From Ganoderma boninense (lineage: Eukaryota; Basidiomycota; Agaricomycetes; Polyporales; Polyporaceae), in assembly GCA_002900995.3 (NCBI GenBank), contig CM035305.1:186001-250000 (forward strand): a DNA stretch of 64,000 nucleotides, read 5' to 3'. The notes below the pieces were generated by a model. The model was not told where the DNA came from, searched no databases, and worked only from the letters and a program-made list of their open reading frames with translations. Positions 1 through 64,000 of this stretch are shown here, in pieces. The stretch's first letter is position 1. Each line of letters begins with the position of its first letter. Position numbers and translations under genes: made by a program.

Positions 1-496
1 CAACTGCGACATCATGAGGCGTGATACGGCCTATTCATTGGTGAAGATATTTAGGTACTGAGCAGGTTTGCGGAGGAAAAATATTGCGCGCACTCCTGGC
101 AGTCGCGCGGGTGGCGCGGACGTGCCACAATCGCGTTGAATGCTATCACGTGGTCCTTGTTCTGCTATCTGGGATGGCGTCGGAAAAGGCGGGTGCAGCC
201 TCATTATCGCTCCCGTTCCCTCCCTACCCCATCCCTGCCCTCGTAGAGTGTTCATATGTGTTCCCCTGCCCATGTGCGTATTTTCAGTGAATTTTGTGAA
301 TTTTATGGATATACTGATGAAGGGTACTTACCCAGCCTTCGTAACTCCCTTCTGCAACTCCGAGACCTCCGCCGCTCAACACCTGAGGGCCGCGGGGGTC
401 CAGCAACAACCATACTTCACTCGTAATGCAACATTATCTATCAAGTAATAATCTGGAAGGGGAAAACTCGTCAAACCAGTACCTACAAGCCAGAGA
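1..496. other. intergenic, no supported gene
   Basis: Only short overlapping reading frames without recognisable domains are present. The stretch should hold the promoter of the plus-strand gene that begins at 497. I see no tRNA-like A/B boxes or repeats. Confidence 0.5.
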
Positions 497-3400
497 ATGG
501 GAAGCTCACAGCGCCGCCCAAGACGCCGTAAAGGCCAGTCTTCGGTGCAACGGGCTGTCTTGACGAAGCACAACGAGGGTAGATCAGGTAGAAGGGCACA
601 GGAGGACAAGGAGAATGGTGTGGGGCCTACTCGACGAAACCTGGTCAGTATGGGTTAAACTAAGTCTCAAGGCTGTTACCTTACGAGAACCTTGTTAATG
701 ATGCTTCGCCCAGCAGGTATCTTCACACGAGCTGAAGCACACAAGGCAACTGCTCGCAGAGAAATCAGCAGAGCTTAACAAGGCGAAAGATGAATGTGCC
801 GTTCACCGGGAAGATGCGAGATCGAAGGGGCAAATCATCAACGGTCTACAAGCGCAGGTGTCCGAGCTCAAAGCCCAGCACCACAACACACGCCGACGGC
901 TCAAGCGTGCACAAGAAGCCTCTGCAAAGGCCCGTCAGAAGCTTCGTATGATGGAGAAGGAACGCGATCGCACCATTCGGTCAGAAGCGGCAGCAGTAGA
1001 GAGGGAGCGCGAGACTCGAGAGAACGCTGAGGTCTTGCTTGCACGAGGTGATGTGGTGCGATCGAGGCTCCAGGTGCGACTCTCGGCATGTTTGAAGGAG
1101 ATCCGTGCATTTCAAAAGCGCTGTAAACGATTCCCTCAGGTCCTAGCAGCTCACGCGCATCGTGCAAAGAACACACCTGCACTCTTTCGCTTGAAGATGA
1201 AGGGCGTCTACACCCCCCAAGCCCGTGCACTCGCTCGCCGCCTTGTCTGGCATGGTTGTTCTCAGAAACGGGTTGGCCAGGTCGTTCGGATGGTGGGAGA
1301 ACTGCTGGGGATCACCATAGACGGCAAGATGAGTGCGCATTTCGTACGGAGAGCCGTTGTTGAGGGCGGGGTTGCAAGCGATATACAACTGGGCTACGAG
1401 ATATCTCAGGCCGACAGTGAGTGAATGATCCAGTCGCACTAGAAAAATGGAACTTACCCTGTACAAGGTTTGACGATCAGCTCCGATGCGACATCGAATC
1501 GCCACACTGACTATATGGGTCGCCATATGGCAATCCGAGCACCCGAGTACGACCAACCTGCACAGACACCAGGATGCACATCGCTCCCCACTGCGTCAGG
1601 AGCCTCTCGACCCAATAATACACCCACCATGCCCAAGAACCGTCTTCTAGGGGTCGAGTCCTCAGTGAACCACACGAGCGAGACCCAGGTCGACGGCTGG
1701 AAGGAGAAGTTCCGTCAGATAGTCACCGCATACAACAAGTCACCGCTTGCAAAGCGGCTGGGGGTCTCACTCACCGTCGAGGATTGCGCTGTCAAACTGA
1801 AGGGGATTGGAGGTGACCACGCTGCAGATCAGCTGAAGACGGCAAGGATGCTGGAAGAGTGGAAGAGAGAGTCAACGTACCTCGTGCTTGCGTGGGACGA
1901 CCTCGGTTCCCGCTGTCCCACGAAACCCACACCGGCGCTGGAGCGACTCATGGAAGCCGCCATGACGGATGCAATCCTAGGAGCCGGAGGACCCGAGGCT
2001 TGGGCGGCGCTCCCACCTGAGGAACAGGTCTCACGTTATAGAAAGCATATCGACCGCTTGACCGTGGCCCTGGGGCAGGACCTACATGATGCTCTTGCTC
2101 CCGAGGAGCAGCGTCGGGTCGACCTATTCCTCCGACTCGGGTGTGCGATGCACAAGGAGTTGAACAGCTTCAAAGGCGGCAACGCAGCCATGATGGCAGC
2201 CTGGGCTGAACTTCCGGACGCGCCGCCACCAATTCTCCTTGCCAACAGAGAGAATGCATCCACCCTCCGAGACGTCGACACTCAGGCTCTCGCGATCCTC
2301 CTCCCTGCCGATATGCCCCTCGAAGGTTTAACCGCGGCAGAGCTCCGTGCGCTCGCGTCATCTGCGCGGGGCGGCGTCAAGGTCGCAGGCCTCGGAGGTG
2401 CGGTGTTCAACCACAAGGATGACAAGAAGGGCCAACAAGACACTTACGTGTTCTACTGGGTCGAGGTGGTCGGTTATCCCCTCCGATACCCGGATACTAG
2501 CAATGTTCGCTATTTTACCTATGGCGAAGCTGCTTCTGAGCTTCTTGTCAACCACGCGCACTACCTCCGCTTTCTCATCATAGTGCGCGATCGCAAGGAG
2601 CGGCCACGGTGGAGCCACTTGGAGGAGAACGTCGTCGCCGGTCTTCACGATGATTCAACACTCACCGAACTTGCCGCCATGGCGCTCTACGATCAGGCTG
2701 TCACGCAGCCATATCTCCGGGCTACGCGGGTCCTGCAAAATGGTCTCAAGCTCGGTCCGTACCATGATAGGCTCAAGGCGTACCTCCAGTCCATCATCAA
2801 TGACCCTGAACTCCTTCTCGGACCAGACGCGACCCCTGAGACAGGTGCCTTGGACGGAGCAGGCTGGCAGCGCCCAGAAACCATCGAAGCCGTCCACGCA
2901 ATGGCTCATCGGATGCCATATCTGAGGCATATTGTTGTAGCGTTCTTCAAGGGAGCTCTCCGGACGTGGGAGACCTTTACCAGGGAGTTCGAGAAGGGTG
3001 GCGCAATCGACAAGTGCACGGAGGCGGAGCTCGATGAGGCTTGGATCTTCTCCACTAATGACCACAACGAGGGCGCGCTCGGGTTGCTTCGTCAGTGGCT
3101 TCGCGCGAATCCGTTTGGCACCCAGCTCTATTACAACTCGCTCCAGAAGTGCGCGCAGAACGACACCGAGGCATTCATGCGCGAGCACTTCACGGAGGAG
3201 GACCACAAGCACATCCGCCAGGAGGCACGCGTGCTCGACGAAAGTGGCATGGAGGCTCTACGACGTAAGTCGCATGTAGAAGAAGCCATCGCGATTGCAG
3301 ACAAGAGGGCGCGGGAGCGGCGGGAACAGGAGGCGGCTAGGAAGGTGGCGGAGACCGAGCTCATCACCGAGCAGGCGCAGATCGAGCGGATGACGAGAGT

Positions 3401-3545
3401 TCAGCTGGAAGAGCAGCTAGAAGTTCATCGCAAACGTTTTCACGATGCTGACGTCCCGTTGAAGTCGAAGATCCCGAATCGCGCAGAGAAGCTTGAGGCG
3501 TTACTGGCGGCCGTGGAGCGGTATCGAGCGCGCGGGTCTGAATAA
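497..3545 (+). CDS. expanded Agaricomycete family protein, coiled coil plus transposase-like core (974 aa)
   Basis: Three-exon model: 497-643, 717-1416, 1468-3545, all junctions in frame. Residues 1-49 are basic. Exon 2 encodes a long Arg/Lys/Glu-rich coiled coil. The next segment, LTISSDATSNRHTDYMGRH, spans the second junction. Further on come GCAMHKELNSFKGG (near 2140-2180) and a C-terminal charged helix followed by a SAP-like stretch (about 3390-3530). I recognise this arrangement as a protein family present in many copies in mushroom genomes, without an assigned biochemical role. The SSD motif and the later C-x2-H-x2-LN motif resemble the first catalytic Asp and the C-x2-H motif of hAT-like RNase H-fold transposases, so a transposon origin is my inference. 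No terminal repeats were found around it. The acceptor at 711-716 is a CAGCAG tandem, so one Gln may be optional. The frame is intact, so the gene may be functional or recently active. Confidence 0.75.
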
Positions 3546-3732
3546 GCTATAATCAAGTCAATTCCACATTCTATAACTATACCCGATGCTCCCATATTGT
3601 ACCTACATCTACACAACTCATATATACAACAGCACAGTCATTGGAAGAAGAGGGGAGGCTGATATTGGAGGAAGACTAGGGAAGAGGCGAGATGACCAGA
3701 TTCTACGACGGCGCTTGCTGACTAAGCTGTCC

Positions 3733-5127
3733 ATGAACGCTGCAGGACTTGCCCCCCCCAGCGTCAACGCGCCCCGCGGGAATTCGAAGGCGGCAGCACA
3801 GAAGCGCGAGACACCCAAGCTTCTCCTGCGCTTCCAAGCCCCCGAGACCCTACCGCCCTCCGCGACACTGCCAGAATCCACTGGCATTGCAGCAAATGAG
3901 GATGCCCCTGTGGCCCACAACACCTCCCGTACGTCGTGGATTTCTGTTTGTTCGAGAGTAAGGTTACGGAAGCCTGATTGCGACACGTAGACCAAGCGTC
4001 TGACCAGGAGTCCGACACCGTAGTTCCCACGGACTGCGAAGCGGGGCCGTCCACCGCCAGCAGCTCTCCGATCCCTGCGGCCAAAATTCCGGCGATATCG
4101 TTCAGTGGCACTAGCAAGCCTCGCGGGTACCTGCGGAAGCGCAGCGTCGACACGTCGCCGGCCACCAATACCAATACGAGTCGACCCGCGCCTCTTCTTG
4201 ACGATGCTGCCTCGCAACCTGGTGCAGAATCTTTGGAGAGGCAGGAAGGCCGGAGGAGCGCGGGGAGGACGTGGCTCCAGCTCGCAGAAGCGTGCGTGAA
4301 CTACGTCGGGCCGTACGACGAGCTGCAGGAGGCCGAGGAGCACTCGGACGACCAGCAGGTGGAGGCCGTGCTCGCGCGGCTGGTGGCCGAGTGGCAGGCC
4401 GTCGGGCAGATGGTAAGTGTCCCTGTCCTCGTCCTCGTCCTCGTCCTCGGCTGCGGTTGTGCTCCCTCCCTCGTTCGAATTCTCGCAACTATCGATATAA
4501 GCTCACATATGGTGGCTCTAACGTAGCTCCTGGGCCTTGCTGCAGTCAACACCGCGGTGATCGGCTTCGTCAGTGGAAGCACCGTGTTCGCCATCGACGA
4601 CTTCTCGCTGGGGGCGGTGACGATCGGCGCGATCGCTGCTGGCCTCGGCATGGCGGTGGACGCGTGGTTCTTCGTCCTCTTCAGCGGAGCCGACGCCGCC
4701 AAGTTCAAGGTCAGCGTCCTACCCGCACCTACCTATCTCGCATCCTCACATTGACATTGCATCCATACAGAGGCTGGCGAAGGACGTGTACGGGACGTAC
4801 TTCTTCTTCAGCCTCGCCTGCCGGCTGCCCACGCTCCACATGTCCGTGTCCGCGCTCGCGCTCGCGCTCTTCCTCCTCTCGACGGCGTGGGCGCACTCGC
4901 CCACCACGGCGCTCGTCGCCTTCTGCGTCTTCGGCATCTTCGTGGGCTCCCAGATGCTCGCGTGTGTGCTCCGGATACGGTGCGGGCCGGTTAGGACACC
5001 GAGGCTGCGGCCGCGCCGGACGCGACGTGCTGTTCGGGCATTCTCGCATCGGCCTGTCGTGTCTTCTTCTGGGGGACTCCCCGAGAGCCCTTTGGAAATG
5101 GATGTTGTTCAGGAAGATACAGCGTAG
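3733..5127 (+). CDS. C2-less paralogue of a four-helix membrane protein (385 aa)
   Basis: Exons 3733-3928, 3991-4412, 4527-4709 and 4771-5127 join in frame. The N-terminal ~140 residues are Ser/Pro/Thr-rich and low complexity. The conserved part starts at TWLQLAEACVNYVGPYDEL. It continues with a hydrophobic hairpin (LLGLAAVNTAVIGF... and GAVTIGAIAAGLGMAVDAWFF) and then RLAKDVYGTYFFFSLACRLP with two more membrane spans. The same exon pattern and phases recur in the next gene (5962-8444), so the two are a tandem duplicate pair. This copy shows no C2 domain. I know the family as an Agaricomycete membrane protein of unknown function. A run of GTCCTC repeats sits in the intron at about 4420-4447. 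The start codon is the first ATG in the exon; a further upstream exon cannot be excluded. Confidence 0.72.
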
Positions 5128-5961
5128 TCCTGATTATTTATACCTACTTACTGTGGCAGTAAGTCATACCAAAGTACAAGCGTTGGATAAACATAAACTT
5201 GCTACGACTTGTCTTCATATAGCCCTTCCAGACCCATTGTTCAACTCCAATTCTGTTGTGTTTACGGTTGTATACATACATTGGCTCCGAAGCGTAATTG
5301 CATGGTATCGAGGGGCCTATGCGACTTGTAAGTTTCCGGGTCGAGAGCTAAGCTATCGTTTGGAAAGGGGCAAGACTCTATAAGTTCCGTTGCAGTAGGT
5401 CCCTGTTTGCTAGGGATGGCTTCTCTTAGAAAATATCGCTAGTGCTCAGTTGTAGCTTGGCTTCTCTCTGGGTTCCAACCGTCTGTGAGCGGTTCGCGGT
5501 GGGTGGTACTCCTAATAGTGTCGGCCCACTTACTACCGGAAAACGAGCTGCAGGGCGATGAGGGAGAGCATAGCCATGGCCACGGAAGGTGCGCCATGGA
5601 AGAACAGAACATTGTGTGGCAGTGTGGCTCTACCAAGTCGGAAGGCGCCAGGAGGCAGCGGGGCGATGCGTAACGGAGGCGCCTATCAATTACTTTAAGC
5701 ACTCGCCACCAGCGCAGCATGTCATCGTCCCCGACCCCCCCGTTTCCTTGTATTCACCACCGCCTCCGCCCCCCATAACTTGCCTCCTCGGGGCTGCGCT
5801 GGGTTCCTTGACTCCCACCATTATCTCGGCATCCTAGGAACCTGTCTGCTTCGCCTTGGAGCTGCCGTTTATTCACGCCTGTCTGCGCGCCCGACTATCT
5901 GAGATTTACGACATTCGAGCGGACCCTGAGAGCACGCACGCAGCGTACACAATCGTCCAAA
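5128..5961. other. intergenic spacer between the tandem membrane-protein paralogues
   Basis: No supported gene. It should contain the 3' end of the upstream gene and the promoter of the C2-containing paralogue, which begins at 5962. Pyrimidine-rich stretches precede that ATG. Confidence 0.5.
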
Positions 5962-8444
5962 ATGGCTTCTACTGCTGAGTGCGTGGGGCGCAAACGCTGT
6001 TTGGGATCTTCGCTGACCACTCTCGTCTCCCTGCTGCAGCCCGTGGCACCTCACCGGTATGTAAATGCAGTGGTTCTTTGGTTGGCTGCGGATGCGCGTG
6101 ACTGACTCGACTCGTCCTTGCGGGCCAGTTGTCCGGACGCGTGGGCTGGTGTTCGTGCGCCCGGAGAAGTCTTGGAGGCCGATCGTGTCCATCTCGGTCG
6201 TCGACAACGACCACGACCATGGATTGCCGCACGAGGTCACTCTGGGTTGTGACGGCCAGAACCCGAACTTAAAATCGGTCATTCCCGTGTGAGTGCCTCT
6301 CTGACTCGTGTAAATGCATATGCACCCCCATTCCAGACGGCCATTATCAAACTCTCGGACATCCCCGTCTTCGCCCGTACTGTATGCGCGTGTCCAGGCC
6401 TCGAGGTGTTTACCGGGGCGTGCAGCAGCAATCACCGTCGGGCTTGTTTTATGTCTGAAGCGCACCCCTTCTCACACCTGTGCTTGTTGCCTTGTTTAAC
6501 AGCCACGAGGTTAAGGCGACCACGAAGCTCGTCATCCAGGTCTTCCACCGCTCGCAGACCAAGAAGAAGCACCGCAAACGCAACCTCGTCGGCTCCGCGT
6601 CCGTCTCCTTCGGCGAGTTCCTCAACAAGCACCCCCTGCCACACCCCGGCCCGTCGACTTCGACGTCCGCCTCGCATGTCCCCCGCCCCAGCGCAAGAGC
6701 CCGACGATCGGGGGCAAGCAGCTGTACGCCGCAACGCTGACGATGCGCTTCAAGCTCCACAAGAGCGAGGCAGGTCCGTCTCAGCTCGAGTCGCCGCCTC
6801 TGTCGCCCGTGTCGGCGTCGGAGCACTACGAGACCGAGCCGCTGCTGTCCGATGCGCCTTCGTGTACGTCCTCTCCTCTTTCCAGGCCCGCATATATGCG
6901 CACGCCACTCATCCCGCCGATCCATGGACAGCATCGCGCGCGCAGTCCGAGACTCTGGTCACCAACACCCCCAACGAGACCGGAGGCGATCAGAGGCCGT
7001 GGGGCAAGCAGCCCGAACGCGACCGCCTGGACGGCACGGCGGGGCTCCGGCGGCGGCGCAAGCAGCACAAGGCGCCGCGCGTGCGCGGGTTCCACGTCGA
7101 CAGCGACTCATACGCGGAGACGTCCTCTGGGGAGGAGTCGTACTTCCCGGAGACGCCCGAGGACGAGCACTTCCCCACGATATACGAGGACGAGCCCGGG
7201 TTCAAGGTCCGGAATTCTGACGACGACGAAAATGGTGGTCATCGGTTTGGGTATGGGGAGGGGGAGGAGGGAGTGGTGTTCTCGCCGAGCGTGCTGCCGG
7301 TCCATGCAGGGGTGGAGAGCGGAAGGGCGGAGGCGTCGTTCGGGGAGCGGTGCCTGTACTGGATCTCGCCGTACGAGGAGATCCGGGAGGCGGCGGAGGG
7401 CGGGGACTGCGAGAAGGCGGAGAAGGTGCTCGCGAGGCTGCTCACGGAGTGGTACGTCGTCGGCGCGTCGGTGAGTTCCCCTCCTTCCCCTCCTGCGAAT
7501 TTCAATCGTCGCAAGCGGTCAAGTTGAGGTCCATGCTGATTGTACGCGTACTAGCTACTGGCGCTGGCCGGTATCGACGCGGCCGTGTTCGGGTTCGCGC
7601 CGGGGGGCCTGTTCGTGCTGGAGGGGTTCTCGCTGGGCGCGGTCTCCATCGGCGCCATCGCCGCAGGGCTCGGGCTCGTGTACGACGCGTGGTTCCTCGT
7701 GCTCTACAGCGGCGCGAACGGCGCCAAGTTCCTCGTACGTCCCCGTTCTCGTTTTCCTTTCCCCTCGCACCACGCTGACCGCACCATCACCGGCAGCGCA
7801 TCGCCAAGGACGTGTACAACACGTACTTCTTCTTCTCGCTGACGTGCCGCCTCCCGATCCTGTGCATGGCGCTCTCGACGGTGTCGCTGATGGCGTTCCT
7901 GCTCGCCGTCGCGTGGACCGCGTGGCCGACCGCGGTGCTCGTCATGTCCTTCGTCGCGGGCCTCCTCCTCACCAGCCAGTTCGTCGTCTTCGGCATCCAC
8001 CGCCTCGTCAACTTCGCCGTCTGGTCCGTCCGCGTCGCGTGGCGCGCCGTCGTGCGCCGCAGCGGGGCCGCGACCAGCCCCGCGTGCCCGGAGGCGCAGC
8101 TGCGCCCGCAGGGGCAGGTCGCGGAGGAACGGATTCAGAGTCAGAGTCAGAACCAGACTCAGAATCAAACTCAGAGGATTGAGATGCCCGTTCCGCACCC
8201 GCACCCGCACCCGCGCCTGAGTCCGAGTCCGAGTCCGAGCCCCGCGCCTGTGGTCGCGGCGCCGGGGTATCTCACTGCGGACCCCAAGGCGCAGGTGGCG
8301 CAGTGGACTGAGGAGGTGCGCGTGAGCGTGAGTGTTTCTTCCATCATTTTTGCGCTGCTGCGTGAGAGAGTGGTGCTGATCAGGGCTTCCTCTATGATAA
8401 TGCAGTGCGAGGTGGAGAGGGAACTCGTCGCGGCTCCCTCATAG
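5962..8444 (+). CDS. C2 domain plus four-helix membrane protein, with an apparent 1-nt frameshift (~614 aa)
   Basis: Proposed exons are 5962-5978, 6040-6056, 6129-6288, 6503-6863, 6932-7470, 7555-7734, 7797-8327 and 8406-8444. The first four encode a C2-like beta-sandwich. It begins MASTADPWHLTVVRTRGL, and the join at 6288/6503 gives VIPVHEVKATTKLVIQVFHR. An acidic Ser-rich linker follows, then the membrane module (YWISPYEEIREA..., LLALAGIDAAVFGF, RIAKDVYNTYFFFS). The tail has Gln/Ser and Pro/His/Ser repeats. Near 6645-6660 the C2 frame shifts by one base: NKHPLPHPG lies in one frame, and DFDVRLACPPPQ, an obvious continuation, in another. A GT..AG pair (6653-6699) would restore the frame but would delete that strand. 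I favour a frameshift or sequencing error. The last intron is optional, because the sequence is also open unspliced. Function is unknown; the C2 domain suggests membrane or lipid contact. Confidence 0.68.
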
Positions 8445-9738
8445 CTCGTTGACGGGGGACGTTGCCGTACGGTGATGCATTGTCTTGGAGTCTCCTCGAC
8501 GCCGTCGCGACGCCGGTTGGCCTCGGTAGTTGGATTGAATTAGATCGCAAGACAACAAAAGTGGGGGCAATAGGCTGGGCCTTCACCTTGCCTGTTGAGG
8601 GCGCCGATGTGGCCATGGCCATCGGAATCAACAAGAATCAACATTGGGGTTGCGGCTTGCATCCGCGCATCACAATGCCGAGATGCGAGTTTGACATTGT
8701 CCACCTCGTCGGGCACACGCACAGTAACATATGTATGGTCCATGTGTCTGTACTTACTTACATGCTGTTGTAGCATCTTGTCATACATAATCAGCAGATG
8801 CTGCACCGAAGTTACGCGACAATTAACTGCAAGTGGAAGCAGCGAGGATTCCCGCCTGGACCATCGTGCTGTACCCAATTCATAAAAATAAAACTACAAA
8901 CGTCACTTTCCTGCGGCACAGTTCTCGGCCTCTAGATGTGTTCTCCGACCTCCGCTCTAAGTGCGCAAACATGACTGCAGATTCATCAAGCTCGCCTCCG
9001 TTTACGTAGAATGTCGACCGTCTCTCAATCACGTCAACCGTAATAGCATTCTGACACTGGTAACACCGTACGACTCGTGTTCTGTTTGTTACTCACATGT
9101 GTACTCCGCCATTCCAGAGCCACGACAGTCGCCTAAAACTCCATATGATGTCAACTGGGGTGATGATTGGAGATATCGATAGCCGCAGCGTTAGCTGTGT
9201 GGTTCGCTCTTGTCAGAACTAGCACTGTGTCGAAAATAGACACGGGCTTCTCCTACTCGCCTTTCACCCGTTACGAATTCCTACGGTACGAACCGGCCGC
9301 TCGTAAACGTCATCGTCGGGCGTCGAGACCCAGCCTTGGGAGTGGAAATATTAATTGGAGGAACTAGCAGCGCTGTGGCTGCATGCGGTTACCATCTCGA
9401 CCGGGGCAGAGATGGGCATGGTATGGGTGCCACTCGCATTCTCATTGGGGAACGAGGGTCAGGATATTTCGAGGTGTTCATGAGAAGACATTGAGGATGA
9501 GAGGGAATACAGTATCGAGAGGGATCTGCGGGACATGGGTGGTCGGCTGTGGTCGGTGGAAATGACGGAGGCCGCGGGCGGCTGTGGGACGCTGGTGTTC
9601 TCAGCCTCGAGGGCAGCCTCCGACCCGCGTCTCCATTCATCGTCTTTCTCCGCTCTCCTCCTCCTCTCCGTCCTCTCTTCGGCGCTCTGGGCTCCCCTCC
9701 CTCCTCCTCGTCCTCCTCCCTGTGCCTCCTCCCTCACC
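8445..9738. other. intergenic region upstream of SKT5
   Basis: No domain-bearing reading frame is visible. The region just before 9739 is very pyrimidine-rich, a usual fungal promoter or leader feature. It probably holds the regulatory region of the Skt5-like gene. Confidence 0.5.
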
Positions 9739-11667
9739 ATGTATGCTCAGCCTCAAGCACGGCAGTCAACAACAAACTACGATCCTGACTACGACCAGCA
9801 CCGTCCATCTCCGCCTCAGGAACCCATACCCAATGGCCGGCCTCCATCCCAGTACTCGGCGTTCCCCCAGCATCGCCAGTCGCAATATAACCAGTACGAC
9901 GATGGGCCCTACGACGGAGACGGAGACGACTTCTACCAGTCGCAATCGCCGTACGAACAGCCTTACGCCGCCAGGTCTGTCGCCACCCAGTCCGTCCGCG
10001 CTCCCTCCCCGCCGCCTTCAGGCCCGATCCTCGACCACTCGCACCTGCGCCCAGGGAACCAGGCCGCGCTGCTGTCGCACGAGCGCACGCTCGAGCTGTA
10101 CCGCGCGAACGCGAAGAAGACGCAGGACCCAGATCTCCAATTCGAGTTCGCCGTGTTCATGATCGACGCCTCCAAGACGATGCCCATCCCCGTGCAGACC
10201 CCGGGGAACGTCATGGACGTCGAGAAGGCGGTCGCGAAGCGCGACGACCTCGTGCACGAGGCCATGGCCCTCCTCAAGCGCCTCGCCGACCGCGGCCACA
10301 TGCCCGCCCAGTACTTCCTCGCGGACTGCTACGCGAACGGCATCGGGACGCACAAGAGCCGCCAGGACTTCGACCGCGCCTTCCCGCTCTTCATCCTCGC
10401 CGCCAAGCACGGCCACCCGGACGCGTCCTACCGCGCAGGGACGTGCTGCGAGAACGGCTGGGGGTGCCGCCGCGAGTCCGCCAAGGCGATCCAGTTCTAC
10501 AAGAAGGCGGCGGCCGCGGGCCACCCGGGCGCGCTGTACCGCCTGGGCATCGCGGAGCTCAACGGCGAGCTGGGGCTGTCGAAGAGCCCGAAGGAGGGGG
10601 TCAAGTACCTGAAACGCTCGGCCGAACAGGCGACGGCCGAGTTCCCGCACGCGCTGCACGAGCTCGCGCTCCTGCACGAGCGCGGCATCGACAACGTGCT
10701 CTTCGTCGACTACGAGTACGCCGCGGAGCTCCTCGCGCAGGCGGCGGAGCTCGGGTACGCGCCCAGTGCGTACCGGCTGGGGGAGTGCTACGAGTACGGC
10801 AAGATGGGCTGCCCGCAGGACCCCGCGCTCTCGATACATTACTACGTGCGTGTTTCTCGCTTGCACGGCGACGTCGTGCGCGCTCTCTGATACGGTTCCC
10901 CTCCATCCCTTCTGTCTCTTGCAGAACATCGCGGCGCAGCAGGACCACCGCGACGCGTGCTTCGCGCTCACGGCGTGGTACCTCGTGGGCTCGCCAGGCG
11001 TCCTCCCGCAATCGGACACGGAGGCGTACCTCTGGGCCCTCAAGGCGGCGGAGGCGGGGCTCGTCAAGGCCATGTACGCCGTCGGGTACTTCCTCGAGGT
11101 CGGCATCGGCACCGAGCCGAACATGCAGCAGTGCGTAGCGTATTTCTTATTTCTACTTCCCTTTTTCTTTTCTTTTCGCCCGCCGCCCTCTCCCTCCCGC
11201 ACCCCGATTTTGCGCCCTCCCTCGCTCCCGTCCGATCGTCCGAGAGAAGCCTCTGAGAGGCCTATTTTTGTCGCGGCGCTCGGGCGGCGAACCTCTGACA
11301 TCATCACCATCCATCGGTTCCGCCGTCCGCCACCCTCCGAGCGTTCGCGAGTTGATGTCGCGCGTTATCTATTTCCGTTGACCGCCAAACCGTCAGTCGC
11401 TGACCGCTCTCCCTCCCTCTTCCCCCCTTCTCCCTTCCTTCCATATGCACGCTGCACAGGGCGATACAGTGGTACAAACGCGCGGCGGAGCAGGGCGACA
11501 AGCGCGCGTCGCAGCGGCTCAAGGGCCCGCAGAACACCGCGATGGTCGCGCCGGGGGGCCCCGGCTCCGTCCTGCACCGGAACGAGCTCAACGGGAGCGG
11601 GGACCTCTCGTCGTTGGCGGGCGGCGGCGGAAAGGGCGCGAAGGACAAGGACTGCGTCGTCATGTGA
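9739..11667 (+). CDS. SKT5: chitin synthase activator, Sel1-repeat protein with CaaX box (506 aa)
   Basis: Exons 9739-10845, 10925-11130 and 11460-11667 join in frame. Residues 1-115 are Pro/Gln/Tyr-rich and disordered. From about residue 175 there is an array of Sel1/TPR-like repeats, for example MPAQYFLADCYANGIGT, DASYRAGTCCENGWG, GALYRLGIAELNG, APSAYRLGECYEYG and KAMYAVGYFLEVGIGTE, with a last one beginning AIQWYKRAAEQG. The protein ends in CVVM, a CaaX farnesylation signal as found in yeast Skt5/Chs4. In yeast this family recruits and activates chitin synthase III at the plasma membrane; the same role is inferred here. The second intron, 329 nt and strongly pyrimidine-rich, is long for this genome. 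No broken motif was seen. Confidence 0.9.
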
Positions 11668-13271
11668 GCTGCGCTCGACTCGGCTGGGGCTTGGTGCCGT
11701 TTATTTGGGAGGGAGAGCGGAGGGGAAGGGGGGGGGGGTTGCTTTCTGGTCGATATCTCGGTACCTCGATACCACTGCTATGCGCGCGGATGACTTTCGA
11801 ATGTGTTTTCGCGGACGGGGCGGAGCTGGGACGACGACGGACACACGGGCGGGTTGGTTGGTTGGTTAGCATATAACGTAGAATCCCATCATCATCCTCA
11901 TCCTCATCCTCACCCTCACCCCCAAGAGTCTTTCAGTGACACGACTATTCACTGCCAAGTACTATCACTATCGCTATCGCTGTCGAGGACTGTATCAGCT
12001 GTTCGGTACTGTACACGATCTAATCGAGCCTCGGCGTACATACATCTGCACTATGCACTGTCGTTTCTTTTTCTGTTTCTGTTTTCTGGTGGGTACTTAT
12101 CGCTATCACTGGATGTTTTTCGTCCTTGCGGCCTCTGCATGCCGATGGGGGCGGGCAGTGGCACGGAGCGTGGACGTTGCATACGCATGGCGGAAGCTTT
12201 TCTGACAGGTGCGGGTACGCACGTCTAGGCCGTTCGGGGGTCGAGCAAGCTTCAGGAAAGTATTATGGTTGTGCAGCCGGTAGGCAAAGTGATGTCCATC
12301 TCTTGAAGGCATGGGTAAGCATGTTGACCACAGCTCCCCTAGTAGATAGATAGACGAGCGGTTTAACCACACCGTGCCCTTCCTACTTAGCCTTTTCTAC
12401 GCTGCCGGTAGCCGGTCGGACCAATCAGGGCCTGGGGATCAGCTGCACAATACAAATACAAACATATACATTGGAACTCGGAGGAGGTTCCGTAAGTATC
12501 CTACTTACTTATCCGATAACGGTGAGTAACGAGCGTCCAAAAGTAGTGCCTATCAAGCTCAAGTGCCTACTACTTATATATAAGCATATCACGGATGTCG
12601 ATGATGCATGATGAATGCATGATGCACGATGGTCGCGGGCAAGGTTGCTGGGGAATTTTGATGAGCAAAGGTAAAGGTGGATGACAGCGGACAGACGGTA
12701 TATAAGTATGACTTCGGGCTACGGATCGTATAATGTAAATTGGGATACACGAGCGAGCGGGCCGAAAGAGTGGGGGGTTGCGGGGTTCCTATCGGCGAGA
12801 GGGCGATAGAGCGGGACGAGCGGCGGGTGGCAGGGGCATCGACAGCGGGGGCAGGGAGATTACTACTTAGATGCATATGGCGAGTCTAGTACGATATATG
12901 GACGGGAGATATGGATATGGCTATGGACAGTGACGGTACGTGAGTACGTGCGGCCGCGGGGACGAAAGGCGAAGGTGATAAAAAGACATCAAACCGGACG
13001 CGTGGATGTAAGTACCTACAGTGTACGTGTACAGGAGGAATCAGGATTACCCAGCCCACACAGCAATGCCGCCCTCTGCGCTCGGCCTCCGCCCCGTCCC
13101 GATCCCCCTTGGCAGCCAATGTCGGCGTCGGCACTGCCATGCAAGAAAGAAACGCGACAGGTCGAGTCCGAGTCCGCGAACAACAACAGCAACATACACA
13201 CACATACATACGTACTTTTCCCCCTTCCCCTTCCCCAAAATACGATGACTGTGGGTGAGTGGGTGGTTCCG
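11668..13271. other. intergenic region between convergent 3' ends
   Basis: Lies between the ends of the Skt5-like gene and the minus-strand deubiquitinase. It contains low-complexity runs and no supported gene. Both 3' UTRs and terminators should be here. Confidence 0.5.
11889..11925. repeat. CATCCT-type hexamer microsatellite
   Basis: Short run of CATCCT/CACCCT-like units downstream of the Skt5-like stop codon; likely simple-sequence DNA in the 3' flank. Confidence 0.7.
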
Positions 13272-16200
13272 CTAGCGCGCATACGCAGACGGTGATGGCG
13301 GCGGCGGCCCCTTGCGCTCGCGCTCGCGCTCCTTCCTCCCGAAGCCCAGCATCGGCGCCGTGAAGCTCAGCTTCCTCGTCGCCCTCCGCCACGTGTGGCC
13401 TGCACCCGCGTCTTGGGGCGCCGTCCCCATCGAGCTCACCACCGGGGTGTCGCCCACCCCGCCGCCGCCCGTGCCCCCGAAGCTGAGCAAGGGCCCGGGC
13501 GCCGTGTCCGCATGCGCGTGCCCTGGCAGGTGCGGGTGCGCCCACGGCGCGAGCGTGTGGGTGTGGTGCGACTGGTGCGTCGTGGCCGAGTACTGCGAGT
13601 CCGAATGGCTGATCCGCACGGGCGGCGGTGTAGGCTGGGCTCGCTGGTCCGGGTGCGTTTCCCGCTCTGCGGAGGTCTCGTCCGGGAGAGGGAGAGGGCG
13701 CGATGGTCGGAGCGGGGAGCCGTCGGGCGTGCCGTGCTCGCTCCCCGAGCCCTTGGGCGGTACGGGGGGCACCGGGGCGAACACCTCCGCAGCGCGTGCG
13801 CGGTGGCCTCCTGCTGGACTTCGAGGCGAGCCGGGGAGCGGGGGTAGCGGGGGCGGCATGGCGACGCCCGACATCGGGCGCGAGGAGAACCCTCTCGACG
13901 AGGACATCTCTGCGCCAGCGGTCGACGGACGCGGGGGGAGCTTGGACGAGTGGTTGCCTGATCCACGTTTCTCGCGTCTCAGCGACTTTGCGAGGTCCGG
14001 CATGGACTTCTTGTGCGGGGAGGATGATAGTGGCGGCTCGGTGTGCGCAGCCGATGCGAGTGGGGGCAAGGGCGTGAGCGGCACGACGGGCGAGTAAGTG
14101 TCCGATATCACTGCTTCGGAGCCGCGCCGGGTCAGACGGGGCGAAGCAGGCGTGGAGGGCGCGGCGTCTTGTCGTGTGCTCTTCCGGCGGAACCAGCCGT
14201 TCGACTTCTTCTCTTTCTCAGGTGTGGGCTCCTTGTCTTTCGACGCATGCGATTGGGATCCGTTGGGGAAGGGGAGCACCTTGGGCGGCACAGGCGAGGG
14301 AGGCACGGAGGGGTTGGTTTCATGCGTGCTGTTCTCCGTCGTAGACGCTGTCGCGGTGGAGCCTGTGGTCTGCGGTCTGCGCTTTCGTGGAGAGCTGGGC
14401 AAGGCAGGGATCATCGCCCCATGGGCGTCGAGGGCGCCACTGCGCCGGTGATCGTCCTTGTACCCATTCGGAGTCTTCAGCCTGAGCGAGGGCGGGTGGC
14501 GTAGCGTACGCAGTGCCTTGCCTAGAGTGCTCGAGCCGTGCTCTTTGTGGGTCGGGGAGGAGGGGCTTGGTATTAGCGGCTCGTCCGGTATGTGCGGCTG
14601 TGGATATGAAGCGGTGGGGGCGGCGAGAAGCAATGAGTCGGAGGTATTGTGATTAGAGGACGGTGGGGCCGTTCCGGGAGTAGGCATAGGGGATTCGGAC
14701 ATGTCAGACAGGTTGAGATCATCTACTGACGGGTTTAGTCCGGGAGGTTTGTTTAGGAACGGCGAGCTCGGGGTATGGCTGAGTTCGCTCGGCTCGGTAG
14801 TAGCTAGACCGAAAGGGATAGGAACGGAGCCAAGGTCGGGCGCCGTAGTTTGCTCTGGAGGAGGCGGAGTGGAGGATTTGAGACCGAGCGCTGGAAGGTC
14901 GAGGTCTACAGCCTGATAATACAGTACGTAGGCCGAACCGCTGTTAGAGTCGCCGAAGTACTTCGGGATGTCGGACTCCTTGACTGCGGAGACTGTATCG
15001 TCGTCAAAGAGTGTCCATGTCCCTCTCACCTTGACGAGAGTCACGTAATGTCCGTGGTAAGGACCGCTGGCGTGGATAGACAGCGTGAGAACGGCGAAGC
15101 TGACGGTCGCGATAAGCGAGATGTACGACGTACTTTCCGATGTGCACAACGATCGCAAAGAGCTCGTACAACCTGTCGGGATCCTCCGCGTCATCCACAG
15201 TGTTGAACAGCCTGAGCTCCATGGGGAATGCAACGCGGTACGCCAGCTTAATATACTTCCCGACGTCCTCCTGTATCTTGAACCGCTTGAGATGCAGCGC
15301 CAGTACGTTCGGGAGCTTCTTAATCTTCATCCTGCATCATCCCATGACTCAGCAGACAGATAGAATCCGCACGCATCTCGAGCCTAACTCACCTCTTCTC
15401 TGCCTCCTGGAGATCGCAGCACGAGTCGCAGAAGAACTTGTTCTTCTGGCACAGCATCTCGCTCGCGCTGAACTGCCGCAGACACGCGGTCACGGACGAG
15501 TTCTGCTCGATGTCGATCGACAGGTCGATGAACGACTCGTCGCGCGACGACACCGTCTCGCACGTCAGACACCGCGTCTCGCTCGTCAGCACGCCCTCGA
15601 ACAGTCGGTGCACGATGGTCGAGTGGAACTGCGACGTTATCTGCGAGGTCGACGCTGCGGGCTGCGTCGACAGCGTCGCGATCGACGTGCTCACTACAAA
15701 AGAGCGTGAGTGGTCCGGGTGCAAAGGTAAGGCAAGGGAACGCACAGTCCTCCGACTTCTCGACGCCGTTCGGGTGGTGCGGGGACTTGTGCCCGTCCGC
15801 CTCCATCTCCTCCATGATCTGATTGAGCACGTAGTTGAGAAACTCATGGGCGTCCTGGTGCATCGACGGCCGGAACAGCTCGTTGAGCTCCTTCAGCTTG
15901 TCGATGAACGCACGGGGCGCCACTGTCCCCTTGTCCGCCGGGTTCCTGCTAATGTGCAGGAACAGTGAGCGGAGGGCAGATAGCAGCGTCGGAGGCTGCG
16001 TTGGGATCGGGACGGATGGAGGCACGTTGGCGTTGCCATTGGCGGACGCGCCCTCGGATACGGACGCCGAGCGGACGGGGCGCTTGCGTGAGCTCGTGGA
16101 GGGCTGCTGCGGTTGTAGCGGAGGAGGGACCGGGAGAGGCGGAGGCAGTGGCGATACGTCGGGGACGGAGGGGTCTGGATACTGGAGAAGGAGCTCGCGG

Positions 16201-18541
16201 AAGGGACCGCAAAAATAGAGGGCTTGGAGGACGGAATTGGCGTAGCTGTGGAGAGGGGAGATCAGCGACGGGGAGAAGATGCCGCGTTGAAAAGCCGCTG
16301 GTAGTAATACGGAGTGGAAGGGTAGTGTTGTCGTAAATTACGAGAAGCCGGCACGGTCACAGTAAGCATGCTGAGCGCACCCCATACCCGTACCCGTCTT
16401 TACAGTCATCGATCTGCCGGGCAGGTACGGATACGGAGTTGAGTATCCGCGAAAAAGGATATGCATGCCGCAGCAGCATGCACTCAACCGCTCAATATAC
16501 CGTCTGACAAATATACAATGAAGACCATCGGGGCACGATGCCTTCTCTGGTTTCCTACGATCAAACCATTCGCCCTCCAATGGCGATCATCGAAACAATC
16601 GCCGCACTACTAACGACCTATTGGTAGGACGGCGACAGGCCATAACAAACCGTCGGCGTTGGACCAGCGGTTGACTCAAAAGGAGGACACCGTTTTCCAA
16701 TGATCTCCGTAGATACTGGAAACCGACGCTCCATTGCCTTGGCATGAATGCGGCGGCCCGAATTAACGTAAAAGCGACTGACTACACGCATCCAGAGAGC
16801 TCTGTGGCGCAGCTCGGCCATAGAGGCCACAGCCGGGGTGCATAGTCAACGCCTGATGAGCCCGCGAACAGAGGCCGCTAGCACAAAGGAGAGAGGGGGG
16901 CTGCCTGCCTTCGGCTAAACGGGTATCCTTAAGGCTAGGTGCGTTCGCTGCCACAGATTATCCGTGCCAATTTCCATACCCAGGGAGACCCGTGTTCAAA
17001 ACTCTGTATGGGTAGCTAAGGCCAAGATATCCGCACGTAGACTCGTGGTGCACTAAAACGACTTTGCACGCGACATCGTCCCTCAACTGACAGAGTCCGG
17101 TACGCGGCTGAGAACGGGGGACTATAGTTGGGATGGAGTCGCTCAATGCAGCTCGACAGAGGATTTCATACTGGCGCGTCTGGGCAGAGCACGGGAGCGC
17201 GCGACTTTGCATGGGCCGCGAGGCATTTTGGGATTCCCCATGAGTGCTGGGCGTCCCGAGTTAACGTGAACGCGACTGCCGGTCCGTTGCATATGTCTTA
17301 GATGGCAGTGTGGTGCGATTGGGTCGCACAGCTGTCATAGCCGCAACACACCGCCCAGACAGGATGACCTCATTGGCAGAGACCATGGGCACAACCGCCC
17401 ATACTCTCGAGCAGTATGTCAGTCGGATGCACGACGGGCAGTAGCGAATATCGTCTCGCGAAATATCGCTGTAGAATGGTCTGCGACTGGTCTCCTGTCA
17501 CGGACCTGTCTACAAGGCTGTTCAGGATCGGAATCTCGAATGTGCCCAGATAATCGACCATTATAAGGTCATCGTTACTCTTCGTATGCGGCGCTTCCGA
17601 GATTCAGCTGTTGAACCAGCCCTACAACATGGTTTGTGACCAGGAGACCAATCACAGTCACAGTTACAAGGGTCTCCCGGGGTGCGTAATAGGCCGTTGC
17701 CTGTCGTGATGAGAGATGCTCGCTTCCGGCTAGATAAGTGTACATTTCCTGCCACAGACACAGATGGCCCGCGCATATATCCACCCCGGAGTAAACCGTT
17801 GGTCGAAACGTCTGAACCCGCGCCCTCGTGAGGATGAGCGCAGGTAACACCAAGGCCTTCACAGGGAAGCTCGGGTCCATCTCGACAACCAGTGGGTGAG
17901 TACTCGCGCATATACGTGGTCGGAACGTCTACGACCTTTGACTCGGAAGTACGAGCGTAAAGGTCGTCAAGGCCTTGAGTAGACCCGTGTCGGTGGAAGG
18001 ACAAGGCCTCGAGTAGACCCGTGCCCACCTTGACAAGAGGTGTCTCATAACGAGGCTGCGCGAAGACGTCTAGTCCCTCGATGACGGAATTGGAAATGTG
18101 TCCAAGAATATAAGCTCGAGCTGGAATGAGGTTCACTCGTGCCTGCACTCGCACGCGTATGCACACGCACCGAGACGAATGGGCTCGATCTGTGTGCACA
18201 ACCAGCGCTTTGGCAGCAACGAGGAAGGGAGCGGGGCCAAGCCAGACGTTTGGACGGGTAATGGCAGCAAGGCAATCCACGAAATGATGTGATCGACGAG
18301 GTTCGGAGGGAACGGGACGGGCAGCGGTGGGCAAGGGAAATATCGGGATCAAACACTCACCAGGTGTTCCCGAACTATCGAAAGTCAACATGGGGATGGC
18401 GGGGGAGGAGGGGGGACTCACGTTTTCGAGGCCAAAGGTCTTCCCGTCTGCGGCACAAGTGATCGGAGGCTGCTGGACAGCGACGGGCGGAGGGGTGGCG
18501 GACGCATTACTCGTTCCGAAGGAGCCTATCCATTTTTTCAT
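13272..18541 (-). CDS. UBP9: ubiquitin-specific protease, USP12/46-Ubp9-CreB type (975 aa)
   Basis: Six exons on the minus strand: 18541-18422, 18374-18361 (14 nt), 16245-15746, 15693-15393, 15331-15134 and 15066-13272. All phases agree. The Cys box is rebuilt across three exons as FGLENFGNTCYANSVLQ, with catalytic Cys45 split over a junction. The His box is [11 protein letters not shown] (His384). Two C-x2-C pairs (TRCLTCETV and [10 protein letters not shown]) form the zinc-binding finger typical of the USP12/46 branch. The C-terminal ~550 residues are Pro/Ser-rich and disordered. Fungal CreB/Ubp9 enzymes remove ubiquitin from targets, including carbon catabolite regulators, usually with WD40 partners; that role is inferred here. 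The second intron is 2,115 nt while the others are about 40-70 nt, pointing to an insertion. Exon 1 starts at the first ATG (MKKWIGSFG). Confidence 0.88.
17447..17700. repeat. degenerate interspersed repeat, copy in UBP9-like intron
   Basis: By eye, 17495-17690 aligns with 29080-29260 in the same orientation. Shared blocks include GGTCTCC(T/C)GTCAC, ACAAGGCT, GAGATTCAG versus AAGATTCAGG, CAACATGGTTTG versus CAACCATGATTG, and a CCCGGG(G/T)TGC end. Identity is roughly two thirds, so this is an old non-coding repeat, perhaps a decayed LTR or MITE. Confidence 0.5.
17968..18023. repeat. two-copy 34-bp tandem duplication
   Basis: CAAGGCCTTGAGTAGACCCG at 17968 and CAAGGCCTCGAGTAGACCCG at 18002, a period of 34 bp, inside the enlarged intron. 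Confidence 0.7.
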
Positions 18542-19590
18542 GGCGGCAGCGGGGGCTCAAGAGGGAGGAGTTGAGCCGTCCGGGACGCGAGGGGAGGAGC
18601 CAAGGCCGCGGAGGACGGGGACGAGGACGAAAGGGAAGGAGGGCAAGGAGTGGACGAGCGGAGGCCCGGACGAGACGAGCGTTGGATGAGAGAGACTGAG
18701 ACTCGCTCTGGCACAGGCCACCGGCACGCTCGCCCTGCCTCCCCCGCGCCGACCGTCCCGTCAGGCACACCCGCCCAAAATGGCAATGTCTCTTTAGCCG
18801 ACCTCCCCGACCTGCTGCGAACCATGCATCCCTCCTCCTCTCTTTCTCTCTCTCGCTCCCTCCATCCATACCGCCGACGTCTCCACACGGGCCTTCTGTG
18901 TTCTCGTATCGCTCGTTGAACCCATCTGCACGCGTAGAGGCATCGACAAACGTGCCTGGTGCCTGTCATTATCCTCAACACCCGACCTGCACTGATCCCA
19001 CGCCCATGCACCTGCTGCTTCTCAGGCTAGCCAAGACGGGGCAGTTGTATCATCCACCGGCTCTCTTCTATCTAACTGAGACTTTCCTCATTCAGACTGT
19101 GAACTGGGTGCAGTGGGTCTATGTATGCGCCTCCCTCCGGCATGGGACCGGTAGTTGATCTTCGCCGGCCCGAAATAAGATACCTTCTCCGGGCCCATCC
19201 AGCCATGATAAGAACGTTTATTGACTGTGTCTTTTGGAACGCTTGAACGTATTGTCCGGCGACATGGTTGGTTATAGCATCCGTCTAATCGTGGATCCTC
19301 GATTGCATCCTGGAAATGACCTTCTTGTAAGCGCCTGCACTGCGCACTGTCCACAAGTACGGTAAGTATACTTATGTCAATCTATTTCTACCGCTGCTCC
19401 AGACTCACGCTGATGTACGCAATACTGGAATGGCTACCGGGACCTATATACTAGATGCCAATCAGGATATTTTGCCTGAAATATCGTAAAGAATAGGGTC
19501 AAGATAATCTGAATACCTTGATAAACTGTAAGCCCTTTGTAGACCGACTGTAAAGAATGGCACGCACAGTGATAGTACTGTACACTACTA
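18542..19590. other. upstream region of the UBP9-like gene
   Basis: No supported coding region. It contains the divergent promoter space between the deubiquitinase start and the repeat cluster. Around 19440-19560 there is AT-rich sequence resembling the MITE that follows (ACTAGATGC..., GAAATATCGTAAAG), probably an older copy. Confidence 0.45.
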
Positions 19591-19857
19591 CACTAGGTGC
19601 AGGTCAGAATATTTCAATACTGTAAATGTTACGGTAAAAGTAGTCTAAATACCTTTACCATCCCACGCCGCGAAAACTATAACTCCTCTTTATAGTGGAA
19701 TCCAGTCCTAAGTATCACAGCCTGTTACGCTGATATGCACCCCGTGCTACAATGAGGTGTTATAGTTATCACGACATGGGATGGTAAACGTATTTAGACT
19801 AGTTTTACCGTAATATTTACCGTATCTCGGGTGAAATATTTTGACCTGCACCTAGTG
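19591..19857. mobile_element. MITE-like element with ~75-bp inverted termini
   Basis: The left end CACTAGGTGCAGGTC runs through GTTACGGTAAAAGTAGTCT to ATGGTAAAGG (read in reverse) near 19665. The right end, from about 19777, is its reverse complement and finishes GACCTGCACCTAGTG. The core of ~110 bp has no reading frame. A related fragment flanks the right side of the large transposon at 27677. No clear target-site duplication was found. Confidence 0.75.
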
Positions 19858-19865
19858 AAAGGTAT

Positions 19866-19873
19866 CCATAATC
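19866..19873. repeat. 8-bp target-site duplication, left copy (CCATAATC)
   Basis: Identical to 27669-27676 and directly abutting the first base of the terminal inverted repeat on each side. Confidence 0.88.
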
Positions 19874-20102
19874 CAGGCTCCTACCCACCACCACTCTTCG
19901 GTTGAGAGGCAATTCCAGGAGAGGGGGTCGAGGTGGAATCCGAGAGGCGGGATGCGGCCTTGATCATGTATAAGCGCCAGATATCTTGAGTCACGTGAAT
20001 CCGTACAGTTGGCCTTCAACCTCAGAGGGCGGCTGGCACCAAACATTGGTAAACAACGGAGGCCGGAGAGCAGACGCTGAAGACCCCCCCCATTTGGTCG
20101 AC
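19874..20102 (+). repeat. left terminal inverted repeat
   Basis: Matches 27437-27668 in reverse complement. The inner ~82 bp (from CAGAGGGCGGCTGGCACC to the GTCGAC) are nearly identical. The outer ~145 bp are roughly 80% identical. It includes a conserved CACGTG and a GATCATGTATAAGCGC TATA-like stretch. It ends only 156 bp before the DUF6589 start codon, so it likely carries that promoter. Confidence 0.88.
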
Positions 20103-20258
20103 GGATGTCGACGTCGCTTAGCGAGTTTCGAAATATCGTCGTCTCGCTTATTTCACCTCGTCTCGCTTATTTCTAGTACTACTATATGGAGTGTAAAGCC
20201 TTACATTGTTAATCGATTCGGTTGGATTCAATACGACAGGTTCTGCCTCTGCGCCGCG

Positions 20259-22793
20259 ATGGACAACAATCGACTACGTCGGGCTTGTGAAGCCCTGTCC
20301 TATCTCCAGGGACAGAACATCCCCATCTCGGACCTTCTCTCGGCTGTCCTCATCCATAATCAATTCAATCGCCCCGAGCACATCTTCCTTTCAGATCTCT
20401 CGCGCTCGGTCCCAATTATCCTGTCATCTTTATACCACCATCCGGCGATGGCGAGCTCAACTTATTTGTGGGCGCACGAGCTCATGTGCACGCGCTACGC
20501 GCGTGCGGTCCGGAATCTCTCTTGGGCAGGGAATGGCTGGCACTTCGGCGCTGCAAGTGCTACTCCCGAGCAAGTACGGAGTTTCCGTTTGGAGGACATG
20601 GCAAGATCAATGCGTGCCATGGAGCCTCAGCTCTGGGAACTCGTGTTCCGTGTCTTGGGAGGAACAGACATGATTAACGAGGACACCGCCTGGCACGATG
20701 GTTCACACGACGACGACGAGGACGCCGAATACTGGATGGATAATGAAGAGGCAGAGAGGATCCTGTATCAAGACGGGCCGAGCACTGGTAGCAAGAAGGT
20801 TAGCAAGAAGTGCAGAGAACGGGCTGCATTAATTCGTATTGTGCGTTCCTGACTGGTTATCTGGTTTCGGGTTACAGCTAACATGTATGCTAACAGAAAT
20901 CAGTGGTTGTCATCAGTATATTCATGAATACAGTTGATCAGCAGTGCAACGCACTCCAGAGCTTGACGGGCATCTTTCTTCATTCCTGCAACGCACCGGA
21001 GAAACTCATCAAGGTCCTTGCCCGCATGGGTCTCTCTATCTCTCTGACGTCCATACACCGTGCAATCGATTCGCTTTCCCAGAAGTCCCGTGTTGAAGTT
21101 GAAACACTTGGCCGTACCCTCCTTTCCTCGCATGCTTTCGACAACTTCGACGCTCAAATCAGCACCCTCATCTCCACTGTGGATAAACCCAATGAAGGTC
21201 TCCTGCATCTCACATCCGGAACCCTTCTCCGCCTGCAACAGGCACGTCTTGAAGACTTGCGCTGCTCGAAGCTTATATGGGATAGATCTGAACGGAACAG
21301 GAATGCTTCTGATCCCCGTCCATTTGACCCTTCTGCCACCATCCGAAAACTCTACAAACTGCACCCTGAGACAGCAGCTTCTACGAGTGGGCCCCCTGGC
21401 CTCAGTCGGCGCGGTCGGTTTCGTGCGTGGTGGTTTGTCCGAACACTGTTGCAGCACGGACCACAGTCGCTTCGCGTTCTGCTCTCATACCTTCGCGACC
21501 CCGATCCTGTCGAAAGTATCCCAGTCTCTCAGCTTCATCAGGCTCCGCTTCGCGCCATGGACATCAATCAATCTACTGTGTCAGGAAACATTGCAGCCAT
21601 TCTGAATATATTCGAGCAGGCGGGGCTTGGAAATCCTCACGAGCGCCCACTGGCAGGGGACGGATCGCGAGTGGACCCTGAGGAGTTTGTTGTGCTCGTG
21701 CACGGCGACCTTGGCACCTGCGAACGGGTGACATCTGGTGTGCGCCGACGCGTACAGGAAGAGTGCCCATACGATCGTCTGCAATCCGTGGTCTTTGTAC
21801 CTGGGCTATTCCACCTGAAAATGGCGGCGGCAGACACGATTTGGCGCCTTCTTGTCAATCCGGACGGGGCACGAGCGGACGACACTAGTTTCATGAAGCT
21901 CGCGGGAGAACTCCGACCAAACGAGAGCTCGAGGCTAGTTAACAATGCGAAGTTCCGTCAACAACACGAATTGATCAATCATGTCGGAACAATCCTCCAG
22001 CTTGATGCATGGCGCGTCGAGATACTAAAACAATTCGGCCATTCCTCACTAGAAGATTGGGCTGCGACGAAGCCAAAGCTCTCGGACATTCAGGCTATCG
22101 CTAATGTGCTTGCCCGGGACTACGTGGAAGGGGAGGGGATAAATATGTTCGCAGTGCAACGGCGACCAGAGGGTGCTCGCGATCGGGTGCGGGAGAATAC
22201 GATGCGATCCTTGGATTATCTCCTGCTGTACGAGGAGCTTGCATACGCCATGAACGCGGGGGACATCGGGAGGATTGAGACTGTACTTCCGGCGTGGATA
22301 CAGTTGTTTCGAGTAGCCGGGAAGCACAAGTACAGTCATCAAATGCTGCGCTTCTGGCACGCCCTGTACTTCATTTACCCTGAAAGTTTACGGTGAGTGG
22401 AATAACATATTTCCAGGCTCATAATTGAGTGTAATCTTACAGAAAGGTCATACGCATGAATATCCTCGTGAACCCGTCTGGCAAAGCTATGGAGTTCCGT
22501 GCCGTAGATTGGGTTGTGGAGCTGTTGAATCTGTATATCAAGGTGCGTCGTCAAGCATTCCTTCTATTCATCTACTAGACACACTTCACGCATACTAGGT
22601 GATCTACGGAGGCGAGGGGCCGAACTACACGAAGACACGCATCCTTCAAGAGTCCAACATTGTGCTCCTCCTGCGCGCTAGTCACGCCAACTTTGAGCGA
22701 AATTTTCGAATACCCGGGATTACCTTTGCACACGCGAAAAAGGACATGCGACAAACATTCAAGCTCATGTTGGAGAGGCACCATATGTTGTAG
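20259..22793 (+). CDS. DUF6589-family protein, candidate transposase (790 aa)
   Basis: Exons 20259-20840, 20897-22392, 22443-22542 and 22599-22793 join in frame without stops. I recognise the DUF6589 family from its conserved blocks: MNTVDQQCNALQSLTGIFLHS (residues ~203-223), FVVLVHGDLGTCERV (~458-472), VVFVPGLFHLKMAAADTIW (~493-511), KHKYSHQMLRFWHALYF, FRAVDWVVELLNLYIKVIYGG and the C-terminal ASHANFERNF. Asp465 in HGDLGT, followed by a conserved Gly-Leu-Phe-His block, looks like part of an RNase H-fold catalytic site (inference). An acidic stretch (DDDEDAEYWMDNEEAE) lies at ~155-170. The family is widespread and multicopy in Agaricomycetes and has no established function. Position between TIR and palindrome, with the promoter in or beside the TIR, makes it the main transposase candidate. 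Confidence 0.85.
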
Positions 22794-23010
22794 TATTGAT
22801 GTATCATGTTACGACTAACACCCTAGAGCGTTTTACATCAGGTTACGGCTAAAAGTGTGATGTATCAGGAACCTCTGGAGCCTCCGGGACAGCTTGTCGT
22901 TGCTTGCCTTATTTAGGAGGTCCTCCTCCGGGGCCACTGATGGCACAGCATTGCTGCCTCCCAGGCTTATCTAAGCCTGTGGACCACTGTCCCGGGTGCC
23001 TGGGTGCCTC

Positions 23011-23098
23011 CCCCATCAAATCTGGGCTCCCTCCCATCAATTCCGGTATTCCCCCATCAATCCTGGGCTCCCCCCATCAATTCCGGGTTCTCCCATCA
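23011..23098. repeat. imperfect ~20-bp tandem repeats in the left arm
   Basis: Repeated units of the type CCCATCAATTCCGGG / CCCATCAATCCTGGGCTCC, about four copies. The mirror arm has one unit fewer. Confidence 0.8.
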
Positions 23099-23348
23099 TT
23101 CTACCAACCTCCTGCCCCTCCTGTCCCAATATGGCAATCCCTCCTTCCCTCCCGGAATTGTGTTAGCTGTATCTCCCTCAATTCTGGGTGTATTGACTTC
23201 GTTCTTTTTGCATTATGTTCGTCTAATTAGCGCGCTTCTAATGCACCTAACACGACCATACAACGAAGGTTATAACATATACTAATGGCCCCTCTATAGT
23301 CGCTCTAGGGGGAAATGTTTGGCCCATATCTCGGCCGTTTTTGCACGC

Positions 23349-23419
23349 ATTTGCTCGCGAGAGGGCGCGTTTTGTTCGCGTGATCGACGCGCACAAAACG
23401 AGCCCTCTCGCGAGCAAAT
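23349..23419. repeat. 71-nt hairpin in left arm
   Basis: Two 32-nt half-sites, starting ATTTGCTCGCGAGAGGGC, face each other across a 7-nt loop (TGATCGA) with two mismatches. Such a structure could extrude as a cruciform or form a stable RNA stem. It is repeated in the mirror arm. Confidence 0.93.
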
Positions 23420-23836
23420 CCGTCCACCCGTTCCTCCGGTGCGTATATCCCCTCCTCCTAGAAAACAGGTATATGCACTTGGGAACCACTGGACCGATTG
23501 GCTTTGTTCTTTTTGCGTCTGGTAGCTACTAATAAGTGTATTCTAGGCGTACAAATTGCATACAGGCGCACCTAGTTGCCACTGTAGGAGGGGGGCATCA
23601 ATAGTCACCTATAGTTGACTTCTTCCCCCCATATCTCCTTCGGTTCTTGGCCGTTTTTTGTGCCCTTTATACGCCCAGAAAGCCCTGTGTAAGGGCTTTC
23701 CAACGAGCCTACATATGCCCAAGTCCGTCCACTGTAGCCCTCGGACCATAGACCCCTTCTCCTGACTGCTCCCCTCCCCACTGTTTGGCCCATATCTTGG
23801 GCAGTTCTGGGCCAATCCACTTGCTCTCTTTTGCGT

Positions 23837-24394
23837 CCTATGCATGCCATAGCACTTCTTGTAACCAAGCAGTGTATACCACTATTCTCTCCAACGATCT
23901 ATATAGAGTCTGTTATCAGTGGTACCCAGATCTACCCCCCTCTGACATATATGTAGGTGGTGGTAGCTGGGTAGATCATATACACTACTTGAAAGCCCTT
24001 TGCAGCCGCTTTCCAACAAGCCCAAAACCATCCAAATCGGTCAACAAATGGATGAGATATAGCTAATAGATCAAATGTACACTGGGGTGTAAGACACTTT
24101 AAGACAGGCAGTAAGACACTGCTCTCGGAAATGCCTTACTAGACCAAGGGGTCCCCCTTGGCTTCCACAAGTCATATCTCAATGACTTCTTACCTGTTTC
24201 CCCTCAACTTTGTTGCATTGGATAGCTGTAATTGGCTGCTATCCGACCCTATAACTGCATGTTTTATCAGACAAATGGAAAAATTGTCAGAGGGGGGTAA
24301 ACTGGTGACCACTGATAACACCCTGGATATAGATCTAAATGCCTGATAGTACTTTTAAGTGGTGAATTGGCTTGTGGTATAGTACACATATACA
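23837..24394. other. central spacer of the giant inverted repeat
   Basis: 558 bp between the arms. It has no gene but holds a nested, more diverged inverted pair: 23901-23946 against 24286-24331, sharing GTCAGAGGGGGGTA and CCACTGATAACA. The palindrome is therefore older than its near-identical outer arms suggest. Confidence 0.75.
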
Positions 24395-25268
24395 ACGCAA
24401 AAGAGAGCAAGTGGATTGGCCCAGAACTGCCCAAGATATGGGCCAAACAGTGGGGAGGGGAGCAGTCAGGAGAAGGGGTCTATGGTCCGAGGGCTACAGT
24501 GGACGGACTTGGGCATATGTAGGCTCGTTGGAAAGCCCTTACACAGGGCTTTCTGGGCGTATAAAGGGCACAAAAAACGGCCAAGAACCGAAGGAGATAT
24601 GGGGGGAAGAAGTCAACTATAGGTGACTATTGATGCCCCCCTCCTACAGTGGCAACTAGGTGCGCCTGTATGCAATTTGTACGCCTAGAATACACTTATT
24701 AGTAGCTACCAGACGCAAAAAGAACAAAGCCAATCGGTCCAGTGGTTCCCAAGGTGCATATACCTGTTTTCTAGGAGGAGGGGATATACGCACCGGAGGA
24801 ACGGGTGGACGGATTTGCTCGCGAGAGGGCTCGTTTTGTGCGCGTCGATCACGCGAACAAAACGCGCCCTCTCGCGAGCAAATGCGTGCAAAAACGGCCG
24901 AGATATGGGCCAAACATTTCCCCCTAGAGCGACTATAGAGGGGCCATTAGTATATGTTATAACCTTCGTTGTATGGTCGTGTTAGGTGCATTAGAAGCGC
25001 GCTAATTAGACGAACATAATGCAAAAAGAACGAAGTCAATACACCCAGAATTGAGGGAGATACAGCTAACACAATTCCGGGAGGGAAGGAGGGATTGCCA
25101 TATTGGGACAGGAGGGGCAGGAGGTTGGTAGAATGATGGGAGAACCCGGAATTGATGGGGGGAGCCCAGGATTGATGGGGGAATACCGGAATTGATGGAG
25201 GGAGGCACCCAGGCACCCGGGACAGTGGCCCACAGGCTTAGATAAGCCTGGGAAGCAGCAATGCTGTG
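24395..25268 (-). repeat. right arm of internal giant inverted repeat
   Basis: Mirror copy of 22944-23836. Diverged similarity continues to about 25455, where it overlaps the last exon of the helicase gene. Confidence 0.93.
24813..24883. repeat. 71-nt hairpin in right arm
   Basis: Mirror copy of the hairpin at 23349-23419, with the same half-sites and loop length. Confidence 0.93.
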
Positions 25269-25350
25269 CTTGGAAGTAGATCTTCCAAATCAGGGAGATA
25301 ACTGGTGGCTGTTCCATTAATTCCGGAGGAGGCCTCCCCAATTAGGTAGG

Positions 25351-27371
25351 TTATTGATGGCTGTCCCGGAAGCCCAGGAGGCGTCGTGATACATCAGATC
25401 GCTTGCTGTAACCTGATGTAAAACAACTTAGAGTCGTAACCAGAACCTGATACATCATTACTACAACAGCAGCTGCCTCAACCAGGCCGTGGTTGGTTGA
25501 AGACATGGCGTACTTGGTGGGGACTGTTGAAGCTCGAGGGACAGAGGCTTTGGGAGTAGGAGGAGGCGGGAGGATGTTGAACGCTGTGTGGTTGGGCGAA
25601 CACAGGGAGCAGCAGACCGAAGAGGGAGAGATGCGGCAACGAGGGCATCCACCGAGAACGTTCGGATGGCAGGCTTCTCCGTCTTGGGCTGAGATTATGT
25701 AATGGATAAGTTTCAAAACCATAATGAAAGTAAGGTATGCCACAACTTACTGGTCCGGTCGTTCTCATAGAATGCCGTAATTGGCACCCGGTAACATTTG
25801 AATGGCCGTGTGGCCGCGTTAACAAGGTTGTCCAGCTCCGGACCAACGACCTCCGTCTTGCTGGACGCCTTCCCCACTTTCTTGGCTTTCGGCGCGGAAA
25901 CCTGGAACTGGATACGTAGTTCCTCGTACTTGGACATGGGGACAACATCAGTGACCTGCAGCGACGGCGCGCCTATATCGCCTGCACGCGATCCCACTCT
26001 TCGCCTGCTGACTGCCACTGCCGTACTGGCGCTCTCGGCTCGTTTGCGCTTCCCTTGCTCGCGCTCGGCAGCCTTCTTCTCGGCGGCCTCCTTTTTTTTC
26101 TTCTCCTTCGCCTCTGTAGCTGCTTTAGCCTGATCGAAGTGCTTCTTGTCAACGATCAGGATCGCAAGGCCCTCGGTCCCTAACCCTCTGGCAGCACGGC
26201 CGAAACGTTGCCAAAGGGTATCGATATCGCAAGTTGCTCGCCACTGGACGACAATTTGAATATTAGGAATGTCAATACCCTACATAGCGAGGAATAATTA
26301 GCAATGACGTTTCTGAATCGCGACGATGGGCCTTCCTACCATCCCGAAAGAGTCCGTGCAGTACAATCCAAGTAAGTCGCCCCTTGCAAAATTCTGTGTG
26401 GCTTTCTCGCGAAGCGCAGGGGTTACGTCTGAATTTATCCACATGATGCGCCCGCGATGCTCGGGGGGGAGGCGCTGCTGCATCCGCAAAGCCGCTTGGA
26501 CCGAGTCTTCTATGCTATCAAAGAAGACCACAAATGGGCGGATCTGGACTTCCGGACTCCAGTTATCTGGAATCAGGAAATCCAGATCCTTGAAGGTGGC
26601 GATGGGGTACTGCATTTGGTGCACTGTTAGGTAAACATTAGGCCGGTCATTCGACCGCCTGAACATGGTAGTCTTTTGGAGCGGGATCTGTAGCGTGTCA
26701 AGGACTCCACGGAGGACGGGGCCGGGAAGAGTAGCCGATGGGAGGAGGAATCGCGTCGGGATCATGTTCCTGAGGCGACCCGCTTCGCCGTAGTCGCTTC
26801 GAAAGCCCGCCCATGACTGAATACAGTGCGCCTCATCCCATATAACCGAGATGAGCCGAGAAGTGAATGCCGATGTCCGCCAAAGCTTCTGGAAGGGGCC
26901 GCCGGGCTTGAAAGCAACTTCGGGATTGACAGTGACGACACGATATTTGAAGAGCTCTATATCCTGTGAAAGGTAACATAGGTTTGTATGGTTAGCTATC
27001 AACAGGTCCGAGTAAGTAGGGTATGCTACCTCGAAATTTCTCGTGGTAGCTGTTTTCCCGCACAATGCAATTGCATGTATGCCGAGCCGTTTGAGCTCCT
27101 CGGTGTTTTGAGCACCAAGGAGGTTAAGAGGAGTAATAACTATCTGAATCCCCTGCGGACGAAAGAGCAAGGGGATCCAGAAAGTTAATGTCTTGCCAGA
27201 GCCCGTGCCCGAGATACAGACAATATCTTTATCGCCTCGCAGCTGAGCTTGGGCGACACGACACTGCCATAAACAAGGTCGACGGCCCAGGAGTTGCAAC
27301 GACCTGTCCCGGATCTCGTCCAAAGACGGGACGCTCTCTTGCCTTCGCGATAGCGCCGCCGCCGATGCCAT
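25351..27371 (-). CDS. RecQ-type ATP-dependent DNA helicase of the transposon (610 aa)
   Basis: Exons on the minus strand: 27371-27030, 26963-26340, 26279-25751 and 25688-25351, all in frame. Walker A is GTGSGKT (residues ~55-61), motif II DEAHCIQSW (~157), motif III SAT, and motif VI WQRFGRAARG (~345-354) after FGMGIDIPNIQIVVQW. A Lys/Glu-rich helix follows. The C-terminus has a Cys-rich cluster (C-H-P..CPRC..VCCSLC..H), likely zinc-binding. All core helicase motifs are intact, so it should unwind DNA 3'-5' as RecQ enzymes do. The first intron (66 nt) is a multiple of three and open, so an unspliced product is also possible. The start ATG is 66 bp inside the right TIR boundary. Similar free-standing RecQ proteins are abundant in Agaricomycete genomes. 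The last exon runs into the diverged edge of the palindrome, so the exact stop is less certain. Confidence 0.87.
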
Positions 27372-27436
27372 GCCTTGAGGCCCGAGGAAAGAAGCTCGAT
27401 GGATTTTCAACAATTGAAATTTTCGCTTACGGTTGG

Positions 27437-27668
27437 GTCGACCAAATGGGGGGGGTCTTCAGCGTCTGCTCTCCGGCCTCCGTTGTTTACCAATGTTTGG
27501 TGCCAGCCGCCCTCTGAAGTTGAGGGGCAACTGCAATCTTTCACGTGACTAAACATAACCAGCGCTTATACATGATCAAGCCCGAGTACCGCTTTCCTAG
27601 ATTCCACCTCGACCCCCGCTCCTGGAATTCGGCCCCTCAACGAAAGAGTGGCGGTGGGAAGGAGCCTG
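27437..27668 (-). repeat. right terminal inverted repeat
   Basis: Reverse complement of 19874-20102; see the left copy. Its inner end lies 66 bp upstream of the helicase start codon, so it should act as that gene's promoter. Confidence 0.88.
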
Positions 27669-27676
27669 CCATAATC
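27669..27676. repeat. 8-bp target-site duplication, right copy (CCATAATC)
   Basis: Perfect match to 19866-19873. Confidence 0.88.
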
Positions 27677-27710
27677 CAGACTACTTTTACCGTAACCTTT
27701 ACAGTACGCT
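27677..27710. repeat. MITE-related fragment flanking the transposon
   Basis: AGACTACTTTTACCGTAAC resembles the arm of the MITE at 19591-19857 (there in reverse as GTTACGGTAAAAGTAGTCT). Together with AAAGGTAT on the left side it suggests that the target was a MITE-derived sequence. Confidence 0.6.
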
Positions 27711-27960
27711 CAGGCGCTTACGATCATTCGGAGCATGAGGTCACGAGGATGGGTACCCCGCATCCGGAGCAATATTCCCGGTGTCCGACGCTGCCTTCAA
27801 GTGAGCTCCGTCCGACTCTTTCTTCGCGACCTCCACTGCTCTCCTCCTTGTGAACGCCTCCTCTGCGCCCGAACTTGCGCCCAGCTTTCAGCACAAGCCC
27901 TTTTCCGCCAGAGGCGACAGCGAACTCAGCTTTTGCCAAACCTTCTCTTGTCCCCCCGTC

Positions 27961-30900
27961 ATGATACCGAACACCCAGCGGTCACTCGCCATTCGTTCGC
28001 TCCCTCGCGTCGGCAACGCAGCGAGGGCGACGCGCACTACTTCGGCTGTGGGACTCGCGACACGACCAGGATCGAGCCAGGCAGCTTCTCGAGTTGGACG
28101 AGCTTGTCAGGATGCCGCACGTCCTGGGATATTCGTGAGTTCGAGGGGGTTCGCTACGGCTGCAGGTGAGTCTTGTCCCTTCTCCCAGATCTCTTTCTAC
28201 GCGTGGAAACCACGAATCTGAATCCGAATCCCTGTGCAGGGGGCTCCTTCTCGTCATCCCTGCAACAGTCCGGACGCAGGCCGCTCTTCGACAAGATCCT
28301 CATAGCGAACAGGTGAGACCCGTTCTCACCTGCGGATGAGCATCGTCTGAGCGGGGGCGCTGCGCAGAGGAGAGATCGCGTGCCGCGTCATCCGCACGGC
28401 GAGGAAGCTCGGTGTCAAGACTGTCGCCGTATACAGCGAGGTCGACGCGGACGCGTTGCACGTTCGGATGGTGCGTCGTCTCGCTCTCTTCCGTGGTGGT
28501 TGATCGACTGAATGCCTGTCTTCCGCCCAGGCGGACGAGGCGTACTGCATTGGTCCCGCCCCGTCAGCAGAGAGCTATGTGAGTTCTCCGCGGCGAGCAC
28601 CAACACTCTCAGACCTTTCCTGACTTTGCGTAGCTCCGGATAGACAAGATCATCGAGGTCTGCCATAAGAGCGGAGCTCAGGTGGGTGCCGTCCTTGCGA
28701 CGTTTGCTTTGACATGCATTGACCATGTCGTCCGGTCTACTATAGGCGGTACACCCTGGATACGGCTTCCTTAGCGAGAACGCGAAGTTCGCTGACCGCC
28801 TCGCGCAAGAAAGCATTACTTTTATCGGCCCACCGGCGAGCGCGATCGTGAGCATGGGCTCGAAGAGGTATGTCCACTCGGTTATGTCACAACGTGACAG
28901 GCAAAGCCATTCTACACCCAATACATGTGTTGTACTGGTCGGAGTCGGTCTCCTAGTCGTAGGTCCCGATCGCGACGCTGGGTTCAGAACCTGAGCTTCG
29001 TGAGCGCCACACACTAAGCAACGTTGACTCTACAGTGGGCCACCGCACCCCGGACCACTAATGGTGCAATTGGTCTCCCGTCACTAGCCCCTCTTAGACA
29101 AGGCTACTTAAAACCGGGAGCCGAGACGACAGACCGTTATATGATCATTTCTTCGTTTTGTGGTGCTGCCAAGATTCAGGTTCCGAACCCGTCCTGCAAC
29201 CATGATTGCGACCCGGAGATCGAGCATAGTTAGAATTGCAAGGATATCCCGGGTTGCAGTATTCACCGATGCCGCTATCCAGAATATCCCTGTAAAATGA
29301 ATGGTCTTTGATTTCCCTTGTTAGGGACCTGCCGAGAGACGTAGTCACGTATCGTACTTGTCTTGTCATCAACGCTGACGTTTCGGAACAGCGAGTCCAA
29401 GAATATCATGTCAGGTTAGAGTCTATTCCTCGTCGTCACGCGTAATCGTGCTCATGGCGCGCGTTCAGCTGCCGGCGTTCCCGTTGTGCCAGGATACCAT
29501 GGCACGAACCAGGACCCCAGCTTCCTCCAGCAGGAGGCCTCGCGCATAGGTATTCAATCTCCCCCGCCCTTTATGCCCTTACGTGAATACTCACCGCGCA
29601 TACAGGTTACCCCGTCTTGATTAAAGCCGTCCACGGTGGCGGCGGGAAGGGCATGCGTATAGTGCATGCCGAGAACGAGTTCCGTGACGCGCTGGAGTCC
29701 GCACAACGCGAGGCGACCAAGTCGTTCGGGAACGCGGACGTGCTTGTCGAGAAGTATATTCAGCGCCCACGGCACGTCGAGGTGCAGGTATTCGCGGACA
29801 AGCTGGGCGGCTGCGTGAGTCTTTGGGAGCGAGACTGCTCGGTCCAGAGGCGAAACCAGAAGATTATCGAAGAGGTGGGCTCCAATACATATGTCCCAGT
29901 TACCTCAGGGTTTATACGAGGTGTTCCTAGGCTCCCGCACCCGGCTTGTCTCCCGAGCTGAGAGCGGACCTAAGCGAGAAGGCTGTCGCTGCTGCCAAGG
30001 CGGTGGACTACGTTGGGGCTGGGACAGTCGAGTTTATCTTCGACAACGATACCGAGAAGTTCTACTTCATGGAGATGTGAGGAAGGAGCAGCCTTATCAT
30101 TTCTTCCGCGCATTAATTTTCTGCGCAGGAACACGCGACTACAAGTCGAACACCCTGTCACTGAAATGATAACCGGCCTGGATCTCGTCGAGTGGCAGCT
30201 AGAGGTGGCAGCTGGCAATGCCCTTCCCTTAGACCAGACCGCGATCCCACTAGTCGGGCACGCTTTCGAGGCGCGCATCTACGCCGAGAACCCACGCAAC
30301 AACTTCCTCCCGGACTCGGGCACGCTCCTCTACCTCTCGACTCCCGAGCCGACACACGTCTTCGCGCCCCCGCTGGACGCGCATCGCATCCCCATTGCTG
30401 AAGGGAGCTCCGGGTTCACCCCGGTGCACAACACGGCAGCGGCGATCGCGCCGTCGATGCGGCTGGAGCAGGGGTTCGAGGAGGGCGCGCAGATCGGGGT
30501 GTTCTACGACCCGATGATCGCGAAGCTGGTCGTACACGGGCGGGATCGGACGGAGGCATTGAGGAAGCTGCGGACGGCGCTGGAGGAGTACAAGGTCGTC
30601 GGGCCGTCGACGAACATCGAGTTCCTGCGGACGCTCGCGGGCAACCAGGCGTTCATCGACGCAGAGGTGGAGACTGGGTTCATCCCGGTAGGTGTTATAT
30701 GCTCCACTCTCGACAGAACAGAGCTGACAATCAACAGAAACACTTTGACGAGCTGTTCCCGCCCGTCCCAGAGCCCTCGCACGAAGCTCTCGCACAAGCG
30801 GCGCTCTTCGTCGTCCTCCGTGACCAGCCCGCAGTGACGTCCCCCTCGCCATGGACGTCGCTCCCCTCGCGCCGCTTCGCCGGCGAGGTCTACGAGCGCA

Positions 30901-31454
30901 CCATCACCCTCCAGACTGAAGACGCCGACGCAGCACCCATGTCCGTGCGTGTCCGCGCGCAGGCCGACGGCCTCTTCGACGTCACTACATGCACGGGTTC
31001 TGGGGAACACACCTTCACAGGTGTCCGCGCGCACCTCGCGTCGCCAACTGCTGTCGCATCCTCGCTCGACGGCGCGCTCGTCCGCACGACCGTCGTCTCG
31101 CAGCGCGCCCCAGCGCACACCGTGACGGCGGAGCGGCTGCATGTGTTCCTTGGGGGGCGCAAGACGACGGTTGTGCTGCCCGCGCCCGCGTGGCTCGTCG
31201 CGCTGGGCGGGGACGTGCTGGGCGCGGCGAAGGGCGCGCTGCGGGCGCCGATGCCGAGCGTCGTCGTGGAGGTGAAAGTGAAGGTGGGCGAGCGCGTCGA
31301 GAAGGGGCAGGCGGTCGTCGTGCTGGAGAGCATGAAGACGGAGACGGTGCTCAGGGCACCCGTGGGCGGCGTCGTGAAGGCCGTCGGGTGCGCTGCGGGG
31401 GAGATGGTCGAGGAGGGGCGGGAGCTGGTCGACGTCGAGGAGGAAGAGGCGTAG
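27961..31454 (+). CDS. mccA: 3-methylcrotonyl-CoA carboxylase alpha (biotin-containing) subunit, mitochondrial (797 aa)
   Basis: Twelve exons (27961-28165, 28240-28312, 28368-28470, 28531-28578, 28634-28681, 28746-28867, 29392-29414, 29469-29549, 29606-29874, 29931-30076, 30129-30687, 30738-31454) join in frame. The first ~68 residues are Arg/Ser/Ala-rich without acids near the start, a mitochondrial presequence. Biotin carboxylase begins [19 protein letters not shown]. It has the ATP-grasp glycine loop [14 protein letters not shown] and the core [18 protein letters not shown]. The C-terminal biotinyl domain carries ESMKTE with the acceptor Lys at ~759. The enzyme carboxylates 3-methylcrotonyl-CoA in leucine breakdown, together with a beta subunit not in this window. 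Lack of a carboxyltransferase domain argues against pyruvate or acetyl-CoA carboxylase. Intron 6 is 524 nt and contains a repeat. Confidence 0.93.
29033..29390. repeat. degenerate interspersed repeat, copy in mccA intron 6
   Basis: Aligns by eye with 17495-17690 inside the UBP9-like intron. It lies wholly between the donor at 28868 and the acceptor at 29391, so splicing should remove it. Confidence 0.5.
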
Positions 31455-32740
31455 GATGGGCGGGGGGGGGGTGCGAGTGGTGAGCCAAATTAAGCTCTCG
31501 ATGTGGTTTAGTTCGGGCACAGTGCTAATGAAGTTCAAGTAATTGTTATCGAAGGTAGCCACCTTTACGGGGAGAAGGAGTTGTATATCGGTCAATTCTA
31601 TTCAAACGAGCGCAAACCTCGACCTCGTGGCTCGAGACTGCCTATTTCAGCATGCACGTTCGTAGACCTGAACGATGTAATCCACTTTAGGGCGCCCTTC
31701 GCCCCGTTGTTCACTGGATAGCACGCTGTACGTACAAGACATCCTGGAGTTAAGGGTAACACAGGTTCTCCCGCGAGCTCACTATTGACAACGCAGGATG
31801 GCACGTACAACCGACATAACAACGGTGTTTAAGAGCTTCTGATCGCATTGGGTTGACCTAGTTGCGATCATTGCTATGGGCCTTTCCACACGGTTTGCTT
31901 GCCACAGTATGCAAGCCACTCAGGTTATCATCCAAAGGTAAGGTTTCATGTACGATCACATTTTGTTCTTGTTCTGCGCTTCTGTTCCCGAGCCCCGAGG
32001 CTTCTCGTCTGAACGAGCATTCACCTGGAGCCCGAACGCCGACGTGCTGCACTCGCATGCGACTTTACCGATGACATTAACCACCATAGCACCAGGCATT
32101 CGGAAGTAGGCACGCAAGTTAATGGGAATTTCCCCTGCTGCAGTTAGTACTTCAATTTAGATTTATTCCGTTTCCTGCCCTCCGCTAATTAATTTTATCT
32201 CGTTCACTGGAATCGGTATGAGATGTTCCTCAGAGCATCACAGTTTCCATTCTTCCTTCAGCTCTCAATACCCGCAGAAGGTATGCGAGAAGTGTAGCCC
32301 GGTTACTTGTTTTTTCATGCGGCCAATGGCGTTATCCGCCAGAATCATGCCAGGCCAATGTTACGGCTCTAGGCTTCAGACCGAGCGGCTCAAGGCGCGC
32401 CTCCGTTGAGCGAAGGTGACATATCAGGTAAGTTCGGACGAACGTGCAGGAAGTAAACTCCCGTGCTGACATGGAATTACACACTGAACGTCAATAAGGT
32501 TATCTTCTTCAAGTTCTGACAGGTCTGGATGAGACGCTTTTAAGCGACGGCAGTCCGGTGTCCAAGATCCCGTCGTTTAAACTCGATCAACCACCGGAGT
32601 GTTCTCTAGTTTGGCGCACTGCATTTGTGGTGGAGACATTTACCAACGGATGGTCTAGAATTAATTGAACCACATTATCTTCATACTGTAGGACGTGGCA
32701 TACCGAGACACCATGCGTGGCGCCAGCCAGGTGGTCACGG
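31455..32740. other. intergenic region between mccA and the LysM pair
   Basis: No supported gene; moderately AT-rich. Confidence 0.5.
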
Positions 32741-32845
32741 TTTAAAAAGGCCCCATTGTAATCCATGACCCTCACCGCTCTCCTTCCCTCGAGTTCGCGG
32801 CAAGACTCCTTCTCATCCCTCATTTTCTCAAACCCCACCTCAAGC
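32741..32845 (+). promoter_or_regulatory. duplicated promoter block of LysM gene A
   Basis: TTTAAAAAGGCCCC followed by CCCTCACCGCTCTCC and CTCGAGTTCGCGGC. A matching block precedes LysM gene B (34247-34320), in the same order and at a similar distance, so the promoter was duplicated with the gene. Confidence 0.6.
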
Positions 32846-33560
32846 ATGTTCACTCGCTCTGCATTCGCCGTTATTGTTCTTGCTGCCATTTGCGGCTGTG
32901 AGTACATCTGTCTCCAGTTCTTCGACTCCTGCCGAAAGTACCCCACACTGAAACTTGAAACTGCCATTACAGCGGTGAATGCGGTCACCAACTGCTCGCG
33001 CAACTACACCGTCGTTGCGGGAGACACCTGCGACGGTATCTGTGCCAAGGAGAACGTGTCGAGGTTAGGCCGCCCGTTGTCTCTCAGGCTTTCTCTTTTG
33101 TTTCCCGTCTTTATATCTCTACTGACTACTCGTCGTCCCACAGCTACCAGCTCGCCACCGTGAACAGCGGCACCATCGACGCGAACTGCGACAACCTGTT
33201 CGTAGGAGAGGTACGTCGCGTCAGCTCTTTTGTTGCGAGTCGGATCAAGCGGTTTGACGTGAATAATGCTTCCGACAGTCACTGTGCCTCGGAATCGTCG
33301 GACAGGACTGCGAGGTCACTCAGGTCGTCGCCTCTGGAGACACCTGCCAGTCCATCGCCGTCGCTGCGGGGACGACCGTCGACGTCCTCCTCGAAAACAA
33401 CCCGAACATCAACAGCGTGTGTTCCAACATTCACCCGGGAGAGGTACGTTATGTGTCTCCGATACCTATGTGGGAATCACTGACTCAATATTTGATACCT
33501 GCACAGGTGTTATGCACGGCTAATGAGATTATCGTGGTCAGCTCTATTTATACCGCTTGA
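32846..33560 (+). CDS. secreted LysM-domain protein A (142 aa)
   Basis: Exons 32846-32897, 32973-33063, 33144-33210, 33279-33443 and 33507-33560 join in frame. Residues 1-17 (MFTRSAFAVIVLAAICG) are a signal peptide. Two LysM modules follow: YTVVAGDTCDGICAKENVS ... NLFVGESLC and TQVVASGDTCQSIAVAAGTT ... IHPGEVLC, each with paired cysteines. LysM modules bind chitin oligomers. Small secreted two-LysM proteins of fungi protect their own wall or dampen chitin perception by hosts and competitors. Which applies here is not known. Exons match those of gene B almost length for length, showing a tandem duplication. Confidence 0.9.
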
Positions 33561-34246
33561 AAGGCTTGATCGAAGGGGAACATGTCCTCTTGACTCCGGA
33601 AATATACGTCTTTTCCTATGCGGGGGGAGCGTGTTCGTTGGTTGTCTGAACTGCCTTGATTAAATAACACCATGATATATACGAAATGGAATGGCATTAC
33701 TTAACCTCTTTTCAGACGGCTGCCTTCCGTCCTTGGAATGAGTTTTTCTTTCGCATCATTCAAAATATTATGGCTGGACGTATGGCATCTCGTTTTCAAC
33801 GTTCGGTGTTGGCGGGATGCAAAACCAGATGACTGGACTGGCAAAACGTTTACGTGGCTGGTGGTCCTCGGTGGCGGAACATCAAACGATGTCGGCGTTC
33901 TGAATTACGGCGGAGCGGCTCGCACGGCGCGCTTGTCCTGAGCGAAGATCACATTCTATCGCAGGTGCCTCTCGAGCATGTAAAACCACCTCCCATACCG
34001 ACACACGTTCACAGCGGTCATTCACGCCGTCCGATGTATGTCGGGACCCCTCAACCCAAATTTTCTGCGATGTTGTTGCGATTGCCAAAAGCCGTTTGAC
34101 CGCATGCCACTCACCCGGCCGCCTGACCCACTGACCCCGTTTTCTGGCATGCTTCTCTTGAGGAACCACAACCCAAAGCGAGCTGCCCTGTACTTACGCT
34201 GTGGGCGGAGAGATGCTGGAGCGCGGTCTGATAGGCCAGGTCAGGA
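33561..34246. other. spacer between tandem LysM genes
   Basis: No gene seen. It should contain the terminator of gene A and distal promoter of gene B. Confidence 0.5.
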
Positions 34247-34385
34247 CTTAAAAACGGTCCTCTTGTCCAGCATCGTCTTCCTCACCGCCCTCCACTCGAG
34301 CTCGCGGCTTGAAGACACACTCTCCCCCTCTCACCTCACCTCTCACCTGTACATCGCTTTCTGTAACCTCATCAGATCCTCCAGC
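34247..34385 (+). promoter_or_regulatory. duplicated promoter block of LysM gene B
   Basis: CTTAAAAACGGTCCTC, then CCTCACCGCCCTCC and CTCGAGCTCGCGGC, parallel to the block before gene A. Confidence 0.6.
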
Positions 34386-35202
34386 ATGTTCGCCCGCACT
34401 CTCCTCTCCGCTGTCATCCTCGCTGCCGTTTGTGGTTGTGAGTCCACCGTTTCGCCGAACCCGAGGACAGTGACCCCCGCTCTACTAGTAGTAGATCTGA
34501 CCAACAGCATCGTCTTACAGTTGGCGTTCAAGTTAATGCGGTGCCGGCGAACTGCGACCGCACCTATGTCGTCGCCCCAGGCGACACCTGCGACGGCATA
34601 TCTGCGAGCGAGAGTGTCTCGACGTTCGTCTATAGCTATAGCAGCCAACGGTGCCCCCCTTCTCCGGCGATGCTGACTAGCAGCCACTGTCCGGCGTAGG
34701 TTCCAGCTCGCACAGGCGAACCTCGGGACCATCAACGAGGACTGCAGCAACTTGGTTGCGGGAGAGGTACGTCGTGGTCGGCCGGCGTCGCTATCCCGAG
34801 TCAAGCCTGACGGCGTCGGCAACGCGTACGACGACGCTGCGCGCTGCTAGGAAATCTGCCTGGGGCTCCTCGGGCAGGACTGTACGCTCACGCACGTCGT
34901 CGAGTCCGGGGAGACCTGCGCGTCCATCGCGCAGGCGGCAGGCACGACCGTGGGCGTCGTCCTCGCGAACAACCCCAACGTGAACAGCGGGTGCACGAAC
35001 ATCTACCCCGGAGAGGTACGCCCGCCCGCGCTTGCACACAATTTACAATGTCAACACCGGACTTGGCGTGTTGGATCCTGATCTCTCTCTCTACATCTGC
35101 CAGGTGTTGTGCACCGAAGGCTTCGTCGTCGATGTCCGGTCTGAGTCCCCCATCTCTGAGTCGCGCCGTGCTCTCCCGGGACGTACCATGGAGAACATGT
35201 GA
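34386..35202 (+). CDS. secreted LysM-domain protein B (161 aa)
   Basis: Exons 34386-34437, 34521-34623, 34700-34766, 34851-35015 and 35104-35202 join in frame. Exons 1, 3 and 4 have the same lengths as in gene A (52, 67 and 165 nt). Signal peptide MFARTLLSAVILAAVCG, then LysM 1 (YVVAPGDTCDGISASESVS ... NLVAGEICL) and LysM 2 (THVVESGETCASIAQAAGTT ... IYPGEVLC). It differs from A by a longer C-terminal tail (VRSESPISESRRALPGRT) and four extra residues before LysM 1. It is a chitin-binding effector-like protein by family. Confidence 0.9.
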
Positions 35203-35877
35203 TCTGTGAAGCAAGGGGGGAGGGGGGGCTGAGGTAGGAGAGATGAATTGCGGAAAACGGCGGGAAGGGGGACACGCGCTTGTGCGGGCAGGCACCATGG
35301 TGGTCCGCCATTTGTACTCCACAGATTTGATTCCCGTATTTGTGATGGTTACAGAGAGGGCGCCTGGAGGATGCGGAGGTGAATGGGGCCGGTACAACAG
35401 CGTCGAAAGTACATTTTGAGGTGCACCGTTTGTGATGATTAATAAGTTCAAGTCGGAAATTATGCAGTGGAACGCTTGAAGACGACGTCAGGAAATCCGC
35501 AGATGGCATCTCTGCAGGCGCGGTGAACATACCAAGCAAAGAAGGGTGTGTGCGTGTGCAGTGGTTCTTTGTTCTATATGAGCCTGTCTAGCTCGGGCCT
35601 CCCCCACTCACGGTCGGCGAACAACGACTCGGGTAGCGCGACGTGCTGTCTGTCAGTCAAGAAATTCAAGATGTTCATTGCTAAGCGAGGCCGGGATATC
35701 ATGATGTGGTGCCAGACGACGAGGAACCTCATGGCCGGAGCTGCTGTCAGACCAGGAAGGATGCGGGGGGGAGGGACTGCCCGTTCTTCAACGCCAGCAA
35801 GGGGGATGTCGAACATAGACAGCTCCGGAGCACTCTGCGACGGGGAAAGCACGAGACCAGAGAGGGGGAGGGAGGGC
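35203..35877. other. spacer with no supported gene
   Basis: Lies between LysM gene B and a decayed minus-strand gene. No recognisable product. Confidence 0.45.
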
Positions 35878-36505
35878 TCAGGGGCGGAAGGCGTTAAGGA
35901 ATATAACAGGTGTCGCGAGGCCAGTCGCGGTCTGCCAGTGGCATGGCCAGAAGCGGGGGATGACGTACCCGTCGGCATGCTTCGGGTCATGTCTGTTGAA
36001 GTACGAGAAGCCGCCGTTGGGGCTGCTCCCAATCTTGAAGCCAGGCGCGCCCGCGGCGCGGACGATGTTGAGGGTGATCTGGAGGTTGCTGTCGAGGGTC
36101 GAGGGGAGGGTGTAGCCCTCGGGCTCGTCGGAGCCGGGCCAAGTTGCACTTATATGTGACGGAGAACTGGTCAGCCTTGGCAGACCGCTTGTCGAGGCCG
36201 GGCGGGGGCGTGGTGAGGTTGGTAACGTTGACCGACTTCCAGACGTTCTCCTTCGTGTTGGGGTTCTAGAGCTTGCAGGAGAACTGGATGGTCGGGTTAC
36301 GGGCATCACACTCTGCGCGCGCGGGATCCAGAGGGAAATCGTGAGGCGTGGGAGGTAAGCTCGGGATATGAATCGACAAAGATGGCACGCACACGACAGC
36401 TGAATGGATCATTTGGCACATCCGGGACGTCCCCTCCACCATGAAGTTGTAGAAAACCCGGGTCTCTACGGCAAATCCTCCGGGGCACGCCCACTCAGGG
36501 TCCTT
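35878..36505 (-). pseudogene. decayed gene of unrecognised family
   Basis: Read leftward, fragments of one plausible protein appear: DPEWACPGGFAVETRVFYNF, then after a GTGCGT..CGCAG intron DARNPTIQFSCKL, a TAG stop, NPNTKENVWKSVNVTNLTT and FSVTYK. After a one-base frame change come TWPGSDEPEGYTLPST, FKIGSSPNGGFSYFNRHDP and GYVIPRFWPCHW, ending at a TGA at 35878. The internal stop and the frame change are two independent breaks. The composition suggests an extracellular protein, but I do not recognise the family. Confidence 0.5.
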
Positions 36506-38460
36506 GGGCTGGAGGGGGCTATGAGCGGCTTCGACGAGGCGAAGGAAGGTGTCAGAGATACGTCTGTCGTCCAGCAAAGGGCGGGCGAGGGTGAATCTGG
36601 GTGAATGAGGGTGAGTCGGTGGCGGGAGCTGCGATGTAACGGGCAGGTCACGGAGTGATCGCGTTACGGTTCCCCAATATACCGAGATACCCCGGACGGG
36701 CCGTATGCGGCGTATGGTTGAGGTTGAGGGTGTTGTAGGAGGCTGGGAAAGTGGAGCGTGTAGTCCAACGGTTGTGCGTGGCGCAATTCCCGCACGTTCT
36801 ATTTTCAGCCTGTCGTTACACATGCGAGCGCACCGAGGAGAGAGGGCAGACTGGGGAACGGGCTCCTGGATGGGAAGAGGGGGGGGGCGGGTCAGAGCTA
36901 GCGGTATGGACGTTGTGTATGCTTCGTGAGGCTCTTGCGACGCACGGGCGACGAGAAGGTTTGGTGCAGAGTTTAGCGGATGGGGTGTATAATTGCTAGC
37001 CTCCGACCTGCATGTAAGGACCGTCAGTCAATAAATAGAATGGTCAGGACCTCAGCAGGAAGCAATGGCCGTGAATGATACTATTATGAATCTGGCAGCA
37101 GGTTACGATGATGTACGTCTTTCCAGGTGTGCCAAGCAGCATGGAGTGTCAGTGTCAGTGTTACCGCCGCTCGTCTGGCGTCTGACATCCTCCATGCCTA
37201 GGTGAACGTAAGGCGGCGCACCCCCCTCCCCGAGGCCCTTGTGTGCCAGTAAAGAGGCGGCGCGTTGCTCCTTCGACAACGTGGCTACGATATGGACAAC
37301 GTGAGTAAAATCGGTAAGGGGCTCTAGAGCTAGGAAGGATCAACCACCCAACGGCAAGAACGAGTCCGTCGACGCCAATACCTGCTCCAGAGCGCAGATT
37401 TTACCGATGGTTCCGGCTCGGCTGCGCACTACGTCCGTGCAGAGGAATCGCCAAGGAATCGCCACCACGACATGGAATCGCGGTGCCACAGTGCCGCCTG
37501 CAATCTACATCACTATCCGCAAGTATGCCTCCGGCAGAGCAGTTGGGAAGCATGTGTGACGACATGGGAACTTGCAGGTGCGGCGTACGGATTGAATCGC
37601 TTGTCGTGACGTGAGTGAAATGTGCTCCATTCAGCTGAGTTCAAGCTGAGTTCGTGCACACTTTGCGGTTAAATCTGGCGACCCCGCCGGGTACTGCGTC
37701 CGTTCCGGCGACGGATTTACCGGTGGGATCCGGAACAGAAGGAAGCTCGAATCTGATCTCGGTGCACTGGGTGCATCCTGTGGTCCAGGAGACGACACAA
37801 AGACAACGTATCAGGGGGTGTTGAGATGTCAAGCGCAAGAAATAGCACTCGTACGGAGATAGATAGCATTAATATTGCAGGTCTTCTTGGAATGGAGCGG
37901 TTTGGGTAGAGCGGCGACGGGGTTCGTGAACTCTAGCGGCGGAGAAAGCTTGCATGTATCCTGTAGGGGGAATACTTGTGTCGGGGAGGAGGTCCTGCAC
38001 AACTGATGCCGTGGCAGAGGAGGAGAGTAGAAATATGCCCGCTGCGGATTGGACGCGGGACGGGCGCCACGTGAGGAGGAACAAGGAATGCAAAGACATA
38101 GATAAAGTGGACACCGCATTGATCTCGGCCACTCTGCTTTCTCCCGCATCCGGCTCGCCTGTACGCTCTGTATCTGTGTCGTCTGTAGGATAGGTGTGCG
38201 ATGCAGCGGGTGTGGTCCGTCTACCTCGCCAACGGCCAGCCAGTGAAGCCTCCGTCGCCGTCGCCGCAGCCGGTACGTGTGAATTCCCGGTCGTCCCAGG
38301 CGCACGCACCCCGGTTGACGCTTGCCATCTCGTGTCCGGACACCGCCTTGTTTTCGTGCATACTCCCTCCCGACCCTCGTCCTCCCTCGCCCATGCGACC
38401 GCGCCGCGTCTAGATGGAACGCAGTCCCTCGTGAGTCTCCCTTCTTCACCTCGTCCCACC
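36506..38460. other. intergenic region, no supported gene
   Basis: About 2 kb with only short overlapping frames. The last part upstream of 38461 is pyrimidine-rich and should be the tetraspanin promoter. Confidence 0.45.
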
Positions 38461-41184
38461 ATGCCCGTCGCCCCGCTCACTGTCTCCATCCCCCACCGCC
38501 CCCCCAACAACCACGCCAACACCGCCGCCGACGACAGCCACTCGAGATCCTCGTCTCTCAACTCGCACTCGCCGTCCGTCCAGTCCGCAGCCAACTCGAC
38601 CCGCTACATGCTCGCCGGCATGAACAACAACAGCGGCGGGCTCGACCCGCCCACGCTCCCCTACGGCTCCTTCCGCTCCATGTCCCCCAAGACGGACACG
38701 CCGCTCATGGGCGGCGACGCCAAGGGCACGTCGCTGTCCGTCAACTACCTCCCGTCCAAGTTCTCGGCCAACATCCTCTCGGGCGGGATGAAGCGCAGGA
38801 AGGGCAAGGGCGGGACGCCGATCCCGATCCCGAAGACGGGCGGGGGGCGCGAGGCGTTCCGGGCGAACGAGTCGCGCATGGCGGGCGACGGCGACGACGA
38901 CTACGACGGCGTGTCGTTCGGCCAGGCTCGCAAGGGCCGCCTGCGCTGGAACCGCTTCAAGTGGGTCCTCTTCGTCGCCAACCTCGTGGTGAGTTCTCCC
39001 ACTCCATCTCCCCTTTCCATTTCCTCTTGGCCTTTTGCACACACCGCGATTCATTCCCGCCACCCCTCTCTCACGGAGGGACGGGCGAAAATCTCCTTGG
39101 AGACCTTGGCGTGCGATGTTGTGGCGCATGGGCGCTTTCCGTGATCGAATGTCGGTTGCGGGGTACGTTTTGACGTTGTCCATGCATTCTGCTGCTCGGT
39201 CGAACGCACGCAGAAAGTGTCTTGGGGTTGCTGTCGAGTCTGCTTAACCGACTTGGCAAGCACTCGGAGAGTCGTTTCGCGTGAGAAGCAAGAACTTCGT
39301 GCGCAGCTGTTGGCGCTTCCGCTGCGTAGTCAGGCGTTTGCTATTTGCCCGGTGAACCTGGGATACAGGATCCGCCGCAACAGTCTGGCCAAAAGTCATG
39401 GCTTTTACTGCATGTCAGAGGCCGCTAGGCCGAGGTTCGTCTATGGTTGGCCACACCGTTGTAAACGTGGTGAGATCTTGTCATCCTTGCTATATGTCGG
39501 CTCCGGGGGGGCAGTCGAACGTTGACGATCCTCCCATATGGACCCCTGACGAGCAATGTTTGGGTCACATCTTGGCGTGGAAAGCATCTGGATGAGGTAC
39601 ATTGTGAAACCTTCCGAATGCAGTTCTGTGCGATGGAGATGCGAGAAACAGATGATTCCATCTGAGTGCGTCCAGAACACTAGACGCAGATCGGAATATG
39701 TAGTTCGGCAGGTTGTGGGGGGCAGGGTGGAATAAGTATGAATACCTTTGCCATCCTTCGCCACAACGACTTCAATATCCCTTCGTAGAGGACTGCAAAT
39801 CCTTTGCAGTAAGCCTTTGTCTTTACGACAGGTTTACGATAGGCATTTCGATCGCTGTGGCCAAGGACGGCAAGGTGCGCCAGCGGTAATCTTCGCCGTA
39901 ACACAGGGATCATAAGCTTGTTATGCAGACCGCCTGGTCAGATCGGCCTGACCGCCTTAGTCGAACCAGTCAGACCTCCCGTGACCTCTTGGCGCGCTCG
40001 CTGATCAACATTACTGTGGGCTTTTTCGATTGAGATGAGTGGATGGATCGAGTTAAGGTAGCTTGCACATTGACGGCCCCACCATTGGGTCAACGTGATG
40101 ACGTGCGGTCAGTATTCCTGCCTCGGACATGCAGTGCTTGGGATTAATGGAATATGACACGGCAAGGCCTTCTGGGGTGGCCTGGAAGGCGATGGTAGCC
40201 CCACCGAGGCTGCAATTGAGCCTCTCTATCTTATAGGCCATTCGTCTTATTAACTCAATGCCTCAGCATACTGCAGTCGGATGAACTTGTCCTCATGCGA
40301 TATGGTGCTAACGACCCTGTTTTAGTTCTCAATATACTCCCTGACGGGTCTCATCGCGACCCTGCTCATCCACTTCGACGTCTGGACACACGCCGACATC
40401 ATCCGGGTGGGCAACCAGCCGGAGCTGATCATCTCGACAGTGGCGGCGTCGCTGGCGGTGCTCACGTCGCTGATCGGCTGGTCCGGGATCCTGCTCAACA
40501 ACCGCGCGTTCCTCGCCGTGTACGCGTTCCTGCTGTGGATCTGCTTCGCGCTGCTCGTCACCCCGGGCTACATCACGTACAAGAAGCGGACGTTCAACCT
40601 CGAGGGCAAAATCAACGCGCAGTGGTCGCGCGACCTCGGGCTGGACGGCCGGCTGCGCGTGCAGAACCAGCTGCACTGCTGCGGGTACTTCAACCCGTTC
40701 ATCGAGGCGACCGTTTCGCAGACGTGCTACGCGCGGACGCTGCTGCCCGGGTGCAAGGGCCCGTACATCCAGTTCGAGCGGGTGATCCTCGAGCGGTGGT
40801 ACACGGCGGTGTTCGCGGTGGTGCCTGCGCAGCTCGCGGTCATGGTCGCGGCGCTCCTGTGCTCGAACCACGTCACGTACCGCTTCGGCAAGGGTATGAT
40901 GCCCAAGGCGTACCGCCTGAACATGAACAGCATGGCCGTCATCATGGACAACTACGCCAAGTACGTCTTCTTTCCGTGTACAGTGGTCATGTCACTGATT
41001 GTGGTCTTGTGTGTACGTGTGCTGCAGCCAACTCGCGGAGCAATACGGGAACGACGTCGCGTCGGAGGTGATCGCGCACTCGCGCTCGAACCTCCAGCTC
41101 GACTCCATGCCGAACATGCCGTACAACCAGAGCGCCACGTCGTCGTATGCTGGCGGAGGCAAGTACGACCAACTCGGCAAATGA
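38461..41184 (+). CDS. tetraspanin-like membrane protein (436 aa)
   Basis: Exons 38461-38988, 40326-40960 and 41037-41184 join in frame. A long Ser/Asn/Pro-rich cytoplasmic N-terminus (~165 residues) precedes the first membrane span (WVLFVANLVFSIYSLTGLIA), which is split by the first intron. Further spans are IISTVAASLAVLTSLIGW, AFLAVYAFLLWICFALLV and YTAVFAVVPAQLAVMVAALL. The large extracellular loop has the tetraspanin Cys-Cys-Gly motif (QNQLHCCGYFNP, ~294-296) and two more cysteines (SQTCYARTLLPGC). Basidiomycete tetraspanins organise membrane complexes; the specific partner is unknown. Intron 1 is 1,337 nt and probably carries an insertion. Confidence 0.87.
38989..40325. other. 1.3-kb intron of the tetraspanin gene, probable insertion
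   Basis: The donor GTGAGTTCTCC and acceptor ..GTTTTAG are ordinary, and phase 0 is kept. Nothing coding is seen inside. A short AATACCTTTGCCATCC segment near 39742 recalls the MITE arm at 19648-19663. Confidence 0.65.
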
Positions 41185-42503
41185 TCTGCCATGTGAGTAG
41201 CCATTCCGAGTTCCTCTCCCTGGTGGCACTGACGTGTGGTGCAAGTAGCGCACGGGGGCTGCTGGCGACCGGCGGCGTAGCACATACCATGATACCAATA
41301 CCCACACACTCGTTATGGGCAATAGACACTCCTTTCTGCGATATCTATATCTGTATCTGTGTCGGACGTACGTGCGGGCCCGCCTTCGGAGTCCGGGGCC
41401 CAGAGGTTGGACGTTGGAACGTTGACGCGTCGACTCGGGGGGCGTTGTAAAACCGCATCTGACTCTGACGAAGCACGACGGGCGGCGGGGGTGCTGCGTT
41501 CTTACCGGTACTGTATACTGACTAGGACTACTTACACACTGAGTAATTGGCAGCCCCCTCCGCTCCCGCCTTCACCACCACCCCACCCCACCCCATCCCA
41601 TCCCATCCCGTCATATCGTCACAACCCGTAACCAATAAACCATAACCACGACCACCACCACCACGAACTCTCTACTACAGTAGGCACCGCCACGCTCCCT
41701 CCCTCGTATATTACTAGCAGCTATCGCACATGGAACATGGACGCTCTCGTTTACGTCGTTGCATTGCACTCGTTGTCGTGTTTTCGACGAATGGTATTTG
41801 GACTTTCTTTTCCTTTTTTTGCCTTCGGGAGGTGCTCCGTCCGAGGGGTTTCAAGATTCGAAGTAGTAGAGAGGTCGCGTGGGTAGGGCCGTTGTAGGAC
41901 ACTCCTGAACTGATACTGAGGTGGCACATACCATCTGAGATGCACGACTGCGAAGAGGGCGAAGAGGACTTCGCTGCGCCAAATGAGGACCTGTTCGAGC
42001 AAGGGGAGGCGGCCCCAGCCGAATGTCGACTCACTTTTGTCACAGTCTTGGCCATTGTTGGGCGGCAGACTAGATACGAGGTGGGAGAGTCTCTCACCTC
42101 TAATGGCCAGAGTTCTGTGAGACTAACATCCAAAGACGCACATGGGCACCATGTACCGCACGATTGGGGCGTGACGGCGTATCAGGGCATGCTCACCAAT
42201 ATCCGGCCGCCGCAGGAGCCTATCGAAGCCTCGGAGGCCCACAACGCTGCTTCGTCGGACTTCTCGTGACTTCCTGCATAGCAAAACATTACCAACCTGC
42301 GCAATCTACGCGTAATGGACATCTACAACTTTGTCCTCGTCTCCCGCACCTCGGCATCTCAAACCGTCATGCCCCACCGTATAATTATGCATCCTTCCCA
42401 TATGACGTCTTCTCCAGCGCATAAAAGGATGGAATAGCATGATAAGATGGAATAGACGCGACGGCCGCCGTCATTATTGCCTTCTGTGTCTGAGTCTAAC
42501 AGA
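41185..42503. other. intergenic region between convergent genes
   Basis: 3' flanks of the tetraspanin and the dehydrogenase. Short CCCATC-type simple repeats at about 41580-41610. No gene supported. Confidence 0.5.
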
Positions 42504-43603
42504 TTACCACTGAACGCGGTTGCCCTGATAGTTGAAGAACGAGCCGCTATCCTTGGGCGTGAGGCCGCCGACAACTTTGAGCACGCCGCTGACGCCGACG
42601 GAAACAGGCGTCGCCGCACCCGCTCCGCCCATATCTACACGCCGAGCAGAAAACATGAACATTGTCAGCGGCGCCATTTCGCGGATATCTGGGCTCGAGC
42701 CCCCAGACGCAGCGCTGGGAGCGATCTCGAACAAAGTTCGGACGCCCGCCCGGCCGCAACGGAAACTTGAGCTGCTCACCTGTTTGGAGGTGCCCAGGGC
42801 ACATGGCAATCGAGGTGATGTCCGGGCGTTCCTTCGCCTGCTTCGACGTCTGCACAGCGCGTCGTCGTCGTTAATAAAAGAAGAATGAGAACGGTTATAG
42901 AGCGAGGGCGACCCACCAGCATGTTCAGGCCGGCCTTGGCGACAGAATACGTCGCGAAGTTCTGCCCGAAGTCCGTGCCGACGCTCCCGAGCGTGCTCGA
43001 GATGTTCACGATCGTCCTCCTGCTGCTCTTTGCGACGAGCGGCAGGAAGGCCTGCGCGAGCAGCGCGGGCCCGACGACGTTCGTCTGGAAGACCGCCGTG
43101 AAGTCCGACGCCTTGAACCGGAACGCGGTGTCGTACCCGCCGGGGTTCTAGTGGCCCGGCGGCACCGGGAACCCGGAGGGGCGACGGGCAACCGAGGGAA
43201 AACACGGTCAGAGTCGGGTACGGCGGAAAGGAGGAAGGCGAGAGAAGGCGCTACTCACGATGCCGGCATTGTTGATGAGGTAGTCGATGCCCTTCTCGCC
43301 GAGGATCTTGGCCGCCTCGCCTGCCGCATCGTGGATCGACTGGCCGTCGTCCACGTCGAGACGGAGGACGTGCAGCCGTCCACCCGCGGACGCGGCGAGG
43401 CCCTGTAGGGCGTCCGCTTTGGACGGGCTGCGGCAGGCAGCGAGCACGGTGTTGCTGGGGGACTGGAGGAGCTGCTTCGTCATCTCCAGGCCGATTCCGC
43501 GACTCGTACTGCAGCATCGGTGGTAATGAATAAGCATTGTGGATAGGAAGCACGGCTGAGCAACGACGCACCCAGTGACGAACCAGACGATTTGCGCCGA
43601 CAT
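42504..43603 (-). CDS. short-chain dehydrogenase/reductase (237 aa)
   Basis: Five exons: 43603-43572, 43508-43259, 43147-42917, 42849-42780 and 42634-42504, all in frame. The dinucleotide-binding motif is IVWFVTGTSRGIGLEMTKQL, rebuilt across the first junction. NNAG is present (DYLINNAGINPGG). The catalytic Ser lies in VNISSTLGSV, and the Tyr-x3-Lys pair is YSVAK. A classical SDR of about 240 residues, with C-terminal GSFFNYQGNRVQW. Substrate is not predictable from the sequence; NAD(P)H-dependent oxidation or reduction of a small carbonyl or alcohol is inferred. Confidence 0.9.
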
Positions 43604-44869
43604 GCTGTGGTGGATAGATCGATAGATTTGCGCAGACGAGGAGGCTAGGGTGTTGTCAATTTCTCAAGGGCGTGCGACGGGAAGTCCTGAAAATACATAC
43701 ATGGGCGTGTGTTGTGGCGGTGTAGAAGGAGGAGTCTGGGAGAGGGAATGGTCACCCGAGGGTGTATATATATGCGCGGGAAGACAAACACAGTAAGAGC
43801 TCCGGGACGGGATGATGTCAGACGCTTCGGATACGGATGTAACCGTGCAGCACCACAGCGCCATGACCACCATACGAAAAATCGGCAGAAGAGATAGAAA
43901 ATATCTGTAAGCAAGATCATTTGCGTTGCAAACGACAGTTTCCGCAACGGTAGCCGCGGAGACAGAGTGGGTCGGCTCAACGACAAACACCCCCGTTTGG
44001 TGGGTATTTTCGACTATCTGATCAGGGGGCGGCAGCATACGGGCAGCACACAACGACGTCGGCTTCTGGGCCAGACCACCGAGAACGTTGAGTCCGAGCC
44101 GGACGACATGGCCACGTAAGCTAAGTTCGCAAGCATGTTTGTCAGCTTCCCAAATGCCAAAAGACATAATGATATTGACCGACCGGAATTCATTTTCAAG
44201 TGGGGTGGAAGTGGCGGTTTTCCATGGGCTGTTCATTTTCAAGCAAGCAATGCTTCCGCGGAACCTTCGCGGCAGCGCGACCTGCGAGTCGACGCTCGGT
44301 TGCCACCGCCGCTCCGAGCGTCGGATGTTGTGACCGTGACGGGACCGTTTGGGATGCAGCGGAACAGGGATGCAGTGGCAGTGTCCGCGCATGCCCTCGG
44401 TCGAGCAACTCGTCCACTATGCCCTTCCGGCCCTGTATCCTCCGCAAAAGGCCTGCCGGCTCCCGAACTTTGTCCACGAATGCTGTCATGTCAGACCTGC
44501 GATTTGATGACAATAGCAGACACCAAGACCTGTAGAGTCATCGTCGAAGTCGAATGGTCACATCGGACCTAGTCCGTGCGACGAGATTTCGAGACGGTGA
44601 GTAATGCGACGGAAATGAAGTGTCAGTGGGCAAGCTCGTGTGCGGTTTCGCATGCATGCGGGAGCAGGATGCCAGGCGGCGGGCGGCGGGCCATCGAGGT
44701 CCAACCCGAAGGACTTCTCTCGGCATGGCGAGGTATCATCTTATTCACAATCCCTGTAAAACGACAACGACAGCGACGAAAGCAGCAGCATATGGGAGAG
44801 CGACAAGAAAGCAAAGGATCATTACCATCCGACGAGCGTGCGTACCGATAGTCATAGCTACTATCGTCC
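43604..44869. other. intergenic region, no supported gene
   Basis: Between the dehydrogenase start and the end of the SCC4-like gene. Only non-homologous short frames were seen. Confidence 0.45.
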
Positions 44870-47800
44870 TCAGACAGGCCTCTGAGCGAGCTCCTCCACG
44901 GCCTTCGCGAGCCGTGCGTTCACGACCGTCTGCTTCTGCACCCTCGCTTCCTTGCCGTACCGCTTGTAGAGCTCTGCGTATCGGTCAGCCCCCTGATGAC
45001 GCCAGTGGGACGCGAGTTGCTCACCTAAGAACCGTTCCCCGACCCACAAGCCGAGAGGCGCATTCCCCACGCTGGCTGCTGGAGCTGTCGTCGGTGTAGT
45101 CGTAGTCGTCCCAGGTCCACTATTTGCGCTTGCTCCAGCCTTCGCAGTGACACCAAGGCCAGCAGCGAGCTGCTCGCACGTCTGGAGCATCGCCCTCGCA
45201 TGGTCGCCAGCGGTATGCAGGTAGTGTGCAGAGACCAGCGCAAGGACGAGGGCGCGCAGGTGGTTATCCTGTGCCTTCGTCGCGAGCTCCAACGCGTGCT
45301 TCAAGTGTTGTCTGCATCGACGACGCGAAAAATAAGCTGCAAGTTTGGCGGAGCGCGCCTTGGTATGGGAGACACGTACTTGGACTTGAGGATCTCGGGG
45401 GTGAAGCAGGACTCGAGCACCTGCCCGATCGCCTCGAGCGCCCCGCCCATGCCTCTGCATGCCTTGAGGACCTCCCTCCCCCTCGCCTCGACGAAGTCCC
45501 AGTCGTCGTACCCCTCCGGCCACTCGTCATCGGCGATGGACAGGCCTTCTCGCCAACTGTCGCCCATGGCATTGCGCCGCCGGTGGATGCCTACGCATAA
45601 CGCAACTTCGCCTGCGCGTGCGGCGATGTGGACGAAGCTGCCGGGATCGGAGTGTTGTGCGGCTGCGTGGTAACAACGCAGGGCGCGGGCTGGTCGTGCG
45701 AGGGCGTGTGCGAGGTGCGCGTGATGAAGGGCAATCCGGGCGGAAAAGAGGGGGAATATGTTGTATGTTCGAGTGTGCGCGATGAGGGTATCCAAATTCT
45801 GTCCAACTGTCAGTTCGTGGAAGACACCTGGCGATACGGGATGCAGACCTCTTCTGCAGTATCAAATTCGCTGCGCATAATCGAGACCTGCGACCCCTCG
45901 TAAGTCGTTTCAACCAGCGTATGAGAAAGGGGCATGCCTTACCGCCACGACTTCGCACAGCAGATCAGCCTTGATCCTCGCCAAACGCTCCTCGACTTCT
46001 TGCACATCCCCCGCACTGGCCCATAGCGAGACTAAGAAACACGCGGTCAATGAACAAGTCTGATTATCAACCATTGAAGTGACGCACATGATATTTCGCG
46101 AGAAGCCTCGACGTCCCATGTCGCGAGGCCCTCAGTGGCGAACACCTTTCGCTTCGGCTTTCGACCAACCGCATCTCGTTTCGACGTACTGCTGATGAGG
46201 AACCCCAACAGAAATAATATTCGAGGGTGAGTGACCTGAACCACCAGCGAGGGACCGTCGGAAAGCGCGATCTGCAGCGAACGACGCGCATATAGTCGGC
46301 CAGGGATGAGCTTCACATGCAGTGGGAACTCACCTCGACGTATCCGTCCGAAAACTTCTCCAACACTTCCGAGTCCAACAAAGCGTGCAGGTGAGACAGC
46401 CGTGGCGAGACCTCCGCCGCCTCTCCCGCGTGCGTATAATAAACCACAGCCAACATGAGCAAGTGGACTGCCATCGCCGCCTCGAACGGGTTCTCAAACA
46501 TAATGAACGTCTGCTCGACTACGGGCGCAGACGCCTTCCCTGCCTTCCCGCCCGTCTCAGCGACACCATTGCCCTGCGACTGCTCCAGCGGTTTGCGTGG
46601 CTTCGGGGTCGACGCGGGCTCGTACGACAGGCCCAGAGCGGCTTCCGCGTGCCGAATGGTGTCCCGGATGTCTCCCCACATACCGGCGGCGACGCGGATG
46701 CGCGTGTTCAGTACGCGCGCGAGGAGGGCGACGTGGTTGTGGTTGTGGTGTGTTGCGCGGTCCTCGAGTTCCTGAACCGCAGCGAGCGCCGCATGGACGT
46801 CTTGCGGGCTCGGCTGCGGGCTCGAAGTTCCGGATCGCTGATGTGGGGTGGTTGTTGGTGGCTTTGCAGGGCTAGAGGCGGGGGTGGCGCTGGAGAGCTT
46901 TGGGTTGGATACGGGCGTGGTGAGGAACGATATGAGGGTGAGTTGCGCTGAATACACAACGTGTGACGGGTCTGTGGGCATGAAGGACGACATGAGGTTC
47001 CGGATCTGATTCCGTGCGAACTTGGTCTTGTGTTGCCAGTGGGAGAGTTGGGCCTGCAGTAGTGCGATTTGGTGCTTATATGCACGGAGAGATGGGTGCT
47101 AGAAGCGTCCGGTTGAGCTACGGAAGGAATATAAAGGGTTTGAGACACACCTTCTGGGCGATGATAGACTAGGCGTGGAGATGGTTAATCAATAAATCCT
47201 CGATTCCCGACGGAGGTGACGACTACAACTATTCCCGTAACCATCCGTTCGGATGCATTCTACCAAAGAGAACGGGAAGACAAATAGAAGGGCGAGTACG
47301 CCTCCAAAACGTCTGATGAATTTGTATAGACGGGTGGGAGCCATCTCCGCCTGAGCTCCAAGATTTCTTCGCGCACACTTTGTATCGCTGCGCAACACAT
47401 ACGGAGAGCTTCCCAGAGACATCGTCGTGAAGCTCTCCGCATACAACGGCTAGCTGGCCGCTACGCGTCCCATCCGACAATTGGGCACGGTGGAGCTTCA
47501 CTATATGCCTGCCACCTCGCATACATGGGGGTCCCGCAACGTTGTCGCGGAGGAAGGGTATTTTATCCAGCCTGGGACGCGCCATGTTACGATCGCAAGC
47601 AGTGATAAGCATGCGGGTTCAAAGGAAATTCCCCCACATATCTATACGAAACTCGGTGGACGTTGACAAACATCGTGCTCCTCTTCACATTGTCTTCCCG
47701 TGCTTCTCTTTCGGAGGCATTCCACAACGGATGGATTCGAGACTAGGCCACGATACGATAAATGGGCGGACTTACCCCTCGGCTCAACGCTTTCTCGACC

Positions 47801-48326
47801 TGAATACCAAGTTCGAACGATCAGTTTTCTCGCGAAAGTGTGTGAAGGAGGAAAGGCGCACCTCTGATTCTATGCCTCTCGCCCAGGGATGCTCGTCCGA
47901 CTGGCTGAAGCCCCCACTGATAACCCTCATACCCAGCTCCGCCAGCCCAGTCCACGCGCGGCACTCGATATCCGGGGGTAAAGCAGGCAGAGTCAAGCAT
48001 TTTCGAAGAGCTCTAAGCGAGAGGATGAGCGAAGGTATGTAGTTGTTGTGGTTGGGAGGGTGGGCGAGCAGGGCGGGCAAGCTGACGAGGAGGATGGGTG
48101 TCGGGATGGGCCTCAGCCCTTCTTCCGACGGCGTGCGGGAGAGAGGTTGGCGGCGGAGTGCGGGGTCACTGCTGGGTGGGAGGCTCGTGAGGTCGGAGTC
48201 GCCGTCGCTGGCGGCCATGGGAGTTGGACTTGAGTGTATGCGCTGCCGTTTATACGGACGAGGATTGCCGTCTATCGCATGGTGAGGCTGGTTGTGATGG
48301 CGGGCTGGGGTTCGTACTGGCGCCAT
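44870..48326 (-). CDS. SCC4: cohesin loading factor subunit Scc4/Mau2 (800 aa)
   Basis: Ten exons: 48326-47862, 47799-47776 (24 nt), 47168-47151 (18 nt), 47098-46334, 46271-46088, 46031-45943, 45896-45849, 45798-45380, 45311-45025 and 44973-44870. Their sum is an exact multiple of three. Conserved Mau2 blocks: ILLVSLPALLAHPP, ECRAWTGLAELGMRVI, HKTKFARNQIRNLMSSF, HPRILFLLGFLISS, DTLIAHTRTYNIFPLF and HALELATKAQDNHLRALVLAL. The protein is an alpha-helical TPR-type superhelix that binds Scc2/NIPBL and helps load cohesin on chromosomes. The N-terminal 45 residues are basic and low complexity, as in other fungi. The two microexons are needed to connect SEVEKALSRG to SIIAQKHPSL. The intron between them is 607 nt. 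Confidence 0.88.
47169..47775. other. 607-nt intron of the SCC4-like gene
   Basis: About ten times the usual length here; donor GTAAGTCC, acceptor ..GCCTAG in gene sense. It contains a small inverted pair around 47408-47444 (GAGAGCTTC / GAAGCTCTC). No coding signal. Confidence 0.6.
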
Positions 48327-48928
48327 CGTTGACGACGATGAGCATCGAGTGGAGAGCAGCGTCGAGTGGAGAGCGGCGTCGACGCAAGCGGCAGGTCGGA
48401 GTCCAAGTCGACGCCCTTTCCGCCGTGACAGACATTGGGCGTCTAAACACGTGACGTAACGCGTATAGGCCATGCACGTGCGCTCGCGCTACGAACATTT
48501 GCCTCGCGGCGAGAGGTCGCGAGCACCGTCGCGTCAGTGACGCTCTATGTACCTACCTCCACCTTCCTCGACACAAATCTTACACCAGCCAACAGGAGGA
48601 CCGGGCATGGGACTTCTGATCACGCTTTGTGAATTGTAGTGCACCCAAAACAACATACACGGCGTCCATCCCAACAGTCACAAGAAGTTCCGCAGGACGT
48701 GAAATGTGCAATCGTGGACGACTGTGCTCGGGGAGCCCTTTGTAGCATGCACAAAGAGCGAAGCGTATTTGAGCGCCCTACTATGCGAGACACCAAGGCA
48801 ATTTCGCGCAAACATATCACCAACAGCGGCATCTGAGGATGTACGCCATGATGGGAGTGCAAAAAGAGTAATGATAACCACATGGACATAGTGAGCTCTA
48901 GTACCGTACTTGTTCGTGACACGCCAAG
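48327..48928. other. intergenic region upstream of SCC4
   Basis: No supported gene; should hold the SCC4 promoter and the 3' flank of the FunK1-like gene. Confidence 0.5.
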
Positions 48929-50378
48929 TTAATCCGATTCCCAGTTCTGGCGAAGCTGATCTGGGACTTTGTCGTCCCTCGGCCAAGCTCCAAACGGCCT
49001 CGATCTAGACAGTGCTCTCCTGAACAGGCCGAGAGCATGTTTGTGCTCCTTGAGCTTCGGCGCGAGCTTCATAAATGCGGCCCGCTGCTCCGGGGTTAAT
49101 TCATCAATATCCAAGCCTTCTTCCGAGTCTTCGGCCTCGTCCTCGTCATCCATCCCGTACTCCTCCATGAACCACCTCTCCTCCTCCGTAGGTTCCTCCT
49201 TCTGTTCGTCTGCCAAAGGGGTCGAGGATGAGTGAGGGCCTTGAGGTAAGTCCTTCGGCTCGTTCGCGAGAGCGTAGTGGGCACGAAGCCATAGAAGCAG
49301 TCGTGAAAACAAGGAGTTGATAGGGTGCACCTTGGGAGGCGTCTCCTGCGGGAGCGAGGAAGGTTGCGCTGAGGACGAGGCCGACTTGCTGGAGTTTGGT
49401 CTGCGTTCGGAGGGGAGGTAGAACGTCAGAGGCCCGGCGATGCGACAAAGCGAGAAGCGACCGTCCATCATGGCGTTCCATTTCGCCAGGCCACAGAAAT
49501 CCTCGTCCTCGCCCCGAGTAGAACCGTTGAAGTGTCCAGTGATGAACGCATCGACGTCCAGACAGTTATGTCGGAGATAGCGGATGGCACAGAAAAGGAG
49601 CAGGTGGAAGAACGACTCCATCTCGTCCTCCACGCGAAGGGGTCGCCGAAGATTGCTCAACGAATGGGCAGACATGAATTGCCATGTCCCCTGAAGGAAG
49701 CAATAGACGCGTAAGGACTCATACACAGACGAATAGCAAAAGCACGAGAGAGCTTACTGGGCGAGACGAGGGACGAGGTTCTATGCCCTCCTCAATCTGG
49801 ATAGAGACACTGTCATCGCTGACATCGGAGCGTAATATACTGGCCTGAAACGCCTCGCAGTCGCCTGGCGGACACGCGTCATTCCCCGGACGGTCGTAAA
49901 TGCGTCCGCATACAACTCACCTGAGATGCCTCCCCTAAGAAAATGCACAAGCTTCTCGCCGTCCCCAAAGTACGACAAAGCAAGACCATGACCGTCCTTG
50001 GCGACGAGCTGGTAGTGTCGATAGGTCTCCATCGGCCCGGGACGCTTTGCTTCCGCGTTTCCTGCCTCCCGGTATTTGTGCGAGATTGTGTATCGGATCT
50101 GGGACAAGGCATCCACGTCTACAGCCTGATGGTCTAAGGGATACGCATCATTGGCAGCTTTTGCCTTTGAAGGGCCCGATGTGGGTCAAAGATCATACTC
50201 AAAGAACGAAATCGCGACGCCCACGCACCAATGATCTATAAACTTCAGCCTTGCTTTTACCCTCGAACTTGATTGTGGACTCGAAGATACCATTGCCTGA
50301 ATCGCGCGTCAGGCATGCGACGTGGTCTTGCATTGTTTCGTCCGAGCTTGCACGAACAACCGTGACATTGGGGCTCAT
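48929..50378 (-). CDS. FunK1-type fungal kinase remnant or pseudokinase (420 aa)
   Basis: Proposed exons 50378-50229, 50164-49921, 49864-49758 and 49690-48929 join in frame. The C-lobe signature GTWQFMSAHSL ... DEMESFFHLLLFCAIRYL is the FunK1 hallmark found in large numbers in Agaricomycetes. Upstream, RHYQLVAKDGHGLAL and ELV-like GEKLVHFLRGGIS resemble the N-lobe end. The expected His-Arg-Asp-Ile-Ser catalytic loop and the Asp-Trp-(D/E) metal-binding segment are missing between GGIS and GTWQF. Their place is taken by an acidic, unrelated ~35-residue stretch. The tail is acidic (EEYGMDDEDEAEDSEEG). Either this is a catalytically dead member, or an internal deletion made a pseudogene with an open frame. 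The start codon is the least certain part. Confidence 0.6.
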
Positions 50379-51254
50379 GTTGGCTCCGCGGCTTTCTCTT
50401 CAGTCTTCAATCGCAAGGTGGAGGTGGCTCCGGAAGCTGCTACGGTTGCCTAAGAACGAGACCTCTGATACCAGAGAGGAAAATAAGATGCTGATGACCA
50501 CCCACTGGGGGAAAGGGCTTGGTGGCCCGTGCGGCATGAATGGTGGTTAGGATCAACTTGCTGGTTTGCCGAGCGCTGGACGTCCCGACGGGCCGTCGGC
50601 AACAGAACGTGGTGACCTCCGCCACGGCCCACCAGGTAACTTCCAACCAAGTTCCAACCACCCATAATGACGCCTGTATTCATCACCCCGGAGCACGCTG
50701 TAAGTTTCAGTGACGTCAGACGAGATGTCTCTGGGTCTCGTCGCTATAAAGTCCGTCACGCCAAAGCTGGTCAAGCTGGGCGACGTCAATCAGACGCATG
50801 GGTCTCGAAATGAAGCGGCGCGATTGCGAAGCGGTTCATTAGTCTCTCGGCACCCGCAAACAATGATATACGACTGGATTGCCCCTGGAACCCGGAAAAT
50901 GGATTTCGGCCAAAGTCTACGACAATGTTTGGCCTCCGAAAATATAAAGATGAGTGTCCAAACAGTGTTGCTAGCATTCACGCTTCACCGATCACAGCCA
51001 AAGTTATGCGAGGTCCGCGCCATACATAGCGGACAAAAGGCGGCTATTGTTCGAATATCGAACTTTTGAAGGAGAATAGCATTGGACTTTTGATTGTCGA
51101 TGGTGGTTGAGAAAACCTTTCATTTCAGTAGAGCGCCCTAAAAGGTACATATGGGAGAGCTCACTTGCGTCCACTTCTACCTCTTCTGAGCCTTTACTCT
51201 GCCCTCACTCTCATTCAACCGCCAGGCAGTCCGAGTCGCAGGTTAGTGGAGATT
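50379..51254. other. divergent intergenic region
   Basis: Between the FunK1-like gene and the F-box-like gene, which point away from each other. No coding region supported. Confidence 0.5.
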
Positions 51255-52412
51255 ATGTCAGTTGTTATTCATGAAGCTGACTGGCACTCTCCGAAGATGC
51301 TTTACCATGACCTCCTCCGCCGCGTCTTCGAACTCATGGACAACCAGCCCGGCGAGTTCAAGTTCATCAAACCCAAGCAAGCAACAGCGACAGGAACCTG
51401 GGCCTCCGCAGCGCTCGTCTGCCGCCAGTGGACGCTCCCCGCCCAGTCCGCCCTCTACGCCCGCGTCTTCATAACCATCATGTCCAACCCCGAGCGCAAC
51501 GCCCGCGCGATCCTCTTCGCGCGCACCATGCACACCGCCCCACACATCCGCGCGCTCCTCAAGCACTTCTGCCTCACCGTCAAGGGCGTCGCGGCGCTCC
51601 CGGCCGAGCTCGTCGACTGGATGGCGCACGTCCCGGAGGGCTCGCTGCTCAGCCTCGGGTCCTCCCTCGAGCACCGCCAGCAGCCCGCCCAGCTCATCCT
51701 ATACGCCGCCCCCGCCATCCGCGGCCTCCGCGCGCTCACCCTCCGCGGGCACCACCCGCGCGAGCTCCTCAACGCGATTGGGACCCTCCCGCATCTCGAG
51801 GCGCTCACGATCCAGTTCGATGACCTCGTGAAGAAGATAGACACCTGGACGGGCGTGGATATCACGCTCCCGCCCACGGTGCGGACCGTCCGCGTCGACG
51901 CCTGCACAGAGAAGTACCTCGCGCCGTCCATCGAGCTCATGCGGCGCGCCGCGTCCGCCCCGCACGTGCAGGTCCTCCGGCTGCGCCTCGTCGACCCCGT
52001 CGTGCGCGCGGGCGCCGCCGCGATCGCGCATGCGCTGCTCGGCGCGACGCCGGGCCTGCGGGAGCTCCGGCTCTCGAGCCTGCCGTGGGCGCCCCCGATC
52101 CCGTTCATGGACGAGCTCGTCGCGCGTGCGCCCGCGCTCGAGCGCGTCGACTGCGTGCTCGGCACCTTCAGCGACGTGCTGTTCGCGCGGCTCCCGGCGG
52201 GCGTGAGGGAGGTCCGGCTCGTGCTCTGGGGCGCGGAGTGGTTCCCGCACGAGGCGGCCCTCGCGCACCTGCTGGAGAGGGCGCGGCGGGGGGAGATGCC
52301 GGCGCTCACTGAGATCGAGATCTTTGCGCAGAGCGCGGCGCTGAGGAACCAGCTCGTTGGGCTCGCGTCTGCTTGTGGTGAACGCGGTATCACGCTACGA
52401 TGGACGGATTGA
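51255..52412 (+). CDS. F-box-like / leucine-rich-repeat-type protein (385 aa)
   Basis: A single open exon. I chose the ATG at 51255 (MSVVIHEADWHSPKMLYHDL) because the open frame before it has no conserved features. The first ~75 residues look like an F-box: LLRRVFELM ... TWASAALVCRQWTLPAQSALY. Weak leucine-rich repeats follow (LRALTLRGHHP, LEALTIQFDDL, VQVLRLRLVDP, LRELRLSSLPW, VREVRLVLWG). Such proteins are numerous in Agaricomycetes and are thought to present substrates to SCF ubiquitin ligases through Skp1. The target is unknown. The very high GC produces a long open antisense frame, which I regard as spurious. Confidence 0.72.
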   Translation: MSVVIHEADWHSPKMLYHDLLRRVFELMDNQPGEFKFIKPKQATATGTWASAALVCRQWTLPAQSALYARVFITIMSNPERNARAILFARTMHTAPHIRALLKHFCLTVKGVAALPAELVDWMAHVPEGSLLSLGSSLEHRQQPAQLILYAAPAIRGLRALTLRGHHPRELLNAIGTLPHLEALTIQFDDLVKKIDTWTGVDITLPPTVRTVRVDACTEKYLAPSIELMRRAASAPHVQVLRLRLVDPVVRAGAAAIAHALLGATPGLRELRLSSLPWAPPIPFMDELVARAPALERVDCVLGTFSDVLFARLPAGVREVRLVLWGAEWFPHEAALAHLLERARRGEMPALTEIEIFAQSAALRNQLVGLASACGERGITLRWTD

Positions 52413-53166
52413 TGGTTCGCTGTAAGATATGGTTCGCTGTAAGATAGACGTCGCCGACCAGAAGAACGCGTAGACTCGTTGCGGACCTGCAAGTAGTAAT
52501 GCAATGTAAGCCCAAGTTTCAAAGTACGGAAAGTGCCCATACTGCAGTAACCTCGTCCATTCAATGACGCGTATCGCCATGATGTATTGAGCAAGAGAGA
52601 AAATAACGAGTGGCGGTGAAGATTTGTCCTTGTGTACGCCATTTGCGGATGCTGTGCTCGGGCTTTGAACGTCTCAAAGCGGAGTTTCAAAGTAGCTGCT
52701 ACACCCTCGGCAGCCGAGGACTTTAGCGCTAGCAGCCGTTGAATTAGGAAGAGAACATGGGGCGAGGCACGTTGGTTTGTCCGCGCATACATCCAGGTCA
52801 TGACACGGTGTGGGTCTAAGAGAGTGTGTTTATAATCTAATGGGTCCAGCGGGTCGCCGGGACAGCGCCAAGAGGCCCCTTCAACTCGCTTGCAGCGTAA
52901 GGTGCCCGAATTTTTCATCACTAAGCAATAGTAAATATCACTTCAGGTCAGTCTCCACTCTCCGTGGATATCGCAGAATTTGCAGGGCTCGATCATCCGG
53001 GAACTTGAGTGTCTCCGCGAAACAAACGGGGATGTCTTACGATCTGCATATCCACAATGCCGAGTCACGGTCACCCTCGTCAGCGAAAACACACATACAG
53101 CGAACAACAGGTACTCACGAACGACCGCACGCGCTTTCCGCACACGTACATCGGCGCGCACGAGAG
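52413..53166. other. intergenic region, no supported gene
   Basis: 3' flanks of the F-box-like gene and the minus-strand transporter. If the TGA at 53167 is a recent mutation, lost coding sequence of the transporter would lie at about 53112-53166. Confidence 0.5.
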
Positions 53167-55651
53167 TCAGCACGCGCCCTGGCACGCCGCGACGGCGAGG
53201 AGCGTGCGGCGGACGCCCGCGGCGAGGACGACGCCGTTCGCGAAGAACGTCGCGCTGTAGACGACGAGATTCAGCGCGCACTCGGTGAGCGCGATGATGT
53301 GCGCCGCGTTCGCGCCGTGCGTGTCGATCACGTACGCGATCGGCGTCGCGCTCGACACCATGAGACTGAGATACGCCACCCTGCGAGCAGTTAGTGTGTG
53401 TGTGTGTGTCGCGTCAGGTAAGTATACGCTCAAATAAGTAGTAAACAGAGGGACATACGCGAGACACGCGACGGCGCCGACCCAGGGCATGTGGCGGCCG
53501 TTCCCGCCCGCCCAGCCGAGGTACCCAAACCCGCCGACGAGCAAACCGAGCGTGAAGACGAGGCGGAACTCGGGCTCGTACACGCCGCCGTTGCGCCGCG
53601 CGACCCACACGACCCACCAGTCGCTCAGGCGGCCTGTGATGAGGAGCGCGAGGAGGACCCCGAGGATGCTCCCGATGTTCGTTAGGCCCTGCCCGTGCGG
53701 CGTGAGCTGTATAGTAGGAATGAAAATGCGGGGATGGGGCCGGACGCACGATTTGGCTGGGGGTGAAGCCGTAGGTCACGGTGAAGATCGTGGATGTGCA
53801 GACGACCACGAAGGCTGGTACCGGACAGGCGTTAACGAGCCCTTCTTCGGACTGATGGGAGGCGAAGGAGAAGATGATCATACATACCGAGGCACACGGT
53901 CGGGATCGACACGCTGAAGAACGCAAACCATGTCTGCGGTGCACTGCAGTAAGTATGGGACCCGACCTGTCATGCATGGTCCTGGACACGCACCACGGGC
54001 GACAAGAGGAACGGGAACGGCCCTAAAAAAAGGCTGCACAGGCTTTCTGAGTCGTCGGAGAAGGTGCCGTTGTAGAGCTTGAGCTGTGCAAGGAAGGCGG
54101 CCGCAGCCAGTGTTGGCCCAGGTGGAGCGTTGGCTCGTTCAACGAAGTTACAATTTTGCATGGGACTCGGAGTGGGGCCGTTCTTGACGCTGTCTGACTC
54201 CTTCCCCACTGGCTCCTGTTTGGTGTGAATCAAGGTGGATGGTCGACGGAGATAAGTCGTCTGGACCACGGGTGGTTAGTCTGACTGTCCCACCCACAGA
54301 GACGGTAGATAGCAGGTAACGCCTGAGGCTCACCTCGGGCACGAACAGCAACACCCCGACGAAAGAGAGCCCACACGCGATACTGGCGAACCAGAACCCG
54401 AGGCGCCACGACAGGAGCTGGATCACATAGCTGTTCGCAAAGGTTCCGCTGTTCGCATGGGTTAGTCTGCGCTGCCGCAACGGCAGCCCTTCCACACGGC
54501 GAATCCACGAGAACTCACATGATTTGGCCTGCCGTCTGGAACACGATCCACACACACGAACGCGAGCCGCGCTCGTGGACGCTGTAGAATAACGATAACG
54601 TGAGCTCAGCGTGGTGGCTAAATACGCGAGAATGGACGGCGCACAAATATAGATGCTCGATCGTGTTTGCGACGAGGCTAGATAGCGATGTGTGTTCAGC
54701 ACAAAATAAGGCTATTCCGCGGATGCGTGAGTCACCGCTGTGGGAGCACTGTACGAACCATCTTCCAGCAGCTATTCCACGCCCTTGAAATACGCGCGAA
54801 GCACGGATGGACGCCATGTTCGGGCTGAGCGCCGCCCAGACGCATGTCGCGAACATCTGGCGGCGGCAGTTAGCTGTGACGGCACCGTGAGCGTGACAAG
54901 CGAACTCATCTGCGTACAAGGAACGTCGACAAAAGGTACACTACCCGATGACCATATTTAATGCTGACCGGAATGAGCAGGAGCCTGGTATGCGCGGGCA
55001 GGAGTATCGGAGGCCAAGTTCGAAAGGTCAGCCAAGCGGGGACTCGGACTCGGAGGGAACGGATTTGGGCTTTCGACGCACATGAATATGGCAGTGCCGA
55101 TATAAGTGGCGCCGAACGAAGATGCGACGTCGTCCACGGACACGTTGAACTGCTTCGCCAGCTCGAAGTACGCAGGGGTGGCGAAACCGGCAAGTGTGTC
55201 TGAGAGACTTGAAGCGAACACGCTGGTTGTTGAGTGCGAGACGGAGAACGGGGTTGGATGAGTGAAGTGAATATGGCAGCGGAAGGAGGCACAGTGCTCA
55301 CAGTGTCCAGAAGCATGCTTCCTTCTTCCATCTGGGCCAGTTCAACCTGCAATAGACACCGTTTGGCGTGAGCAATGAGAGTCGCGGGCATACAAGGTGG
55401 GGCGAAAGCCGGATGACGTACGGATCGCAGGGATCGTCCGAAGGCTGAGGAATAAGCACGATGTGGGAGCACTTGCCAATTCCTCGCTTCAGACCGCTCG
55501 CATCGACTGTGGTAAGCTGGCTGCGCTTCGCCGACAGGAGCCCCGTGCCAGGGACGTCCTCTAGCTTGTGATCGTCTAAACGGCGATGGTCAGCTTCGGC
55601 TGGACGGGCGGGACGTGCGACTTGGCCCACACCGAGTATTCCGAAAGGCAT
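53167..55651 (-). CDS. MFS transporter, DHA1 (drug:H+ antiporter)-like (518 aa)
   Basis: Fourteen exons: 55651-55633, 55575-55422, 55346-55302, 55222-55082, 54984-54918, 54856-54759, 54677-54645, 54581-54519, 54448-54334, 54260-53994, 53933-53888, 53814-53750, 53688-53459 and 53380-53167. The sum is divisible by three, and exons 1-12 match the plus-strand paralogue (59671-61638) in order and phase. PCDPLNWPRWKKEACFWTL is the DHA1-type motif before helix 1. LSPNMASIRASRVFQG and VHERGSRSCVW are the helix 4-5 region. A hydrophilic central loop (TTYLRRPS...) precedes the second six helices. An MFS pump or nutrient carrier at the plasma membrane is inferred. The frame stops at GAC-TGA while a plausible continuation (LSCAPMYVCGKRVRSF) follows, so a C-terminal truncation is possible. 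The acceptor of exon 13 could also be 18 nt upstream. Confidence 0.82.
53394..53409. repeat. (TG)n microsatellite
   Basis: Eight TG units within the last intron of the minus-strand transporter gene. Confidence 0.9.
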
Positions 55652-58600
55652 GTCGCCCAGGAGAGTTCATCAGCAAATCGTCCGGAACTTAGCGGCACTT
55701 GAGGCTACTGAACGCCTTGATGACACTTGCTACAGCTTGACCGCTCTTATTCTCTGGAATCCTCTGAAATCGGCTGGAATCTAATCAGCGCTTCGCACTT
55801 GTCTGTCATCTGATGTTATCCGATGTCAGCTAGCCCATGCACTCGTTCGACGTGTCGCACCAAGTCTCTTCCATCACTCGCTGCCGGCCTGCCCTGAACC
55901 GCCCCCGGCAGGTTCCGACGTATTTTGGCCGTTCGGAACGTTCGCCGCAGTGCCAGCGTTCTTTCCTTCCCCCGCTCACCTCCAGCCTTCGAGCTCCCAG
56001 TCTGACAACTTGTCCCGTCCCTCTGCCCTCTGCCCTTTTTCTGAATCACCTGTGATAGTCAACTTCCCCTCTCCTCCCCGCTATGACTGTCCTTCGGAAC
56101 TCGCGTCTTGGTTTCGGTCGCAGCTCAGACGTGCCTATCGAAAACAGTGTTTCGGTCGAGCATCAACAGATCTGTTTGCGCTCTACCTAACGAGAGCCTT
56201 CAATGAGTGACGGTGAGCAAATATTTTGATTCCTGGTTATCGCAGCGCAGCGAGACCAGGCCTTCATGCGACGTTGGAGACACCCGGCAGCGATCGGGAG
56301 GTAGGCGCAGGCTACGCAGTTCAATTCAAGTGAGTCCTTCGTGAGTATTCAAATATTGTTTTACGGCGTCTCAGAGATGGTAACGCACATCCTGTCCCGT
56401 TTACGCGTTCTTACTGACATCAGGTTGTCCGTCCTATCCCCTTCAGACTAGATGCCTCGTCCAAGAGCCTTGAAGCGCGTACAAGATTCAACGAAAAGCC
56501 CGAGAATGCGGTCATCTGGTGAGTTCGTGTTCGAGGACCCGATGTCCAGAGTTGGTGGGTGTGGATGCTGACATCGTCCTTCCACTTTTTCCTAGTCTGC
56601 CTGCAACTGCGATGACAGGTCGGTCATCGTCACCGGAATGGTACCATGGTACGTACGTTTGATTATTATGTCGCGAGTGGGACCTATCACTAACATCCAT
56701 TCTATGCTTCAGTTAGGTGTTTATCGTAGTATATGGACGGTTTGACTGAGTATGCGGTGATAGATCAATAGTACTTCCGTAGCGTACTTTTGCACTTAGG
56801 TTGACTTGTACGCACTTAGTTACCCTTAATGACACTTGATCTCGCTCTGGACCAGAAGGGGACCTCCTGATCCAGAGAAACCCAGAGTGACTTGGAGCGA
56901 CTTGAATCATCTGGACCAGGCCTGTCAAGTGGGACCAAGCGCTGTCAAGCTGTCAAGTGAATCGGATGAATTGCTGATGTTGAAGGTGGTGGAGGTTGGA
57001 AGAACCCTGAAGGCTACAACACCACCCTCCTACAGTATTACTACAATATATATATAGTGCTGGACGGGGCCACGACATGCGGCCACATTGGTGCTGCACC
57101 GGAGTTGGCCAGTGGCGTTCGCTGTGTATACAAGCAGGGCAGTCTACCAGCAGCGGGCGCATCCCGGAGCGCATACAATTAAGTGACTCTCCCATAAAAA
57201 GGAGTCATGATTATTCTGAGGACTTGACGGATTCTACAAATTTCCGCCGCCGACCGTCCAGAGTCCGTGGGGCGCAGTTTTTCGGGCTCGTCAGTTTGGT
57301 TCCGTGATAAGATAGTTTGATCAGAACGCACCCATACAATTCTACTTCCGCCTCAATAACAGTAGAGAAGCTCACAACAGGTATTCAATGTACGGAGCAG
57401 ACTCAACCCAACCGGAACTGCGCGCTTGAGCTCCGGCAATGTCCGGGTCGGGATCTTGCTGAAGAGTCTATGGGCGTCTCCGATCCGCCTGTTGTTCTTG
57501 ACCGTCATCATCGACGACGCTGGCGGTATGCTCGCCGCCCTCCTCTCCTCTCTTCTCCTTGTCTACTCGGATCTTGACGCCAGAATATACTGCTTGTTGC
57601 ATGTCAACCGCACTGTCTGGTCTCTTCTCCAGTCGATGCGCCTGGGAGGCCCGCTGCCGCACACGACACACGTTACCTTTCCATTTGGTAGTACCTCCAC
57701 GGACCTTGCACTTCCATGGACCTCGCACTGCCGGCTGCGCACCCGTTACGGCGTTGTTCTATGCCTGGGTTTCGTTGAACGGCCCCGAGGACATTGTCCT
57801 GCATTCAAAGTCAAGCATTTTCCACTCACAGAGCCTTGTCGACACGCGGCGTGCTGCCCGCCCCTGCGGCGCGGTCAGCTCGATCTGAACGCGACTATGA
57901 CTATGCAGAGTGTCGCAGGTTTGAGGTCGTTTGCGGCCTGTTTCGGTGCTGGATGATGGTGTCTTGGCACCATCGGCGGCATGGTTACTGAAGGCGCGAC
58001 GGATCCTAGATTGGTAGGCAGGCCCTGCCCTCGATTCGCCCACTGAAGATGTGGAAGAGGTGAAACCCCTCAGGCCTCATTTCCGAGAAAGCTCGGCTAC
58101 GGACCCGCGCACCATCTTCCACACAATGCATCAAGTCTGAGGCTGGAGGTCCACAGCTGTGTCCGTACGTCAATCTACCGGATCATCCTTGGCAGAATGT
58201 TCTTGAATTATAACTTCCCACCTAAATCCCAGATCTCAGTACGCGCGCCGACCTGTGTTCTGCGACGTGAACTTTCATGCAGCACATTCAATGTCATGAG
58301 TGCTGAGCGCTGACATCGACACCCTCAGCGGCGACGATATCTCCCACCAGATTTGAAACGCCTCAACAGCCCGCGCGCCGCAGGAATATCGACATGCACG
58401 GGGCTCGCAGGCCATCCGTCAGATAGGAAATTCCTCCACAGATGTTGTTTTGTGTACTGCGGGGCACGAGCTCTGTGGCCCCGCGGAGGCGAATTGGGAG
58501 TCGGAGGTGGCGCGTGCCAGGCATGCGCAGCGCACCAGGGAAGGAGATAGGACGCTTCCACAGCGTTCATCTTGCCTGTTACGCGCGTGCCGTCCGACGT

Positions 58601-59670
58601 TTGATGAACGTAGACCCGGCTGAGCTCTAGTCCTGCGTATGGTGCATTGGTACTGCTACCTCAGCTCCCGCTTTCAGGGCGGCGAGACCTTAGAATTCCA
58701 TGAGGCACGGTGTCTTGTACACGCCCTCATGTGCGTCACAATTGTATCACGGCCGGGATCCACAGGTGTAGGATGCCAACAGAGGTATGCGTTGGAGGCG
58801 GATATTCCTTCCTGTGGTGCCGTTTACCGACTTCGTGATGCCCCCATTCCACCCTCCCACACTCCGCGATACGGGGTTCGCCGCCCACTGCGACAGAGGC
58901 TAGGGGGTCATGGTGCTGCGCCGAACAAGGGGATGTTTGAAGGTGAGCTTTCCGTTCAACTTCCTTGATCGAGCGCAGTGCCCATGGGTCCAGTAGGTCA
59001 CGGTCTCCCGCCCTACGTGGCAAACTACATATCCTGACATTATCGTTCAGGAAAAATGTGAGTGTCCACAGCTCGACAAAGCTCCGCTCTGTTGTGCTAA
59101 CGGGCTGCTTATCGGGCTATCTCCCTCAAAATCTGCGGGCCGAACATCGTCCCTGGCTTGTTCCCCAGAGAGGTACTTTGAATGCAGCGAATTAAGATTG
59201 CAGCGCGAACTTCGTGCATGCATCGATCCTACCTGCCACAGAGGCCATTCAAGCTTCATTTCAGCTCGGAACGAGGATACGGCACAGGCGTCGGATCCCG
59301 CTACGCATGTATGTATGTTCCCCAGTTCTCCTACCGTGCGCAGTCTAGGGGTATCGTTCCGTCTCCAACCTCGTTGTGGCTTGCCGCCACCGTCTCAAGA
59401 CCTCGGCTCGCTTCCTAACATGTCAGAATTTCGGCTCCCTCGAGATCTCTAGAGATCATTGCGGGCCTCTGCATTTTCGGGGCTGGGGACGATCAGCCGA
59501 CTGCCCGGCCTGTGGCGACATCATCTGCAGCCTGGACGCGGGGCCGCCGCCACGCGGCCGCCCATGCGCTCTCTGTTCCGCTATAAATTGCAGCGGCGGC
59601 GGGAGAGTGCTGCAGGCTCCGCGTCCCGCCTGCCCACCCATCTGCCCTTGCCGTACTCGGAGTTCGCGAC
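55652..59670. other. 4-kb spacer between divergent paralogous transporters
   Basis: Contains several open frames of up to 198 codons, but none with conserved motifs or a consistent splice model. The near-end parts should hold the two transporter promoters. I see no terminal repeats that would define an element. Confidence 0.45.
59582..59587 (+). promoter_or_regulatory. TATAAA box of the plus-strand transporter
   Basis: TATAAA in a GC-rich context, about 85 bp upstream of the ATG at 59671. Confidence 0.5.
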
Positions 59671-61638
59671 ATGCCCTTCGGAATACTTGGTTGGTGCCAA
59701 GTCATGCGCCTCGCTCGTAGTAAACACGCATTGACAGTCTCCTTCTCTAGATGACCACAAGCTGGACATCGTGCCCGGGACTGGCATCCTGTCGTCGAAG
59801 GACGCACAGCTTACGACGGGCGACGCAACTGGGCTCAAGCGGGGTACCGGCAAGCACTCCGATGTGGTGCTTCTCCCTCAGCCTTCGGACGACCCCTGCG
59901 ATCCGTGTGTAGCGTTTCCACACGTGGCATTTTCGTAGTAACTGCTTACATCCACGTAACGGCGTGCACTGCAGTTTGAACTGGCCTAGGTGGAGGAAGG
60001 AGACATGCTTCTGGACGCTGTGAGGAGCATCATTCGTTCCTTCTGTGGCATCCAACTCATCAGTCTCTTTGTCTGGCGCCACCACACAGAGTGTTCATGA
60101 CAGGCCTTGCGGATACTCTGCTGCTACTCACCACCCCCGGGTATTTCCTGCTCGCGAAGGAGTTCAACGTCTCGGTGAATGCGGTCACGTCTTCCTTCAG
60201 CACGGTCTTCGTCGGGCTCTCTGCATTCATGTACGTTGTTGCGGTCCTGGCGCTCCGAGTCTTGTTCCCCATACCGTAGCCTGGATTCTGACTCGTTCGT
60301 CGCAGGCTCCTCCTGGTCCCCATCAGCGTGAAGTACGGCTATCGCATAATCTACCTTTGTTCGGCATTCCTGGTACGCATTTGTCTACTGCTACTGGGGG
60401 GCGCTGCTCCTTGAACAAGAAGACTGACGGTCCCGACGCCGTCACTAGATGTTCATGACCTGCGTCTGGGCCGCCCTCAGTCCCAACCTGACCTCGATCC
60501 GTGCTGCTCGCATATTCCAGGGCTTTGGAATGGCCGCCACCAGATGGTATGTGCTCATGGTGCCTCACGCATATGGAAGACTCTACTGAACAGCACTCAC
60601 GATACAGCCTTGTGGCCAACACGATCGAGCACCTGTTTTTGTGAGTCTAGTATCTACCGTTCCCTGCGGACAAATCTTGGTTGGCCATGAACTAACACGA
60701 TGCGCATAGCGTCCATGAACGTGGCCTGCGTTCATCTTTATGGACGCTGTTCCAAGCTATTGGCGAGATAATGTGAGTACTTGGATACACAGTATGGATA
60801 TCGCAGGAGAATGGTGTGTGCTGACGAGGCGCGAGCAGGGGGCTGCTCATAAATGGCTACGTCATCCAGCTGCTGTCCTGGCGGCATGGGTTCTGGTTCG
60901 CAGGCATTGCGTGCGGGTTGTGTTTCATTTGCGTGCTCCTCTTTGTCCCCGAGGTGAGTGGTATCCTCATCTCTACACTACTAAGTCCCTTTCGCACAAG
61001 TCTGAATGATAGCATCTAGACGACCTATCGCCGTCACGAAGCATCGTCCAAACAAGAGTCCGCAAGCGAAAGCTTGAAGGTCAATACCGACTCAGAGAAG
61101 GCTGAACTTGAAATGGTGCCACGGGCACCATCGTCCGGCAAGTTGAACGTCGATCCGAACCCGTTGTCTCCAAATTCGCCTAGCGGTAGCTCCTATCTGA
61201 AGATCTACAACGGCACCTTCTCCGACGAAAGCATGCTGAGAATTTTCCTGGGGCTTTTCCCGTTCATCTTGTCGCCCGTGGTGCGTTTCCCCACCAGCTC
61301 ACATCTGTGCGTTATGACCTCATTCCATCGGGTGGGGATTGTAGACATGGTTCTCGTTCTTGAGCGCCTCAATCCCCTCAGTCCTCTTCCGTACGTACTA
61401 TGAGGCATGGAGAGCCTCCCCCGGCATACGCTGACACGCGGCGCAATACAGTTGTCATCTCCTCGTGCTCGTCCACGATCTTCACCGTGACCTATGGCTT
61501 CAACGCCGGCCAGATCGTGCGTCTTTCTCCTAGCACCTAGCACCCTTCCGTCAAGTTACGACGACATTCGGTCCTTGCTCGGCTCACAACTGACTCTGAC
61601 TCTTTACAGGGCCTCACGAATGCCGGAGCCATCGTCGG
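59671..61638 (+). pseudogene. DHA1-like MFS transporter, disrupted by an LTR element
   Basis: Paralogue of the minus-strand transporter with the same exon plan: 59671-59689, 59751-59904, 59975-60019, 60090-60230, 60306-60372, 60449-60546, 60608-60640, 60710-60772, 60839-60953, 61020-61280, 61345-61390, 61452-61516 and 61610-61638. Exons 1-9, 11 and 12 are identical in length to the paralogue (19, 154, 45, 141, 67, 98, 33, 63, 115, 46 and 65 nt). Exon 10 is 261 versus 267 nt. MPFGILDDHKLDIVPGTG, LNWPRWRKETCFWTL and LSPN-TSIRAARIFQG are conserved. The last exon begins GLTNAGAIVG and is then cut: the sequence changes to TGTAAGG..., the start of an LTR. The final three membrane helices are therefore missing within the window. 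Everything upstream is free of stops, so the disruption is recent. Confidence 0.82.
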
Positions 61639-61860
61639 TGTAAGGACTATGGATAGATTAGATTAGTCGGACTTTACATTGTATCTACGCGAATAGCGCG
61701 CGTCCATATGGACGCGCGCCGACGTGGCGAAAGGGGCAGCCTTTCACCACGTCCACCATCTGTATACGCAACGTCTCAATCTAGAGATTGGTTCAGTGTA
61801 CATCGGGCGTGTGTGAATCGGGCTACATCAAGGTTTATTACACTTTTTTACACTCCTCCA
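61639..61860 (+). mobile_element. 5' LTR of a retrotransposon (end approximate)
   Basis: Begins TGTAAGGACTATGG exactly where the transporter coding sequence stops matching its paralogue. A gag reading frame starts soon after, at 61906. The right boundary and primer-binding site could not be fixed, and the 3' LTR lies outside the window. GC-rich inverted dyads (GCGCGCGTCC / GGACGCGCGC) lie at about 61697-61720. Confidence 0.6.
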
Positions 61861-61905
61861 CGCTTTCGTGGGTTTCTAGATTGGACAGTGCGCTAGGCAC
61901 CATCC

Positions 61906-64000
61906 ATGACGAGCCCCCGTCATAACTCAACTCAAAACCACGCGAGCTCAAATCGAGCTTCGCCGAATAGAAGGCACTCCGGGAACCATAACGCTTCAAT
62001 AGGAAGCACCACGGTTCCGGGAGGCTTCTACTCGTCCCCGCCGATCCCGTCAACGTCTTCGCAAGCGCCTCCGGGCGTGCCGCCCGCAGAATCATCACGA
62101 TTCTCACAAGGCATGGCAGGCAACTCCACGCCGGCGCGCGGTAGTCCCTCGCACACTGCGAGACAACATGGCACGCCGGGGTCGGCACGTCAATCTCTCT
62201 CGTATAGAGGGAGCCCTCCGGTGGGTGGCCCATCGCACCCACCACCGAACGTAACGGTACGGTTGAACCGCGATCGTCAATCGGGCGCTGCCCCGTCAGG
62301 AGTAGCTCCATCGCCGCGACCGGCTCGCTCGCCGCGGTCGCTGATGCGACCACAGTCTCCGTTGATCCGGATGCGCGTGGACGCATTCATGAGGGTCATG
62401 GGGAACGTTGCGAGTGTAGGTGCCGCCATGGCGGAAGCCCATCGGGATATCACTCCTGGAGGGCTCATGGAGCAAACCGCTCAAGCACTGATCGAGGAGG
62501 GCCTTGTCACGCCTGCCGAGCTGATCGAGCGCCAGCTGCTGGAATGGGAGCAAGAGCCACCGCCGACGGCAGAAGAGCAGGAAGTCGAGGACGCAGTGAC
62601 CATCGCGGCTGACGGATCGTCATACCGCGGGTCCACGGGCTATTCTCCTCATAGCAGGCAAGACGGCAACGGGGCCAACCGGCCATCCCAAAACGGGGTG
62701 TTCGCGACCGCGAACACCCACCTCAACGACTTACCCAACATGGGGTTGGGCTTGCTGTACAACGACGGGGCTGTTCCGCCCTTTGGTGGTGCAGCTGCAC
62801 CAGCCGACAACTTCGTCGATCCCGTCGACGAGGCCCTAGGAAGAAGCCGACAGCAGCGCGAGGAAGCTGCCGGGTTTGGACCACGCCAACCGTCGCCAGC
62901 AACCCCGCCACCTCGCGCCTTCAACCCTGGTCGGCCGTCGCCGAGGGCAGCACCACCTCCAAGACCGCCGCCAGCACCATATCCACCTGGATACGGACCT
63001 CGACCATCCCCCAGGCCGCCGCCTGCGCCATATCCACCTGGATATGGACCTCGGCATACGCCTACATCAAGCCCGACGTCGGAGCACTCCACGCCGGTAT
63101 CACAAGGACGGACCAACGGTCCACCACGGCCCCCGCCGGATGCTCGCCGTCGCAGCGTGCACTTCAATCATGCTGACACGCAGCCGCGCCAACCATCCCC
63201 ATTGCGCTCGGCCTATCCGCCGTACAGCGCGTCTGTACCTCCGCGGGGAGGAACAGGTGTTCATCTGAACACCGGGTCAATCAGCGGCCATCAAGCACCG
63301 ACGCCGCAGGGCCAAGGAACGTCTGCATCGTCGAGCAGACCCCCGCGTGGCGCAACTTCCACCATTGGTGGATACCACCTGCCCGTGAATTTCACGTCCC
63401 ATGCGCCCATGTCCACGGCGTCGCGTTCAATGAACGCGTCCGCCCCAGCGGCAACCAACCAATGGGCAATGCCTGGGGTCGATCAGGCCAATCTGAGGGA
63501 CAGCCTCGGTATTGGCATGATCTTCAGCATTTTCGACAAATGCTTGGGTGATGACCCCACCGAGCCTCCACCTGCTTATCTTAAGCAGATTAAATTGAAG
63601 GCTCCGGAGCCGTTCGATGGAACGGACGACAACGACGTCTTCAATGTTTGGTTGGAGAACCTGCTGTCCTACCTGGACACACTTCGCCTCCGAGGCCCGC
63701 AACACGATCAGGATCGTATATCGTTTACGCGGTCCAGCTTGACCGGTAACGCGGCCATATGGTACCAGCAGACGGTCACCTCGCCGATTCGACCAGATGG
63801 TCGTGGCATGAACCACCTAGATTCAATCATCGGATTGTATCGCCGGTTCATTCTAACCGACCAATTCGCCGCGGCCGCCAAAGGATTCGGAGAGGTTCGG
63901 TTCGAACCTCATAATGGCGGCGTGTCCCGACTGTACGACCAGCTGGTCTACTTCGCGGAACGGATGTTTCAACCTCCCAATGAACAGGCCATGAAGGAAC
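61906..64000 (+). CDS. LTR-retrotransposon Gag-like polyprotein, 3' partial
   Basis: One uninterrupted frame from ATG 61906 to the window edge, at least 698 codons. The first ~500 residues are Pro/Ser/Arg-rich and disordered. The conserved capsid-like part begins YLKQIKLKAPEPFDGTDDND and continues VFNVWLENLLSYLDTL ... SLTGNAAIWYQQTV, as in Ty3/gypsy-type gag proteins. Protease, reverse transcriptase and integrase would follow beyond the window. No stops were found, so this is a young copy, which agrees with its clean insertion in the transporter gene. Confidence 0.8.
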   Translation, partial: MTSPRHNSTQNHASSNRASPNRRHSGNHNASIGSTTVPGGFYSSPPIPSTSSQAPPGVPPAESSRFSQGMAGNSTPARGSPSHTARQHGTPGSARQSLSYRGSPPVGGPSHPPPNVTVRLNRDRQSGAAPSGVAPSPRPARSPRSLMRPQSPLIRMRVDAFMRVMGNVASVGAAMAEAHRDITPGGLMEQTAQALIEEGLVTPAELIERQLLEWEQEPPPTAEEQEVEDAVTIAADGSSYRGSTGYSPHSRQDGNGANRPSQNGVFATANTHLNDLPNMGLGLLYNDGAVPPFGGAAAPADNFVDPVDEALGRSRQQREEAAGFGPRQPSPATPPPRAFNPGRPSPRAAPPPRPPPAPYPPGYGPRPSPRPPPAPYPPGYGPRHTPTSSPTSEHSTPVSQGRTNGPPRPPPDARRRSVHFNHADTQPRQPSPLRSAYPPYSASVPPRGGTGVHLNTGSISGHQAPTPQGQGTSASSSRPPRGATSTIGGYHLPVNFTSHAPMSTASRSMNASAPAATNQWAMPGVDQANLRDSLGIGMIFSIFDKCLGDDPTEPPPAYLKQIKLKAPEPFDGTDDNDVFNVWLENLLSYLDTLRLRGPQHDQDRISFTRSSLTGNAAIWYQQTVTSPIRPDGRGMNHLDSIIGLYRRFILTDQFAAAAKGFGEVRFEPHNGGVSRLYDQLVYFAERMFQPPNEQAMKE
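62955..63055 (+). repeat. two-unit ~48-bp tandem repeat within gag
   Basis: Encodes RPPPAPYPPGYGPR twice in succession (first unit RPPPAPYPPGYGPRPS), a disordered Pro-rich repeat. Confidence 0.85.

Follow-up and report, generated by a model that had tools for sequence, protein, structure and literature searches.

The 64,000-nucleotide stretch of Ganoderma boninense DNA analysed here (the window) carries at positions 19874-27668, between inverted ends, a transposon that holds a gene of the DUF6589 family and a gene for a RecQ-type helicase. We consider it probable, and with considerable confidence, that this element is a DDE transposon with a DUF6589 transposase and a likely RecQ helper, and that it is a member of the AcademH lineage within the Academ superfamily. 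AcademH is reportedly the helicase-bearing lineage of that superfamily, as Kojima is said to have described it in 2020. The element would thus most likely be a transposon of known kind, the new part being the likely transposase role for DUF6589.

Ends, target-site duplications and other copies

The element is delimited by the following features:

19866..19873, left target-site duplication, CCATAATC (19866-19874 reads CCATAATCC if 9 bp)
19874..20102, + strand, left terminal inverted repeat (TIR), tip CAGGCTCC
27437..27668, - strand, right terminal inverted repeat
27669..27676, right target-site duplication, CCATAATC (27669-27677 reads CCATAATCC if 9 bp)

The two arms are identical at 206 of 235 aligned bases, plus 6 gap positions, and have CAGGCTCC tips, which bears out an earlier note on this DNA that had described TIRs of ~230 bp. 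The 8-bp target-site duplication that it also described holds in part. CCATAATC is indeed found outside both tips (since the tips dictate the position, agreement at 8/8 bases has a chance of 4^-8, ~1.5e-5), but the norm of the family is 9 bp, exact in 13 of 17 copies. If the C of the left tip and the last C of the duplication are taken as one base, both sides read CCATAATCC, so that this copy fits a 9-bp duplication. We infer that the 8-bp duplication may be a 9-bp duplication minus one C, deleted at the border between left duplication and left tip.

Further copies are present in the same genome. A search with the left TIR gave 22 further matches at E <= 0.001 (the element's own right end counted in), and a search for the DUF6589 family yielded 33 matches at the level of exons, which we grouped into 16 places. 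A RecQ-type match lies within ~10 kb at 15 of them, the exception (L039) being a short fragment; 12 of the 15 pairs are convergent and three divergent (L030/L031, L032, L033). Ends with an exact or near-exact duplication of 8-10 bases were found at 11 of these pairs, the window included. The duplications are exact at 9 bp in seven (L023, L024, L025, L026, L029, L032, L033), exact at 10 bp in L027 and imperfect in the window (8 bp), at L030/L031 (8/9) and at L034 (7/9); for L030/L031, L032 and L034 we identified them by visual inspection of the flanking sequence. Among ten places recognised by their TIRs only, six (L041-L045, L048; 294 to 2,261 bp) are gene-less elements that share the tips and are flanked by exact 9-bp duplications, and the remaining four (L040, L046, L047, L049) gave no end pair with a duplication. 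The genome thus holds 17 both-ended copies, window included: 13 with exact 9-bp, one with exact 10-bp and three, the window among them, with imperfect duplications. Outside the window's family the tips read TAG, then a variable base, then mostly CTC.

The other TIR-bounded copies that the earlier note had called for therefore exist, as 11 gene-pair loci and six gene-less ones. Its expectation that DUF6589 and RecQ co-occur between TIRs holds at 11 of the 15 pairs but not at the other four (L035-L038), for which the end and duplication scans found no ends; the pair does therefore occur without recognised TIRs. The view that these are host genes only was rejected because inverted ends and duplications exist. 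At two of the four pairs, L037 and L038 (G000:C7:637000-654900), a DUF6589-RecQ unit of ~6.5 kb occurs twice, head to tail, the two units being 99.5% identical and meeting at one point, with no ends or duplications found. In the search for empty sites, the joined flanks of 13 other copies matched, among the extracted loci, their own places alone, apart from short repeats.

As for the flanks of the window element, the right one (300 bp) is single-copy save for a 33-base match. The left one consists of a small element with inverted repeats, diverged relatives of which occur elsewhere in the genome; it occupies 19591-19857, has outer arms of 26 bp that are 96% complementary, and is separated from the left duplication by 8 bases. 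The right flank repeats a portion of the arm motif, at 27678-27706.

The DUF6589 gene and its predicted transposase

The left half of the element holds the DUF6589 gene, in which the following features were placed (codon coordinates counted by hand from the predicted exons):

20259..22793, + strand, DUF6589 gene, exons 20259-20840, 20897-22392, 22443-22542 and 22599-22793
21140..21142, + strand, Asp276 codon, predicted first catalytic D, conserved in 36/36 rows of alignment A1
21707..21709, + strand, Asp465 codon, predicted second catalytic D, conserved in 36/36 rows of alignment A1
22519..22521, + strand, Glu719 codon, predicted catalytic E, conserved in 31/32 lettered rows of alignment A1, 48/52 of A2 and 10/10 of A3

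The gene has four exons and three introns, with 790 codons open to the stop; its introns, like those of the RecQ-type gene, are predictions from GT-AG sites without RNA support. The protein matches DUF6589 in Pfam at E 3.7e-95, with no second Pfam family over its cut-off, and Ganoderma proteins are the closest among the matches listed (65-85% identity). The closest listed one, from Ganoderma boninense, is named "ATP-dependent RNA helicase CshA" in UniRef, its sole listed Pfam domain being DUF6589; the label was perhaps taken over from the adjoining helicase.

The fold model of a DUF6589 relative is RNase H-like (pLDDT 91), and the solved folds nearest to it are those of the P element and Hermes transposases. 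A D-D-E triad, corresponding to Asp276, Asp465 and Glu719 of the window protein, is conserved in DUF6589 alignments. Model, structural neighbours and triad support the proposal, already made in the earlier note, that DUF6589 is a transposase: very likely one of the DDE type, with a predicted D276-D465-E719 site. The suggestion of an RNase H fold with Asp465 in the active site agrees with the relative's model, which is nuclease-like, Asp465 being the conserved second D.

Signatures of particular superfamilies did not emerge. No conserved [CD]xxH follows the second D in alignment A2, and the window protein has none there; neither this C/DxxH motif of hAT, P, MuDR, Kolobok and Dada nor the CxxC of the CACTA-Transib group is conserved in DUF6589. 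The A3 profile found just two matches among solved structures, weak and unrelated. A viral structure library gave nothing at E <= 0.001 (top row, a hAT-like protein at E 0.016), and a viral-contig scan matched 41 stretches with no DUF6589 relative. Three protein searches for animal or XPG-bearing relatives (~8,000 candidates scored each) listed at least 107, at least 19 and at least 96 matches, the named ones being fungal; among the matches listed, DUF6589 is present in Basidiomycota and Actinomortierella and in no Ascomycete.

Long inverted ends are also a property of MULE/MuDR transposons. One could envision a MULE-like element in which DUF6589 and RecQ are passenger genes, and 9-bp duplications would suit MuDR too (4 to 10 bp in the excerpted text of PMC10045372). 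We regard this as very improbable. Pfam matches include no MULE domain in the window protein (to E 1) or in the 10 relatives of A3 (to E 10), and no further transposase gene was recognised between the window TIRs; moreover, the DUF6589 model is itself transposase-like and the two genes stay together at 15 loci.

The RecQ-type gene and its association with DUF6589

Facing the gene for the putative DUF6589 transposase is the helicase gene, with a third unit lodged between the two:

25351..27371, - strand, RecQ-type helicase gene, exons 27371-27030, 26963-26340, 26279-25751 and 25688-25351
22779..25475, nested palindromic element of another family, outside the transposon proper, 2,697 bp

The helicase gene has four exons and three introns, with 610 codons open to the stop. 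Its protein matches DEAD and Helicase_C in Pfam and, as best NCBIfam family, recQ_fam (E 1e-33, under the curated cut-off); its best solved relatives are WRN helicase chains. Two RecQ-type matches, at C3:1828446 and C2:4171175, have no DUF6589 nearby and are probably host helicases.

The association of the two genes was examined through normalised translated similarity, computed per gene for all pairs of the 15 loci (L039, having no RecQ, was omitted; one value exceeds 1, at 1.03, from unequal lengths). The DUF6589 and RecQ similarity matrices correlate (Pearson 0.96, Spearman 0.73), and a rank correlation as high as this never arose in 9,999 permutations of the labels. The comparison of L023 with L024 gave an omega of 0.067 over 715 codons of DUF6589 and of 0.065 over 511 codons of RecQ, values that are rough because dS is near saturation (2.5 and 1.7, respectively); dS is fully saturated in five of six comparisons with the window copy. 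Judging from these sequences, the two genes have been maintained as protein-coding, and maintained together. The joining of RecQ with DUF6589 in one mobile unit, as first proposed, is thus upheld: the RecQ gene travels with DUF6589, and the 15 loci diverge in step.

The window copy itself is probably no longer whole. The nested element is almost perfectly palindromic (~2.7 kb, arms ~1.07 kb, tips CACCATATG / CAGCTGCTG) and belongs to a family with at least 37 genome matches of 2.2 kb or more, the window copy counted. The four other copies examined (L050-L053) all have exact 7-bp duplications. None surrounds the window's nested element (GGAGAGG / CCTCAAC), so that the insertion was probably accompanied by a loss of sequence between the gene ends. 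The nested element contributes the final 4 residues and the stop codon of DUF6589, as well as approximately residues 570-610 (about 41) and the stop of the RecQ-type protein. As 22 of 35 aligned DUF6589 relatives extend 61-159 residues past the insertion point (the rest end earlier, many being partial models), these replacements suggest that the window copy has probably suffered damage at the ends of both genes. Of the "two convergent intact genes" described earlier, convergence (DUF6589 on the + strand, RecQ on the -) and open frames stand, but both 3' ends have been replaced. In L030, at 4889-7228, the DUF6589 and RecQ genes are separated by a different palindromic insert (~2.3 kb, with 99% complementary arms of 776 bp).

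The DUF6589 protein would be expected to pair the ~230-bp ends, cut them and insert them into the two target strands with a stagger of 9 bases, gap filling then yielding the 9-bp duplication. RecQ would unwind or process DNA, at the ends or in the gap, in the course of cleavage and repair. That the helicase assists movement seems likely, and cut-and-paste is preferred to copy-out, as a preference alone; we hold both views less firmly than the combined reading given at the outset.

Relationship to known transposons

The earlier note knew of no described superfamily with this gene pair. That view does not survive comparison with the literature: going by excerpts of two sources, fungal Academ or AcademH elements with RecQ-family helicases and 9-10-bp duplications are already in print (PMC6416283, PMC10045372). 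In the excerpted 2019 survey, most fungal Academ copies hold domains that do not count as TE-specific, DEAD/DEAH helicase and recQ_fam among them, and copies are often annotated as host genes (PMC6416283). AcademH, in the excerpted PMC10045372, encodes a helicase and makes duplications of 9 or 10 bp, those of AcademX being 3 or 4 bp. Other excerpts place AcademH at low copy in Basidiomycota, Ascomycota and Mucoromycota (PMC10799480) and putative non-autonomous Academ elements in the agaric Marasmius oreades (PMC8290104). With helicase, duplication length and host group in common, the DUF6589-RecQ pair is likely to be fungal Academ with recQ_fam. No statement that DUF6589 (PF20231, IPR046496) is the Academ transposase was found in the literature searched; Repbase may contain one.

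The pair could instead represent a separate, undescribed superfamily, with a DUF6589 DDE transposase not homologous to Academ and with helicase and 9-10-bp duplication arising in parallel. Pfam still lists DUF6589 as of unknown function, the literature search on the family yielded no relevant paper, and the signature motifs discussed above are not conserved. Against this stand recQ_fam in fungal Academ and the 9 or 10 bp of AcademH, at least in the excerpted accounts (PMC6416283, PMC10045372); agreement in both respects is hard to explain by chance, and we consider a separate superfamily unlikely. If true, it would comprise a transposase of P-element/hAT fold without C/DxxH plus a dedicated RecQ, in several deeply diverged lineages within one genome, and would be a candidate helicase-dependent DDE transposition system.

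Since the element is most likely of the described AcademH kind, the main value of these observations lies in a likely function for DUF6589, a family of mushroom-forming fungi without a Pfam function, genes of this sort being entered as hypothetical proteins. Should DUF6589 be an Academ-type transposase, many DUF6589 genes and their RecQ neighbours would be mobile elements rather than host genes. With transposase and helicase diverging in parallel at 15 loci, the question of why a DDE transposase should retain a helicase of its own also becomes open to testing.

Other known systems resemble the element less. The P element and hAT (Hermes) transposases are nearest in fold to the DUF6589 model, but neither P element nor hAT transposons are known to carry a helicase. 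Their C/DxxH is not conserved in DUF6589, and hAT duplications are usually 8 bp, or 5-7 in named subgroups (PMC12730594, in excerpt), whereas 13 of 17 copies here have 9 bp and the window alone reads 8. MULE/MuDR elements overlap in duplication length, within the range excerpted above, but the DUF6589 protein is without their transposase domain. KDZ elements are likewise large, TIR-bounded and equipped with accessory genes, and occur in the same fungal group; in the excerpted source, which covers other fungal superfamilies without naming Academ, Zisupton makes 8-bp duplications and the accessory genes include TET/JBP (PMC12730594), whereas the DUF6589 protein matches no further Pfam family above cut-off. 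KolobokH, a DDE transposon found in fungi only, also encodes RecQ, but Kolobok has TTAA duplications, 5'-RR termini and the C/DxxH common to hAT and P (PMC9587614, in excerpt). The family described here has 9-10-bp duplications, never TTAA, and YAG tips, and C/DxxH is not conserved; the duplications by themselves already contradict KolobokH, whose likelihood we take to be close to nil.

The hosts described for AcademH, Basidiomycota at low copy, correspond, and DUF6589 would be a putative relative of its transposase. The 8 bp of the window copy differ from it, unless one C was lost. In the terms of the excerpted accounts, AcademH otherwise shares with the element a helicase gene beside the transposase (here with DEAD, Helicase_C and, as best match though under cut-off, recQ_fam) and duplications of 9 or 10 bp, exact in 14 of the 17 both-ended copies.
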